56,252 bases of DNA from Aureimonas altamirensis (lineage in GTDB: Bacteria; Pseudomonadota; Alphaproteobacteria; Rhizobiales; Rhizobiaceae), in assembly GCF_023702225.1 (NCBI RefSeq), contig NZ_JAMQCO010000004.1, positions 1 through 56,252 of the forward strand, in the 5' to 3' direction. Every line of letters starts with the position of its first letter. Within the stretch, counting starts at the first letter, position 1. Shown piece after piece: positions 1 through 56,252 of the stretch. The position numbers were made by a program, and so were the translations under genes. The notes beneath the pieces were generated by a model. That model saw only the letters and a program-made list of their open reading frames with translations, did no database searches and was not told the DNA's origin.

Positions 1-62
1 CGGCGGGGCGGTTTCGTCCGCGCTTCCGCCCCCTCGCCCGGCACGAGCGGCAATGTCGGCCG

Positions 63-473
63 TCAGCCCTGCGGCGGCGGCACGCTGGAATCGTCTCGGC
101 AATCCTTGAGCCATACGTCGTAGACCGGATGTTCCACGGCGTTCAGGCCAGGCGAATCCGCGAACATCCATCCGGTGAAGATACGCCGGATCTCGCGTTC
201 CAACGTGATCTCGTCCACCTCGACGAAGCTGTCGGTTTTCGGGGCCTCGTCCGGCGACCGGCTGTAGCACACGCGCGGCGTGACCTGCAGCGTGCCGAAC
301 TGGACGGTTTCGTTCACATAGGCATCGAAGCTGGTGATCCGCCCGGTAATTTTGTCGAGCCCCGAGAAAACGGCAACGCGGTTTTCCAGCCGCGCGGCGT
401 CGGCAGGGATCGCCATCGCGGCAAGCGCGAGGGCGGCCAGCGCCGCCCGTTTACGGAAAGGCTGCAAGCTCAC
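63..473 (-). CDS. DUF2155 domain protein, predicted exported
   Basis: A 136-residue protein with an N-terminal signal peptide: a basic RKR segment, a hydrophobic Ala/Leu stretch, then a likely cleavage after IPADA. The body matches the alphaproteobacterial DUF2155 family as I recognise it, with the motif FSGLDKITGR and a C-terminal EHPVYDVWLKDC. Two cysteines (in VCYSRS and LKDCRD) could form a disulfide in the periplasm. I choose the GTG at 473 because it overlaps the stop codon of the upstream NDUFA12 gene by 4 nt (GTGA) and places the signal peptide at the N-terminus. A longer open frame upstream is only the other frame of that gene. Function is unknown. The translational coupling to a complex I assembly factor is an inference-level hint that it acts in the same context. 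Confidence 0.85.
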   Translation of the reverse strand: MSLQPFRKRAALAALALAAMAIPADAARLENRVAVFSGLDKITGRITSFDAYVNETVQFGTLQVTPRVCYSRSPDEAPKTDSFVEVDEITLEREIRRIFTGWMFADSPGLNAVEHPVYDVWLKDCRDDSSVPPPQG

Positions 474-856
474 GGCTGCCAGGCGTCGTAATCGCCCGTA
501 ACGCGCGGGCGCTCCGCCGTGTTGAGAAGCGAGCCCTTGGGGCGATAGGCCAACGCGGTGCCCGTCAGGTTTTGCTGATGCGGCTTCTGCCACGGGCGCG
601 GCTGGTAATCTTCCTGCGATGGCGGCGTATCGACACGGAAATGCATCCAGCCATGCCAGCCGGTTCCGATGGCCGTCGCCTCCACCGGGCCGTTGAAGAC
701 GACCCAGCGACGCGATCCGTCCGCGTTCTGGTAGAAGACGTTGCCGCGCTCATCCTCGCCCACGCGCTTGCCGAAGCGCCAGGTGTAGAAGCGGGTTCCG
801 ATGGTCTGGCCGTTCCACCAGGTGAAGATTTCCAGCAGCCAGTCTTTCAACTTCAT
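470..856 (-). CDS. NDUFA12-family NADH:ubiquinone oxidoreductase accessory protein
   Basis: A 128-residue protein of the NDUFA12 / B17.2 family, which in alphaproteobacteria and mitochondria is an accessory or assembly subunit of complex I. Recognisable family features are the start MKLKDWLLEIFTWW, the segment FGKRVGEDERGNVFYQ, the RRWVVFNG motif and the WHGWMHF block, followed by a proline-rich tail. There is no membrane segment, so it should sit on the cytoplasmic or matrix side of the complex. The ATG at 856 is the family-typical start. It lies 76 nt downstream of gatB and overlaps the DUF2155 gene. The structural nuo genes are far away in this window (32-47.6 kb), so the product is supplied from a separate transcription unit. 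Confidence 0.95.
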   Translation of the reverse strand: MKLKDWLLEIFTWWNGQTIGTRFYTWRFGKRVGEDERGNVFYQNADGSRRWVVFNGPVEATAIGTGWHGWMHFRVDTPPSQEDYQPRPWQKPHQQNLTGTALAYRPKGSLLNTAERPRVTGDYDAWQP

Positions 857-932
857 CGCGTCATTCCCGGTTTGCCGGGCATGCCCGGCCTTGCCTGACC
901 TGCATATGCGCCGACCCGGCGTAAAAGTCCAA

Positions 933-2429
933 TCAATCCAGCCCCAGGCGCGCCTTGACGAGGTCGTTCACGGCCTGGGGGTTGGCTTTGCCGCCCGTCG
1001 CCTTCATGACCTGCCCGACAAACCAGCCGGCCAGCGTCGGCTTGGCCTTGGCCTGCTCGACCTTCTCCGGATTGGCCGCGATAACCGCGTCCACGGCCTT
1101 TTCGATCGCGCCCGTATCCGTCACCTGCTTCAGGCCCCGGCTCTCGACGAGCTCGCGCGGGTCGCCGCCTTCCGTCCAGACGATCTCGAAGAGGTCCTTG
1201 GCGATCTTGCCGGAGATGACGCCTTCGCGGATCAGGTCCAGCACGGCGCCCATCTGTGCGGCCGTCACCGGTGTTTCGTCGATGGACAGCCCGTTCTTGT
1301 TGAGCGCTCCCAGAAGATCGTTGATCACCCAGTTTGCCGCCTGCTTGGCATCGCGCCCTTCGGCGACCTGCTCGAAAAAGTCCGCAACCGCCTTTTCCGA
1401 CACAAGGATGGACGCGTCATAGGCCGAAAGCCCACCGGCGATCAGCCGCGCGCGCTTGTCGTCCGGCAGCTCCGGCAGTCTTTCGCCGAGGGCCGCCACG
1501 AACGCGTCGTCGAACTCCAGCGGCAGAAGGTCCGGATCGGGGAAGTAGCGGTAGTCGTGCGCGTCTTCCTTGGTGCGCATGGACCGCGTCTCGCCCTTAG
1601 CGGGGTCGAAAAGGCGCGTTTCCTGCACCACCGTCCCGCCATCCTCGATCAGGGCGATCTGCCGACGCGCCTCGGCCTCAACCGCCTGTCCGACGAAGCG
1701 GATGGAATTGACGTTCTTGATCTCGCACCGGGTCCCGAAATCGCCGCCCGGCCGGCGCACCGATACGTTGACGTCGGCCCTCATCGAACCCTGGTCCATG
1801 TTGCCGTCGCAGGTGCCGAGATAGCGCAGAAGCGTGCGAAGCTTGGTCAGATAGGCGCGCGCCTCCTCCGCCGACCGGATATCCGGCTTGGAGACGATCT
1901 CCATCAGCGCCACGCCCGAACGGTTCAGGTCGACATAGGACATGGTGGGATGCTGGTCGTGCATGGACTTGCCGGCATCCTGCTCCAGGTGCAGGCGCTC
2001 GATGCCGACCTCGATCTCCTCGAACTCGCCTTTCGAGTCCGGCCCGACGGACACCTTGACGATGCCTTCGCCGACGATCGGCTGCTGAAACTGGGAAATC
2101 TGGTAGCCCTGCGGCAGATCCGGGTAGAAGTAGTTCTTCCGATCGAAGATCGAGCGGTTGTTGATCTTCGCCTTCAGGCCGATGCCGGTGCGCACCGCCT
2201 GCCGGACACACTCCTCGTTGATGACGGGCAGCATGCCCGGCATCGCCGCATCGACAAGGCTGACATTCTCGTTCGGCCCGGCGCCGAAGGTGGTGGAGGC
2301 GCCCGAAAACAGCTTCGCCTCGGACAGAACCTGGGCGTGGACCTCCATTCCGACGATGATCTCCCAATCGCCGGTGGCGCCGGAAATGAACTTCTTCGGA
2401 TCGGGTATGCGCGTATCGACGATGGCCAT
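933..2429 (-). CDS. gatB: Aspartyl/glutamyl-tRNA(Asn/Gln) amidotransferase subunit B
   Basis: A 498-residue GatB. It binds misacylated Glu-tRNA(Gln) or Asp-tRNA(Asn), phosphorylates the side chain using ATP and transfers ammonia delivered from GatA. The sequence shows the GatB catalytic cradle early on ([24 protein letters not shown]), the conserved EPD-type block near [19 protein letters not shown], and a C-terminal helical/YqeY-like tRNA-binding tail ending [13 protein letters not shown]. The length fits the family (about 480-500). It is the last gene of a gatC-gatA-gatB run on the minus strand, 66 nt after gatA. The presence of GatCAB suggests Gln-tRNA (and perhaps Asn-tRNA) is made by transamidation here. 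Confidence 0.98.
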
Positions 2430-2495
2430 TCAACTATCTCGTGTCGTTCGACGCAGCCGCATGACGGCGCATCCTGTCTTGCCGGAAGGGTTCGC

Positions 2496-3977
2496 CTACC
2501 ACCATCTGGCGGGCGTGAAACGGCCGGCCGCCTGCTCGATCACCGAGGCCGTCGCAAACAGCGTCTCCTCGTCGAAGGGGCGACCGATCAACTGCAGCGC
2601 CAGCGGCGTACCCTGCCCCGAAAGCCCCGCCGGCACGGCGATGCCCGGCAGGCCCGCCATGTTGACCGTGACGGTGAACACGTCGTTCAGGTACATCCTG
2701 ACCGGGTCGGAGTTCATCTCTTCGTCGCCGATGGCGAAGGCCGCGCTGGGCGTCGCCGGCGTCAGAAGCGCATCGACGCCGTCTGCAAAGACCGTCTCGA
2801 AATCCCGCTTGATCAGCGTACGGATCTTTTGCGCCTTGAGATAGTAGGCGTCGTAGTAACCCGCAGACAGAACATAGGTGCCGATGAGGATGCGGCGCTT
2901 GACCTCCGCGCCGAAGCCGGCCGCCCGCGTATTCTCGTAGAGCGACGCTATATCCTTGCCGGGCACGCGCAGGCCGTAGCGCACGCCGTCATACCGGGCG
3001 AGGTTGGACGACGCTTCCGCCGGGGCCACGATGTAATAGGCCGGCAGGGCGTATTTCGTATGCGGCAGCGTCACGTCCACGATTTCCGCGCCGGCATCGC
3101 GCAGCCATGCGATGCCCTGCTGCCACAGGGCCTCGATCTCTTCCGGCATGCCGTCGACCCGGTATTCGCGCGGGATGCCGATGCGCATGCCCTTCACCGA
3201 ACGCCCGACGGAAGCCTCGTAATCCGGCACGGGGCGGTCCGCCGAAGTGGTGTCCTTGTCGTCCACGGAGGCCATCGACTTCAGAAGAATGGCGGCATCG
3301 CGCACATCGCGCGCTATGGGCCCGGCCTGGTCCAGCGACGAGGCGAAGGCCACCGTGCCCCAGCGCGAGCAGCGCCCATAGGTGGGCTTTATACCGACCG
3401 TACCCGTGAAGGCCGCCGGCTGGCGGATGGAGCCGCCGGTGTCCGTGGCCGTCGCCCCGGCGCACAAATGGGCGGCGACGGCAGCGGCCGAACCGCCGGA
3501 CGACCCGCCGGGTACGAGATTGCGGTTGGAGCCCTCGGCGCGCCAGGGGTTGACCACAGGGCCGTAATGGCTGGTCTCGTTGGACGAGCCCATGGCGAAC
3601 TCGTCCATGTTGAGCTTGCCGAGCATCACCGCCCCATCGGCCCACAGATTGGCCGTGACGGTGGATTCGTAACGCGGGCGGAACCCGTCGAGGATATGGC
3701 TTGCCGCCTGGGTATGCACGCCTTCGGTGGCGAACAGGTCCTTGACGCCGAGGGGTATGCCCTCGAGCGCGCCGGCCTTGCCGGCCGCCAACCGCTCGTC
3801 CGAGGCCTTCGCCATGCCGCGCGCCTTGTCCGCGGTCACGCTGACATAGGCATTGAAGGTCGGGTTGGCCGCTTCGATGGCGGCAAGATAGGCGTCGGTC
3901 AGCTCGACGGCGGAAAGGCTGCGCGCCTTGAGCGCGTCACGCGCCTGCGCGATGGTGAGGCTTGTCGGTTCGGTCAT
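2496..3977 (-). CDS. gatA: Aspartyl/glutamyl-tRNA amidotransferase subunit A
   Basis: A 493-residue amidase-signature enzyme, the glutaminase of GatCAB, which releases ammonia from glutamine for use by GatB. The Ser-cisSer-Lys catalytic machinery is visible: the lysine in [12 protein letters not shown], the glycine/serine-rich [14 protein letters not shown] block, and the nucleophile region [13 protein letters not shown]. The C-terminus GRFTPARWW is typical of rhizobial GatA. The ATG at 3977 gives the usual N-terminus ([16 protein letters not shown]). The gene lies 49 nt downstream of gatC and 66 nt upstream of gatB, so the three are probably one transcript. Confidence 0.98.
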
Positions 3978-4026
3978 CGTGATATCGCAGTTCTGGAAAG
4001 CATGGACGCGCGGATTCCTGGCCTAC

Positions 4027-4314
4027 TCACTCGACCACTTTCGGCACGACGAAATAATTGTCCTCGGACACGGGGGCATTGGCGAGGATGTCCGCCACCT
4101 TGTCGCCGTCCGTCACCGTATCCTGCCGCTTCTTCATGGCCATGGGCGTGACCGAGGTCATCGGCTCCACGCCCGTCACATCCACCTCGCCCAGTTGCTC
4201 GACGAAGCCCAGGATGGCGTTCAACTCGCCCTGCATCGAATCGAGCTGGTCTTCGGAAACGGCGATGCGCGCCAGACGGGCGACGCGACGGACGGTTTCT
4301 TTATCGACGGACAC
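4027..4314 (-). CDS. gatC: Aspartyl/glutamyl-tRNA amidotransferase subunit C
   Basis: A 95-residue GatC, the small subunit that wraps the GatA-GatB interface and stabilises the heterotrimer. Family features are the N-terminal helix ([15 protein letters not shown]), the central [15 protein letters not shown], the [10 protein letters not shown] stretch and the C-terminal [13 protein letters not shown]. The start is a GTG at 4314 (GTG TCC GTC GAT); no in-frame ATG upstream gives a better fit. It is the first gene of gatCAB. The 105 nt upstream separates it from the UPF0173 gene on the same strand, and contains no ORF that I recognise. Confidence 0.97.
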
Positions 4315-4419
4315 GGGTACGGCCTTCCAAACAGGGATGACGAGGTTTGCCCCGTCGCTATATCGGGCCGGGCGTCCGGGGGCAACGGTGCCGCCCGAAC
4401 GCGCTGCGGCCCCGAGGCA

Positions 4420-5121
4420 TCAAACCTCGAAGGCGACGCCTATCTGCGGTTTCAGAACGCGCGATGCGTCCTCGTCCATGGCTTCCTCGAAACGCTCGGT
4501 TCCCTGGTCGAGCGGCGGGAAGGTGCCCCAATGGATCGGCACGATCTTCTGGAACGAAAAGTAGCGGCGGCAGGCAAGTGCAGCGACGGCCGCGCCCATG
4601 GTGAACCGATCGCCCATCGGCACGAGACCGATCTGCGGATGATGCAGCTCCTGGATCAGGGCCATGTCGCCGAAGATGTCGGTATCGCCCATGTGGTAGA
4701 TGCTGGGCCCGTCGGAGAAATGGAAGACGAGCCCGTTCGGCATTCCGAGATAGGTGACCGAACCGTCCTCCCCGATCGCGCCGGACGAATGGAACGCCTG
4801 CGTGAGGGTGACGGAAAAGTCGTCGAAGCGGAGCGTGCCGCCGGTATTGCCGGGCTCCACGTTTGCGACGCCCTTTCCGGCGAGCCAGCTCGCCAACTCG
4901 AAATTGCCGATCACCCGCGCATCCGTCTGCCGGGCTATATCCAGCGTATCGCCGACATGGTCGGAATGACCGTGCGTCAGCGCGATATGCGTAACCCCTT
5001 TCGCCGCCTCGGCGACATCGCCGCTGAAATGGCGATTCCCCGTCAGGAACGGATCGACGAGAATCGTGCTCAACCCGGTCTCGATCCGGAAGGCCGAATG
5101 GCCGTAATAGGTCAGTCTCAT
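4420..5121 (-). CDS. UPF0173 family metal-dependent hydrolase
   Basis: A 233-residue metallo-beta-lactamase-fold protein of the UPF0173 (YtkL-like) family. The metal-binding HxHxDH motif is intact in ALTHGHSDHVGD. Downstream ligands are visible as the histidine in TQAFHSSGA, the aspartate in YHMGDTDIFGD, and the final histidine in IVPIHWGTFPPL. There is no signal peptide, so it is cytosolic. The substrate is unknown and is not implied by the context. It reads divergently from ruvX, with 65 bp between the two starts, and the start codon is the ATG at 5121. Confidence 0.93.
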   Translation of the reverse strand: MRLTYYGHSAFRIETGLSTILVDPFLTGNRHFSGDVAEAAKGVTHIALTHGHSDHVGDTLDIARQTDARVIGNFELASWLAGKGVANVEPGNTGGTLRFDDFSVTLTQAFHSSGAIGEDGSVTYLGMPNGLVFHFSDGPSIYHMGDTDIFGDMALIQELHHPQIGLVPMGDRFTMGAAVAALACRRYFSFQKIVPIHWGTFPPLDQGTERFEEAMDEDASRVLKPQIGVAFEV

Positions 5122-5186
5122 GCTAGAAGCGCTCCGCTTGCGTGATACGCGATATGTGACACCCCACCCCGGAGGATCAAGAACCG

Positions 5187-5672
5187 ATGGCCATCGTGGA
5201 TATTGCGGATCTTTCCGCCCTCTTGCCAGGCGGCACCGTGGTGGCCGGGCTGGACCTCGGCACGAAGACCATCGGGCTTGCCGTCTCGGACCTTGGCCTG
5301 CGTTTCGCGACGCCGCGCCCGGTGCTGGCGCGCGCCAAGTTCACGCAGGACGCGCAGGCCCTGCGCAAGGCGCTGGACGCGGCCCGATGCGGCGCCATCG
5401 TGCTGGGGCTGCCGCTCAACATGGATGGCAGCGAGGGGCCCCGCGCGCAATCGACACGGGCCTTCGCACGCAATTACAGCCGGCTGGACGACAGGCCCAT
5501 CGCCTTCTGGGACGAGCGGCTTTCCACGGTGGCGGCCGAGCGCGGCATGATCGAGGCGGACCTGTCGCGCCGCAAGCGCGCCGCCAAGATCGATTCGGCG
5601 GCGGCCGCCTTCATCCTGCAGGGCGCGCTCGACAGGCTGGCCGGGCTGGCCTATGAGCAGGACTCGATATGA
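5187..5672 (+). CDS. ruvX: Putative pre-16S rRNA nuclease / Holliday junction resolvase RuvX (YqgF)
   Basis: A 161-residue YqgF/RuvX protein with an RNase H-like fold, implicated in 5' end maturation of 16S rRNA. The catalytic elements are recognisable: the first aspartate in [18 protein letters not shown], the [12 protein letters not shown] glycine loop, the WDERLST motif, and the C-terminal aspartate in [11 protein letters not shown]. The ATG at 5187 follows a good Shine-Dalgarno (GGAGGATC about 8 nt upstream). It begins a plus-strand run in which ruvX, pyrB, pyrC' and plsY overlap each other by 4 nt, so translation is probably coupled. Confidence 0.95.
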
Positions 5673-6622
5673 GCCCAGCACAGACCACCCCCGCCCCGAC
5701 GCGCCGGCACCTGACCGGCATCGCGCACCTTTCGCTGCCGGAGATTCATCATCTGCTCGATCTCGCCGAAAGCGAGATCGCCGTCAGCCGCTCGCGCGAC
5801 AAGAAGAAGTCCGCCCTGAAGGGGCGTACGCAGATCAACCTCTTCTTCGAAGCTTCCACCCGTACCCAATCCTCGTTCGAGCTGGCCGGCAAGCGCCTCG
5901 GCGCCGACGTGATGAACATGTCGGTGGCCAATTCCTCGGTGAAGAAGGGCGAAACCCTCATCGATACGGCGATGACGCTGAATGCGATGCGCCCCGATAT
6001 CCTCGTGGTGCGCCATCACGCCGCCGGGGCGGTCGCGCTTCTGGCGCAGAAGGTCGATTGCTCCGTCGTCAACGCCGGCGATGGCGCGCACGAGCATCCG
6101 ACGCAGGCGCTGCTGGATGCGCTCACCATCCGCCGCCGGAAAGGCCGGGTAGCCGGACTGTCCGTCGCCATCTGCGGCGATGTGCTGCACAGCCGCGTCG
6201 CACGCTCCAACATCCTGCTGCTGAACGCATTGGGGGCCGAAGTCCGCGTGATAGGGCCTTCCACGCTGATGCCCTCGGGCATCGAGGACATGGGCGTCAG
6301 CGTTCATCGCAACATGGCCGAAGGCCTGCGCGACGTGGACGTGGTCATGATGCTGCGGCTCCAGCGCGAGCGCATGGAGGGGGCGTTCGTGCCCTCCGTA
6401 CGCGAATATTTCCGGCATTTCGGACTGGACGCCGAAAAGCTCGCACTGGCCCGGCCCGACGCGCTCGTCATGCATCCGGGCCCGATGAACCGCGGCGTCG
6501 AAATCGCCTCCGGCATCGCCGACGGGCCGCAAAGCGTGATCGAGGAACAGGTGGAAATGGGCGTCGCCGTGCGCATGGCCGTCATGGAATGGTTGGCCGG
6601 AACCGACGGAGACAACACATGA
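5669..6622 (+). CDS. pyrB: Aspartate carbamoyltransferase catalytic subunit
   Basis: A 317-residue aspartate transcarbamoylase, committing carbamoyl phosphate and aspartate to pyrimidine synthesis. The carbamoyl-phosphate loop [12 protein letters not shown], the [12 protein letters not shown] motif and the C-terminal [13 protein letters not shown] (leucine-replacing aspartate-site loop) are intact. Its ATG overlaps the ruvX stop (ATGA), and its own stop overlaps the pyrC-like start. No pyrI regulatory subunit gene is present nearby. The downstream partner is a dihydroorotase-like protein lacking catalytic histidines, which is the arrangement seen where ATCase forms a dodecamer with an inactive DHOase homologue. 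Confidence 0.98.
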
Positions 6623-7926
6623 GGACGCGCCCGCTCGTTATTGAAAACGCAAGGATAATCGACCCATCGCGCAACCTGGACGAGGTCGGCGCGATCATCG
6701 TGAGGGACGGTGCGGTGGCCGCCTGCGGCCGTGATGCCCTGAATGCCGGACGGCCGGACGGTGCGGATGTCATCGATGCACGCGGCCTTCTCGCCATGCC
6801 GGGTCTCGTGGATGCGCGCGTCTTTATCGGCGAGCCGGGTTTCGAGCATCGCGAAACGATCCATTCCGTCGGAGAGGCCGCGGCTGCCGGCGGCGTCACC
6901 TCCATCCTGACCATGCCCGACACCAACCCGGTGATCGACGAAGTGGCGCTGGCCCAGTTCGTCATGCGGACCGCGCGCGAGACATGCGCCGTAAACGTGT
7001 TTCCGTCCGCAGCCCTGACGCGCGGGCTGCAGGGCCAGGAAATGACCGTGATCGGCATCCTTACGGAGGCCGGCGTCCATACATTTACCGAGGGGCGCCG
7101 CACCCTGTCGAACCCGGCGCTGATCCGCCGCATCATGACTTATGTGCGCGATTTCGATGCCCTGTTCTGCCACGAGACGCAGGACGCCGCACTGACCGGT
7201 TCGGGCGTGATGAACGAAGGGCTGCTGGCCTCGTGGCTCGGCCTGCCGGGCATTGCGCGCGAGGCCGAGACGATACCGCTGGAGCGGGATCTGCGCCTGG
7301 CCGCGCTGACAGGCGTTCGATACCACGCCGCGCAGCTATCCTGCGGCATGTCGGCGGATGCCATGCGCCTTGCGAAGGACAAGGGCGTGTCGGCGACGGC
7401 GGGCGTGTCCATCAACCACCTGACGCTCAACGAAAACGATATCGGCGAGTATCGCACCTTCTTCCGCCTGTCGCCTCCGCTGCGCCGCGAAGAAGACAGG
7501 CAGGCCATGGTGGATGCGCTGGCCGACGGGACGCTGGACATCATCGTCTCGTCGCACGACCCGCAGGATGCCGACGTCAAGCGCCGGCCTTTCGCAGAGG
7601 CCACGGCCGGGGCCATCGGCCTCGAAAGCCTGCTGCCCGCCGCCTTGCGGCTCTATCATTCGGGCGCGGTGCCCCTGATGCGCCTTCTGTCCGCCCTGAC
7701 CATCGGCCCCGCCCGGCTGCTCAAGCTGGACAGCGGCACGCTGGCGCCCGGAAAGCCGGCGGACATCGCGCTTGTCGACCTCGACCGGCCCTTCATCTTC
7801 GGCGCCGGCGACATCCGCTCCCTGCAGAAAAACACCGCATTCGAGAATGCCCGCTTCCAGGGCCGCGCCGTCTGCACCATCGTCGGCGGGAAAGTCGTCT
7901 ATCGGCTGGCGGAGGATGCAGCATGA
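6619..7926 (+). CDS. pyrC: Dihydroorotase-like protein, probably catalytically inactive (PyrC'/PyrX type)
   Basis: A 435-residue member of the amidohydrolase superfamily, class I dihydroorotase group, in tandem with pyrB. The beta-sandwich N-terminus, the [11 protein letters not shown] segment and the C-terminal [12 protein letters not shown] are typical. However, the D-x-H-x-H metal motif that should follow MPGLV reads D65-A-R67-V-F69, so both metal-binding histidines are replaced. The usual late D-H-A-P-H region reads SSHDPQD. This pattern matches the non-catalytic DHOase homologues that scaffold ATCase. A functional dihydroorotase would then have to be encoded elsewhere. Databases usually label this pyrC. 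Start ATG at 6619 overlaps the pyrB stop by 4 nt. Confidence 0.9.
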
Positions 7927-8534
7927 CCGGAATTCTCGGGGACCTGCCCGTACAGACCGCGCTTCTGGCAGCGGCGTTCGGCTATCTGTGCGGCAGCATA
8001 CCCTTCGGGCTCGTGCTGGCCCGTGCCTTCGGGTTCGGCGATATCCGCAAGATCGGATCCGGCAACATCGGCGCAACCAACGCATTGAGAACCGGCAACA
8101 AGCTGTTGGCCGCGTTGACTTTGACGGGCGATATCCTGAAAGGCACCGTGCCTGTCCTGGTCGGCTGGCGCTGGGGCGTCGAGGCTGCCGGGATCGCGGG
8201 CCTGTTCGCCTTCCTGGGACATCTCTTTCCGGTCTGGCTGGGGTTCAAGGGCGGCAAGGGCGTCGCCACCTATATCGGTGTTCTCCTGGGTCTCGCCCCG
8301 ATGGGGGTTGCCGTCTTCGCAGTCATCTGGCTCGCGATGGCGCTCCTGTTCCGATATTCATCGCTTGCCGCCCTGACGGCAACGCTCGTGGTTCCGATAG
8401 CGCTGTGGCTGTGGGGCGACAGCTTCATCGCCGGGCTGACGGCGCTTCTGACCGTCCTTGTCTACTTGAAGCATCATGGCAATATCCGCCGGCTTCTAGC
8501 TGGAACGGAAACGAAAATCGGCTCGAAGGGCTGA
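7923..8534 (+). CDS. plsY: Glycerol-3-phosphate acyltransferase PlsY
   Basis: A 203-residue integral membrane acyltransferase that transfers acyl groups from acyl-phosphate to the sn-1 position of glycerol 3-phosphate, the first step of phospholipid synthesis. The three PlsY motifs are clear: [11 protein letters not shown] followed by [14 protein letters not shown], then [18 protein letters not shown], and the C-terminal [16 protein letters not shown]. About five hydrophobic segments are visible. The ATG at 7923 overlaps the stop of the pyrC-like gene by 4 nt, and dprA starts 5 nt after its stop. Confidence 0.97.
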
Positions 8535-8539
8535 CAGGC

Positions 8540-9631
8540 ATGCCTGCCGACGCGATCCTGCCGGATGAAGAAAGGCTGGCGCGGTTGCGGCTGGCGCGTG
8601 GGCGCGGCATCGGCCCGGCCGGCTTCAAGGCGCTGATCGCCGCCCATGGCGATGCCACGAGTGCGATAGACGCGATGGCGGAAGGCGCCGGCAGGGCCGG
8701 CCGTCGTGTCCAGCCGGCCGATCGCGCGCAAGCCGAAACCGAAATCGAAAAGGCTGCGCGTTTCGGCGCGCGCATCGTCTTCCATGGCGAGGCCGACTAC
8801 CCGCCCGCCCTGGCGCGGTTGACGCCGCCGCCTCCCGTCCTGACTGTAATGGGCGATGCGACGCTTGCGAAGCGAAGGGCGCTTGCCATCGTCGGCGCGC
8901 GCAATGCGTCCATGGCCGGCAGCCGCCTTGCGCGCAGCCTGGCGGAAGCGGCCGGCCAGGCCGGGCTCGCCGTCGTTTCCGGCCTGGCGCGGGGCATAGA
9001 CGCAGCGGCCCATGAGGGCAGCCTCGCCACCGGTACGGCGGGGGTTTTCGCCGGAGGGCTGGACAGGCCGTATCCGCCCGAGAACAAGCCGCTCATGCGA
9101 CGCATCCTCGATCATGGCGGGTGGCTCATATCCGAAATGCCGTTCGGCTGGACGGCCCGCGCCGCGGATTTTCCGCGACGCAACCGGCTCGTGGCCGGGC
9201 TTGCCGACGGATTACTGGTGGTTGAGGCCGCCTTGCGATCCGGCTCCCTCATCAGCGCCCGCCTGGCGCAGGGGATGGGGCGTCCGGTGATGGCCGTTCC
9301 CGGCTCTCCGCTCGATGCCCGTGCGGAAGGACCGAACCTCCTGATCCGGCAGGGCGCCATCCTGATACGCGATGGAGCCGATCTTGCCGAGGCTCTCGGG
9401 CTGGACGCCGGATTGCAGCGCCGCGCTGACAGCCTGATCGGGCTCGAGGACGTCATGGCCGGAGAGGACGGCATCCTCGTCGACGCGCTGGGCACCGCGC
9501 CGGTGACCGTGGACGAGTTGATCGCGCATACGGGCAGCTCCGCGCCCCGCATCCAGCAGTTGCTGATGGAGCTGGATCTGGCGGGCCGGCTGCAGCGTCA
9601 TGCCGGTGGACGGGTGTCTCTTTACCGTTGA
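8540..9631 (+). CDS. dprA: DNA-processing protein DprA
   Basis: A 363-residue DprA/Smf, a single-strand DNA-binding protein that loads RecA during natural transformation and is widespread in non-competent bacteria too. A short N-terminal helical region precedes the Rossmann-like DprA domain with AIVGARNASMAGSRLA, VVSGLARGIDAAAHEG, the FAGGLDRPYPPEN segment, and DFPRRNRLVAGLADGLLVVEA. The C-terminal 70 residues resemble the winged-helix domain found in many DprA proteins. ATG at 8540 gives MPADAILPDEERLARL. It follows plsY closely. 131 bp separate its end from topA, probably holding the topA promoter. Confidence 0.96.
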   Translation: MPADAILPDEERLARLRLARGRGIGPAGFKALIAAHGDATSAIDAMAEGAGRAGRRVQPADRAQAETEIEKAARFGARIVFHGEADYPPALARLTPPPPVLTVMGDATLAKRRALAIVGARNASMAGSRLARSLAEAAGQAGLAVVSGLARGIDAAAHEGSLATGTAGVFAGGLDRPYPPENKPLMRRILDHGGWLISEMPFGWTARAADFPRRNRLVAGLADGLLVVEAALRSGSLISARLAQGMGRPVMAVPGSPLDARAEGPNLLIRQGAILIRDGADLAEALGLDAGLQRRADSLIGLEDVMAGEDGILVDALGTAPVTVDELIAHTGSSAPRIQQLLMELDLAGRLQRHAGGRVSLYR

Positions 9632-9762
9632 TCCGCCGTCCGGTGGATTCCACTGTCGGGCTTGACCGGCGCAACCGCGCTGTCCATGTGAGCGCAGCAT
9701 CATGATTCGGGCGCGGTGTCGGAATCGGCCGCCGCGCATCAAACATCCGGGACCAATTGCCT

Positions 9763-12426
9763 ATGGACGTCGTCATCGTCGAATCGCCGGCCAAAGCGAA
9801 GACGATCAACAAGTATCTCGGAAGCGACTACAAGGTGCTCGCTTCGTTCGGCCATGTGCGCGACCTGCCGCCCAAGGACGGTTCCGTGCGCCCGGACGAG
9901 GACTTCTCCATGGAATGGGAAGTCGACAAGCCGAGCCAGAAGCGGCTGAGCGAGATCGCCCAGGCGGTCAAGGGGGCGGACGGCCTCATCCTCGCCACCG
10001 ACCCCGACCGGGAGGGCGAGGCCATTTCCTGGCATGTGCTGGAGGTGCTGCGGCAGAAGCGCGTCATCGGCCAGAAGCCGGTGCGCCGCGTCGTCTTCAA
10101 CGCGATCACCAAGCAGGCCGTGCTGGAAGCCATGGCCAACCCGCGCGAGATCGATGCGCCGCTGGTAGATGCCTATCTTGCGCGCCGCGCCCTGGATTAC
10201 CTCGTCGGTTTTACCCTTTCGCCCGTCCTGTGGCGCAAATTGCCGGGTGCGCGCTCGGCTGGCCGCGTGCAGTCGGTGGCGTTGCGCCTGGTCTGCGACC
10301 GCGAGGCCGAGATCGAGCGCTTCAAGCCTGAAGAATACTGGAAGATCCTGGCCCGGCTCGAAACGCCACGCGCCGATGGCTTCACCGCCCGCCTGACCGG
10401 CTTCGACGGCCGCAAGCTGGACAGGCTTGCCGTGGACAATGGCGAGCTGGCAGGCAAGATCCGCACCATGCTGGAAGGCGCGAGCTTCCGCGCCACGGGT
10501 GTCGAGGCCAAGCCCACCAAGCGCAATCCCGGACCGCCCTTCACTACCTCGACCTTGCAGCAGGCGGCGTCCGCCAAGCTCGGCTTCTCCGCATCCCGCA
10601 CGATGCAGGTGGCGCAGCGCCTTTACGAGGGCATGGATATCGGCGGCGAGACGGTGGGTCTCATCACCTACATGCGTACCGATGGCGTGCAGATGGCGCC
10701 GGAGGCTGTGACAGCCGCGCGCAAGGCTATCGCCTCCACCTTCGGCGACCGCTATCTGCCGGAAAAGCCGCGCTTCTATTCCACCAAGGCGAAGAATGCC
10801 CAGGAAGCGCACGAGGCAATCCGCCCGACCAGCTTCGACCGCCATCCCAAGGACATGGAGCGCTTCCTCGACAGGGACCAGGCGCGGCTTTACGAACTGG
10901 TCTGGAAGCGGGCGATCGCCAGCCAGATGGCGTCGGCCGAAATCGAGCGCACCACCGTGGACATCCTGGCGGAAAACGCCGGCAGCAGGGCCAACCTTCG
11001 CGCGACCGGCTCGGTCATCCGGTTCGACGGCTTCATCGGGGCCTATATCGACCACCGCGACGACAGCCGCCCCACAGCGGACGCCCAGGATGACGACGAC
11101 GAGTCGGCGCGGCTGCCGGAAATCCGCGAGGGGGAAGACCTCAAGCGCCTCGGTATCGATTCCAGCCAGCACTTCACCGAGCCACCCCCGCGCTATTCGG
11201 AAGCCTCGCTGATCAAAAAGATGGAAGAGCTCGGCATCGGCCGGCCATCCACCTACGCTGCGACGTTGCAGACGCTGGAAGACCGCGAATACATCGTGCA
11301 GGACAAGCGCAAGCTCTTGCCGGACTCCAAGGGCCGCCTGGTGACGGCCTTCCTCCACAACTTCTTCGACAAGTATGTCGAATACGATTTCACCGCCGAC
11401 CTGGAAGGCAAGCTCGACCAGATCTCGGCCGGCGAGTTGTCGTGGAAGGACGTGCTGCGCGAGTTCTGGCGGGACTTCTCCTCCCATGTCGACCAGACGA
11501 AAGAGCTGCGCGTCACCGACGTCCTCGATGCGCTGAACGAGGAACTGGCTCCGCTCGTCTTTCCGGAGCGGGAAGACGGGGGCGATCCACGCACCTGCCC
11601 GCGTTGCGGCAACGGCAAGCTGTCGCTTAAGCTCGGCCGCTTCGGCGCCTTCGTCGGCTGTTCCAACTATCCGGAATGCGGTTTCACGCGGCAGCTCGGC
11701 ACCAACATGTCGGCCGAGGCGGCGGAAACCACGAATGACCCGCAGGAGTTGGGAACCGACCCCGATACGGGCGAAGCGATCACGCTTCGCAACGGGCGCT
11801 TCGGCCCTTACGTCCAGCGCGGAGAGGGCAAGGAAGCCAAGCGCTCGTCCCTGCCGAAGGGGTGGGTGCCGGCCGAACTCGATTTCGACAAGGCGCTGAA
11901 GCTCATCAACCTGCCGCGCGAGGTCGGCACGCATCCAGAAAGCGGCAAGCCGATCCTGGCCGGGCTCGGCCGCTATGGGCCGTTCCTTCAGCATGACGGC
12001 GCCTATGCCAACCTCGAATCCATCGAGGACGTCTTCTCGGTCGGCCTCAACAGGGCCGTCACGGTGCTGGCCGAAAAGAAGGAGCGCGGAGGGCGCGGGC
12101 GATCGACCCCGGCGGCAATCGCCACGCTCGGCGAGCATCCTGCCATCGGCGGCGCGATCACCGTGCGGGACGGACGCTTCGGGCCCTATGTCAATGCCGG
12201 CAAGGTGAACGCGACCCTGCCCAAGGGCAAGGATCCGGCCAGCGTCACGCTGGAGGAGGCGATCCAGCTCCTGAACGAGCGGGCCGAGAAGACCGGCGCG
12301 AAGGTGAAGAAGGCGCCGGCCCGGAAGCCGGCGGCAAAGAAGACGGCCGCACCCAAGGCCAAGGCTGCAGCGACGCCGAAGGCAAAAGCAAAGCCCGGCG
12401 CGAAGGCGAAGGCGGACAAGGAGTAG
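9763..12426 (+). CDS. topA: DNA topoisomerase I
   Basis: An 887-residue type IA topoisomerase that relaxes negative supercoils. The Toprim domain starts at the N-terminus (MDVVIVESPAKAKTINKYLG, then ATDPDREGEAISW). The active-site tyrosine is Y303 in GLITYMRTDGV. A four-cysteine zinc ribbon lies at about residues 610-645 (CPRCGNGK ... CSNYPECG), followed by further topoisomerase C-terminal repeats (NGRFGPYVQRG and DGRFGPYVNAG). The protein ends in a long lysine/alanine-rich tail likely to bind DNA or RNA. I start at the ATG at 9763, not the in-frame TTG six bases upstream. rnr begins 1 nt after its stop. Confidence 0.98.
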   Translation: MDVVIVESPAKAKTINKYLGSDYKVLASFGHVRDLPPKDGSVRPDEDFSMEWEVDKPSQKRLSEIAQAVKGADGLILATDPDREGEAISWHVLEVLRQKRVIGQKPVRRVVFNAITKQAVLEAMANPREIDAPLVDAYLARRALDYLVGFTLSPVLWRKLPGARSAGRVQSVALRLVCDREAEIERFKPEEYWKILARLETPRADGFTARLTGFDGRKLDRLAVDNGELAGKIRTMLEGASFRATGVEAKPTKRNPGPPFTTSTLQQAASAKLGFSASRTMQVAQRLYEGMDIGGETVGLITYMRTDGVQMAPEAVTAARKAIASTFGDRYLPEKPRFYSTKAKNAQEAHEAIRPTSFDRHPKDMERFLDRDQARLYELVWKRAIASQMASAEIERTTVDILAENAGSRANLRATGSVIRFDGFIGAYIDHRDDSRPTADAQDDDDESARLPEIREGEDLKRLGIDSSQHFTEPPPRYSEASLIKKMEELGIGRPSTYAATLQTLEDREYIVQDKRKLLPDSKGRLVTAFLHNFFDKYVEYDFTADLEGKLDQISAGELSWKDVLREFWRDFSSHVDQTKELRVTDVLDALNEELAPLVFPEREDGGDPRTCPRCGNGKLSLKLGRFGAFVGCSNYPECGFTRQLGTNMSAEAAETTNDPQELGTDPDTGEAITLRNGRFGPYVQRGEGKEAKRSSLPKGWVPAELDFDKALKLINLPREVGTHPESGKPILAGLGRYGPFLQHDGAYANLESIEDVFSVGLNRAVTVLAEKKERGGRGRSTPAAIATLGEHPAIGGAITVRDGRFGPYVNAGKVNATLPKGKDPASVTLEEAIQLLNERAEKTGAKVKKAPARKPAAKKTAAPKAKAAATPKAKAKPGAKAKADKE

Positions 12427-12427
12427 C

Positions 12428-14707
12428 ATGGCGCGGCGCCCGAAGGGAGAAACCCGGCAACAGGACAAGGGCCGGCCGGACCTGACCCGCGAGGAAGTCC
12501 TGCGCTTCATCGCGGAAAACCCCACCCGGGCCACCAAGCGTGACATCGCCAAGGCTTTCGGCATCAAGGGCGACATGCGAGCCGCGCTCAAGGATATCCT
12601 GAACGACCTTCAGGCCGAGGGCCTTTTGGAGGGCGGGCGCAAGAGCTACTCGACGCCGGGGGCGCGGCCTGCCATCGGCGTTCTCGACGTGCGCAGCCGC
12701 GACGACGAAGGCGGGCTGATCGCCGATCCGGTTTCTTGGAACGAGGACGAGCTCGGCGAGACTCCCCGCTTCCGGCTGCGCCAGCCGCGCAGCGGCCCGG
12801 CGGCGGGCGTCGGCGACAGGGTTCTGGCGCATCTCGACTACGACGAGGAAGGCGGACCGGCCGCCCGGGTTATCCGCGTGCTGGACCGCCGGAAGGCGTT
12901 GGCGCTCGGCGTCTTCCGCAGCCGCCGGGGCGGAGGCGGCCGGGTCGAACCGGTGGAGCGCCAGCAGCCCGAATTCATGGTAGCCGCCGACGATATGAAG
13001 GGCGCCCGCGACGGAGACCTCGTGGAGGTGGAGCCGCATCGCGTCCACAAGGCCGGCTTGCCGATGGCGAGCGTGGTCGAGGTGCTGGGTGCGCTCGGCA
13101 CCGAAAAGGCCATATCCGCCATCGCGCTTCACGCCCACGGCATTCCGCATGTCTTCCCCAGGGCGGTGATGGACGAAGCCGAGAAGGCCGGTGCGGCGGA
13201 CATGGACCATCGCGAGGACTGGCGCGCGCTTGCGCTGGTGACCATCGACCCGCGCGACGCCAAGGACCATGACGACGCCGTGCACGCGGCGCCCGATCCG
13301 GACCCGGCCAACCCCGGCGGCCATGTGGTGACGGTCGCCATCGCCGACGTATCCTGGTATGTGCGGCCCGGCACGAAGCTGGATGCGGAAGCGCGGTTGC
13401 GCGGCAATTCGGTCTATTTTCCCGACAGGGTGGTGCCGATGCTGCCCGAGCGTATCTCCAACGATCTATGCTCGCTGCGAGAGGGGGTGGACCGCCCGGC
13501 CATCGCCGTGCGCATGGTGTTCGGCAAGGACGGCGGCAAACGCGGCCACCGCTTCCATCGCATCATGATGCGCAGCCACGCCAGGCTGGCCTACGAGGAT
13601 GCACAGGCTGCCATCGATGGGGCCGTCGGCGACGTGCCGGCCGACCTCGTTTCCGATGTGCTGCGGCCGCTGTGGAGCGCTTATGCGGCGCTATCCGAAG
13701 CGCGTCGGCGCCGCCAGCCGCTGGAGCTGGACCTGCCCGAGCGCAAGCTCAAGCTGCGGCCGGACGGCAAGGTGGACCGCGTCGTCGTACCGGAGCGCCT
13801 GGATGCGCACCGCCTGATCGAGGAGATGATGATCCAGGCCAACGTGGCCGCCGCCGAAACACTGGAGGGCGCGCGCCAGGCGTTGATCTATCGCGGCCAC
13901 GATTCTCCTTCCCTGGCGCGGCTCGAATCGCTGCGCGACTTCCTGCGGACACTTGAGATTCCGTTGGCGAAAAGCGGCGCCCTGCGCCCATCCCACTTCA
14001 ACGAGATCCTGTCGCAGGTGCGCGATACGGAACATGAAAGCCTCGTCAATGAAGTGGTCCTGCGCTCGCAGAGCCAGGCCGCCTATACGCCGGACAATAT
14101 CGGCCATTTCGGCCTGAACCTGATGCGCTACGCGCATTTCACCTCGCCGATCCGCCGCTACGCGGACCTGATCGTGCACCGCGCGCTCGTAACCGCGCTC
14201 GGCCTTGGGCAAGGCGGGCTCAGCCGCCAGGACGAGGAAACGCTGGAGGCGACGGCCGAAGAGATCTCGAAGGCCGAGCGCCGCGCCATGGCGGCCGAGC
14301 GCGATACGGTCGACAGGCTGATCGCCCATCATCTGGCCGACCAGGTCGGCGACAGCTTCGACGGGCGCATCACCGGCGTCACGCGGGCCGGCCTGTTCGT
14401 GCAGCTTCCCACCTTCGGCGCGGACGGTTTCGTACCGATGGGCAGCCTCGGCAATGATTACTACCATTACGACGAAACGGGCCATATGATCGTCGGGCAG
14501 CGCAGCCAGCTCGGTTACAGGCTGGGCGATACGGTGGAGGTGCGGCTGGTGGAGGCCATTCCCCTGGCCGGATCGATGCGCTTCGAGATGCTGAGCGAGC
14601 CGCGCAAGCTGCCCGGCTCTACCGCGTCGCACCATAAGGCGCGCGGACGCATGAAACGGCCGGGTGGCCGAAGCGGCCCGCCCCGTGGCCGCAGAAGGAG
14701 GGGTTGA
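12428..14707 (+). CDS. rnr: Ribonuclease R
   Basis: A 759-residue 3'-to-5' exoribonuclease of the RNB family. The N-terminal winged-helix-like segment (TREEVLRFIAENP) precedes cold-shock-like domains. The catalytic RNB core has the aspartate cluster in ALVTIDPRDAKDHDDAVH and the blocks FPDRVVPMLPERISNDLCSL and YAHFTSPIRRYADLIVHRAL. A C-terminal S1 domain (GRITGVTRAGLFVQL) is followed by a basic tail rich in arginine and glycine. The gene is 1 nt downstream of topA, and its stop overlaps the DUF983 start by one base (TGATG). It is expected to degrade structured RNA and damaged rRNA. Confidence 0.97.
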   Translation: MARRPKGETRQQDKGRPDLTREEVLRFIAENPTRATKRDIAKAFGIKGDMRAALKDILNDLQAEGLLEGGRKSYSTPGARPAIGVLDVRSRDDEGGLIADPVSWNEDELGETPRFRLRQPRSGPAAGVGDRVLAHLDYDEEGGPAARVIRVLDRRKALALGVFRSRRGGGGRVEPVERQQPEFMVAADDMKGARDGDLVEVEPHRVHKAGLPMASVVEVLGALGTEKAISAIALHAHGIPHVFPRAVMDEAEKAGAADMDHREDWRALALVTIDPRDAKDHDDAVHAAPDPDPANPGGHVVTVAIADVSWYVRPGTKLDAEARLRGNSVYFPDRVVPMLPERISNDLCSLREGVDRPAIAVRMVFGKDGGKRGHRFHRIMMRSHARLAYEDAQAAIDGAVGDVPADLVSDVLRPLWSAYAALSEARRRRQPLELDLPERKLKLRPDGKVDRVVVPERLDAHRLIEEMMIQANVAAAETLEGARQALIYRGHDSPSLARLESLRDFLRTLEIPLAKSGALRPSHFNEILSQVRDTEHESLVNEVVLRSQSQAAYTPDNIGHFGLNLMRYAHFTSPIRRYADLIVHRALVTALGLGQGGLSRQDEETLEATAEEISKAERRAMAAERDTVDRLIAHHLADQVGDSFDGRITGVTRAGLFVQLPTFGADGFVPMGSLGNDYYHYDETGHMIVGQRSQLGYRLGDTVEVRLVEAIPLAGSMRFEMLSEPRKLPGSTASHHKARGRMKRPGGRSGPPRGRRRRG

Positions 14708-15132
14708 TGACGGTGCGGCAGGAAACCCGGCTGGAGCTCGATGGCAAGGCCGGGCACCGCGACCTTGCCACCGCGTTGAAGCGTGGTTTCCTGTGCCGTT
14801 GTCCCAATTGCGGCAAGGGCCGCCTGTTCAAGAGCTTCCTGCGGAGCGTCGATGCCTGCGCACGATGCGGCGAAACCTACCATCATCATCGCGCCGACGA
14901 CCTGCCGCCCTATCTGACGATCTTCATCGTCGGCCATGTCGTCGTCGCCCTGTTCATGGGAGTCGAGGAAGTCGGCGACCTGCCATTATGGGCGCATCTG
15001 GCGATCTGGGTTCCGCTCACGACCGTCTTCACCCTCGCTCTCCTGCAGCCGATCAAGGGGGCCACGATCGGCCTCCAATGGGCCCTGCGCATGCATGGCT
15101 TCGGCGGCGAGGACGAGACGACGCACCATTGA
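14707..15132 (+). CDS. DUF983 family membrane protein
   Basis: A 141-residue protein of the alphaproteobacterial DUF983 family. A four-cysteine zinc-ribbon-like module lies near residues 31-57 (CRCPNCGKGRLFKSF ... CARCGETY). It is followed by two hydrophobic segments separated by a short loop (YLTIFIVGHVVVALFMG and HLAIWVPLTTVFTLALL), so the cysteine module should face the cytoplasm. I start at the ATG at 14707, which overlaps the rnr stop, rather than the TTG just before it. Function is unknown; the position downstream of rnr is conserved in my knowledge of rhizobia. Confidence 0.9.
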   Translation: MTVRQETRLELDGKAGHRDLATALKRGFLCRCPNCGKGRLFKSFLRSVDACARCGETYHHHRADDLPPYLTIFIVGHVVVALFMGVEEVGDLPLWAHLAIWVPLTTVFTLALLQPIKGATIGLQWALRMHGFGGEDETTHH

Positions 15133-15137
15133 TCGCC

Positions 15138-15839
15138 ATGGACGCGCCGACACGGATCAAACCCGCCATACACGATGCCGCATCGCTGTTCGTCATCGAC
15201 GCCAGCGGCCCCGAACCGCGCGTTCTGGCCGGCCGCCGCGCTTCGGGCCATGTCTTCATGGCCGGCAAGACGGTGTTTCCGGGGGGCCGGGTCGACCTGG
15301 ACGACAGCCGGCTGGCGCGCCGCTACAGGATCTCCCCGCCCGCATGCGAGCGGCTTCTGGCCGGTACGCGCCGCGGCTTCACCGCCAACCGCGCCGCCGC
15401 GATAGCGCTTGCCGCCATCCGCGAGGGTTACGAGGAGGCGGGAATCATGATCGGCAGGCCGGGTGCGTTCCGCGCGCCGTGTCCGGCCTGGGCCGCCTTC
15501 GAGGAGCGTGCGGTCCAACCCGCGCCCGATCTCCTGACGCCGGTGGCGCGCGCCATCACGCCGCCTGGCCAGAAGCGCCGCTTCGACGCGCGCTTCTTCG
15601 CCGTGGATGCCCGGCATATCGCATGGCGCACCCCAGCCGATGCGCTGCCGACTGACGAGCTGGACGACGTGGCGTGGATGAGCTTTGCGGAGTTGAAGCG
15701 CCAACCGCTGGCGGAAATCACGCAGTTGATACTTTCCGGCCTTATACGACGCATCGCAGACGGCAATCTGTTCGATTCGTCGGCGCCGATGGTCGTGCAT
15801 CGCCGGCAGCCGAACGGCTTTAAAACCATCTTCGTCTAA
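15138..15839 (+). CDS. NUDIX hydrolase (NUDT7/8/19-like with insertion)
   Basis: A 233-residue NUDIX-fold protein. The catalytic helix motif is present as REGYEEAGI (REUXEEXGU form) at about residues 97-105. The glycine-rich first half of the Nudix box is replaced by VFPGGRVD followed by a roughly 40-residue insertion, a form known in NUDT19-like and CoA-pyrophosphatase-like members. The substrate cannot be assigned from sequence. The ATG at 15138 is preferred. An in-frame TTG at 15129 would overlap the DUF983 stop by 4 nt and cannot be excluded. Confidence 0.88.
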   Translation: MDAPTRIKPAIHDAASLFVIDASGPEPRVLAGRRASGHVFMAGKTVFPGGRVDLDDSRLARRYRISPPACERLLAGTRRGFTANRAAAIALAAIREGYEEAGIMIGRPGAFRAPCPAWAAFEERAVQPAPDLLTPVARAITPPGQKRRFDARFFAVDARHIAWRTPADALPTDELDDVAWMSFAELKRQPLAEITQLILSGLIRRIADGNLFDSSAPMVVHRRQPNGFKTIFV

Positions 15840-15852
15840 GCGGCGGGACGTC

Positions 15853-17043
15853 ATGAAGCAGGATGCAAGGCGGCCGGAATTGCAGTCGGACGAGGTCACC
15901 GACTGGCTCGGCGCCGCCGCCGCCATAGCCTCCATTACGGCGGTGGGCATAGCCCTCGGCCTTGGATTGCCGCTGCTCAGCGTCATCCTGGAGCGGCGCG
16001 GCGTCTCTCCGACGATGATCGGCCTCAACACCGCGGTGGCCGGCCTCGCGTCGCTCATCGCCACCCCCCTGACGACACCGATGGCCCGCCGCTTCGGCGT
16101 GCGGCAGACCATGATGGCCTGCATTCTCGCCGCATCGGCCTCGGCGCTCGGCTTCTACTACTTCACCTCGCTGGCGGCCTGGTTTCCGTTGCGGCTGGTG
16201 TTCCATTTCGCCGTGACGACGATGTTCGTCCTCTCGGAATTCTGGATCAACACGGCCGCGCCCCCCAAACGGCGGGGGCTTGTTCTGGGCATCTACGCCA
16301 CATCGCTGGCCCTGGGCTTCGCCGGCGGGCCGTTCATCTTCTCGCAGGTCGGCTCGCAAGGCCTGACGCCGTTTGCGCTGGGCGCCGGCATCATCCTTGC
16401 GGCGGCGATCCCGCTGGTGGCGGCCTGGCACCGCGAGCCCCCTATCGAGAAATCCCATCGCGACGCCGGTTTCCGCCGCCATATCTTTTCCGTGCCGGCC
16501 GCCACCGCGGCGGTGCTCGTGTTCGGCGCGGTCGAAGCCGGTGGCTTTGCCCTCTTTCCGATCTTCGGCAGCCGGCTCGGCATGGACGAGGCGTCGGCGG
16601 CGCAGCTTCTGACGGCCGTCGGGCTCGGCAGCGTCGCCCTGCAGATTCCCATCGGCCTCATCAGCGACCGTGTCCGGGACAGACGGCACCTCCTGCTTCT
16701 GTTCGCCCTCGTCGGCCTTGCCGGCTCGCTCGCCCTGCCCTTCCTGTCACTGAACTGGTGGGCCATGGCCGCCGTGCTTTTCGTCTGGGGCGGCGTCGTG
16801 GCCGGGCTCTATACGGTGGGGCTGGCGCATCTGGGCTCGCGCCTGTCCGGTGCGGATCTGGCGTCGGCCAACGCGGCCTTCATCTTCTGCTATTCGATCG
16901 GCATGCTGGTCGGCCCGCAATGGATCGGCGGCGCCATGGACATATTCGGCAGCAGCGGCTTCGCGTGGTCGATCGCGTCCATGTTCGCGGCCTATTTCGT
17001 TTTCATGGCGGTTCGACTGGCGAAAACAAGCGGTAGAACTTGA
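15853..17043 (+). CDS. MFS transporter
   Basis: A 396-residue major facilitator superfamily protein with about twelve hydrophobic segments in two halves separated by a cytoplasmic loop near residues 195-215 ([19 protein letters not shown]). The RFGVRQTMM loop between the second and third helices is the MFS signature position. It resembles the YcaD-like group seen beside rpmG in rhizobia. The substrate is unknown. The ATG at 15853 is 13 nt after the NUDIX stop. rpmG follows after 91 bp, a gap that contains a short inverted repeat and probably the rpmG promoter. Confidence 0.92.
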
Positions 17044-17134
17044 CTTCACGGCCTTTCTGAGTAGTGTCCGCCGCAAATGCCGGCGGTGGGTGCACCGTTC
17101 TGCCGGTTCACCTATTCCCGAACGGATAACCGCA

Positions 17135-17302
17135 ATGGCCAAGGCAACCACGATCAAGATCAAGCTGCTCAGCACCGCTGACACCGGCTATTTCTACGTC
17201 ACGACGAAGAACAGCCGTACGATGACCGAGAAGATGGTCAAGACCAAGTACGATCCGGTCGCGCGCAAGCACGTCGAGTTCCGCGAAGCGAAGATCAAGT
17301 AA
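17135..17302 (+). CDS. rpmG: 50S ribosomal protein L33
   Basis: A 55-residue bL33, a component of the large ribosomal subunit. The sequence [20 protein letters not shown] followed by a basic [17 protein letters not shown] segment is the form typical of alphaproteobacteria, without the CxxC zinc motif. Length is exactly as expected. It is followed by a clear rho-independent terminator shared with convergent divK. Confidence 0.98.
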
Positions 17303-17339
17303 ACCTCTTCGCGTTCGGGCTCTGCCCGCTCTGTATCGA

Positions 17340-17362
17340 GGCCCGGCATCGCCGGGCCTTTT
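17340..17362. terminator. Rho-independent terminator between rpmG and divK
   Basis: An 8-bp perfect stem, GGCCCGGC (17340-17347) and GCCGGGCC (17351-17358), with a 3-nt loop, is followed by TTTT on the plus strand. It lies 38 nt after the rpmG stop and just before the divK stop on the opposite strand, so it can serve both convergent transcripts, although the T tract favours rpmG. Confidence 0.85.
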
Positions 17363-17366
17363 GCGT

Positions 17367-17741
17367 TTATGCCGTGTCGCCCAGGAACTGCCTGATCGTG
17401 TCGATGAAGTGCGTGACGGAGATCGGTTTGGAAATGTAGGCCTCGCAGCCGCCCTGCCGGATTCGCTCCTCGTCGCCCTTCATGGCGAAGGCCGTCACGG
17501 CGATCACGGGAATCGACTTCAATTCGTCATCGGCCTTGAGCTTGCGCGTCACATCCAGGCCTGAAATCTCGGGTAGCTGTATGTCCATCAGGATCAGGTC
17601 GGGCCGATGCTCTCTCGCCAGGTCCATCGCCGCCAGCCCGCTGCGCGTATGCACCGTCCGGTAGCCATTGGCCTCGATCAGGTCGCGGAAGAGCTTCATG
17701 TTCAGCTCATTGTCTTCGACGATCATCACTGTCTTGGACAT
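17367..17741 (-). CDS. divK: Single-domain response regulator DivK
   Basis: A 124-residue stand-alone receiver domain. The acidic pocket E9-D10, phosphoacceptor D53 (in [15 protein letters not shown]), T83 and K105 are all present. Length and sequence match DivK, the polar cell-cycle regulator that carries phosphate from DivJ and PleC and controls CtrA activity. The start is the ATG at 17741; a longer open frame extends upstream but would add a non-family N-terminus. In many rhizobia pleD lies directly downstream of divK. Here the next gene is rpmG, convergent, with only 64 bp between stops. Confidence 0.96.
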
Positions 17742-17904
17742 CCGCAATACTCCAAAGTCCGGCCGATGTTGCGGACAGGCAGACTTCTCCCGCATCCTCG
17801 CATCGAGTCGTAGAACGATATCATTTAAGAATTCAGAATCGCGAACAACGCAAATTGTCGGACGCTTCTTCATGCTTGATTCATACGGCCGAAAGTCACG
17901 CACC

Positions 17905-18180
17905 ATGGCTCCGGAGGCAGCCGAGAGCCTGTCCATAGAAGCATTGTCCTTTCTGGCGCAGAACGAGGAGGAGTTTCTTCGCTTCCTGGCCCTGTCAGGC
18001 CTGACCGTCGGCGAGTTGCGGCAGGCGGCCCAAAGCCAGGCCTTCCTGGCCGGCGTTCTCGATTACATCCTCGGCAACGAGAAGACGCTCGTCGCCTTTG
18101 CGGCCCATGCCGGTATCGCGCCCGATCTCGTCGGTGCGGCGCGGTGCGCCCTCGCCCCTGCGTTCGGAACCTCAGATTAA
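17905..18180 (+). CDS. DUF3572 family protein
   Basis: A 91-residue acidic, mostly helical protein of the DUF3572 family, usually found upstream of divK in rhizobia. It starts [19 protein letters not shown] and contains [19 protein letters not shown] and [20 protein letters not shown]. The ATG at 17905 fits the family start. An alternative in-frame ATG at 17872 adds eleven residues and cannot be ruled out, as neither has a strong ribosome binding site. Function is unknown. It is divergent from divK; the next gene begins 1 nt after its stop. Confidence 0.85.
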
Positions 18181-18181
18181 G

Positions 18182-18844
18182 ATGGCCTCCCGCAAGCCGG
18201 AGACGGCCGGCCCCCGCATATCCGATATCGACAGGCATCATGATCGCCTGCTCGTGCTCGACATCGACGAGGTCGTGCTGCAGTTCATCGACCCGTTCGT
18301 CGCGCTGCTCGCCGAGGTCGGAGCCCGTCTAAAGCCCGATGCCTTCCGGCTGACCGGTTCGGTGCACTCGCAATCCACCGGGGCGGCCCTCGGCGGCGAC
18401 GAACTCAAGGGCCTCATGCACCGCCTGTACGAGGAACAGGCCGTACGGCAGATGCCCGTTGCGGGTGTCGTCGACGCTCTCGAGCGGCTCGCCGGCCGGG
18501 CGGATATCGTCTTCCTGACGGCGATGGCGCCCCGCTGGCACGAAACGCGGAGGCTGCATCTCGACGCATCCGGCCTGCCCTATCCGATGATCGCCACCGA
18601 GCGGGACAAGGGCGCAGTCATCTGCGAACTGCAGGAGCGATGGCCCGGCACCATCGCCTTCGTCGACGACCTGCCCTCGAACCTGGAGAAGGTCCGCCGG
18701 AGCGCGCCGAAGACCCGGCTGCTCCATCTTATGGCCAGCCGGCTGTTCTGGCCGTATCTTCCCAGCTTGCCTCCGGGCGTCGGCAGCGCCCGCACCTGGC
18801 AGGAGGCCGAGGATCGTATCGGCCGTCTTCTTTCGGGAGAGTGA
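18182..18844 (+). CDS. HAD-like hydrolase, function unknown
   Basis: A 220-residue cytosolic protein. I do not recognise a specific family, but four HAD motifs can be read in order. Motif I is D27-x-D29 in [10 protein letters not shown], motif II a threonine in [12 protein letters not shown], motif III a lysine in [10 protein letters not shown], and motif IV a double aspartate in [10 protein letters not shown]. This supports a phosphatase-like active site. It starts 1 nt after the DUF3572 gene and ends 4 nt before dinB, so the three are probably co-transcribed. Confidence 0.8.
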
Positions 18845-18848
18845 CGAA

Positions 18849-20138
18849 TTGAGCGATGAAGGCGCCTTCTGCCGCGACTGCCTGACCGCGCAGCCGGCCG
18901 GAGCGCGCCGCTGCATCGCCTGCGGCAGTCCGCGCGTCCTGCGCCATCCCGAACTGAATGCGCTGTCCATCGCCCATATCGACTGCGACGCATTCTATGC
19001 GACGGTGGAAAAGCGCGAACGGCCCGACCTTGCCGACAAGCCGGTCATCATCGGCGGGCGCAAGCGCGGCGTGGTGCTGACCTGCTGCTACAACGCGCGA
19101 ATCTATGGCGTGCGCTCGGCGATGCCGATGTTCAAGGCGCTCGAACTCTGTCCGCATGCCGTCGTGCTGAAGCCCGACATGGCAAAATACCGCCAGGTCG
19201 GGCTGGCCGTGCGCGAGCGGATGCGCAGCCTCACGCCGCTGGTGGAGCCCCTGTCCATCGACGAGGCGTTCCTGGATCTCGAAGGCACCGAACTGCTGCA
19301 CAAGGCAACGCCGGCACTGTCGCTGGCGCGCCTGGCCGAGGCCGTCGAACGCGACCTTGGAATCACCGTCTCCATCGGCCTGTCGCACAACAAGTTCCTG
19401 GCCAAGCTGGCGTCGGACCTGCAGAAGCCGCGGGGCTTTTCCGTAATCGGCAAGGCCGAAACGACAACCCTTCTGGCCGGTCGCAAGGTTACGTCGATCT
19501 GGGGCGTCGGTTCTGCCACGGCGCGCAGCCTGGCGGTGGACGGCATCACGATGATCGCGCAGTTGCAGGAGATGGAACAGGAGACGCTGATGCGGCGGTA
19601 CGGCGTCATGGGCCAACGCCTGTGGCGCCTCTCGCGCGGGATCGACGACCGGCGCGTCGACCCATCCGGGGAGGCAAAGAGCATCTCCGCCGAGACGACA
19701 TTCGACAAGGATCTGTCGCGACCGGAAGAGTTGCTGCCGATCCTGCGGACGCTTTGCGAAAAGGTCGCGCACAGGCTCAAGCAGACCGACCTTGCCGGCA
19801 CGACCGTCGTGTTGAAGCTGAAGACTGCGGATTTCCGCGCGCGGACGCGCAATCGTAAGCTGGCGGACCCAACCCGCCTGGCCGACCGGCTTTTCGCGAC
19901 GGGGCGCGAGCTTCTCCTGCGCGAGTTGGACGGAACGCGTTTCCGGCTGCTCGGCATCGGCTGCAACGAATTCGCACCGGCGGTCCACGCCGACCCGCCC
20001 GACATGCTGGATCCAGGCCTTGAGAAGCGCGCCATGGCGGAAGCCGCGCTCGATGCGCTGCGTGGACGCTTCGGAGATCGCTCCATCGAAACCGGCTACA
20101 CGTTTCGGCCGCAGTCCCGCGCCAAGGATGGCGGGTAA
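18849..20138 (+). CDS. dinB: DNA polymerase IV
   Basis: A 429-residue Y-family translesion polymerase. The catalytic acidic residues lie in [17 protein letters not shown] and [13 protein letters not shown]. The steric region [16 protein letters not shown], the palm [20 protein letters not shown] and a C-terminal little-finger domain follow. A rhizobial-type N-terminal extension carries a four-cysteine element (CRDC ... CIAC). The start is a TTG at 18849, 7 nt after a GGGAGA ribosome binding site; no upstream ATG is available. No alphaproteobacterial LexA box is visible near it. It is likely read from the upstream DUF3572 promoter. Confidence 0.96.
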
Positions 20139-20153
20139 CTCGGAGCTGCATCG

Positions 20154-21293
20154 ATGACGAATCATTCCCGCATCGCCCTGGCGGCGTCCGCCGCCCTCTT
20201 CCTTGCGCCGCAGGCGCTGGCCGGCGAAGCCGAAGTCAGGGCGGCTGCCGATGACGCGGCCCGCACGATCATGCAGCGGCACGACGTGCCGGGACTTGCC
20301 ATCGCCGTCACGCAGGACGGCGAAAGCCATGTCTTCAATTACGGCGTTGCCGCACGCGACGGAGGCATTCCCGTCACCGACGATACCATCTTCGAGGTCG
20401 GCTCCGTCAGCAAGACGTTCACTGCCGCGCTCGGCGGCGTCGCCAAGCGGAAAGGGCTTTTAAAGGACGACGATGCCGCCGGCACCTTTCTTCCCTGGCT
20501 GGCGGACGGCGCGCTGGGGCGGACCCCCGTCATGAACCTCGCCACCTATACGGCCGGTGGCCTGCCCCTGCAGTTTCCCGATGGGGTCAGCGACGAGGCA
20601 TCCATGAATGCCTGGTTCAGGGGCTGGAAGCCGGATGGCGCGCCGGGCGACAGCCGCCGATACTCCAACCCGAGCATCGGCCTCTATGGTGCGGCGGTGG
20701 CCGCCGCCATGGACGGCGATTTCGCCGAACTGATGCAACGCGAGATCATCTTGCCGCTGGAGCTGCGCAACACGTACACCCATGTACCGGACGAGCGCAT
20801 GGACGATTACGCATGGGGCCTCAACCGCGACGGCCGGCAGGTGCGCGTCAATCCGGGTGCGCTGGATACGGAGGCCTACGGCATCAAGACGACGGCATCC
20901 GACCTTGCGCGGTTTCTGGAAGCCCAGATGGACGCCGACAGTCTCGGCGGCAGCCTGGCGGAGGCGCAGAAGCCGCAGTTCCGGATCGGGCCGATGCTGC
21001 AGGCCTATGGCTGGGAGATCTACGAAGACCCGGCCGACCTCGACGCGCTGCTGGCAGGCAATTCGACCGACATGGCGATGAAGCCGCAGGACGCCCGTCC
21101 GCTGGAAACGGAACCGGTCCTGCCCCACGCGCTCTACAACAAGACGGGCTCTACCGGCGGTTTCGGAGCCTATGTCGCCTTCCTGCCCGATCGGCAGGCC
21201 GGGATCGCCATCCTGGCCAATCGCAACTACCCGAATGCCGACCGCATCCGGGCAGCCCATGCGATCCTGCAGGCGATGGGCGCCATCGACTGA
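20154..21293 (+). CDS. ampC: Class C (AmpC-type) beta-lactamase
   Basis: A 379-residue exported serine hydrolase with a Sec signal peptide (hydrophobic segment to about A23). All class C signatures are present: S84-V-S-K87, Y170-S-N172 and K330-T-G332. In addition, long AmpC-specific blocks can be read: DDYAWGLNRDG, NPGALDTEAYGIKTTASDLA, and GSTGGFGAYVAFLPDRQAGI followed by ANRNYPNADR. This is more specific than a general esterase or PBP-like S12 enzyme. No ampR regulator is adjacent. The gene is 15 nt after dinB, and its stop lies only 3 nt from the convergent dnaE stop. Hydrolytic spectrum cannot be read from sequence. Confidence 0.92.
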   Translation: MTNHSRIALAASAALFLAPQALAGEAEVRAAADDAARTIMQRHDVPGLAIAVTQDGESHVFNYGVAARDGGIPVTDDTIFEVGSVSKTFTAALGGVAKRKGLLKDDDAAGTFLPWLADGALGRTPVMNLATYTAGGLPLQFPDGVSDEASMNAWFRGWKPDGAPGDSRRYSNPSIGLYGAAVAAAMDGDFAELMQREIILPLELRNTYTHVPDERMDDYAWGLNRDGRQVRVNPGALDTEAYGIKTTASDLARFLEAQMDADSLGGSLAEAQKPQFRIGPMLQAYGWEIYEDPADLDALLAGNSTDMAMKPQDARPLETEPVLPHALYNKTGSTGGFGAYVAFLPDRQAGIAILANRNYPNADRIRAAHAILQAMGAID

Positions 21294-21296
21294 CGT

Positions 21297-24200
21297 TCAG
21301 CTCAGTTCGACATCCAGCACCCCGGGCGCGGCCTTGATCGCGCCGGCCATCTGCGGCGACACGCGGAACCGGCCCGGCAGGAGCAGTTCGACCTCCCGCT
21401 CGCCATTGTCCTGCACCAGCACCAGCGAAACCTCGCTGTCGCCGCCGGCGGCCAGATGGCTGCGGAAGGTGGCCAGGGGGCGCGCATCGCGCATGAAGAT
21501 CTTCATGGCCTTCTGCATGCGGGCTGCCTGCGCCTCCAGGCTTTCCACGCCCTGCGCCCGCAGCGATATGCCCTCGGGCCGCTCCTCCGCCGATACGGAG
21601 ACGATAACCGAGGCGCCCGCCTCCAGCATGTCGCGGAAATTCACCAGCATCTCGGTAAACAGGACGATCTCGAACTGGCCGGTGGGATCCGACAATTGCA
21701 CGATGCCGATCTTGCCGCCGGTCCGCGTCTTGCGCTCCTGCCGGCTGGTAACGGTTCCGGCCACGCGGCCCGCCGTCGCTCCCTTGCGCACCGATGCCGA
21801 CAATTCGGCGTAGGATTGCACGTTCAACCGCTTCAGCGCGGCCTTGTACTCGTCCAGCGGGTGCGCCGACAGATAGAAGCCGATGGACTGGAACTCGCGC
21901 AGCAGGCGTTCGGCCGTCGTCCACAGGGGCGCATCCTTCAGGGCCAGCGGCTCCGGCTCGCCGCCGCCGCCGAACATGTCGTGCTGGCCGCTCAGCCGCC
22001 CGTCATTGACCATGATCGCATAGGCCGACAGGCGCTCGATATTGCCGCACAGCCGGGCGCGGTCGTGGCCGAAGCAATCCAGCGCACCGGCGGTGATGAG
22101 GCATTCCAGCGTCCGCTTGTTCACGATCTTCGGATCGATCCGGGCGCAGAAATCCTCGAGCGACCGGAACGGCCCGTTGGCGCGCTCCGACACGATATGG
22201 TCCACCGCATGCTCGCCGACGCCCTTGATGGCGGCCAGGGAGTAGAAGATGCACCCCTTCTCCACCTCGAAGGGGCGGAACGACGTCTGCACGGATGGCG
22301 CCACCACCTCGATGCCGAGGCGCTTGGCGTCGTTGCGGAAGTCGTTGAGCTTGTCCGTGTTGTTCATGTCCAGCGTCATCGACGCGGCCAGGAACTCCGT
22401 CGGATAGTTCGCCTTCAGATAGGCCGTATGATAGGCGACAAGGGCATAGGCGGCGGCGTGGCTCTTGTTGAAACCGTAATCGGCGAACTTGGCCAGAAGG
22501 TCGAAGATCGTGTTGGCCTGCCCCTTCGCGATACCGCCCTCGATACAACCCTCGACGAAGCGCTCGCGCTGCTTGTCCATCTCGGCACGAATCTTCTTGC
22601 CCATGGCGCGGCGCAGAAGATCGGCTTCCCCGAGCGTGTAGCCTGCCAGAACCTGGGCGATCTGCATCACCTGTTCCTGGTAGACGATCACGCCCTGCGT
22701 TTCGCGCAGGATCGGCTCGATCTTGGGGTGGATGATCTCCACCTCTTCTTCCTTGTGCTTGCGTGCGTTGTAGACCGGGATGTTCTCCATCGGCCCCGGC
22801 CGGTACAAGGCCACCAGCGCGATGATATCCTCGAAGCAGTCGGGGCGCATGCCGATGAGCGCCTTGCGCATGCCCACCGATTCCACCTGGAACACGCCCA
22901 CCGTCTCGCCACGCGCCAGCATCTCGTAGGATGCGGCGTCGTCGAGCGGGATGGAACCGAGATCGATGTCCACCCCCTGCCGCGCGATTAGTTGAACCGC
23001 CGTCTGCAGGGTAGTCAGCGTCTTCAGGCCCAGGAAGTCGAACTTGACGAGCCCGGCCTGCTCCACCCACTTCATGTTGTACTGGGTCACGGGCATGTCG
23101 GACCGCGGATCCCGGTACATCGGCACGAGCTGCGACAGCGGCCTGTCGCCGATCACGATGCCGGCGGCGTGGGTGGACGCGTGGCGGTAGAGCCCCTCCA
23201 GCTTGAGTGCGATGGCGATCAGCCGGTCGACCACCTCTTCCTTTTCGCGCGCTTCCTGCAGGCGCGGTTCTTCCTCGAGGGCCTGCGCCAGCGTCACCGG
23301 GTTGGCGGGGTTGGCCGGCACGAGCTTGCACAGCTTGTCGACATGGCCGTAGCTCATCTCCAGGACGCGGCCGACATCACGCAGGACGGCGCGCGCCTGC
23401 ATGGAACCGAAGGTGATGATCTGCGCCACCTGGTCGCGCCCGTACTTCGCCTGCACGTAGCGGATAACCTCTTCGCGCCGGTCCTGGCAGAAGTCGATGT
23501 CGAAATCCGGCATCGAGACGCGGTCAGGATTCAGGAAGCGCTCGAACAGCAGCGAGAAGCGCAGGGGATCGAGGTCGGTGATGGTCAGCGAATAGGCGAC
23601 GAGCGAGCCCGCGCCGGAACCGCGCCCCGGCCCCACGGGAATGCCGTTGGCCTTGGCCCACTTGATGAAGTCCGCCACGATCAGGAAGTAACCCGGAAAC
23701 TTCATCCGCTCGATGATCGACAGTTCGAAGGCCAGCCGGTCGCGGTAATCCTGCTCGCTCTGCCCGGCCGCGGGCCCATGCGAGCGCAACCGCCGTTCGA
23801 GCCCCTCTTCCGCCTGGCGCCGCAGCTCGGCAGCCTCGGCGTCGATGGCCGATTCCGCCGGCTCGTCCCCGGTGGTGAAACGCGGCAGGATAGGCTTCCG
23901 CGTCCGGGGACGGAACGAGCAGCGTCGGGCGATCTCGATCGTATTGTCGATCGCTTCCGGCAGGTCGGCGAACAGAGCCGCCATCTGGTCCTGCGACTTC
24001 AGGCAATGATCGGGCGAAAGCCGCCGCCTGTCCTCATGGCTGACGAGGCGGTTGCTGGCGACCGCGATGAGTGCGTCATGTGCGTCGAAGTCTTCGGCAC
24101 AGAAGAAGAACGGTTCGTTGGTGGCGACCAGCGGCAACCCCATCTCGTAGGCAAGATCGAGCATCTGCGGCTCCGTTCGCCGGCCGCGCGTCCCGTGGCG

Positions 24201-24764
24201 CTGAAGCTCCACGTAGAGGCGGTCGCCGAAGGCGGCGCGCAGGACTTCCAGCCGCTGGCGGGCCACCACCATGCGGCCGGCTGCCAGCGCCGTGCCGATC
24301 GGGCCGAGCGGACCGCCCGTCAGGCAGATGATCCCCCCTGCCTTCTCCGAGATCCAGTCGGCCAGCACATGCGGGCGCTGGTCTCCTTCGTGCCGCAGAT
24401 AGGCCATTGAGACGATCTCGACGAGGTTCTCGTAGCCGGAATCGTCCATCGCGATCAGCACCAGCGGTGCGGTCGCGCTTTCCTTGTCGCGGGCGGAATC
24501 CGCCTCCCCGTCCTGAAAATCCACGTCGAGCTGACAGCCGATGATGGGCTGGATACCGGCCTTGGCCGCCTTTTCCGAAAACTCGAGGGCCCCGAACAGA
24601 TTGTTCGTGTCGGCGATCCCGATGGCGGGGGCATTGTCGCCCTTGGCATGCTTGATGATCTGGTCGAGCCGCAATGCGCCTTCGAGCAGTGAATAGGCGC
24701 TGTGCACCCTGAGGTGGATGAACCTGAGCGGTCGTGCGGGGGTGCCCGTCGATTCGGTCATCAT
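21297..24764 (-). CDS. dnaE: DNA polymerase III alpha subunit
   Basis: A 1155-residue replicative polymerase subunit. The N-terminal PHP domain starts FIHLRVHSAYSLLEGAL. The polymerase core has the catalytic aspartates in SMPDFDIDFCQDRREEV and the PVGPGRGSGAGSLVAYSL loop. Downstream are helix-hairpin-helix, OB-fold and C-terminal clamp-binding regions. The length matches DnaE1, not DnaE2/ImuC, and no imuA/imuB genes are adjacent. The start is the ATG at 24764 or the immediately following ATG, behind AGGAGACG. It lies downstream of the small SOS-controlled peptide gene, separated by 139 bp with a GC-rich hairpin. Confidence 0.98.
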   Translation of the reverse strand: MMTESTGTPARPLRFIHLRVHSAYSLLEGALRLDQIIKHAKGDNAPAIGIADTNNLFGALEFSEKAAKAGIQPIIGCQLDVDFQDGEADSARDKESATAPLVLIAMDDSGYENLVEIVSMAYLRHEGDQRPHVLADWISEKAGGIICLTGGPLGPIGTALAAGRMVVARQRLEVLRAAFGDRLYVELQRHGTRGRRTEPQMLDLAYEMGLPLVATNEPFFFCAEDFDAHDALIAVASNRLVSHEDRRRLSPDHCLKSQDQMAALFADLPEAIDNTIEIARRCSFRPRTRKPILPRFTTGDEPAESAIDAEAAELRRQAEEGLERRLRSHGPAAGQSEQDYRDRLAFELSIIERMKFPGYFLIVADFIKWAKANGIPVGPGRGSGAGSLVAYSLTITDLDPLRFSLLFERFLNPDRVSMPDFDIDFCQDRREEVIRYVQAKYGRDQVAQIITFGSMQARAVLRDVGRVLEMSYGHVDKLCKLVPANPANPVTLAQALEEEPRLQEAREKEEVVDRLIAIALKLEGLYRHASTHAAGIVIGDRPLSQLVPMYRDPRSDMPVTQYNMKWVEQAGLVKFDFLGLKTLTTLQTAVQLIARQGVDIDLGSIPLDDAASYEMLARGETVGVFQVESVGMRKALIGMRPDCFEDIIALVALYRPGPMENIPVYNARKHKEEEVEIIHPKIEPILRETQGVIVYQEQVMQIAQVLAGYTLGEADLLRRAMGKKIRAEMDKQRERFVEGCIEGGIAKGQANTIFDLLAKFADYGFNKSHAAAYALVAYHTAYLKANYPTEFLAASMTLDMNNTDKLNDFRNDAKRLGIEVVAPSVQTSFRPFEVEKGCIFYSLAAIKGVGEHAVDHIVSERANGPFRSLEDFCARIDPKIVNKRTLECLITAGALDCFGHDRARLCGNIERLSAYAIMVNDGRLSGQHDMFGGGGEPEPLALKDAPLWTTAERLLREFQSIGFYLSAHPLDEYKAALKRLNVQSYAELSASVRKGATAGRVAGTVTSRQERKTRTGGKIGIVQLSDPTGQFEIVLFTEMLVNFRDMLEAGASVIVSVSAEERPEGISLRAQGVESLEAQAARMQKAMKIFMRDARPLATFRSHLAAGGDSEVSLVLVQDNGEREVELLLPGRFRVSPQMAGAIKAAPGVLDVELS

Positions 24765-24877
24765 CGTCTCCTGCAGGTGGATTCCGGATCGGCGGCGATC
24801 TGCCAGCCGGTGCCGCCAGACACTAGCGCGGGCGGGTCTTCGAGTCTTCCCTCGGCAACCCGGTCGCCGAGGTCATC

Positions 24878-24895
24878 CCCGGCAATCATGCCGGG
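24878..24895 (-). terminator. GC-rich hairpin after the small SOS peptide gene
   Basis: A 7-bp perfect stem, CCCGGCA (24878-24884) with TGCCGGG (24889-24895), and a 4-nt loop. It lies 8 nt downstream of the stop codon of the 27-codon gene on the minus strand. No T tract follows, so it may be a weak terminator or an RNA-stabilising hairpin ahead of dnaE rather than a classical terminator. Confidence 0.4.
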
Positions 24896-24903
24896 AGCGA
24901 TCG

Positions 24904-24987
24904 TCACAGGGCATGGATGACGAGCGAGAACCCAAGCACGAAACCCGAGATGGCGGTAAGCGAGAGAAGTTCACGAACGATGGTCAT
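24904..24987 (-). CDS. 27-aa hydrophobic membrane peptide, SOS-controlled, SidA-like candidate
   Basis: A 28-codon frame (27 aa plus TGA) that begins MTIVRELLSLTAISG and ends SLVIHAL. A charged N-terminus (R5, E6) is followed by about 20 uninterrupted apolar residues, enough for one inner-membrane helix. An AAAGGA Shine-Dalgarno lies 7 nt before the ATG, and a perfect GTTC-N7-GTTC LexA box lies 21 nt before it. No sequence identity is claimed. In size, single-helix topology and SOS control it resembles Caulobacter SidA (29 aa), which is LexA-controlled and blocks division through FtsW/FtsN. It sits upstream of dnaE and downstream of lolD on the same strand. It is below the length cutoff of most gene finders. 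Confidence 0.75.
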   Translation of the reverse strand: MTIVRELLSLTAISGFVLGFSLVIHAL

Positions 24988-25008
24988 GTCATGATCCTTT
25001 CCGTTTTC

Positions 25009-25023
25009 GTTCGCTATTTGTTC
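25009..25023 (-). promoter_or_regulatory. LexA (SOS) box and overlapping promoter of the 27-aa peptide gene
   Basis: The plus strand reads GTTC GCTATTT GTTC at 25009-25023, that is GAAC-N7-GAAC on the transcribed strand. This is a perfect match to the direct-repeat LexA operator known for alphaproteobacteria. A TTGACG hexamer at 25045-25040 on the minus strand can act as the -35, and the operator covers the expected -10/start region, the usual place for repression. The first codon of the small peptide gene is 21 nt downstream. Confidence 0.85.
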
Positions 25024-25075
25024 TCTTTTTGATCCTACCCGTCAAGCCCAAAGCGGAGCGGAGCGCGCGTTAAGG

Positions 25076-25780
25076 TTAAGAGGTCTCGGCCCCGAGGCCG
25101 TCGAAGGGTACGATGCGCCCGTCGGCCAGGGTCACGACGCGGTCCATGCGCCGGGCCAGTTCGTGATTATGCGTTGCGATCAGCGCGGCCACGCCGGACT
25201 GTCGCACGAGGGCGGTGAGCGCGTCGAAGACGTAATGCGACGTCACCGGGTCGAGATTGCCGGTGGGCTCGTCCGCCAGAAGGACGTAGGGGTTGTTGGC
25301 AACGGCCCGGGCGATGGCGACGCGTTGCTGCTCGCCGCCGGACAGTTCCGCGGGGCGATGCTCGGCGCGCTTGCCGATACGCAGGTAGCCGAGTAGCTGT
25401 TCGGCGCGTTCCGCGGCCTTGCGACGTGGCAGGCCGGCGATCATCTGCGGCAGCATGACGTTTTCCAGCGCCGAGAACTCGGGCAGCAGATGGTGGAACT
25501 GGTAGACGAATCCGATGGCGTTGCGCCGTGCGCTCGTCCGTTCGGCATCCGACAGCGCGCAGCAGGCCTGTCCGCCGATATAGACCTCTCCGCCGTCGGG
25601 CCGCTCCAGCAGCCCGGCGATGTGCAGAAGCGTCGACTTGCCTGCGCCGGACGGCGCGACCAGCGCGACCATCTCGCCCGGCACCATCGCGAAATCGGCC
25701 TTGTCAAGGATGACGAGTTCGTTCTCGCCCTGCGTGTATCGGCGCTCGACTGCGTCGAGCCTCAACATCGTATCGGTCAT
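25076..25780 (-). CDS. lolD: Lipoprotein-releasing system ATP-binding protein
   Basis: A 234-residue ABC ATPase that powers release of outer-membrane lipoproteins from the inner membrane together with LolC. The Walker A ([15 protein letters not shown]), Q-loop region ([18 protein letters not shown]), signature ([15 protein letters not shown]), Walker B ([13 protein letters not shown]) and H-loop histidine (ATHNHELA) are all present. The start ATG at 25780 overlaps the lolC stop by 4 nt. The C-terminus is GLGAETS and the stop TAA lies 31 bp from the -35 of the downstream SOS promoter. Confidence 0.96.
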
Positions 25781-27072
25781 TCGTAACGCAGGGCCTCTAC
25801 GGGGTCGAGCCGGGATGCCTGCCAGGACGGCAGCAAGGTGGCCAGGAAGGACATGCCGACAGCCATCGCGACCACCGTGACGACCTCTCCCACCTGCACT
25901 TCGGCAGGCAGGCGGCTCAGGAAGTAGAATTCGGGGTTGAAGATCGTCGTGCCCGAAATCCACGAGAAGAATTGGCGCAGGTTCTCGATGTTGAGGCAGA
26001 AGACCACGCCCAGGACAAGGCCCGCCAGCGTGCCTGCGACGCCGATCGACGCGCCGGTGATCAGAAAGATCCGCATGATCGCGCCCTTGGTGGCGCCCAT
26101 CGTGCGCAGGATGGCGATAGCGCTGCCCTTGTCCTTCACCAGCATGAACAGGCCGGAGATGATGTTCAGCGCGGCAACCAGCACGATCAGCGTCAGGATG
26201 ATGAACATCACGTTCCGCTCCACCTGCAGGGCCGAGAAGAAGCTGGCGTTCTGCTGCTGCCAGGTCACCGTGTAGCCGGGGCGCCCGGCGGCCTGCTCGA
26301 TCGGCCCCTGCAGGGACACGACCGCGTCCGGGTTGGCGACGAATATCTCGATCTGCTGCGCCTGGTCCTCGCTGTTGAAGAACAGCTGCGCTTCCGACAG
26401 CGGCATGTAGACATAGGCGGCGTCGTATTCCGACAGGCCGATCTCGAAGATCGCCGACACCGGATACGCCTTGACGCGCGGCGTGTTGCCGAAGGGGGTG
26501 ACGTCTCCTTCCGGCGATACGAGGGTGATCATGTCGCCGAGGGCCAGGCCCAGCGAGGATGCCAGACGGCTGCCGACGGCGACACCGCCGCTGTCGTCGA
26601 ACCCGTCCAGCGTACCGCCGCGGATATTGTCGGCGATGGGGGCGAGCTTCTTCAGATCGGCCTCGCGCACGCCTTTCACGAGGGCGCCGGTGCCGGCCGA
26701 GTTGGCCCCGCTGGCCAACACCTGCCCCTGCACCAGCGGCATGGTGAACTGGACGCCCGACACGCCGTCGATCCGCTGCGCCACGGTATCGAAATCGCGC
26801 AGCGGCGTATCGATGGGCATCAGGATCACATGGCCGTTGACGCCCAGGATGCGCGTCAGAAGCTCGGTCCGGAAACCGTTCATCACCGACATCACGATGA
26901 TGAGGGCGGCCACGCCCAGCATGATGCCGACAAAGGAGAAGCCGGCGATCACCGACACGCCGGCATCGCGGCGGCGGGCGCGTAGGTATCGCCCCGCGAT
27001 CATCCATTCGAAGCGCGAGAAGGGGCGCGTGCCGCCGGCCGCGCCGGGCAGGTCGCCGGCAGGCACGGTCAT
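25777..27072 (-). CDS. lolC: Lipoprotein-releasing system permease
   Basis: A 431-residue LolC/LolE-type MacB-family permease. One transmembrane helix lies near the N-terminus ([21 protein letters not shown]), then a large periplasmic domain of about 230 residues, then three more helices ([19 protein letters not shown] onward). The C-terminus [13 protein letters not shown] is the family-typical FtsX-like ending. A single permease gene, rather than separate lolC and lolE, is normal for alphaproteobacteria. It overlaps the proS stop and the lolD start by 4 nt each, indicating translational coupling of proS-lolC-lolD. Confidence 0.95.
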
Positions 27073-28391
27073 GCGGACAGCCGCGCGACGAGGCCTGCCA
27101 ACGGCACGGTCTCGCGCTCGCCGGTAGCGCGATGCTTGATCTCCACCTCGCCGGCCTTGGCGCCGCGCGGCCCGACGATCACCTGCAGCGGCAGGCCGAT
27201 CAGATCCATCGTGGCGAACTTGGCCCCTGCCCGCGTATCCTCGTCGTCATAGAGGACATCGAGCCCGGCACGGCCGAGTTCGCGGTAGAGACCCTCGCAG
27301 GCGGTGTCGCAATCGGCATCGCCGGGCTTCATGTTGATGAGGCCGATATCGAAGGGCGCAACGCCCTTCGGCCAGACGATGCCGGCCTCGTCGTGCGAGG
27401 CTTCGATGATGGCGGCCACGAGCCGGCTCGGCCCGATGCCGTAGGACCCCATGTGAACCGGGGCGTCCTTGCCGTCCGGACCGGTCACGAAGGCCTTCAT
27501 CGGCTCGGAATACTTCGTGCCGAAATGGAAGATATGCCCCACCTCGATGCCGCGCGCAGCGACGCGCTCCGCCTCGGGAAGAGCGTTCCAGGCGGCTTCG
27601 TCGTGCATCTCCTCGGTCGCGGCATAGGGCCGGGTCCACTCGCTGACGATCTCGGCCAGCTCATTCTTGTCGGAAAAGTCGACGTCGTGCGACGGCACCT
27701 TAATGTCGAGATAGTCGCGCTGGCAGAACACCTCGCTCTCGCCGGTCGATGCGAGGATGATGAATTCGTGGCTCAGTTCGCCGCCGATGGGGCCGGTATC
27801 GGCCCGCATGGGAATGGCCTTCAGGCCGCAGCGCTCGAAGGTGCGCAGATAGGCCACGAACATGCGATCATAGGCCACCTTGGCCGATTCGTAGTCGACG
27901 TCGAAGGAGTAGGCATCCTTCATCAGGAACTCGCGCGAGCGCATGACGCCGAATCTCGGGCGCACCTCGTCGCGGAACTTCCATTGCACATGGTACAGGT
28001 TGAGCGGCAGATCCTTGTAGGAGCGCACATAGGAGCGGAAGATATCGGTGACCATCTCCTCGTTGGTCGGGCCGAACAGCAGATCGCGCTCGTGCCGGTC
28101 GGTGATCCGCAGCATCTCCTTGCCGTAATCGTCATAGCGGCCGCTCTCGCGCCAGAGATCCGCCGACTGGATCGTCGGCATCAGGATTTCGATCGCGCCG
28201 GATCGGTTCTGCTCCTCCCGGATGATGTCGCAGACCTTGTCCAGCACCTTCTTGCCGAGCGGCAGCCATGAATAAAGGCCCGCGGCCTGCTGGCGGATCA
28301 TGCCGGCACGGAGCATCAGCCGGTGGGAGACGATCTCGGCTTCCTTCGGTGTCTCTTTGAGGATGGGAAGAAAATAGCTGGAGAGACGCAT
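27069..28391 (-). CDS. proS: Prolyl-tRNA synthetase
   Basis: A 440-residue class II ProRS. The N-terminal [19 protein letters not shown], the [14 protein letters not shown] segment (class II motif 2 region), the [17 protein letters not shown] block and the [18 protein letters not shown] motif 3 are clear, followed by the anticodon-binding domain. The short form lacks the editing (INS) domain, as usual in alphaproteobacteria, so trans-editing would be by a free-standing ProXp/YbaK-type protein if present. The start ATG at 28391 is the family start. A TTGCAA/ATAAGA pair about 50-75 bp upstream is a possible promoter. Confidence 0.97.
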
Positions 28392-28564
28392 GATGCCCCG
28401 AAAGGTATTGGATGGCCGGAAAATGAACCGACTTCTTATCGTCAGTTCGAGGGCTTGCAAAGCATGATCGGGATGATGCCCTGCCCGAATCCGGCTTCGC
28501 ACAACCCGCTGCCAAGGACGCAGGCGATTTGTTCAAAAAAGTGACACGAAACGCAAAATTCCTG

Positions 28565-28591
28565 ATGACAGACATTAAACTCTTGTAATAT
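28565..28591 (+). promoter_or_regulatory. Candidate promoter of the 28.6-kb small RNA
   Basis: On the plus strand ATGACA (28565-28570) and TAATAT (28586-28591) are arranged like -35 and -10 hexamers, but the 15-nt spacer is short. TAATAT is a strong -10 in an otherwise GC-rich region. It would place the transcription start near 28598. No plus-strand gene follows before the terminator at 28722-28753. Confidence 0.45.
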
Positions 28592-28597
28592 GGTTTC

Positions 28598-28753
28598 TCC
28601 AATACCAAGGCATCGGAGACGGTGTCGCATTCGCGGTCTAGTCTTGGGAGGACGTGATCTCCGGCGCGCTAAAGCCGCTGCCCCGGTTTCAACACCCGGT
28701 GTGAGATCCAGACCTGCAACTAAAATGCGAGGCGAAAGCCTCGCATTTTTTTT
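28598..28753 (+). ncRNA. Candidate structured small RNA, about 155 nt, family unassigned
   Basis: Between proS and DUF1467, both on the minus strand, lies a 381-bp interval. It carries a plus-strand promoter-like sequence, a structured segment and a very strong terminator, with no convincing coding frame. Visible pairings nest into one long hairpin: TCGCATT (28625-28631) with AATGCGA (28724-28730), GGTCT (28635-28639) with AGACC (28710-28714), and GATCTC (28656-28661) with GAGATC (28703-28708). Small hairpins sit inside. Length and single-hairpin layout are compatible with 6S RNA, but the bubble is asymmetric and I cannot assign it. The start is estimated from the -10. Confidence 0.6.
28722..28753 (+). 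terminator. Strong rho-independent terminator of the small RNA
   Basis: A stem of AAAATGCGAGGC (28722-28733) with GCCTCGCATTTT (28738-28749) and a GAAA tetraloop is followed by further T residues to 28753, giving eight T in a row. On the minus strand only TTTT follows the stem, so it is mainly a plus-strand terminator, but it may also end the mce-DUF1467 transcript. Confidence 0.9.
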
Positions 28754-28772
28754 CGCCTGCGCTTTCGGCCCC

Positions 28773-29039
28773 TCACGTCCCGGGAATGATGTGCGGCAGG
28801 CTGTTGAAGGTGAAACCGTAGACTTCCGTGACCAGGTAGAAAGCGCCGAAGATCGCAGCCGAAACGATGCTGGTCAGGATCGCCTTGTAGCCTAGCCGGG
28901 GGTCCGCCGGGGCGCTGTGGGTCGTGCCGAGGACGATGTCTTCATTCTCGGCCTGGGACCGGACCCCGATGGGCAGGATGGCGAACAGGACCGTCCACCA
29001 GATCACGAAATAGATGGCGATCGCGGTGAGGATACCCAT
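28773..29039 (-). CDS. DUF1467 family membrane protein
   Basis: An 88-residue protein of the alphaproteobacterial DUF1467 family. There are two predicted transmembrane segments: ILTAIAIYFVIWWTVLFAIL at the N-terminus and AILTSIVSAAIFGAFYLVTE near residue 55. The conserved ILPIGVRSQAE motif lies between them. Function is unknown. Its ATG overlaps the mce stop by one base. The gene is placed between methylmalonyl-CoA epimerase and proS in many rhizobia. Confidence 0.92.
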   Translation of the reverse strand: MGILTAIAIYFVIWWTVLFAILPIGVRSQAENEDIVLGTTHSAPADPRLGYKAILTSIVSAAIFGAFYLVTEVYGFTFNSLPHIIPGT

Positions 29040-29446
29040 CAGCGAACCTCTTCCAGCTCGATGAGCGTGCCTAGAAAATCAGCAGGGTGCAAAAACAGGA
29101 CGGGGTTGCCGTGGGCGCCGATCCTCGGCTTGCCGTCGCCAAGGATCCGTGCCCCCTTGCCCACCAGTTCATCGGCCGCCGCGGCGATATCGCCGACCTC
29201 GTAGCAGATGTGATGGATGCCGCCCCGGCCATTCTTCTGCAGGAAGCCGGCGATGGGCGACGTATCGTCCAGCGGCTCCATCAGCTCTATGCGGGTGTTC
29301 GGAAGATCGGCGAAGACCAGCCGCACGCCGTGCTCCGGCAACACCTGTTCCGCAGAGACGGCGCCGCCCAACACATCGCGATACAGGGCGACGGCGGCGG
29401 CCAGGTCGGGCACGGCGATGGCGACGTGGTTCAGGCGTCCGATCAA
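29039..29446 (-). CDS. mce: Methylmalonyl-CoA epimerase
   Basis: A 135-residue vicinal-oxygen-chelate (glyoxalase-like) protein that interconverts the (R) and (S) forms of methylmalonyl-CoA in propionate breakdown. The metal ligands are recognisable: the first histidine in GRLNHVAIAVPD, glutamates in RIELMEPL and LIELEEV, and a histidine in GIHHICYEV. The start is a TTG at 29446 with an excellent GGAGGAT ribosome binding site lying inside the last codons of rnj, so it is translationally coupled to that gene. Mutase subunits are not encoded in this window. Confidence 0.95.
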   Translation of the reverse strand: MIGRLNHVAIAVPDLAAAVALYRDVLGGAVSAEQVLPEHGVRLVFADLPNTRIELMEPLDDTSPIAGFLQKNGRGGIHHICYEVGDIAAAADELVGKGARILGDGKPRIGAHGNPVLFLHPADFLGTLIELEEVR

Positions 29447-29447
29447 C

Positions 29448-31106
29448 TTATCCTCCGATGACGAAGACCGTCACGAGCGGTTTCTTGCCCCAGGCGTCGT
29501 TGGCTTCGCCGCGGATGGCCCGGCGTACGGCTTCGCGCACCAGCTCGAAATCCTTGCGGCGCGCCTTGGGAATGCTTTCGACGGCGCCGGCGGCGGCATC
29601 AACAAGCGCCTCTTCCATGTCCTCGCCCTCGAAATCTTCCTTCGGCAGGCCGATCATCGACAATTCGGGGTCGCAACGCAATTCCAGCCGTCCGTTGAGC
29701 TGGACGACGACCGAGACATGGCCGGCATAGGACAGCTTGCGGCGCTCGCCGATTCCCATCTCGTCCTGCGTCCCGACAAGGAAGCCGTCCTTGTAGATGC
29801 GCCCGACGGGCACCTCGTCTATAACTTCCGGAAGGCCGGGCGCCAGCCGGACCATACGCCCGTTGCGAAGCGAAACGACGTTGCGCACGCCGAGGTCGCG
29901 GGCAAGCTGTGCATGCGCCTCCAGATGCTGCGCTTCGCCATGCGCCGGCACCGCGATCGCCGGACGGATCCACTCGTACATCTGGCGCAGTTCGGTGCGG
30001 CGCGGATGGCCCGATACGTGAACGAGCTTGTCGTGATCCTCCACGACCTCGACGCCGAGTTCGATCAGGTTGTTCTTGATCTCGTTGATGGCTTTCTCGT
30101 TGCCGGGAATGGCTCTCGACGAGAAGATCACCATGTCGCCCTTGGAAAGCGCGACGGCCGGATGCTCGTCGCGCCCGAGCCGTGCCAGCGCGGCCCGCGC
30201 CTCGCCCTGGCTGCCCGTGAGCACGATGACGGCCTTTTCGCGCGGGATGTAGCCGAAGTCCTGCTCGGACAGGAACGGCGGCAACTTGTCCATGTAGCCG
30301 AGTTCGGCGGCAACGTCGGCCATCCGCTTCATGGACCTGCCCATCAGCAGCACCTGCCGACCCGCTTCGGCGGACGCTTCCGCGATCGAGCGTATACGGC
30401 CGATATTGGACGAGAAGGTCGTCAGCGCGACACGGCCTTCTGCCGCCTTGATGATCTGGGCGAGGCTGCGGTTGACGTCCTGCTCGCTCGGCGAAACGCC
30501 CTCGCGCATGGCGTTGGTCGAATCGCAGACCAGGGCAAGGACACCCTCGTCGCCGATGGCGCGCAGCCGCGCCTCGTCCGTCGGCTTGCCGAGCGCCGGC
30601 GTCAGGTCGATCTTCCAGTCGCCGGTATGGACGACCGTACCCAGCGGCGTGCGGATGGCCAGCGCCACCGGCTCGGGGATGGAGTGCGTCACGTTGACGG
30701 CCTCGATCTCGAAGGGACCGACCTTGAAGCGGTCGCCGGCGGCAAAGACGTTGACCGGAACCTTGGCGGCCCCGGCCTCGCCTTCGCGCTTGGCCTCCAG
30801 CAGCGCGGCGGTGAAGGGTGTCGCATAGACCGGCGCCTTCAGCCGCGGCCAGAGATCCAGCAAGCCGCCGAAGTGATCCTCGTGCGCATGCGTGATGATG
30901 ATGGCCTTGAGGTTGTGGCGCTGGCTTTCCAGAAACCGGATATCGGGGAAGATCAGGTCGACCCCCGGCTGCTCCGGCCCGGCAAAGGCGACGCCGCAAT
31001 CCACGGCGATCCACTCTCTGTTATTTTCCGGCCCATAGCCGTAGAGGGCGAGATTCATGCCGATCTCGCCGATGCCGCCCAGCGGCACGAATACAAGTTG
31101 ACTCAC
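29448..31106 (-). CDS. rnj: Ribonuclease J
   Basis: A 552-residue metallo-beta-lactamase/beta-CASP ribonuclease that provides endo- and 5'-exonuclease activity. The HxHxDH motif is intact in IIITHAHEDHFGGLLDL, with further ligands in VTHSIPEPVA and VVHTGDWKID. The beta-CASP domain carries LLMGRSMKRM and VSGHPRRTELRQM, and a C-terminal dimerisation domain follows. The start is a GTG at 31106 (GTG AGT CAA CTT). In rhizobia this enzyme is involved in rRNA maturation and RNA decay. Two RNases, R and J, are therefore encoded in this window. Confidence 0.96.
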   Translation of the reverse strand: MSQLVFVPLGGIGEIGMNLALYGYGPENNREWIAVDCGVAFAGPEQPGVDLIFPDIRFLESQRHNLKAIIITHAHEDHFGGLLDLWPRLKAPVYATPFTAALLEAKREGEAGAAKVPVNVFAAGDRFKVGPFEIEAVNVTHSIPEPVALAIRTPLGTVVHTGDWKIDLTPALGKPTDEARLRAIGDEGVLALVCDSTNAMREGVSPSEQDVNRSLAQIIKAAEGRVALTTFSSNIGRIRSIAEASAEAGRQVLLMGRSMKRMADVAAELGYMDKLPPFLSEQDFGYIPREKAVIVLTGSQGEARAALARLGRDEHPAVALSKGDMVIFSSRAIPGNEKAINEIKNNLIELGVEVVEDHDKLVHVSGHPRRTELRQMYEWIRPAIAVPAHGEAQHLEAHAQLARDLGVRNVVSLRNGRMVRLAPGLPEVIDEVPVGRIYKDGFLVGTQDEMGIGERRKLSYAGHVSVVVQLNGRLELRCDPELSMIGLPKEDFEGEDMEEALVDAAAGAVESIPKARRKDFELVREAVRRAIRGEANDAWGKKPLVTVFVIGG

Positions 31107-31203
31107 GTGTCGTTCACTTCCGTCATGGCGCAGCCCTGCGGGCGCGCGTTGTCATCATGCCCGTTGGACGGCGGGCCACCGAAACTCTCCAGGATGCCCG
31201 CAG

Positions 31204-31221
31204 GCGGCCCTCGGGGGCCGC
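31204..31221 (-). terminator. GC-rich hairpin downstream of birA
   Basis: A 7-bp perfect stem of GCGGCCC (31204-31210) and GGGCCGC (31215-31221) with a 4-nt loop, 10 nt beyond the birA stop on the minus strand. No T tract follows, so termination is doubtful; it may only attenuate read-through into rnj. Confidence 0.35.
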
Positions 31222-31231
31222 GCCGGCTTCG

Positions 31232-32026
31232 TCAGCGCGCCTTATCGCAGATAACGCCCGCCGTGTCCTCCCCCAGCAGGAACACATCGCCGGCCGAATG
31301 CGTCTCGAGGGCGCCATCGTCGCGCTTCAGCACCAGCCGCCCCTCCGTATCCAGCGCGTGGAAGATGCCGTCGATGGAGCGGTCGGGCAGGTTGACGCGG
31401 ATCGCCTGCCCGAGACCGCGCGCCCGCTCCAGCCAGCCGGCCCGGACGTCGGGAAAGCCGCGCCCGCCACGCCATAGCGCAAGGGCCGCTTCGACCTCGA
31501 TCGCGATGGCGCGGAACACATCCTCCAGATTGCCCTTGAAGCCGTTGTCCGCAAGGGTGGTCACCCCATAAGGCTGACCGTCAGGTGCTGCGGCGACATT
31601 GATGCCGGCCCCGATGACGACGGCCTGCCTTCCATCGGGCAGCCGCTCGCTTTCGATCAGGATGCCGACGCATTTGCGGCCGTCCAGCAGGATGTCGTTC
31701 GGCCATTTGATGCGTACGGCTTCGGGTTCGATACCGCGCAGGCCTGCGAGGGCCCTGGCAAGACCGAGCGCGATCACCAGTGGCAATTGGCCGAGGCAGG
31801 AAAGCGGGGCCGCATCCACAAGCAGAAGGCTGGCATAGAGATTGCCGCGCTCCGAAACCCAGCTTCTTCCCCTGCGGCCGCGCCCCTGCGTCTGGCGCAA
31901 TGCCGTGACCCAGAGCTGCCCCGGGTCGCCGGCACGCGCCGCTTCCATGGCGATGGAATTGGTGGAATCCACCTCCTCCAGCGCCAGGCGACGCGCCCGG
32001 CCGAGTGCCGCCGGCGCCGCTGTCAA
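31232..32026 (-). CDS. birA: Biotin--[acetyl-CoA-carboxylase] ligase
   Basis: A 264-residue biotin protein ligase that adenylates biotin and attaches it to carboxyl-carrier proteins. The conserved blocks are [15 protein letters not shown], the biotin/ATP loop [41 protein letters not shown] and GAGINV. There is no N-terminal winged-helix domain, so it is a group I ligase and not a repressor. I place the start at the TTG at 32026, which overlaps the nuoN stop as TTGA; no ATG lies before the essential EEVDSTN motif. It is probably co-translated with nuoN. Confidence 0.93.
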
Positions 32027-33468
32027 AAGAAGGTCCGGGCCGCCGCCTGGGCCGCCGCGAACAGCGGGGCGGCCAGAAAGATGTAGGCCGGGAAAATGAA
32101 CAGCGTCGCAAGCCCCGTGACGACGCGCAGCTCCGTCGGCATCTGCGTGAAGGACTCCGCCGGCTCGTCCACCCACATCACCTTGACGACGCGCAGGTAG
32201 TAGAACAGGCCCACGGTGGAAGCGACGACGCCGATGATCGCCAGCGGGATCAGGCCGGCGCCCACGGCCGCCATGAACACATAGTATTTGCCCCAGAAGC
32301 CCAGCAGCGGAGGCAGGCCTGCAAGCGACAGCATCAGCACGGTCATGGCCAGCGCCATCATGGGATGGGTCCGCGACAGGCCGGCCAGGTCGTCGACATT
32401 CTCGACCATGCCGTCCTTGCGGCGCATCGACAGGATGACGCCGAACGTGCCGAGCGTCATCGCCATGTAGGTGGCCATGTAGATCATGACGCCGGTCACG
32501 CCCGCCTCGTCCGCCGCGGCAAGGCCGACCAGCGCGTAGCCCATATGGCCGATGGAGGAATAGGCCATGAGGCGCTTGATGTTTCGCTGGCCGATGGCGG
32601 CGAAGGCGCCCAGAACCATCGACGCGATCGACACGAAGACCAGGATCTGCTGCCAATCGGCGGCGAGCGGCAGAAAGCTCTGGACGGTGAAACGCGTCAG
32701 CAGCGCCATGGCGGCCACCTTGGGCGCCGCCGCGAAGAAGGCGGTCACGGGCGTCGGCGCGCCTTCATAGACGTCCGGCGTCCACATGTGGAACGGCACC
32801 GCCGAGATCTTGAAGGCAAGGCCGGCGATGACGAAGACGAGACCGACCAGCAGACCGAAAGACCGCCCCTCGGCGGTCAGCGCCGCGGCGATCTCCACGA
32901 AGCCGATCTGCCCGGTGAAGCCGTACACGAGCGACGCACCGTACAGCAGCATGCCCGACGACAGCGCGCCCAGAACGAAATATTTGAGGCCGGCCTCCGA
33001 GGAGCGGACATTGTCGCGGTTGATCGCGGCGATGACGTACAGCGCCAGCGACTGCAGTTCGAGGCCGAGATAGAGGGCGATGAGATCGCCCGCCGACACC
33101 ATGACCATCATGCCGACCGTCGCCAGCATGATCAGCACCGGAAACTCGAAACGGTCGAACCGCTCGTTCTTCGCGAAACTCATGGTCATCAGCACGGCCG
33201 CCGCGGAACCGAGCAGCACCAGCACCTTCATGAAGCGGGCGAAGGGATCGAGGATCAGCGATCCGCCGAAGGCGACCCCCTCGGGCGTGACCGCCAGAAG
33301 CCAGAGTGCGGTGCCGAGGATGACGGCGACCGCGAGCGACATGACCAGCCGCCCGCTGCGCTCGCCGACGAAGGTGCCGACCATCAGAAGAACCATGGCG
33401 CCGACCGACATGATCAGCTCCGGCCCGACGATGGGAAGACTTTGGGCGATGAATTCGTGCATCGACAT
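32023..33468 (-). CDS. nuoN: NADH-quinone oxidoreductase subunit N
   Basis: A 481-residue antiporter-like proton-pumping subunit of complex I, with about fourteen hydrophobic helices. Characteristic regions are the lysine in [30 protein letters not shown] and the [17 protein letters not shown] helix. It is the last nuo gene, 21 nt after nuoM, and its stop overlaps birA. Confidence 0.97.
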
Positions 33469-33489
33469 GAGATGTTCGCCTGTCCGTCC

Positions 33490-35001
33490 TTACTGCACCG
33501 AGGCGACCGCCGAGACGGCCTCGATGGCGGAATGATAACCGTTCAGCAGCTGCTCCACCGAAGCGGCCGTGACGTTGAAGACCGGCATCGGATAGACGCC
33601 GAAGAAGATGACCAGGGCGACCAGCGGATACAGCATCGCCTTTTCGCGCCGCGACAGGTCGAGGATGTTCTGCAGGTTCTCCTTGTCGAGCGCGCCGAAC
33701 ACGACGCGGCGGTAGACCCACAGGGCGTAGGCCGCCGATAGGATGACGCCCGTAGCCGCGAAGATCGCCACCCAGCTATTGGCCTGGTAGACGCCGATCA
33801 AGGTGAGGAACTCGCCGACGAAGCCGCTGGTGCCCGGCAGGCCGACATTGGCCATCGTCAGGATCAGGAACACCGTCGCATAGGCCGGCATGCGGTTGAC
33901 GAGCCCGCCATAGGCGGCGATCTCGCGGGTGTGCATGCGGTCGTAGATGACGCCGACGCACAGGAACAGCGCGCCCGAGATGAGGCCGTGCGACAGCATC
34001 TGGAAGATCGCCCCCTCCACGCCCTGCGCATTGCCGGCGAAGATGCCCATGGTCACGAAGCCCATATGGGCGACCGACGAATAGGCGATCAGCTTCTTGA
34101 TGTCGTCCTGCATCAGCGCGACGAGGGACGTGTAGATGATCGCGATCACCGACAGCGTGTAGACGAGCGGCGCGAAATCGGCCGAAGCCAGCGGGAACAT
34201 CGGCAGCGAGAAGCGTATGAACCCATAGCCGCCGAGTTTCAGCAGAATACCCGCCAGGATGACGGAGCCGGCCGTGGGCGCCTCGACATGCGCGTCGGGC
34301 AGCCATGTATGCACCGGCCACATCGGCATCTTGACCGCGAAGGACGCGAAGAACGCCAGCCACAGCCAGGTCTGCATGCCTGCCGGGAAGTCATGCGCCA
34401 GGAGATCCGGGATCGCGGTGGTGCCCGCCGTCCAGTACATGGCCATCAACGCCACCAGCATCAGCACCGAGCCGAGGAAGGTGTAGAGGAAGAACTTGTA
34501 GCTGGCATAGACGCGCCGCTTGCCGCCCCACACGCCGATGATCAGGAACATCGGGATGAGGCTGCCTTCGAAGAAGACGTAGAAGAGCACGATATCCAGT
34601 GCGCAGAAAACGCCGATGACCAGCGTTTCCAGCACCAGGAAGGCGATCATGTAGTCCTTGACGCGCGAGGTGACGCTCTCCCAGCTCGCCAGGATGCAGA
34701 TCGGCATCAGGAAGGTGGTGAGGATCACGAACAGCATCGAGATGCCGTCCACCCCCATATAATAGGAAATGCCGCCGACGCCGAGCCAGTCCGCACGCTC
34801 CACGAACTGGAAGCCGGCCTGCGTATCGTCGAAGCCGATCCAGATGCCGAGCGACAGGACGAAGGTGAACAGCGTCGTCAGAAGCGCGACGTTGCGGATG
34901 TTGCGCCGCGCCAGCTCGCTGTCGTCGCGGATGAAGAAGATCAGCGCCGCGCCGACGAGCGGCAGGAAGGTGACGGTCGAGAGGATCGGCCAACCGGACA
35001 T
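33490..35001 (-). CDS. nuoM: NADH-quinone oxidoreductase subunit M
   Basis: A 503-residue antiporter-like membrane subunit. Family markers include the early glutamate in [25 protein letters not shown], the [23 protein letters not shown] block with the pumping lysines nearby, and [18 protein letters not shown]. It contains about fourteen transmembrane helices. Its ATG overlaps the nuoL stop by one base (TGATG). Confidence 0.98.
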
Positions 35002-37007
35002 CAGTTCATTCCCCCGAACATCATGAAGGTGACGAGCGCCGCGACGCCGATCAGCATGATGAACGCATAGTGATAAAGGTAGCCGGTCTGCAGCCGGACG
35101 ACGCGGTTGGTCACGTCGACGACGCGCGCCGAAATGCCGTTGGGCCCGTAGCCGTCGATGATCTTGCCGTCGCCCGTCTTCCAGAGGAAGCGGCCGATGG
35201 CCTTGGCCGACCGGACGAAAAGGAAGTCATAGAGCTCGTCGAAGTACCACTTGTTCAGCAGGAACTTGTACAGGCCCGGATTGCGCGCCGCGATCTGCGC
35301 CGGGCGCTGCGGCTGGCGGATGTAGAACAGCCAGGCCAGCACGAAGCCGATGACCATCGCGATGGTGGGCGACCAGATCACCAGCCCCGGCACCTCATGC
35401 ATCTCGTGCAGGATATGGTTCTGCGGCCCGGTGAAGATCGCACCGTGCCAGAAGGCGTCGTAGCTGCCGCCCAGGAAGAACGGATAGAACACGATGCCCG
35501 CCAGGAGCGCGCCGGCTGCCAGCACGAACAGCGGCACCGTCATGATCGGGGGCGACTCGTGCACATGGTGCATCACCTCGTGGCTGGCGCGCGGCTTGCC
35601 ATGGAACGTCATGAAGATGAGCCGCCAGGAATAGAAGCTCGTCATCAGGGCCGCCACCACGAGCATGATGTAGCCGTACATGGCGAAGCTGTTGTGTCCG
35701 GCAAAGGCGCTTTCGATGATGGCGTCCTTGGAATAGTAGCCCGCCGTGAAGGGAAAGCCCGTCAGCGCCAGCGTACCGATGACCATCATCCAGTAGGTCA
35801 GCGGAATATGCTTGCGCAGGCCACCCATGTTGCGCATGTCCTGCTCGTCCGAGACGGCATGGATCACCGAGCCGGCCCCGAGGAACAGAAGCGCCTTGAA
35901 GAAGGCGTGCGTGAACAGGTGGAACACCGCCGCGCCATAGGCACCGACGCCCAGGGCGACGAACATGTAGCCGAGCTGCGAGCAGGTCGAATAGGCGATG
36001 ACGCGCTTGATGTCGTTCTGCACCATGCCGACCGTCGCCGCGAAGAAGGCCGTTGTCGCGCCGATGAAGGTGACGAAGGTCAGGGCGCTGGGCGCGAGTT
36101 CGAACACCGGCGACATGCGCGCCAGCATGAAGACGCCCGCCGTCACCATGGTGGCGGCGTGGATCAGCGCGGAAACGGGGGTCGGGCCTTCCATGGCATC
36201 GGGCAGCCAGGTGTGCAGGCCGAGCTGCGCCGACTTGCCCATGGCCCCCATGAACAGCAGGAGGCAGATGACCGTCATCGCCCCGCCATAGGTGAAGCCC
36301 CAGCTTCCGAAATGGAACATGATGTCGGTGCCGGCCGGCGTGGCGGTGGCCGCGGCGGCAGCTTCCGCACCATGCCCGGCAGCCTCTCCGGCCATGCCGA
36401 TGGCGTTGGTAAAGATCGTGTCGAGCTGGACCGAGCCGAACACGACGAACAGGCCGAAGATGCCGAGAAGGAAGCCGAAATCGCCGACGCGGTTGACCAC
36501 GAAGGCCTTCATCGCCGCCTTGTTGGCCGAGGGCTTCTTGTACCAGAAACCGATCAGCAGGTAGGAGGCGAGACCGACGCCTTCCCAGCCGAAGAACATC
36601 TGCACCAGATTGTTGGCCGTCACCAGCATCAGCATGGCGAAGGTGAACAGCGACAGATAGGCGAAGAAGCGCGGGCGGTGTGGATCGTGGTGCATGTACC
36701 CGATGGAATAGACATGCACGAGCGCCGAAACGGTGTTGATCACCACCAGCATGATGAGCGTCAGCCGATCGATGCGCAGCGACCAGTCGAAGCTCAGCGA
36801 GCCCGACTGCACCCATTGCAGCATCGAGATGCGGATCGGCTCGCCGTCGCCCATGCCGAAGGTGACGAAGCCCACCCAGGAGAGCACGGCGGCCAGGATG
36901 ACCAGCCCGCTGGTGACGTATTCGGATGCCTTGGCCCCGATCGCGCGGCCGAAGAGACCGGCGATGAGAAAGCCCAGAAGCGGCAGTAGGACGATTGCCT
37001 GATACAT
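35001..37007 (-). CDS. nuoL: NADH-quinone oxidoreductase subunit L
   Basis: A 668-residue distal antiporter-like subunit of complex I. The typical block [26 protein letters not shown] and the [18 protein letters not shown] helix are clear. The C-terminal part includes the long lateral helix and final transmembrane segment characteristic of NuoL. An alanine-rich segment with several [17 protein letters not shown] residues near position 220 is a probable loop insertion. It lies 14 nt after nuoK. Confidence 0.98.
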
Positions 37008-37021
37008 GTGCGGTGCCCGCC

Positions 37022-37330
37022 TCAGCCTTTCATCGTGCTGACGTCGTCCACGGCGATGGAGCCGCGGTTACGGAAGAAGGTGACGAGGATCGCAAGGCCG
37101 ATGGCAGCCTCCGCGGCCGCGACCGTGAGGATGAACAGCGCGAACACCTGGCCGGCCAGATCGTTGAGAAAGGCCGAGAACGCCACGAGATTGATGTTGA
37201 CCGAAAGCAGGATCAGCTCGATCGACATCAGGATCGTGATGATGTTCTTGCGGTTCATGAAGATGCCGAACACCCCGATAACGAAGAGGATAGCGCCGAC
37301 AGTGAGATAATGTCCGAGACCGACTTCCAT
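37022..37330 (-). CDS. nuoK: NADH-quinone oxidoreductase subunit K
   Basis: A 102-residue three-helix membrane subunit of complex I. The conserved glutamates of the proton path are in [19 protein letters not shown] and [17 protein letters not shown]. Length is standard. It starts at the ATG at 37330 and lies 10 nt after nuoJ. Confidence 0.98.
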
Positions 37331-37340
37331 TGTACTATCC

Positions 37341-37958
37341 TCAGATGCCCTTGCCGCTCTCGACCTTGCGAATCTCGATGGATGTCTCCGGGGTGCGACG
37401 CACCTGCTCCGGGATCGACTGCCGCTTGATGCCTTCCTTGTGGCGCAACGTCAGCACGATCGCGCCGATCATGGCGACGAACAGCACCAGCCCAGCCATC
37501 TGGAAGAAGAAGATGTAGCGCGTGTACAGAACCTGCCCGAGCGCCTCGATATTGGACACCTGGTCCATCGGCGGAATGGGCATCACGGTATTGCCGGCCA
37601 GCTCGGGGTTGAAGTAGCTGCCCGTCACCGCGATCACCAGCTGAGCCAGGATGACGAGGCCCACCAGCGCGCCGATGGGCGCGTATTTGAGCGCGCCGCG
37701 CTTCACCTGCCCGATGTCGAGATCAAGCATCATGACGACGAACAGGAACAGGATCGCCACCGCGCCGACATAGACGACGATGAGGATCAGCGCCAGGAAC
37801 TCGGCCCCGGTCAACAGGAACAGCCCCGCCGCACTCACGAAGGTGAGGATCAGGAAGAGCACCGAGTGAACCGGGTTGCGGGAGAACACAACCATGAGCG
37901 CGGCGCCGACGGTGATCAGCGCGAATATGTAGAAGAAGAGTGCCTGAAGGCCCAGCAT
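37341..37958 (-). CDS. nuoJ: NADH-quinone oxidoreductase subunit J
   Basis: A 205-residue five-helix membrane subunit. The conserved TM3 block is [24 protein letters not shown]. The start is the ATG at 37958, giving [15 protein letters not shown]. The longer open frame upstream would add a non-family stretch. 100 bp separate it from nuoI, an unusually large gap for this part of the operon, and this gap contains a GC-rich hairpin. Confidence 0.97.
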
Positions 37959-38033
37959 CCTCGGGCTCCTTTGGTCGTCCGGCGGAACCGCGCCGAAACG
38001 GCGCGGCATCGAGTTTCAAATCTTGGGCGCGAA

Positions 38034-38053
38034 AGGGGCGGCGGGCCGCCCTT
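38034..38053 (-). other. GC-rich hairpin in the nuoI-nuoJ gap
   Basis: GGGCGG (38036-38041) pairs with CCGCCC (38046-38051) across a CGGG loop, extended by a G-T and an A-T pair. On the minus strand the stem is followed by CCTTTCG. It could be a weak attenuator or an RNA-stability element; evidence for termination is poor. Confidence 0.35.
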
Positions 38054-38058
38054 CCCGC

Positions 38059-38550
38059 TCAGCGGTATGGCGCGTCGATGGCGATGTTGCGGGCGATCTC
38101 CCGCTCCCAGCGGTCGCCGTTCGCCAGCAGCTTTTCCTTGTCGTAATAGAGCTCTTCGCGCGTTTCGGTCGAGAACTCGAAGTTCGGCCCTTCCACGATG
38201 GCGTCGACGGGGCACGCCTCCTGGCAGAAGCCGCAATAGATGCACTTCACCATGTCGATGTCGTAGCGCACCGTGCGCCTCGTGCCGTCGTTGCGGCGCG
38301 GGCCGGCCTCGATGGTGATGGCCTGGGCGGGGCAGATGGCCTCGCACAGCTTGCAGGCGATGCAGCGCTCTTCCCCGTTGGGATAGCGGCGCAAGGCATG
38401 CTCGCCGCGGAAGCGCGCGCTGACCGGGCCCTTTTCATACGGATAGTTCAGCGTCACCTTGGGCGCGAAGAAATATCGCATCGAAAGGCCGAAGGCCTTC
38501 ACGAACTCGATCAGGAAAAGCGACTTGATGTTCTGTGCGAGTGCGCTCAT
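38059..38550 (-). CDS. nuoI: NADH-quinone oxidoreductase subunit I
   Basis: A 163-residue peripheral-arm subunit carrying clusters N6a and N6b. Two complete CxxCxxCxxxCP motifs are present: [12 protein letters not shown] and [12 protein letters not shown]. The N-terminal amphipathic region precedes [17 protein letters not shown]. The start ATG at 38550 overlaps the nuoH stop by 4 nt. Confidence 0.98.
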
Positions 38551-39593
38551 GACGCGGCCCACCCCGTGACCTGGAGAACGAAGGCGACGACGACCACCGA
38601 GGCCAGCGAGATCGGCAGGAATACCTTCCAGCCCAACCGCATGAGCTGGTCGTAGCGGTAACGCGGCACGAAGGCCTTCACCATCGCGAAGAGGAAGAAG
38701 CAGAAGGCGACCTTGAGCAGGAACCAGATGACGCCCGGCACCCAGGTGAAGGGCGCGAAGTCGAACGGAGGCAGCCAGCCGCCAAGGAAGAGGATCGTCA
38801 TCAGCGAGCACATCAGGGTGATGGCGGCATACTCGCCCAGCATGAACATCATGTACGGCGTGGAACCGTACTCGACCATGAAGCCGGCGACGAGTTCGGA
38901 TTCCGCTTCCGGAAGGTCGAAGGGCGGGCGGTTCGTCTCGGCCAACGCCGAGATGAAGAAGATGACGAACATCGGGAACAGCGCCAGCCAGTGCCAGTCG
39001 AGGAAGCTGCCGGGCAGGCCCAGCATGGTTCCGACGCCGGTGCTCTGCGCCAGGACGATGTCGGTCAGGTTGAGCGAGCCGACGCACAACAGCACCGTCA
39101 CGATGACGAAGCCGATGGACACCTCATAGGACACCATCTGCGCGGCCGAGCGCAGCGCGCCCAGAAACGCGTATTTGGAGTTGGACGCCCAGCCGCCCAT
39201 GATGACGCCGTAGACCTCGAGTGAGGAGATGGCGAAGATGTAGAGAATACCGATATTGATATCGGCGATCACCCAGCCTTCCGCCACCGGCACGACCGCG
39301 AAGGTTGCCAGGGCCAGTGTCACCGCCACGAGCGGCGCGAGCAGGAAGACGATCTTGTCGGATGCCGCAGGAACCATCGGCTCCTTGAGCACGAACTTCA
39401 GCAGATCCGCGAAGGACTGGAACAGGCCCCAGGGCCCGACGACGTTCGGCCCGCGCCGCATCTGGACGGCGGCCCAGATCTTACGGTCGGCGAGCAGGAT
39501 ATAGGCGATCAGGACAAGCAGAACCACCAGGAAGAGGAGGCTCTGCGCCAGGATCACGATGGCCGGCCAGACATAGGTTCCGAAGAATTCCAT
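38547..39593 (-). CDS. nuoH: NADH-quinone oxidoreductase subunit H
   Basis: A 348-residue eight-helix membrane subunit that forms the quinone-binding junction with the peripheral arm. Conserved loops are [20 protein letters not shown], the [20 protein letters not shown] block and [20 protein letters not shown]. It is 13 nt after nuoG and overlaps nuoI by 4 nt. Confidence 0.98.
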
Positions 39594-39606
39594 AACTTAA
39601 CTCGTC

Positions 39607-41685
39607 CTACTCGGCCGCTTCGACATGCGTTTCCTGAGCAAGGCGGGAGCATTCCGCCATGATCCTGGATGCGCGTGCGATCGGATTTGTCAGGTAGAAA
39701 TCGGAAACGGCTGCCGTGAAGGCGCCCCCTCCGAGACTGGTCGGCGCAGATTCGGCAAGTTTCGTCAGGACCGACTGGTCCGCGGCGACCTTCTCTTCGC
39801 GGGAGAGGTGCGGATGCGCCGCATGAAGGTCGGCGCGGAGCGCGTTCAAGGAGTCGTATGGCAGCGTTACTCCGAGCACCGCCGACAAGGCGCGGAAGAT
39901 GGCCCAATCCTCGCGCGCATCGCCAGGCGGGAAGGCAGCCCTCTGGCCTACCTGTACGCGGCCCTCGAGGTTGACGTAGGTGCCCGACTTTTCGGTGTAG
40001 GCGGCGGCCGGCAGGATGACGTCGGCGCGGTGCGCGCCACGGTCGCCATGCGTGCCGATATAGACGACGAAGGGGCCTGCCGCCACGTCGATCTCGTCGG
40101 CGCCGAGGTTGAAGAGGATATCGACGCCGCCGGACGCCATCTCGGCCGCCTTGCGACCGCCCTCGCCCGGCACGAAACCGATATCCAGGCCACCGACCCG
40201 CGAAGCTGCCGTGGCCAGCACGTTGAAGCCTGCCCACGTGCCGCCGCTGGCGCCGACGTCGCGGGCCAGCGCCGCCGCCGCCGCCAGGACGCTTGCTCCG
40301 TTGTCGCCCGACAGGGCGCCGGAACCGACGATGATCATCGGCCGCTCGGCCTTGGACAGGACGTCGTAGAAGGCGCCATTGTCGGACTTGAGGCCGGTCA
40401 GCGTGTCCACGCCCGCACCGAGATAGGCTGCCCCGTAGCGCAGATCGGCATTCTGCCCGATCAGGCCGATGGGGAAATTGCCCTGCCTCCAGCGCTTGCG
40501 GATGCGCGCGTTGAGAACGGAAGCCTCGAAACGCGGATTGACGCCGATCAACAGGAGCGCGTCGGCCTCCTCGATACCGGTGATGCCGCTGTTGAAGACA
40601 TACGACGCGCGGCCATGGGCGGGGTCCAGGGCGACGCCGTCCTGCCTGCAGTCGATATTGACGCTGCCGAGAGCGCCCATCAGCCCCTTGAGGGCCCACA
40701 TGTCTTCGACGGCGGCGAGATCGCCCGCGATGGCGCCGACACGCTCGCCGGGAACGCCGTCCAGCCTTGCGCGGATGGCCGCGAAGGCCTCGGACCAGCT
40801 AACCGCCTGGAGCCGTCCGTCGCGGCGGACATAGGGGCGGTCCAGGCGCTGCGTGCGCAGGCCGTCCCAGATGAAGCGGGTCTTGTCGGAGATCCACTCC
40901 TCGTTGATGTCGTCATTGGCGCGCGGCAGGATGCGCATCACCTCGCGGCCCCGCGTATCCACGCGAATGGCGGAACCGACGGCGTCCATCACGTCGACCG
41001 ACTCGGTCTTGGTCAGCTCCCATGGGCGTGCCTGGAAGGCATAGGGACGCGAGGTGAGCGCACCCACCGGGCACAGGTCGATGACGTTGCCCTGCAGCTC
41101 CGACGTCATCGCATGTTCGAGATAGGTGGTGATCTCGGCATCCTCGCCACGGCCGATCAGGCCCAGCTCGGAGATGCCGGCGACTTCGGTGGTGAAGCGG
41201 ACGCAGCGCGTGCAGTGGATGCAGCGCGTCATGATCGTCTTGACCAGCGGGCCGATATACTTGTCTTCGACGGCGCGCTTGTTTTCGCGATAGCGCGATG
41301 CATCGACGCCGAAGGCCATGGCCTGGTCCTGCAGGTCGCATTCGCCGCCCTGGTCGCAGATCGGGCAATCCAGCGGATGGTTGATGAGGAGGAACTCCAT
41401 CACCCCTTCGCGCGCCTTCTTGACCATCGGCGTGTTGGTGAAGATCTCCGGCGTCTCGCCGTTCGGCCCGGGGCGCAGGTCGCGCACGCCCATGGCGCAC
41501 GAGGCGGCCGGCTTCGGCGGCCCGCCCTTCACCTCGACCAGGCACATGCGGCAATTTCCGGCGACCGAAAGCCGCTCATGGAAGCAGAAGCGCGGGATTT
41601 CCGCACCCGCCTCTTCCGCCGCCTGCAGCAGCGTGTAGTGGTCGGGTACTTCGATTTCCGTTCCGTCGACTTTGATCTTTGCCAT
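39607..41685 (-). CDS. nuoG: NADH-quinone oxidoreductase subunit G
   Basis: A 692-residue peripheral-arm subunit. The N-terminal ferredoxin domain binds a 2Fe-2S cluster (cysteines in [19 protein letters not shown]). A His/Cys 4Fe-4S site follows ([19 protein letters not shown]), then another cluster region with [10 protein letters not shown], and a molybdopterin-oxidoreductase-like fold to the end. The start is the ATG at 41685 ([13 protein letters not shown]). A longer frame upstream would add a non-family leader. It lies 74 bp after nuoF. Confidence 0.97.
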
Positions 41686-41759
41686 CTGCTTCTTCTCAAG
41701 TCCCGAGCCGTTGCCGGCAATCCGACGGGGCCGCGCGACCGCTGCCCCCAAACGCCATG

Positions 41760-43067
41760 CTACTCAGCCGCTTCAAGGATCGGGCTCGGACCCCTTTCGG
41801 CATTACGGGTGAATTCGTCGATCCGCCGCTCGATCTCCGGCCGGAAATTGCGGATCAGGCCCTGGATGGGCCATGCCGCCGCGTCGCCGAGCGCACAGAT
41901 CGTATGGCCTTCCACCTGCTTGGTGATGTCGAGCAGCATGTCGATCTCGCGCTTCTGCGCGTTGCCGACGACCATCCGCTCCATCAGCCGCCACATCCAG
42001 CCCGTGCCTTCACGGCACGGCGTGCACTGGCCGCAGCTTTCGTGCTTGAAGAAATAGGAAAGCCGCGCGATGGCCCGCACGATGTCGGTGCTGCGGTCCA
42101 TCACGATGACGGCGGCCGTACCGAACGAGGATTTGACCCCTCGCAGACCGTCGAAATCCATCGGGCAGTCTATGATATCCTCTGCCTTCACCACGGGGCA
42201 GGACGCGCCGCCCGGAATGACGGCCAGCAGGTTGTCCCATCCGCCGCGGATACCGCCCGCATGCTTTTCGATTAGCTCGCGGAAGGTGATGCCCATCGCC
42301 TCTTCCACGGTGCACGGCCGCTCGACATGGCCCGATACCATGAACAGCTTGGTGCCGACATTGTTGGGACGCCCGATGCCGGCGAACCACGCCCCGCCGC
42401 GCCGCAGGATGGTGGGGGCGACAGCCACGGACTCGACGTTGTTGACGGTGGTGGGGCACCCGTACAGGCCCATATTGGCAGGGAAAGGCGGCTTCAGCCG
42501 CGGCTGGCCCTTCTTGCCCTCGAGGCTTTCGAGAAGCGCGGTCTCTTCACCGCAGATATAGGCGCCGGCGCCATGATGGACGACGATGTCGAAGTCCCAT
42601 CCGCATTTGTTGCCAAGGCCCAGAAGTCCGGCGTCATAGCACTCGTCGATCGCGAGCTGCAGCGCCTCGCGCTCGCGGATATATTCGCCGCGGACGTAGA
42701 TGTAGGCCTTGTGCGCGCCCATCGCGAAGCCTGCGATGACGCATCCCTCGATCAGCGTGAACGGATCGTTCCGCATGATCTCGCGATCCTTGCAGGTGCC
42801 GGGCTCCGACTCGTCGGCGTTGATGACGAGATAATGCGGACGCTCGCCCACCTCCTTGGGCATGAACGACCATTTCAACCCGGTGGGGAAGCCCGCGCCG
42901 CCCCGGCCGCGAAGGCCGGAGGCCCTCATCTCGTTGATGATCCAGTCCCGACCCTTGTCGATGATGTCCTTGGTGCCGTCGAAGTGCCCGCGCGCCATCG
43001 CGCCTTTCAGGCTCTTGTCGCGCAAGCCGTAGATATTGGTGAAGATCCGGTCCTGATCCTGCAGCAT
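41760..43067 (-). CDS. nuoF: NADH-quinone oxidoreductase subunit F
   Basis: A 435-residue NADH-binding subunit carrying FMN and cluster N3. The NADH/FMN glycine-rich loop [16 protein letters not shown], the [19 protein letters not shown] motif and the 4Fe-4S motif [12 protein letters not shown] are all intact. It starts at the ATG at 43067, 10 nt after the nuoE stop. Confidence 0.98.
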
Positions 43068-43077
43068 CGTTCAGCCC

Positions 43078-44268
43078 TCACTCACCTTTCTCGGCCAGGC
43101 GCGCACGGGCCTGTTCGGCCCAGCCGTCACGCGCGGCCCGCCCGCCGAGCCCGAGCCGCTTGTCGACCCAGGCAAGCTCGGCTTGCGTCCAGCCGGCGAC
43201 CTGGCTCAGACGATACACGCCGATCTCGTTCAGTGCGGCCTCGATCTTCGGCCCGACGCCGTTCAGCACCTTGAGGTCGTCGGCATCGGCAGGCACCTCG
43301 TGCAGGAGCCCGCCGGGCTCCCCTTCGGCAGCGGCCACGGCTTGCGGTGCATCGCCGCCGTCGACGGCCGACTTCTCGGCATCCGATTCCTTGCGGGCCG
43401 CACCGGTTTCGCCCTGCCGCGTACCGCCCGTCGTGCCGCCGCCGCCATTGGTGGCCGGGTCGGCGCTCGCGGCCTCCTCGGCCGCCGGGCTGGACTTGGC
43501 AGAATCCGGTGCCGGCCCCTTGATGGTCGGGTCGGTCTCTTCCGTATAGGTGTCCACGCGCGCAGCCTCGGACGGGGCGACGCCAGCCGCCTCGCCGGTC
43601 ACGGAGGATCCGGAAGCGGGCCCGGACGCCTGGGCGCGCCCGATGTCGGCACTGTCGTCGAACGTGTTGAGCGTCGTCGCGCCGCCGATCGGCGCAGACA
43701 GATGCCGGTCGATCTGGGGGCCGACCGGAACCGAAGCCCCCTCGCCGGCCGCGAAGGCGTCGATGATCTCTTCGAGCCGCTCGGGCGTCAGATCTTCATA
43801 GGTATCCTTGAAGATCATGACCATCGGAGCGTTGACGCAGGCGCCGAGGCACTCGACCTCTTCCCAGGACAGGGTGCCGTCTTCATTGGCGTGGAACTGG
43901 TCGGGGTGGATCCGGCGCTTGCAGACGTCCTTCAGCGCGTCGGATCCGCGCAACATGCAGGGCGTCGTGCCGCAGACCTGGATATGCGCCCGCGTGCCGA
44001 CGGGCGCCAACTGGAACTGGGTATAGAAGGTCGCAACCTCGAGAACCCGGATCAGCGGCATCGAGAGCCTGCCGGCGACATGCTCGATCGCGGCCTTGGT
44101 GACCCAGCCTTCCTGCTCCTGCGCGCGCATCAGCAGCGGAATCACCGCCGACTGCTGCCGGCCTTCGGGATACTTGCGGATCGTTTTTTCCGCCCAGCCC
44201 TCGTTCTCGCTGGAGAAGGAGAAACTCTGGGGTTGGACGGAATCTTCCGCGAGACGCCTGACGGACAT
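43078..44268 (-). CDS. nuoE: NADH-quinone oxidoreductase subunit E with long C-terminal extension
   Basis: A 396-residue protein. The first roughly 175 residues are a normal thioredoxin-fold NuoE with the 2Fe-2S cysteines in [12 protein letters not shown] and [10 protein letters not shown]. The remainder is an acidic, low-complexity linker rich in Ala, Gly, Glu and Pro. It ends in a helix-hairpin-helix-like module ([20 protein letters not shown] and further) of about 70 residues. Such extended NuoE proteins are known in rhizobia. The role of the extension is not known to me. It is preceded by a 143-bp gap with a perfect dyad. Confidence 0.95.
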
Positions 44269-44309
44269 CGGACCTCTACTTCAGAACGGTTACAACGTTC
44301 CATGTTGCG

Positions 44310-44332
44310 GCGCGTTCTATCATAGAACGCGC
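44310..44332. repeat. 23-bp perfect inverted repeat between nuoD and nuoE
   Basis: GCGCGTTCTAT (44310-44320) and ATAGAACGCGC (44322-44332) are perfect 11-bp arms around a single central C. There is no T tract on either strand, so it does not look like a terminator. It lies 42 bp upstream of the nuoE start and 80 bp beyond the nuoD stop. It could be an operator for a dimeric regulator or, in RNA, a long hairpin that stabilises or processes the mRNA. Confidence 0.8.
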
Positions 44333-44411
44333 AAAACGCCAGCGGTCGAGACCGCATGGCCGGGTATGAAAACAGGCCGCCGCGCAAACCGCGCGGCGGT
44401 CGGCGAACCTT

Positions 44412-45602
44412 TCAGCGATCGACCTCGCCGAAGACGATATCGCACGAGCCCAGAATGGCCGATACGTCGGCCAGCATGTGCTTGCGGCACAGGAAATCCA
44501 TCGCCTGCAGGTGCGAGAATCCCGGAGCCTTGATCTTGCAGCGATAGGGCTTGTTGGTTCCGTCCGCCACGAGATAGACGCCGAACTCGCCCTTGGGTGC
44601 CTCGACGGCGGCGAAAACCTCGCCCTCGGGGACGTGGAAACCCTCGGTATAGAGCTTGAAGTGATGGATGAGCGCCTCCATCGAACGCTTCATCTCGCCG
44701 CGCTTGGGCGGCACCAGCTTGCCGTCCACCGCCGATACCGGACCGACGCGGTCGCGGCCGGCTAGGCGCTCGATGCACTGCTTCATGATGTAGGTGGATT
44801 GGCGCATCTCTTCCATGCGGATGAGATAACGGTCGTAGCAATCCCCGTTCTTGCCGATGGGGATGTCGAAATCCATCTCGTCGTAGCATTCGTACGGCTG
44901 GCTCTTGCGCAGATCCCACGCCGCGCCCGATCCGCGCACCATGACCCCCGAGAAGCCGAGCGCCCATGCATCGTCGAGATCGACGACGCCGATATCGACA
45001 TTGCGCTGCTTGAAGATGCGGTTGCCGGTCAACAGTTCGTCGATGTCGTCGACGCGCTTGAGGAACGGATCGCACCAGGCTCCGATGTCGTCCACCAGCT
45101 CGGGCGGAAGGTCCTGATGGACGCCGCCGGGCCTGAAATAGGCTGCATGGAGGCGCGCGCCGCAGGCCCTCTCATAGAAGACCATCAGCTTCTCGCGCTC
45201 CTCGAAGCCCCAGAGCGGGGGCGTCAGCGCGCCGACGTCCATGGCCTGGGTGGTCACGTTGAGAAGATGCGAAAGGATGCGCCCGATCTCGCTGTAGAGA
45301 ACGCGGATCAACTGTCCGCGCGTCGGCACCGAGACGCCGGCCAGCCGCTCCACGGCAAGGCAGAAGGCATGCTCCTGATTCATCGGCGCGACATAGTCGA
45401 GCCGGTCGAAATAGGGAATCGCCTGCAGGTATGTCTTCGTTTCGATCAGCTTTTCGGTACCGCGATGCAAGAGGCCGATATGCGGATCGACCCGCTCGAC
45501 GACCTCCCCGTCGAGCTCCAGCACGAGGCGCAGCACGCCGTGCGCGGCAGGATGCTGCGGCCCGAAATTGATATTGAAGTTTCTGACGTCGATCTCAGCC
45601 AT
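44412..45602 (-). CDS. nuoD: NADH-quinone oxidoreductase subunit D
   Basis: A 396-residue 49-kDa-type subunit that lines the quinone site with NuoB. Conserved features are [20 protein letters not shown] with the quinone-site histidine, the [19 protein letters not shown] block, the [10 protein letters not shown] loop and the C-terminal [10 protein letters not shown]. It starts 1 nt after the stop of the GFA-family gene (TAA C ATG), so its translation is likely coupled to that gene instead of nuoC. Confidence 0.98.
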
Positions 45603-45603
45603 G

Positions 45604-46047
45604 TTACGATCCCTGACCCGCCGCGAAGGCGGCCATCACTTCGGCCCCGGTGAGTTTGCGCGTGTCGTTACGGAAGTCGTAGAGCGCCGGCTTCTCGTCG
45701 ATGAAGATCTCTTCGGTGAAGCTGAACGAGGCGATGTCTTCGAATGCGTGCACCGACACCATCGTCTCGCCGCCATCGCGCAGGCGCCAAAACAGGCTCG
45801 TCCCGCAATCGGCGCAGAAGACGCGCTCGCCCCACTGCGACGACGCGAACGCCTTCAGGGACGACTCGTCCTCCACCGACACGCTGTCGCCGCACGGAAC
45901 GGCCATGAAGACGCCGCCTGTCCACGTCCGGCACATGCTGCAATGGCAGACATCCATCTCGGGCTTGCGAGGCGTCGCGGTGAATCGTACCGCGCCGCAC
46001 AGGCAGCGCCCCGTCAGCGCCAGGGGGTTGGAGGCAGACTCGCTCAT
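45604..46047 (-). CDS. GFA-family (DUF636) protein inserted in the nuo operon
   Basis: A 147-residue protein of the glutathione-dependent formaldehyde-activating (GFA/CENP-V) family. All zinc-binding cysteine motifs can be read: CLCGAVRF near the N-terminus, [12 protein letters not shown], and [10 protein letters not shown]. The family name comes from Gfa, but most members have unproved activity, so no formaldehyde role is assumed. It lies exactly between nuoC and nuoD: its ATG is 1 nt after the nuoC stop and nuoD is 1 nt after its own stop. Base composition looks like its neighbours, so there is no sign of recent transfer. Confidence 0.92.
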
Positions 46048-46048
46048 G

Positions 46049-46639
46049 TCAGTTCGCCTTCTCGTCGCCGGGCAGGACGTATTCCGGCCCTTCCCAGGGA
46101 GACAGGAAGTCGAAGTTGCGGAACTCCTGGCGCAACTCGACCGGCTCGTAGACCACACGCTTCAACTCTTCGTCGTAATGCACCTCGACGAAGCCGGTCA
46201 GCGGAAAGTCCTTGCGCAGCGGATGGCCCTCGAACCCGTAGTCCGTCAGCAGGCGGCGCAGGTCCGGATGGCCCGAAAACAGGATGCCGTACATGTCGAA
46301 GGCTTCGCGCTCGTACCAGTCGGCGCCGGGGAACACGCCGGTCGCCGACGGCACGGATTCGTCTTCCTCCAGGCGCAGCTTGACGCGTATGCGCTGGTTA
46401 TGCCGCGGCGAGAGGAGATGATAGACGACCTCGAACCGCTCGGCGCGCTGCGGGTAATCCACACCGCAGATATCGGTAAAGTTCTTGAACAGGCAGGACG
46501 GATCGTCGCGGAGGAAGGTGAGCACGGAGACGATGTCTGCGGGGGCGACCCGCAACGTCAGTTCCCCGAAGGCGACCTTGCTTTCGACGATCTTGCCGCC
46601 GATCTGCGATTCCGTGAGATATTGGGCCAGTTCTTCCAT
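46049..46639 (-). CDS. nuoC: NADH-quinone oxidoreductase subunit C
   Basis: A 196-residue 30-kDa-type peripheral subunit. Conserved features are [24 protein letters not shown], the [25 protein letters not shown] block, and [21 protein letters not shown]. Length is typical of alphaproteobacteria, where nuoC and nuoD are separate genes. It starts at the ATG at 46639, 12 nt after nuoB. Confidence 0.98.
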
Positions 46640-46651
46640 TAGTCCTGACCC

Positions 46652-47209
46652 TCAACGCTCGATCGTGCCGGTACGGCGGATTTTCTTCTGCAGCAGCAGC
46701 ACCCCGTACAGCAGGGCCTCGGCCGTCGGCGGGCAACCGGGAACGTAGATATCCACGGGCACCACGCGGTCGCAGCCACGGACCACCGAATAGGAATAGT
46801 GGTAGTAGCCGCCGCCGTTGGCGCAGGACCCCATGGAGATCACGTAGCGCGGCTCGGGCATCTGGTCGTAGACCTTGCGCAGCGCCGGGGCCATCTTGTT
46901 GGTCAGCGTGCCTGCCACGATCATCACGTCCGACTGGCGGGGACTGGCGCGCGGCGCGAAGCCGAACCGCTCGGCGTCATAGCGCGGCATCGACATCTGC
47001 ATCATCTCGACGGCGCAGCAGGCAAGGCCGAACGTCATCCACATGAGGGATCCGGTTCGCGCCCACTGGATGAGGTCTTCCGTCGAGGTGACGAGGAAAC
47101 CCTTGTCCGCAAGCTCGTTGTTGACGTCCGTCACGAAAGGGTCGGACGCCGGGGCGACGGTCAGGTTGGACCGATCGAGAACGCCGGAGGAACTGTCGTT
47201 CAATCCCAT
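46652..47209 (-). CDS. nuoB: NADH-quinone oxidoreductase subunit B
   Basis: A 185-residue subunit that holds cluster N2, the last Fe-S centre before quinone. The tandem cysteines are in [12 protein letters not shown], with the others in [19 protein letters not shown] and [20 protein letters not shown] start at the ATG at 47209, which overlaps the nuoA 3' end by 10 nt and gives [11 protein letters not shown] longer open frame is available but not family-like. Confidence 0.97.
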
Positions 47210-47574
47210 TCGAGGGCGCCTTTCTTCCATTCATAGACAAAACCGACCGTCAGCACGCCGAGGAACACCATCATGGACCAGAAGCCGGCCCAGCCGAGAT
47301 CTCCGAACGTGGCCGCCCAGGGAAACAGGAAGGCGACTTCCAGGTCGAAGATGATGAACAGGATCGACACCAGATAGAAGCGGACGTCGAACTTCATGCG
47401 CGAGTCGTCGAAGGCGTTGAAACCGCACTCGTAGGCGGACAGCTTTTCGTCGTCCGGGGCCTTGAAGGCCAGCAGGAACGGCGACACCAGCAAGGCGACG
47501 CCGATCAACAGCGCCACGCCCACGAAGATGACGATCGGCAGATAAGAGGCGAGAAGTTCGTTCAACGGGATCAA
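47200..47574 (-). CDS. nuoA: NADH-quinone oxidoreductase subunit A
   Basis: A 124-residue three-helix subunit and the first gene of the nuo operon. The conserved loop [24 protein letters not shown] with its cysteine and [24 protein letters not shown] second helix are clear. The 275 bp upstream, to tRNA-Asp, contains no convincing gene and presumably holds the main nuo promoter, for which I could not identify a strong consensus. Confidence 0.97.
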
Positions 47575-47849
47575 CCTTCCGAACCGCGACCGTATGGAGC
47601 CCAGGCTCCGTTACGACACAAGCATTTCGACGCTGACGTCTGACATATGCGGATACGATGCCGATTCAACCGCCTGGTCGATCCCGCACCGCAGCGCGAT
47701 GGCGGACGATTAGACCCTTCCTAAACTTCACGCAAGTGACCGCGTCATCAAGCTTTTGGATCGATGCGACGAAGCCCATGACGAGTCCTCGTTTTGCGAT
47801 GCATCGCGATCGTCGTCGTAAAATTTCTGGAGATCATTACAGGAGAGAA

Positions 47850-47926
47850 TGGCGCGAGTGACGGGGCTCGAACCCGCGACCTCCGGCGTGACAGGCCGGC
47901 ACTCTAACCGACTGAGCTACACCCGC
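47850..47926 (-). tRNA. tRNA-Asp (GTC)
   Basis: A 77-nt cloverleaf on the minus strand with encoded CCA. The acceptor stem pairs GCGGGTG with CACTCGC including one G-T pair. The D arm reads TAGCTCAGTCGGTTAGA, the anticodon loop is CTGTCAC with anticodon GTC, and the T arm contains GGTTCGAGCCC. Confidence 0.98.
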
Positions 47927-47967
47927 GCTTGGCGCCGGCGACTGCTTGCGTCGGCGGCGTGAGCGGT

Positions 47968-47996
47968 CGTTTAAGGGAGCCCCGCCCCCCTGTCAA
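47968..47996 (-). promoter_or_regulatory. Promoter of tRNA-Asp
   Basis: On the minus strand a perfect TTGACA (47996-47991) is followed after 17 nt by TAAACG (47973-47968). The -10 lies 41 nt upstream of the mature tRNA 5' end. Confidence 0.65.
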
Positions 47997-48201
47997 GCAG
48001 ATCGCGAACCGTTCGAAACTTTCTTCCGTCGAAGACGCCATTTCAATGACTTAGGACCGGCCGTCGATACGCTCGCCTCCGGCGAATCGATGCAGGCGCA
48101 CGAATCGTCCTGCGCCGTTCAGCGCCCTGAAAAGATCGGCTTGCAAATCAGGGGACGAACCGGTAGGCAGTCGCTCCAGACGCGGCCTCGACATGGCGCG
48201 C

Positions 48202-48277
48202 GGGCGATTAGCTCAGTTGGTAGAGCGCCTCGTTTACACCGAGGATGTCGGGAGTTCGAGTCTCTCATCGCCCACCA
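48202..48277 (+). tRNA. tRNA-Val (TAC)
   Basis: A 76-nt cloverleaf on the plus strand with encoded CCA. The acceptor stem pairs GGGCGAT with ATCGCCC. The D arm is TAGCTCAGTTGGTAGA, the anticodon loop is TTTACAC with anticodon TAC, and the T arm contains GAGTTCGAGTCTC. The 3' half overlaps, on the opposite strand, the end of a small membrane-protein gene. Confidence 0.98.
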
Positions 48278-48584
48278 TTCCCCCTGCATCTGAAGCGCGC
48301 ATCTTTCGACCGAGCCTGCGGCCGATGGCCTTTCCGTACGCGGCGCCCGGTACGGCGCCCGCCATTGCGGACATGACGGACAGATGGAAGAGTTGCATGA
48401 CCTCGGCATCGCCCAAGGGGGTGAGCCAGTAGGTCAGAATTGCGGCGCAATAGGCGAGCAGCCCGCCCAGGAGCGTTGCGAGCATGAGTCCGGTGACGGC
48501 CACGTATCGGCTTTGCCAGACCATGCAGAGCCATGTCGCCAGGCCGAAGCCGAATGCCGAACCCGTAGCCGTCACCAGAGCCAT
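48234..48584 (-). CDS. Small membrane protein, hypothetical, ending inside tRNA-Val
   Basis: A 116-residue frame with an ideal Shine-Dalgarno (GGAGGT, 6 nt before the ATG at 48584), which supports real translation. Three hydrophobic segments are visible: an N-terminal one (residues about 6-22), LMLATLLGGLLAYCAAILTY, and a weaker third (LSVMSAMAGAVPGAAYG). A basic stretch (KAIGRRLGRKMR) follows. The last 15 or so codons, including the stop, lie antisense to tRNA-Val, so the C-terminus (GDERLELPTSSV) is just the complement of the tRNA. I do not recognise a family. The gene precedes no other minus-strand gene and follows the hupB terminator. Confidence 0.6.
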   Translation of the reverse strand: MALVTATGSAFGFGLATWLCMVWQSRYVAVTGLMLATLLGGLLAYCAAILTYWLTPLGDAEVMQLFHLSVMSAMAGAVPGAAYGKAIGRRLGRKMRASDAGGMVGDERLELPTSSV

Positions 48585-48667
48585 CGCTTCACCTCCCAGT
48601 GGAGCGACGCCATCCGACACCGAAAATCGGCCGGGACCGAGTCCGGCAATATTGGAAAACGGCCATG

Positions 48668-48703
48668 AAAAAGGGGTGGACACAGAAGGCGCCCACCCCT
48701 TTT
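48668..48703 (-). terminator. Rho-independent terminator of hupB
   Basis: AAAAGGGGTGG (48669-48679) pairs with CCACCCCTTTT (48693-48703) in an 11-bp stem. On the minus strand it ends in CCTTTTT, giving a T tract. It is 40 nt downstream of the hupB stop. Confidence 0.85.
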
Positions 48704-48742
48704 GGCCGGCCTCGAGGACCGGCAAACCTGTCTGCCTGAAGC

Positions 48743-49021
48743 TTAGCGCTTGTTGACGGCGTCCTTCAGGCCCTTGCCGGGCGTGAACTTCGGCACGTTG
48801 CGTGCCGGAATGTCGACTTCCGCACCCGTCGACGGGTTGCGACCCTTGCTGGCCTCGCGACGCGAAACCGAGAAGGTGCCGAAGCCGACGAGACGCAGGT
48901 CGTCACCGCCCGAGAGCGCACCCTCGATCGAGGTGAAGACGGCGTCGACCGCTTCGGTCGCCTGTGCCTTGCTGAGACCGGCCTTTTCAGCCACGGCCGA
49001 AACGAGTTCATTCTTGTTCAT
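48743..49021 (-). CDS. hupB: DNA-binding protein HU-beta
   Basis: A 92-residue HU/IHF-family nucleoid protein that bends and compacts DNA as a dimer. The N-terminus MNKNELVSAVAEKAGLSKAQ, the beta-arm sequence with GRNPSTGAEVDIPARNVPKFTPGK and the C-terminal GLKDAVNKR are the usual alphaproteobacterial HU. It is preceded by a GGAGGAT ribosome binding site, and it lies immediately downstream of lon, an arrangement conserved in proteobacteria. Confidence 0.98.
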   Translation of the reverse strand: MNKNELVSAVAEKAGLSKAQATEAVDAVFTSIEGALSGGDDLRLVGFGTFSVSRREASKGRNPSTGAEVDIPARNVPKFTPGKGLKDAVNKR

Positions 49022-49066
49022 CAGTTATCCTCCTGACTACGGCGCACCGCACCGGTTGGGTGCAGA

Positions 49067-49095
49067 CGATGGTCAAAAGCGCCCCATCATTCAAG
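49067..49095 (-). promoter_or_regulatory. Weak heat-shock-like promoter candidate upstream of hupB
   Basis: On the minus strand CTTGAA (49095-49090) and CCATCG (49072-49067) are separated by 17 nt. The -35 fits the alphaproteobacterial RpoH consensus, but the -10 matches only partly (CCATNT expected), so this is a low-confidence call. Confidence 0.3.
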
Positions 49096-49137
49096 CTCTG
49101 CAAGCCCCGAAAGCCCGCAAAACTGGCCTTTCCGCAC

Positions 49138-49166
49138 AAAAAATGCCGCCCGAAGGCGGCATTTTT
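49138..49166 (-). terminator. Rho-independent terminator of lon
   Basis: A stem of AAAAATGCCGCC (within 49138-49150) and GGCGGCATTTTT (49155-49166) with a CGAA tetraloop, followed by T residues on both strands. It lies 24 nt downstream of the lon stop and is symmetrical enough to work in both directions. Confidence 0.9.
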
Positions 49167-49189
49167 CCACTTTGTGTCGCAAATGCGGC

Positions 49190-51610
49190 CTAGTGGGCCG
49201 TCGTCACGGCCGTATCGTCGGCATTGTCGACCGCAGGAAGCGGGTGCGCCGACTCATCCCAATCGATCGGTTCGGGCTGACGAACCAGCGCATGCTTGAG
49301 CACCTCGCCGATGCGGGACACCGGCACGATCTCCAGATTGTTCTTCACATTGTCCGGAATATCGACCAGATCCTTGGCATTGTCCTCCGGGATCAGGACC
49401 TTCTTGATCCCGCCCCGTAGCGCGGCAAGCAGCTTTTCCTTGAGCCCGCCGATCGGAAGCACGCGACCGCGCAGCGTGATCTCGCCCGTCATGGCGATAT
49501 CCCGGCGCACCGGAATGCCCGTCATGACCGAGATGATGGACGTCGCCATCGCCACGCCCGCCGAGGGTCCGTCCTTGGGCGTCGCGCCTTCCGGCACGTG
49601 CACGTGGATATCCCGGCGGTCGAAGAGCGGCGGCTCGATCCCATAATCGACCGCACGGCTGCGCACGTAGGATGCGGCAGCGGAGATCGATTCCTTCATC
49701 ACGTCGCGCAGATTGCCCGTCACGGTCATGCGGCCCTTGCCCGGCATCATGACGCCTTCGATGGTCAGCAGCTCTCCGCCGACCTCCGTCCAGGCCAGAC
49801 CGGTCACGACGCCGACCTGGTCGTCGGCCTCCACCTCGCCATAACGATAACGCGGCACGCCGAGATAGTCGGAGATGTTCTCGGCCGTCACGTCCACTCG
49901 CTTGGTTTCGCCCTTCAGGATCAGCGTCACCGCCTTGCGGGCGAGCGTCATGACCTCACGCTCGTATGAGCGTACGCCGGCTTCACGCGTGTAGCGGCGG
50001 GCGATCTCGCGCAGGGCGTCGTCGCCGACCGAAAACTCGTTCGGCTGCAGGGCATGGTCACGGATGGCCTTGGGCAGCAGATGCCGCTTGGCGATCTCCA
50101 CCTTCTCGTCCTCGGTGTAACCCGCGATGCGGATGATCTCCATCCGGTCCATCAGCGGCCCGGGGATGTTCAGCGTGTTGGCCGTGGTCACGAACATCAC
50201 GGACGAAAGGTCGAACTCGACCTCGAGATAATGGTCCATGAAGGTCGAGTTCTGCTCCGGGTCCAGCACCTCGAGAAGCGCCGAGGAAGGATCGCCCCGA
50301 TAGTCCTGGCCCAGCTTGTCGATCTCGTCGAGCAGGAACAGCGGATTGGCCTTCTTGGCTTTCTTCATCGACTGCACGACCTTGCCGGGCATGGAGCCGA
50401 TATAGGTGCGCCTGTGGCCGCGGATTTCCGCTTCGTCGCGGACGCCGCCCAACGCTACGCGCACGTATTCCCGGCCCGTCGCCTTGGCGATGGACTTGGC
50501 AAGAGACGTCTTGCCCACGCCCGGAGGTCCGACGAGGCAAAGGATCGGACCCTTCAGCTTGGACTGGCGGCTCTGCACCGCAAGATACTCGACGATGCGC
50601 TCCTTGACCTTGTCGAGGCCGTAATGCTCGGCATCCAGCAACGCCTCGGCCTTCTTCAGGTCGATCTTGGCGCGCGAGAACTTGCCCCAGGGCAGGCCCA
50701 GCAGCCAGTCCAGGTAATTGCGGACCACCGTCGCCTCGGCCGACATCGGGCTCATCTGCCGAAGCTTCTTCAGCTCGGCATTGGCCTTCTCCTTGGCCTC
50801 CTTCGAAAGGCGCGTCTTCTTGATGCGCTCCTCGATCTCGGCCATCTCGTCGCGGCCTTCCTCGCCGTCGCCGAGCTCCTTCTGGATGGCCTTCATCTGC
50901 TCGTTCAGATAGTACTCGCGCTGCGTCTTCTCCATCTGCCGCTTGACGCGGGAACGGATGCGCTTCTCCACCTGCAGGACGGAAATCTCCGACTCCATGA
51001 AGGCCAGCGCCTTTTCGAGCCGCTCGCGCGTCCCGACCAGGGTCAGCATCTCCTGCTTTTCGGAAATCTTGATCGCCAGATGCGAGGCGACCGTATCGGC
51101 CAGCTTGGAATAATCGTCGATCTGCCCTGCCGCGCCAACGACTTCGGGCGAAATCTTCTTGTTGAGCTTTACGTAATTTTCGAACTCCGAGATCACCGAG
51201 CGCGCCAGCGCCTCGATCTCGACCGGATCTTCCGCGCGAGGCGGCACGATGCTGGCCACCGCCTCGTGCCACTCGGCACGGTCGGTGAAGCGGTCGATAT
51301 GCGCGCGCGAAATCCCTTCCACCAGCACCTTGACGGTCCCGTCGGGCAGCTTCAGCAGTTGCAACACGTTGGCAAGCGTACCGATCTCGTAGATGGCGTC
51401 GGGCGCCGGATCCTCGTCGGTGGCGTTACGCTGCGTCGCCAGCAGGATCTGCTTGTCCGCACCCATCACCTCCTCGAGAGCCTTGATGGATTTCTCGCGC
51501 CCCACGAACAGCGGCACGATCATATGCGGGAATACGACGATGTCCCGCAAGGGGAGCACCGGGTACAGGGTCTCGGGAGAGCCGGCTTGTACCGTTTGAT
51601 CGATGGACAT
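49190..51610 (-). CDS. lon: ATP-dependent protease La (Lon)
   Basis: An 806-residue LonA protease. The N-terminal substrate-binding domain ([22 protein letters not shown]) and a coiled coil lead to the AAA+ domain with Walker [18 protein letters not shown] and Walker [14 protein letters not shown]. The C-terminal protease domain carries the catalytic serine in [12 protein letters not shown] and the lysine in [14 protein letters not shown] start at the ATG at 51610; an in-frame TTG precedes it by 3 nt. An AAGGAT ribosome binding site and a heat-shock-like promoter lie upstream. Confidence 0.98.
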
Positions 51611-51698
51611 CAACTATCCTTTCTGCGGCGAAGCCGCCTTGGGCCAGCCTGCCGGGCCTTCGTTCAAGCACCCGGCGCGCCGCCCACTACCAATCTCA

Positions 51699-51727
51699 AT
51701 GTGGTCTCAAACCAACCGACATTCAAG
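51699..51727 (-). promoter_or_regulatory. RpoH-type heat-shock promoter upstream of lon
   Basis: On the minus strand CTTGAA (51727-51722) is followed after 17 nt by CCACAT (51704-51699). The alphaproteobacterial sigma-32 consensus is roughly CTTG-N17/18-CYTATNT or CTTGAA-N16/17-CCATNT; this differs at one -10 position. It is 90 nt upstream of the lon start and downstream of the clpX terminator, consistent with an independent lon transcript. Confidence 0.6.
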
Positions 51728-51772
51728 CGTCATGCTGCCTTGCAAAAACGCCCGTCGCCGGGGCAGGAAACG

Positions 51773-51811
51773 CGACAGGCCCGCGCCGCTGGGTGCGACG
51801 CGGGCCTGTCG
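51773..51811 (-). terminator. Large hairpin terminator downstream of clpX
   Basis: CGACAGGCCCGCG (51773-51785) and CGCGGGCCTGTCG (51799-51811) make a perfect 13-bp GC-rich stem with a 13-nt loop, 54 nt beyond the clpX stop. On the minus strand it is followed by CGTTTCC, so only a short T tract is present. Confidence 0.65.
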
Positions 51812-51864
51812 GATAAGAAGGCGCCGCTATCCCTTGCGGGCCGCGGACGCCGCAAACGTCTGCG

Positions 51865-53133
<1,269 letters not shown>

Positions 53134-53152
53134 GTTCCGTTCCTTCCGCTCG

Positions 53153-53175
53153 GGAACCGCCTTTGCGGCGGTTCC
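53153..53175 (-). promoter_or_regulatory. Perfect hairpin in the clpX leader
   Basis: GGAACCGCC (53153-53161) and GGCGGTTCC (53167-53175) make a 9-bp perfect stem with a TTTGC loop. It sits 19 nt upstream of the clpX start codon, just before the ribosome binding site. It may control ribosome access, protect the 5' end of processed clpX mRNA, or attenuate read-through from clpP. Confidence 0.5.
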
Positions 53176-53344
53176 GCCGGTGGGCTGCACGGAAAAGCTA
53201 TTCGCTTAGCCGGGCGCCCACAATATGACCTTCGGGCCCAATCCGCATTCCAATGGGCGAATGTGACAGTTTTGCTCGAACCCACGTTAGCCGCGGCAGC
53301 TTGACCGACACTTGCTTCGTGTCGCGCCGCCGCGGCCGACGCCG

Positions 53345-53983
53345 TCACTGCCCGCTGGAAAGCGCGGCTTCGAGCGCATCGCGCGACGAGTAGACCTTGT
53401 CGATGAGGCCGAAGGACTGGGCTTCCTCCGCCGTCATGAAATGGTCACGGTCGAGCGTGCGTTCAATGGTTTCGTAGTCCTGGCCCGTATGCTCGACGTA
53501 AACCTCGTTGAGGCGACGCTTCAGCTTGATGATGTCCTGGGCATGGCGTTCGATATCCGAAGCCTGGCCCGAGAAGCCGCCCGAGGGCTGATGCACCATG
53601 ATACGCGCGTTGGGCGTCGCGAACCGCATGTCCTTGTGGCCCGCGCACAGAAGAAGCGAGCCCATCGAGGCAGCCTGCCCGACGCACAGCGTCGATACGG
53701 CCGGCTTGATGAACTGCATCGTATCGTAGATGGCCATGCCGCTCGTCACCACCCCGCCGGGCGAATTGATGTAGAGGGCGATTTCCTTCTTGGGGTTTTC
53801 CGCCTCGAGGAAAAGGAGCTGCGCGCAGATCAGCGTGGCCATCGAATCCTCGATGGGGCCGGTCACGAAGATGATGCGCTCCTTAAGGAGACGGGAGAAA
53901 ATGTCATAGGCCCGTTCGCCGCGATTGGTCTGCTCGACCACCATCGGTACCAGGTTCAGCGCGGTTTCGAGTGGATGCTTCAT
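53345..53983 (-). CDS. clpP: ATP-dependent Clp protease proteolytic subunit ClpP
   Basis: A 212-residue ClpP serine protease. The catalytic triad regions are the serine in [15 protein letters not shown], the histidine in [14 protein letters not shown], and an aspartate in [13 protein letters not shown]. The ATG at 53983 gives [19 protein letters not shown]; the upstream open frame is not family-like. It is followed after 211 bp by clpX on the same strand. A good heat-shock promoter match lies upstream. Confidence 0.98.
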
Positions 53984-54067
53984 GAAATTTGGCTTCCGTC
54001 TACGTTGCCGCCTCCCGGCGATCATGACCGGTAAGCCAGAATCACGACGGGGGCGTCTCCTCCTGTA

Positions 54068-54096
54068 GATAGGGCCGAAGCCGCACCTTGTGCAAG
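54068..54096 (-). promoter_or_regulatory. RpoH-type heat-shock promoter upstream of clpP
   Basis: On the minus strand CTTGCA (54096-54091) is followed after exactly 17 nt by CCTATCT (54073-54067), which fits the alphaproteobacterial sigma-32 pattern CTTG with CYTATNT. It lies 84 nt upstream of the clpP start. It is the best heat-shock promoter match in the window. Confidence 0.7.
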
Positions 54097-54224
54097 ACGC
54101 CCCACCCCCCGCACGGGGGCCTGTCCTGACGACCTTGTGAATAGTCGTGATCGCCGCCGGGTTGGACTGGCCGGCGGCAATTCGGCAGCAAGGCGCATTC
54201 GAACAGGCAATAAGGGAGGCGATA

Positions 54225-54674
54225 TTGCTGTCGCGAGACTATCGAGACATTATCGGAGGTGCGCTGCTGTTGGCGGCGGGCGTGTGGATCGCGCTCTATG
54301 CGCAGGGCACGCTGGACCTCGGCAGCGTGCGCCGGATGGGCCCGGGCATGTTCCCCGTCGCCATCGGCATCATACTGGCGCTGTTCGGCGTCGCCATCAT
54401 GATACCGGCCTGTTTCCGGCAGGGCACGTTCGAGGATATCGAGATCCGTTCCACCCTGGCGGTGCTGGCCAGCATCGCGGCCTTCGCGATGCTCATCCGG
54501 CCCTATGGCCTCATTCCGGCCATCGCCGCGCTCGTCGTCGTCGCCACGCTTGCCGAGCGCACCTTCCGTCCGGTGTCCATCCTGGCGAGCATCGTCGTGA
54601 TGGCGACCCTGGCCTGGCTGATCTTCAAGGCCGGCCTGGGCCTGCCGCTCACCATGGCGCGGTGGCCGCACTGA
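54225..54674 (+). CDS. tctB: Tripartite tricarboxylate transporter small membrane subunit TctB
   Basis: A 149-residue membrane protein of the TctB family with four hydrophobic segments; the family marker [19 protein letters not shown] is clear at residues about 30-50. I start at the TTG at 54225 because an excellent Shine-Dalgarno (AGGGAGG) lies 5 nt before it and the frame matches the family N-terminus ([17 protein letters not shown]). A longer open frame from 54147 exists but adds 26 unlikely residues. Its stop overlaps the tctA start. With TctA it forms the membrane part of a TTT importer for carboxylates; substrate unknown. Confidence 0.9.
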
Positions 54675-56194
54675 TGGACCAGCTATACGGCAATATCGCC
54701 CTGGGCCTGTCCACGGCCCTCAGCCTCAACAACCTCTTCTACTGCTTCGTCGGCGTCTTCCTGGGCACCGTCGTCGGTGTCATCCCCGGCCTCGGCGCGC
54801 TCGCAGCAATCTCGATGCTGTTTCCCATCACCTTCCATCTGGATGCGACCGCGGCGCTGATCATGCTTGCCGGCATCTGGTACGGGACGAGCTATGGCGG
54901 CAACACGGCCTCCATCCTGCTGAACATCCCCGGCACGCCGGCGAACGCCGTCACCTGCCTCGACGGGTACCCGATGACCAAGCAGGGGCGCGGCGGCGTC
55001 GCGCTGCTGATGACGACGGTCGCCTCCTTCGTCGGCGGAACCATAGGCATCATCCTGATGATGCTGTTCGCGCCAACCATCGCGGCCTATGCCCTCTCCT
55101 TCGGATCGGCCGATTACTTCGCGCTCATGGTGCTGGGCCTCGTCGCCGCCTCGACCATTTCGGACGGCTCGGCCATCAAGGGGCTGGCCATGGTGGTCCT
55201 CGGCATCGCATTCGGCTGCGTCGGCATGGACATCTATTCCGGCGGCCAGCGCTTCACCTTCGGCTGGCTCGAACTCGCCGACGGCATCAGCCTCGTCGCG
55301 CTGGCGATGGGCCTGTTCGGCGTATCGGAGATCATCGTCGGAATCCGCAACGTGTCGGCCAATGCCATCGACCGCTCCAGCGTGACCCTGAAGGCCATGA
55401 AGCCCACGAAGGACGATCTGCGCCGCTCCATCGGCCCGATGGCGCGCGGCACCGGCATCGGCTCCTTCTTCGGGACCTTGCCGGGCACCGGCCCATCGGT
55501 CGCCGCCTTCATGGCCTACGCCGTGGAGAAGCGGGTGGCGAAGGACAGGTCGCGTTTCGGCAAGGGCGCGATCGAGGGTATCATGGCGCCCGAATCGGCC
55601 AATAACTCCGCCGACCAGACCTCCTTCATCCCGACGCTCGCGCTTGGCATTCCCGGCAGCCCCACAATGGCGCTGATGCTGGGTGCGCTCATCATCCACG
55701 GCATCGCGCCCGGGCCGCAACTGATGACCGAGCAGGCCAGCCTGTTCTGGGGCCTCATCATGAGCTTCTGGATCGGCAACCTCCTGCTGGTGGTGCTGAA
55801 CGTGCCGCTGATCGGACTATGGGTCCGGCTGCTGCTGATCCCCTACCACCTGCTGTACCCGGCCGTGCTGATGTTCATCTGCATCGGCGTCTACACGGTG
55901 AACAACAACCCGTTCGACGTCTGGCTGGTCGTCTTCTTCGGCGGCCTCGGCTACCTCATGCGGCTTCTGGACCTGCCGACGGCCCCGTTGCTGCTGGGCT
56001 TCGTCCTGGGGCCCCTGATGGAAGAGCATTTCCGCCGCGCCATGCTGATCTCGCGGGGGAACCTGATGACCTTCGTCGAGCGGCCGATCAGCGGCACGGT
56101 CCTGGCCATCACCGCGCTTATCCTCATCTGGAGCGCATGGGCGGCCTATTCCGTCTATCGCCGCGAGCGCCGGCTGCAGGCGGCCGAGGCCTGA
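54674..56194 (+). CDS. tctA: Tripartite tricarboxylate transporter large permease TctA
   Basis: A 506-residue integral membrane protein of the TctA family with about twelve helices. Signature blocks are GVIPGLGALAAISMLFP, GIWYGTSYGGNTASILLNIPGTP, the GTLPGTGPSVAAFMAYAVEK second repeat and ANNSADQTSFIPTLALGIPG. The ATG at 54674 overlaps the tctB stop by one base. The periplasmic binding protein gene tctC, usually adjacent, is not present upstream, where clpP diverges, and not within the 58 bp left downstream. Confidence 0.95.
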   Translation: MDQLYGNIALGLSTALSLNNLFYCFVGVFLGTVVGVIPGLGALAAISMLFPITFHLDATAALIMLAGIWYGTSYGGNTASILLNIPGTPANAVTCLDGYPMTKQGRGGVALLMTTVASFVGGTIGIILMMLFAPTIAAYALSFGSADYFALMVLGLVAASTISDGSAIKGLAMVVLGIAFGCVGMDIYSGGQRFTFGWLELADGISLVALAMGLFGVSEIIVGIRNVSANAIDRSSVTLKAMKPTKDDLRRSIGPMARGTGIGSFFGTLPGTGPSVAAFMAYAVEKRVAKDRSRFGKGAIEGIMAPESANNSADQTSFIPTLALGIPGSPTMALMLGALIIHGIAPGPQLMTEQASLFWGLIMSFWIGNLLLVVLNVPLIGLWVRLLLIPYHLLYPAVLMFICIGVYTVNNNPFDVWLVVFFGGLGYLMRLLDLPTAPLLLGFVLGPLMEEHFRRAMLISRGNLMTFVERPISGTVLAITALILIWSAWAAYSVYRRERRLQAAEA

Positions 56195-56215
56195 GGCCAT
56201 ACCGGCAGACATGAA

Positions 56216-56245
56216 AAGGGCCGCTTCGTTTCCGAAGCGGCCCTT
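56216..56245 (+). terminator. Rho-independent-like terminator of tctBA
   Basis: AAGGGCCGCTTCG (56216-56228) and CGAAGCGGCCCTT (56233-56245) form a perfect 13-bp stem with a TTTC loop, 22 nt after the tctA stop. The following CGTGTAT has few T, but the stem is very stable. It suggests the transcription unit ends here without tctC. Confidence 0.7.
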
Positions 56246-56252
56246 CGTGTAT

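Follow-up and report, generated by a model that had tools for sequence, protein, structure and literature searches.

A frame of 27 aa lies on the minus strand of the window, by which is meant the whole 56,252-nt stretch of Aureimonas altamirensis DNA that was analysed. It is read from an ATG at 24987-24985 to a TGA at 24906-24904, and is flanked by lolC and lolD on its upstream side and by dnaE on its downstream side; we take the neighbours to be these genes from recognition of their sequences. The features of the locus are listed below in the order in which they are met along the minus strand.

25076..25780, minus: lolD, lipoprotein-export ATPase, upstream neighbour (recognition of sequence)
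25040..25045, minus: probable -35 element TTGACG, whose first base lies 11 nt ahead of the half-site series (sequence)
25020..25034, minus: GATCN7GAAC, an imperfect pair of half-sites in the 11-bp series that overlaps the perfect box
25009..25023, minus: perfect LexA box GAACN7GAAC, GAACAAATAGCGAAC (motif scan; 57 of the 64 loci picked on peptide score have a strict box)
24998..25012, minus: GAACN7GAAA, an imperfect pair of half-sites in the 11-bp series that overlaps the perfect box
24995..25002, minus: ribosome binding site GGAAAGGA, ending 7 nt 5' of the ATG (sequence)
24904..24987, minus: sidA-like ORF, 27 aa, MTIVRELLSLTAISGFVLGFSLVIHAL (conservation, synonymous bias, SidA homology)
24877..24896, minus: 8-bp G+C-rich hairpin after the stop codon, with no T run (fold)
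21297..24764, minus: dnaE, DNA polymerase III alpha subunit, downstream neighbour (recognition, and its relatives)

The original prediction of a 27-aa peptide gene with a good ribosome binding site upstream of dnaE was borne out by the frame at 24904-24987 and its GGAAAGGA site. The peptide had no match in Pfam and contains a single hydrophobic stretch (best 19-residue Kyte-Doolittle mean, 1.93); with its one predicted helix, it agrees with the SidA type, which is about 29 aa long and has one hydrophobic helix. The fold of 24830-24906 gave a z-score of -2.93 and was equalled in stability by 3 of 200 shuffles. The hairpin at 24877-24896 is a possible transcript end, and a scan between the frame and dnaE found no T-tailed terminator. 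By eye, the two nearest relatives, L086 and L087, have inverted repeats resembling the hairpin. In L086 the 3' end of the frame, together with the hairpin, is also repeated in tandem as several partial copies between the intact frame and dnaE.

The perfect LexA box that had been proposed ahead of the frame is present (GAACAAATAGCGAAC, 25009-25023, minus strand) and provides a predicted LexA site in the promoter, one of the features used to judge membership of the SidA group. It belongs to a series of half-sites (GATC/GAAC/GAAC/GAAA) spaced 11 bp apart downstream of TTGACG. A generic promoter scan detected no promoter at the window locus. Among the boxed related loci, 35 of 57 have a TTGAC starting 7-11 nt ahead of the first strict half-site, a spacing that fits a promoter occluded by LexA. 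The perfect box is not significant by itself, since GAACN7GAAC occurs twice in the window against 1.18 expected and as many were present in 29 of 100 shuffles; its conservation across the genus lifts it above chance. The other perfect GAACN7GAAC, at 47179-47193, falls inside a 192-aa ORF (46652-47230), presumably NuoB as recognized by eye, and looks like a chance occurrence.

Conservation of the frame and its separability from dnaE

A dnaE search gave 21 genomes of the genus, including the window's own. The peptide is present in all 21 and lies within 700 nt upstream of dnaE in 20 of them; the remaining genome (L086) has an intact copy at -987 from dnaE, behind several partial 3' repeats. A strict box occurs within 700 nt of dnaE in 19 of the 21, the exceptions being L086 and L088. 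Five of eight close pairs were given a synonymous-bias test. The window differs from its closest relative by 9 substitutions, 8 synonymous and 1 non-synonymous (P 0.0003), and from the next by 23 changes, 6.5 of them non-synonymous (P 4e-5), and three further pairs within the genus gave P values of 0.006 to 0.019. Two pairs, for which there are counts only, have no synonymous excess: L097-L102 (2 synonymous, 2 non-synonymous) and L091-L094 (4.5 synonymous, 5.5 non-synonymous). The pooled pN/pS over 190 pairs is 0.47, a value saturated at synonymous sites, and the close pairs were therefore used instead. Identity to the nearest relative is 89.3% in the frame, 79.6% in the stretch from the frame to dnaE and 84.3% in the 88 nt ahead of the frame. 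The sidA-like frame is a real gene under purifying selection. The possibility had been raised with the original prediction that relatives keeping the box would fail to conserve the frame; the outcome was the opposite, with the frame in 21 of 21 genomes and mostly synonymous change. That the box regulates dnaE alone and the frame is an accident is extremely improbable: about one such box per window is indeed expected by chance, but this reading is already contradicted by conservation of the frame, and the conserved amino acids, the boxed copies away from dnaE and the homology to SidA also count against it.

A search of 297 genomes of the order with the single window peptide returned three matches at E<=0.5, including the window's own genome, and was too insensitive, so a dnaE search and then a profile were used. 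Reading of 80 named dnaE loci revealed such a peptide at 27, of which 22 have a strict box and 5 do not (two Neorhizobium, one Devosia and two Caulobacter). The boxed loci include Aureimonas, Ahrensia, Bradyrhizobium, Ancylobacter, Devosia, Roseibium, Aquisalinus, Maricaulis, Hellea and Phenylobacterium; no peptide was accepted at Rhodobacter-type dnaE loci. Three of the 80 (L023, L046 and L082) have less than 220 nt of upstream sequence, and absence there means little. Two others (L068 and L081) have a strict box and no flagged peptide, and a GTG frame flagged by the filter at L058 was judged unrelated. The profile, A1, was built from 50 peptides, leaving out the L017 peptide and duplicates and choosing an inner ATG as the start for L084, L088, L116 and L057. 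This search, suggested with the original prediction, matched 177 of 199 sampled family genomes (~10 expected by chance) and 137 of 297 order genomes (~15 expected by chance) at E<=0.05. The class-wide matches at E<=1 (142 of 385) were set aside as mostly chance; seven of the 29 new loci of that search were examined (L133-L138 and L143).

These seven, together with all 57 new best-scoring loci of the order and family searches, make up the 64 loci chosen by peptide score. A strict box was found no more than 200 nt upstream at 57 of them and was missing at 7; arithmetic from the window count puts the chance rate at ~0.002 per 200 nt. Members of the training alignment had been found partly by their boxes, and loci with a peptide outside it are thus the fairer test: the box is present at 36 of 43 such loci, or for 31 of 37 distinct peptides. 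Two perfect boxes 18-20 bp apart precede the peptide at L090, L096-L103, L105, L111-L114 and L118, and paired perfect boxes also occur in Bradyrhizobium (L013, L014, L066 and L084) and at L298-L302.

The frame could instead be a leader (uORF) whose translation tunes dnaE, with a peptide that has no role in trans. sORF25 of Sinorhizobium meliloti is a novel sORF in the dnaE1 5'-UTR that is discussed together with possible uORF roles (PMC10117765), and the lack of a detected T-tailed terminator from the frame to dnaE is also in keeping with a leader. A cis-leader should always be linked to the gene it regulates. The window peptide lies upstream of dnaE, as in the wider SidA superfamily, and among the matches listed there are 118 family genomes with both positions: in 77 the distance between peptide and dnaE is at most 2.5 kb (median, 197 nt from dnaE to the match), and the other 41 lack such proximity. 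Draft contig breaks may explain some of the 41; in eight of them the peptide is on the same contig and strand as dnaE and at least 20 kb away. Nine cellular loci with no dnaE nearby, seven from the 41 (L199, L201, L202, L204, L206, L212 and L213) plus L189 and L242, were inspected. dnaE was found in none of the nine stretches, some of which bear a box, and lolD lies upstream in eight; L189 has a LolC-like frame (by eye). Among 29 loci of the order search, dnaE is present at 27 and lolD within ~1.5 kb at only 10. Persistence of the gene beside lolD without dnaE means that it is more than a leader of dnaE, and because the peptide can be separated from either neighbour with its box retained, it behaves as its own unit. 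Rfam gave no leader matches, and relatives with no box stand beside phage genes (see below). Taken with these observations, a leader function for the frame is very unlikely.

Relationship to SidA

The NCBI SidA model NF033228 (equivalog cut-off, 35 bits) matched the dnaE-upstream peptides of Caulobacter and Phenylobacterium loci strongly (2.8e-15 and 6.3e-16). It did not match the window peptide, which falls outside the model, and it found nothing at E<=0.1 in the window's own genome. Only 2 of 50 relatives were matched, with a best E of 0.0062 that is below the cut-off; an unrelated light-harvesting family was matched by 5 of the 50 (best E 0.01), so single-sequence matches of this strength have no discriminating power. 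Of 250 genomes of the class, 15 matched NF033228 at E<=0.1 and none exceeded the cut-off. Three of the four control rings lay in unrelated bacteria, which identifies these weak matches as noise. Of the class-wide loci L219, L221 and L225, the first and last were rejected and L221 was judged real: it (MARWVREMLSLASCGGFVWMAWQAALLAY) has two perfect boxes, dnaE downstream and an intermediate sequence.

In the order around genome G568, which we take to be Caulobacterales, NF033228 matched 22 of 120 genomes at E<=0.01. A single family holds 21 of these, and 14 exceed the cut-off, as does the control genome, Caulobacter vibrioides. dnaE lies directly downstream at 21 of the 23 NF033228 loci of this order, and 17 of the 23 have a strict box. 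In that order, sidA is therefore the dnaE-side peptide, and the adjacency of sidA and dnaE in Caulobacter, raised in the original prediction, was correct. The two loci away from dnaE are L303, where the match is partial (8 of 29 positions), and L304 (L304/L305; G894:C3:315102), a second SidA-like copy in its genome that has no LexA box and lies ~2 kb from an HTH gene.

Comparison of profiles was more sensitive. Alignment of A1 with three SidA sequences by hhalign gave a probability of 86.6% and a score of 23.4, which none of 1000 shuffles reached (best, 18.4). With 23 SidA sequences, 8 of which score under the NF033228 cut-off and were included on the strength of a neighboring dnaE and a weak model match, the probability rose to 94.3% (E 1e-7) and the score to 29.0, which none of 400 column shuffles reached (best, 12.7). 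The alignment spans 21-22 columns, and for a hydrophobic helix this short, proof from sequence has its limits. Against the same 23 sequences, the window peptide beat 500 of 500 of its own shuffles. When A1 was used to search 907 ORFs from nine loci, ranks one to five were all dnaE-upstream peptides and included all three SidA of Caulobacter and Phenylobacterium; ranks six and seven were other ORFs, and further dnaE-upstream peptides came eighth and ninth (E 0.59 and 2.5). Conservation across orders is seen in the N-terminal core, which the window group has in common with SidA; the helix is strongly diverged in its second half, and the FVWM[MV]C block of SidA is absent from the window peptide.

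At the level of profiles, the window peptide has the sequence homology expected of the wider SidA superfamily. Judged from sequence, it is a homologue of SidA and most likely its orthologue; the failure to match NF033228 and the lack of the FVWM block place it outside that model. The original prediction had drawn a functional parallel to SidA and claimed no sequence homology. The parallel gained support from the profile homology, the LexA box and the dnaE neighborhood, but the caution about homology did not stand, since profiles detect it.

Phage and prophage relatives

Eight regions with a second profile match were fetched, six of which have no box; the two with a box (L239 and L242) are lolD-side copies. 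Among the box-less regions, L235 and L236 lie beside genes for exonuclease VIII, RecT and HNH proteins (L236 by eye), and L238 lies beside ssb and an exonuclease gene. In L237 (9422-9496, minus strand), the SidA-like peptide forms the start of a 44-aa frame near a gene for a repressor with HTH and S24-peptidase parts, likely a lysogeny switch. The surroundings of L240 (DNA methyltransferase) and L241 (phage-type ATPase) are less clearly phage. The L235 contig is itself present in a viral collection.

A scan of 7057 ORFs from 37 viral loci, four of which came from a pattern written from one SidA-like peptide, yielded nine ORFs with E<1e-4, which are spread over seven viral contigs (L243, L244, L245, L246, L247, L276 and L279; the L276 and L279 copies are identical). 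None of the nine has a strict box within 150 nt. A SidA-like peptide occurs in 5 of 17 RecT-linked viral loci versus none of the 16 found by an exonuclease-type protein. The typical phage or prophage peptide reads MRDLL.DIASFVAVS.F and is box-less, and its known surroundings are phage recombination genes (recE/recT, ssb and exonuclease). Codon differences among the viral copies have no clear synonymous excess, and selection on them is accordingly not demonstrated. PHROGs contained no family for the two viral peptides tested. Plasmid and phage sequence searches with queries of 28-32 aa returned nothing, possibly because such queries fall below the sensitivity of tblastn.

Collectively, a SidA-type emergency brake appears to be common to many alphaproteobacteria and to have been taken up by some of their viruses. 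We give an even chance to a more specific account, in which sidA is an ancient SOS checkpoint gene found across much of the Alphaproteobacteria instead of being peculiar to Caulobacter, and temperate Hyphomicrobiales phages captured it without its box into their recombination regions (e.g., upstream of recE/recT), so that a phage blocks host division on its own timing through FtsW rather than FtsZ.

Proposed role and comparison with known systems

The gene probably encodes a single-helix, division-blocking peptide of the inner membrane under LexA repression, as a homologue and most likely orthologue of Caulobacter sidA. DNA damage would lead to cleavage of LexA and opening of the promoter, whose -35 to -10 region would be covered by the LexA half-sites. 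Inserted in the membrane with a short charged N terminus ([VA][RK][DE]) and a helix that bears the family core (L-[AS]-[LF]...F), the peptide would hold FtsW/FtsI/FtsN at the septum in an inactive state and delay division for repair. We infer four of these steps: binding of LexA in vivo, insertion into the membrane, FtsW as the target, and the block to division. The host genome has lexA, with GAACACAACTGGAAC (GAACN7GAAC) upstream of it by eye, and one FtsW/RodA-family match.

TisB is an SOS-induced single-helix peptide that acts on the membrane. A peptide of SidA lineage could likewise have stayed SOS-induced and changed its target or role, toward depolarization of the TisB/DinQ kind or another envelope enzyme. 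The strongly diverged second half of the helix would accommodate such a change, and DinQ is described as another SOS-induced single-helix peptide acting on the membrane. This reading is nevertheless unlikely given the N-terminal core that is shared with SidA and conserved across orders, and the same gene neighborhood; 24700-25140 also has no RNA-family match, and hence no known antitoxin RNA.

To our knowledge, how Rhizobiales and most other alphaproteobacteria halt division after DNA damage is an open question. A conserved, nameable gene in most sampled family genomes makes it directly testable, and would allow a gene too short to be called to be annotated in many genomes; the phage-borne relatives are possible natural inhibitors of septal wall synthesis. 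Among the matches listed from openly licensed literature (on SidA homologues, Rhizobiales LexA regulons, small proteomes and phage division inhibitors, as far as the texts were available), there was no report of SidA outside Caulobacter, which is weak evidence of absence; the available portions of PMC9578287, PMC13384398, PMC11031950 and PMC2245857 mention none.

SidA of Caulobacter crescentus (NF033228) has 29 aa, resides in the inner membrane and interacts with both FtsW and FtsN; mutations in ftsW or ftsI suppress it (PMC4211646). Deletion of lexA in Caulobacter causes filamentation because of sidA (PMC12700426). The window peptide resembles it in size (27 versus 29 aa), a single predicted helix, a LexA-type box, a position directly upstream of dnaE and a homologous N-terminal core. 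It differs in scoring below the NF033228 cut-off and lacking the FVWM[MV]C block, and in belonging to a group in which the gene may keep lolD as its neighbor where dnaE is absent; its target and phenotype are presumed from SidA. In function, SulA, YneA, SosA and other SOS division inhibitors do the same job of making division wait during DNA repair. SulA acts on FtsZ. YneA acts on FtsW in Bacillus (PMC13396833). DidA of Caulobacter, set beside the window peptide by description only, is also a small division inhibitor, and some of the ftsW and ftsI mutations that suppress SidA suppress its effects too; unlike SidA, it is SOS-independent, is activated by DriD and binds FtsN (PMC4211646). S. meliloti sORF25, compared by position, occupies the same slot as the window frame and may be its orthologue, in which case that dnaE1-adjacent sORF could be read as an SOS gene instead of a uORF.
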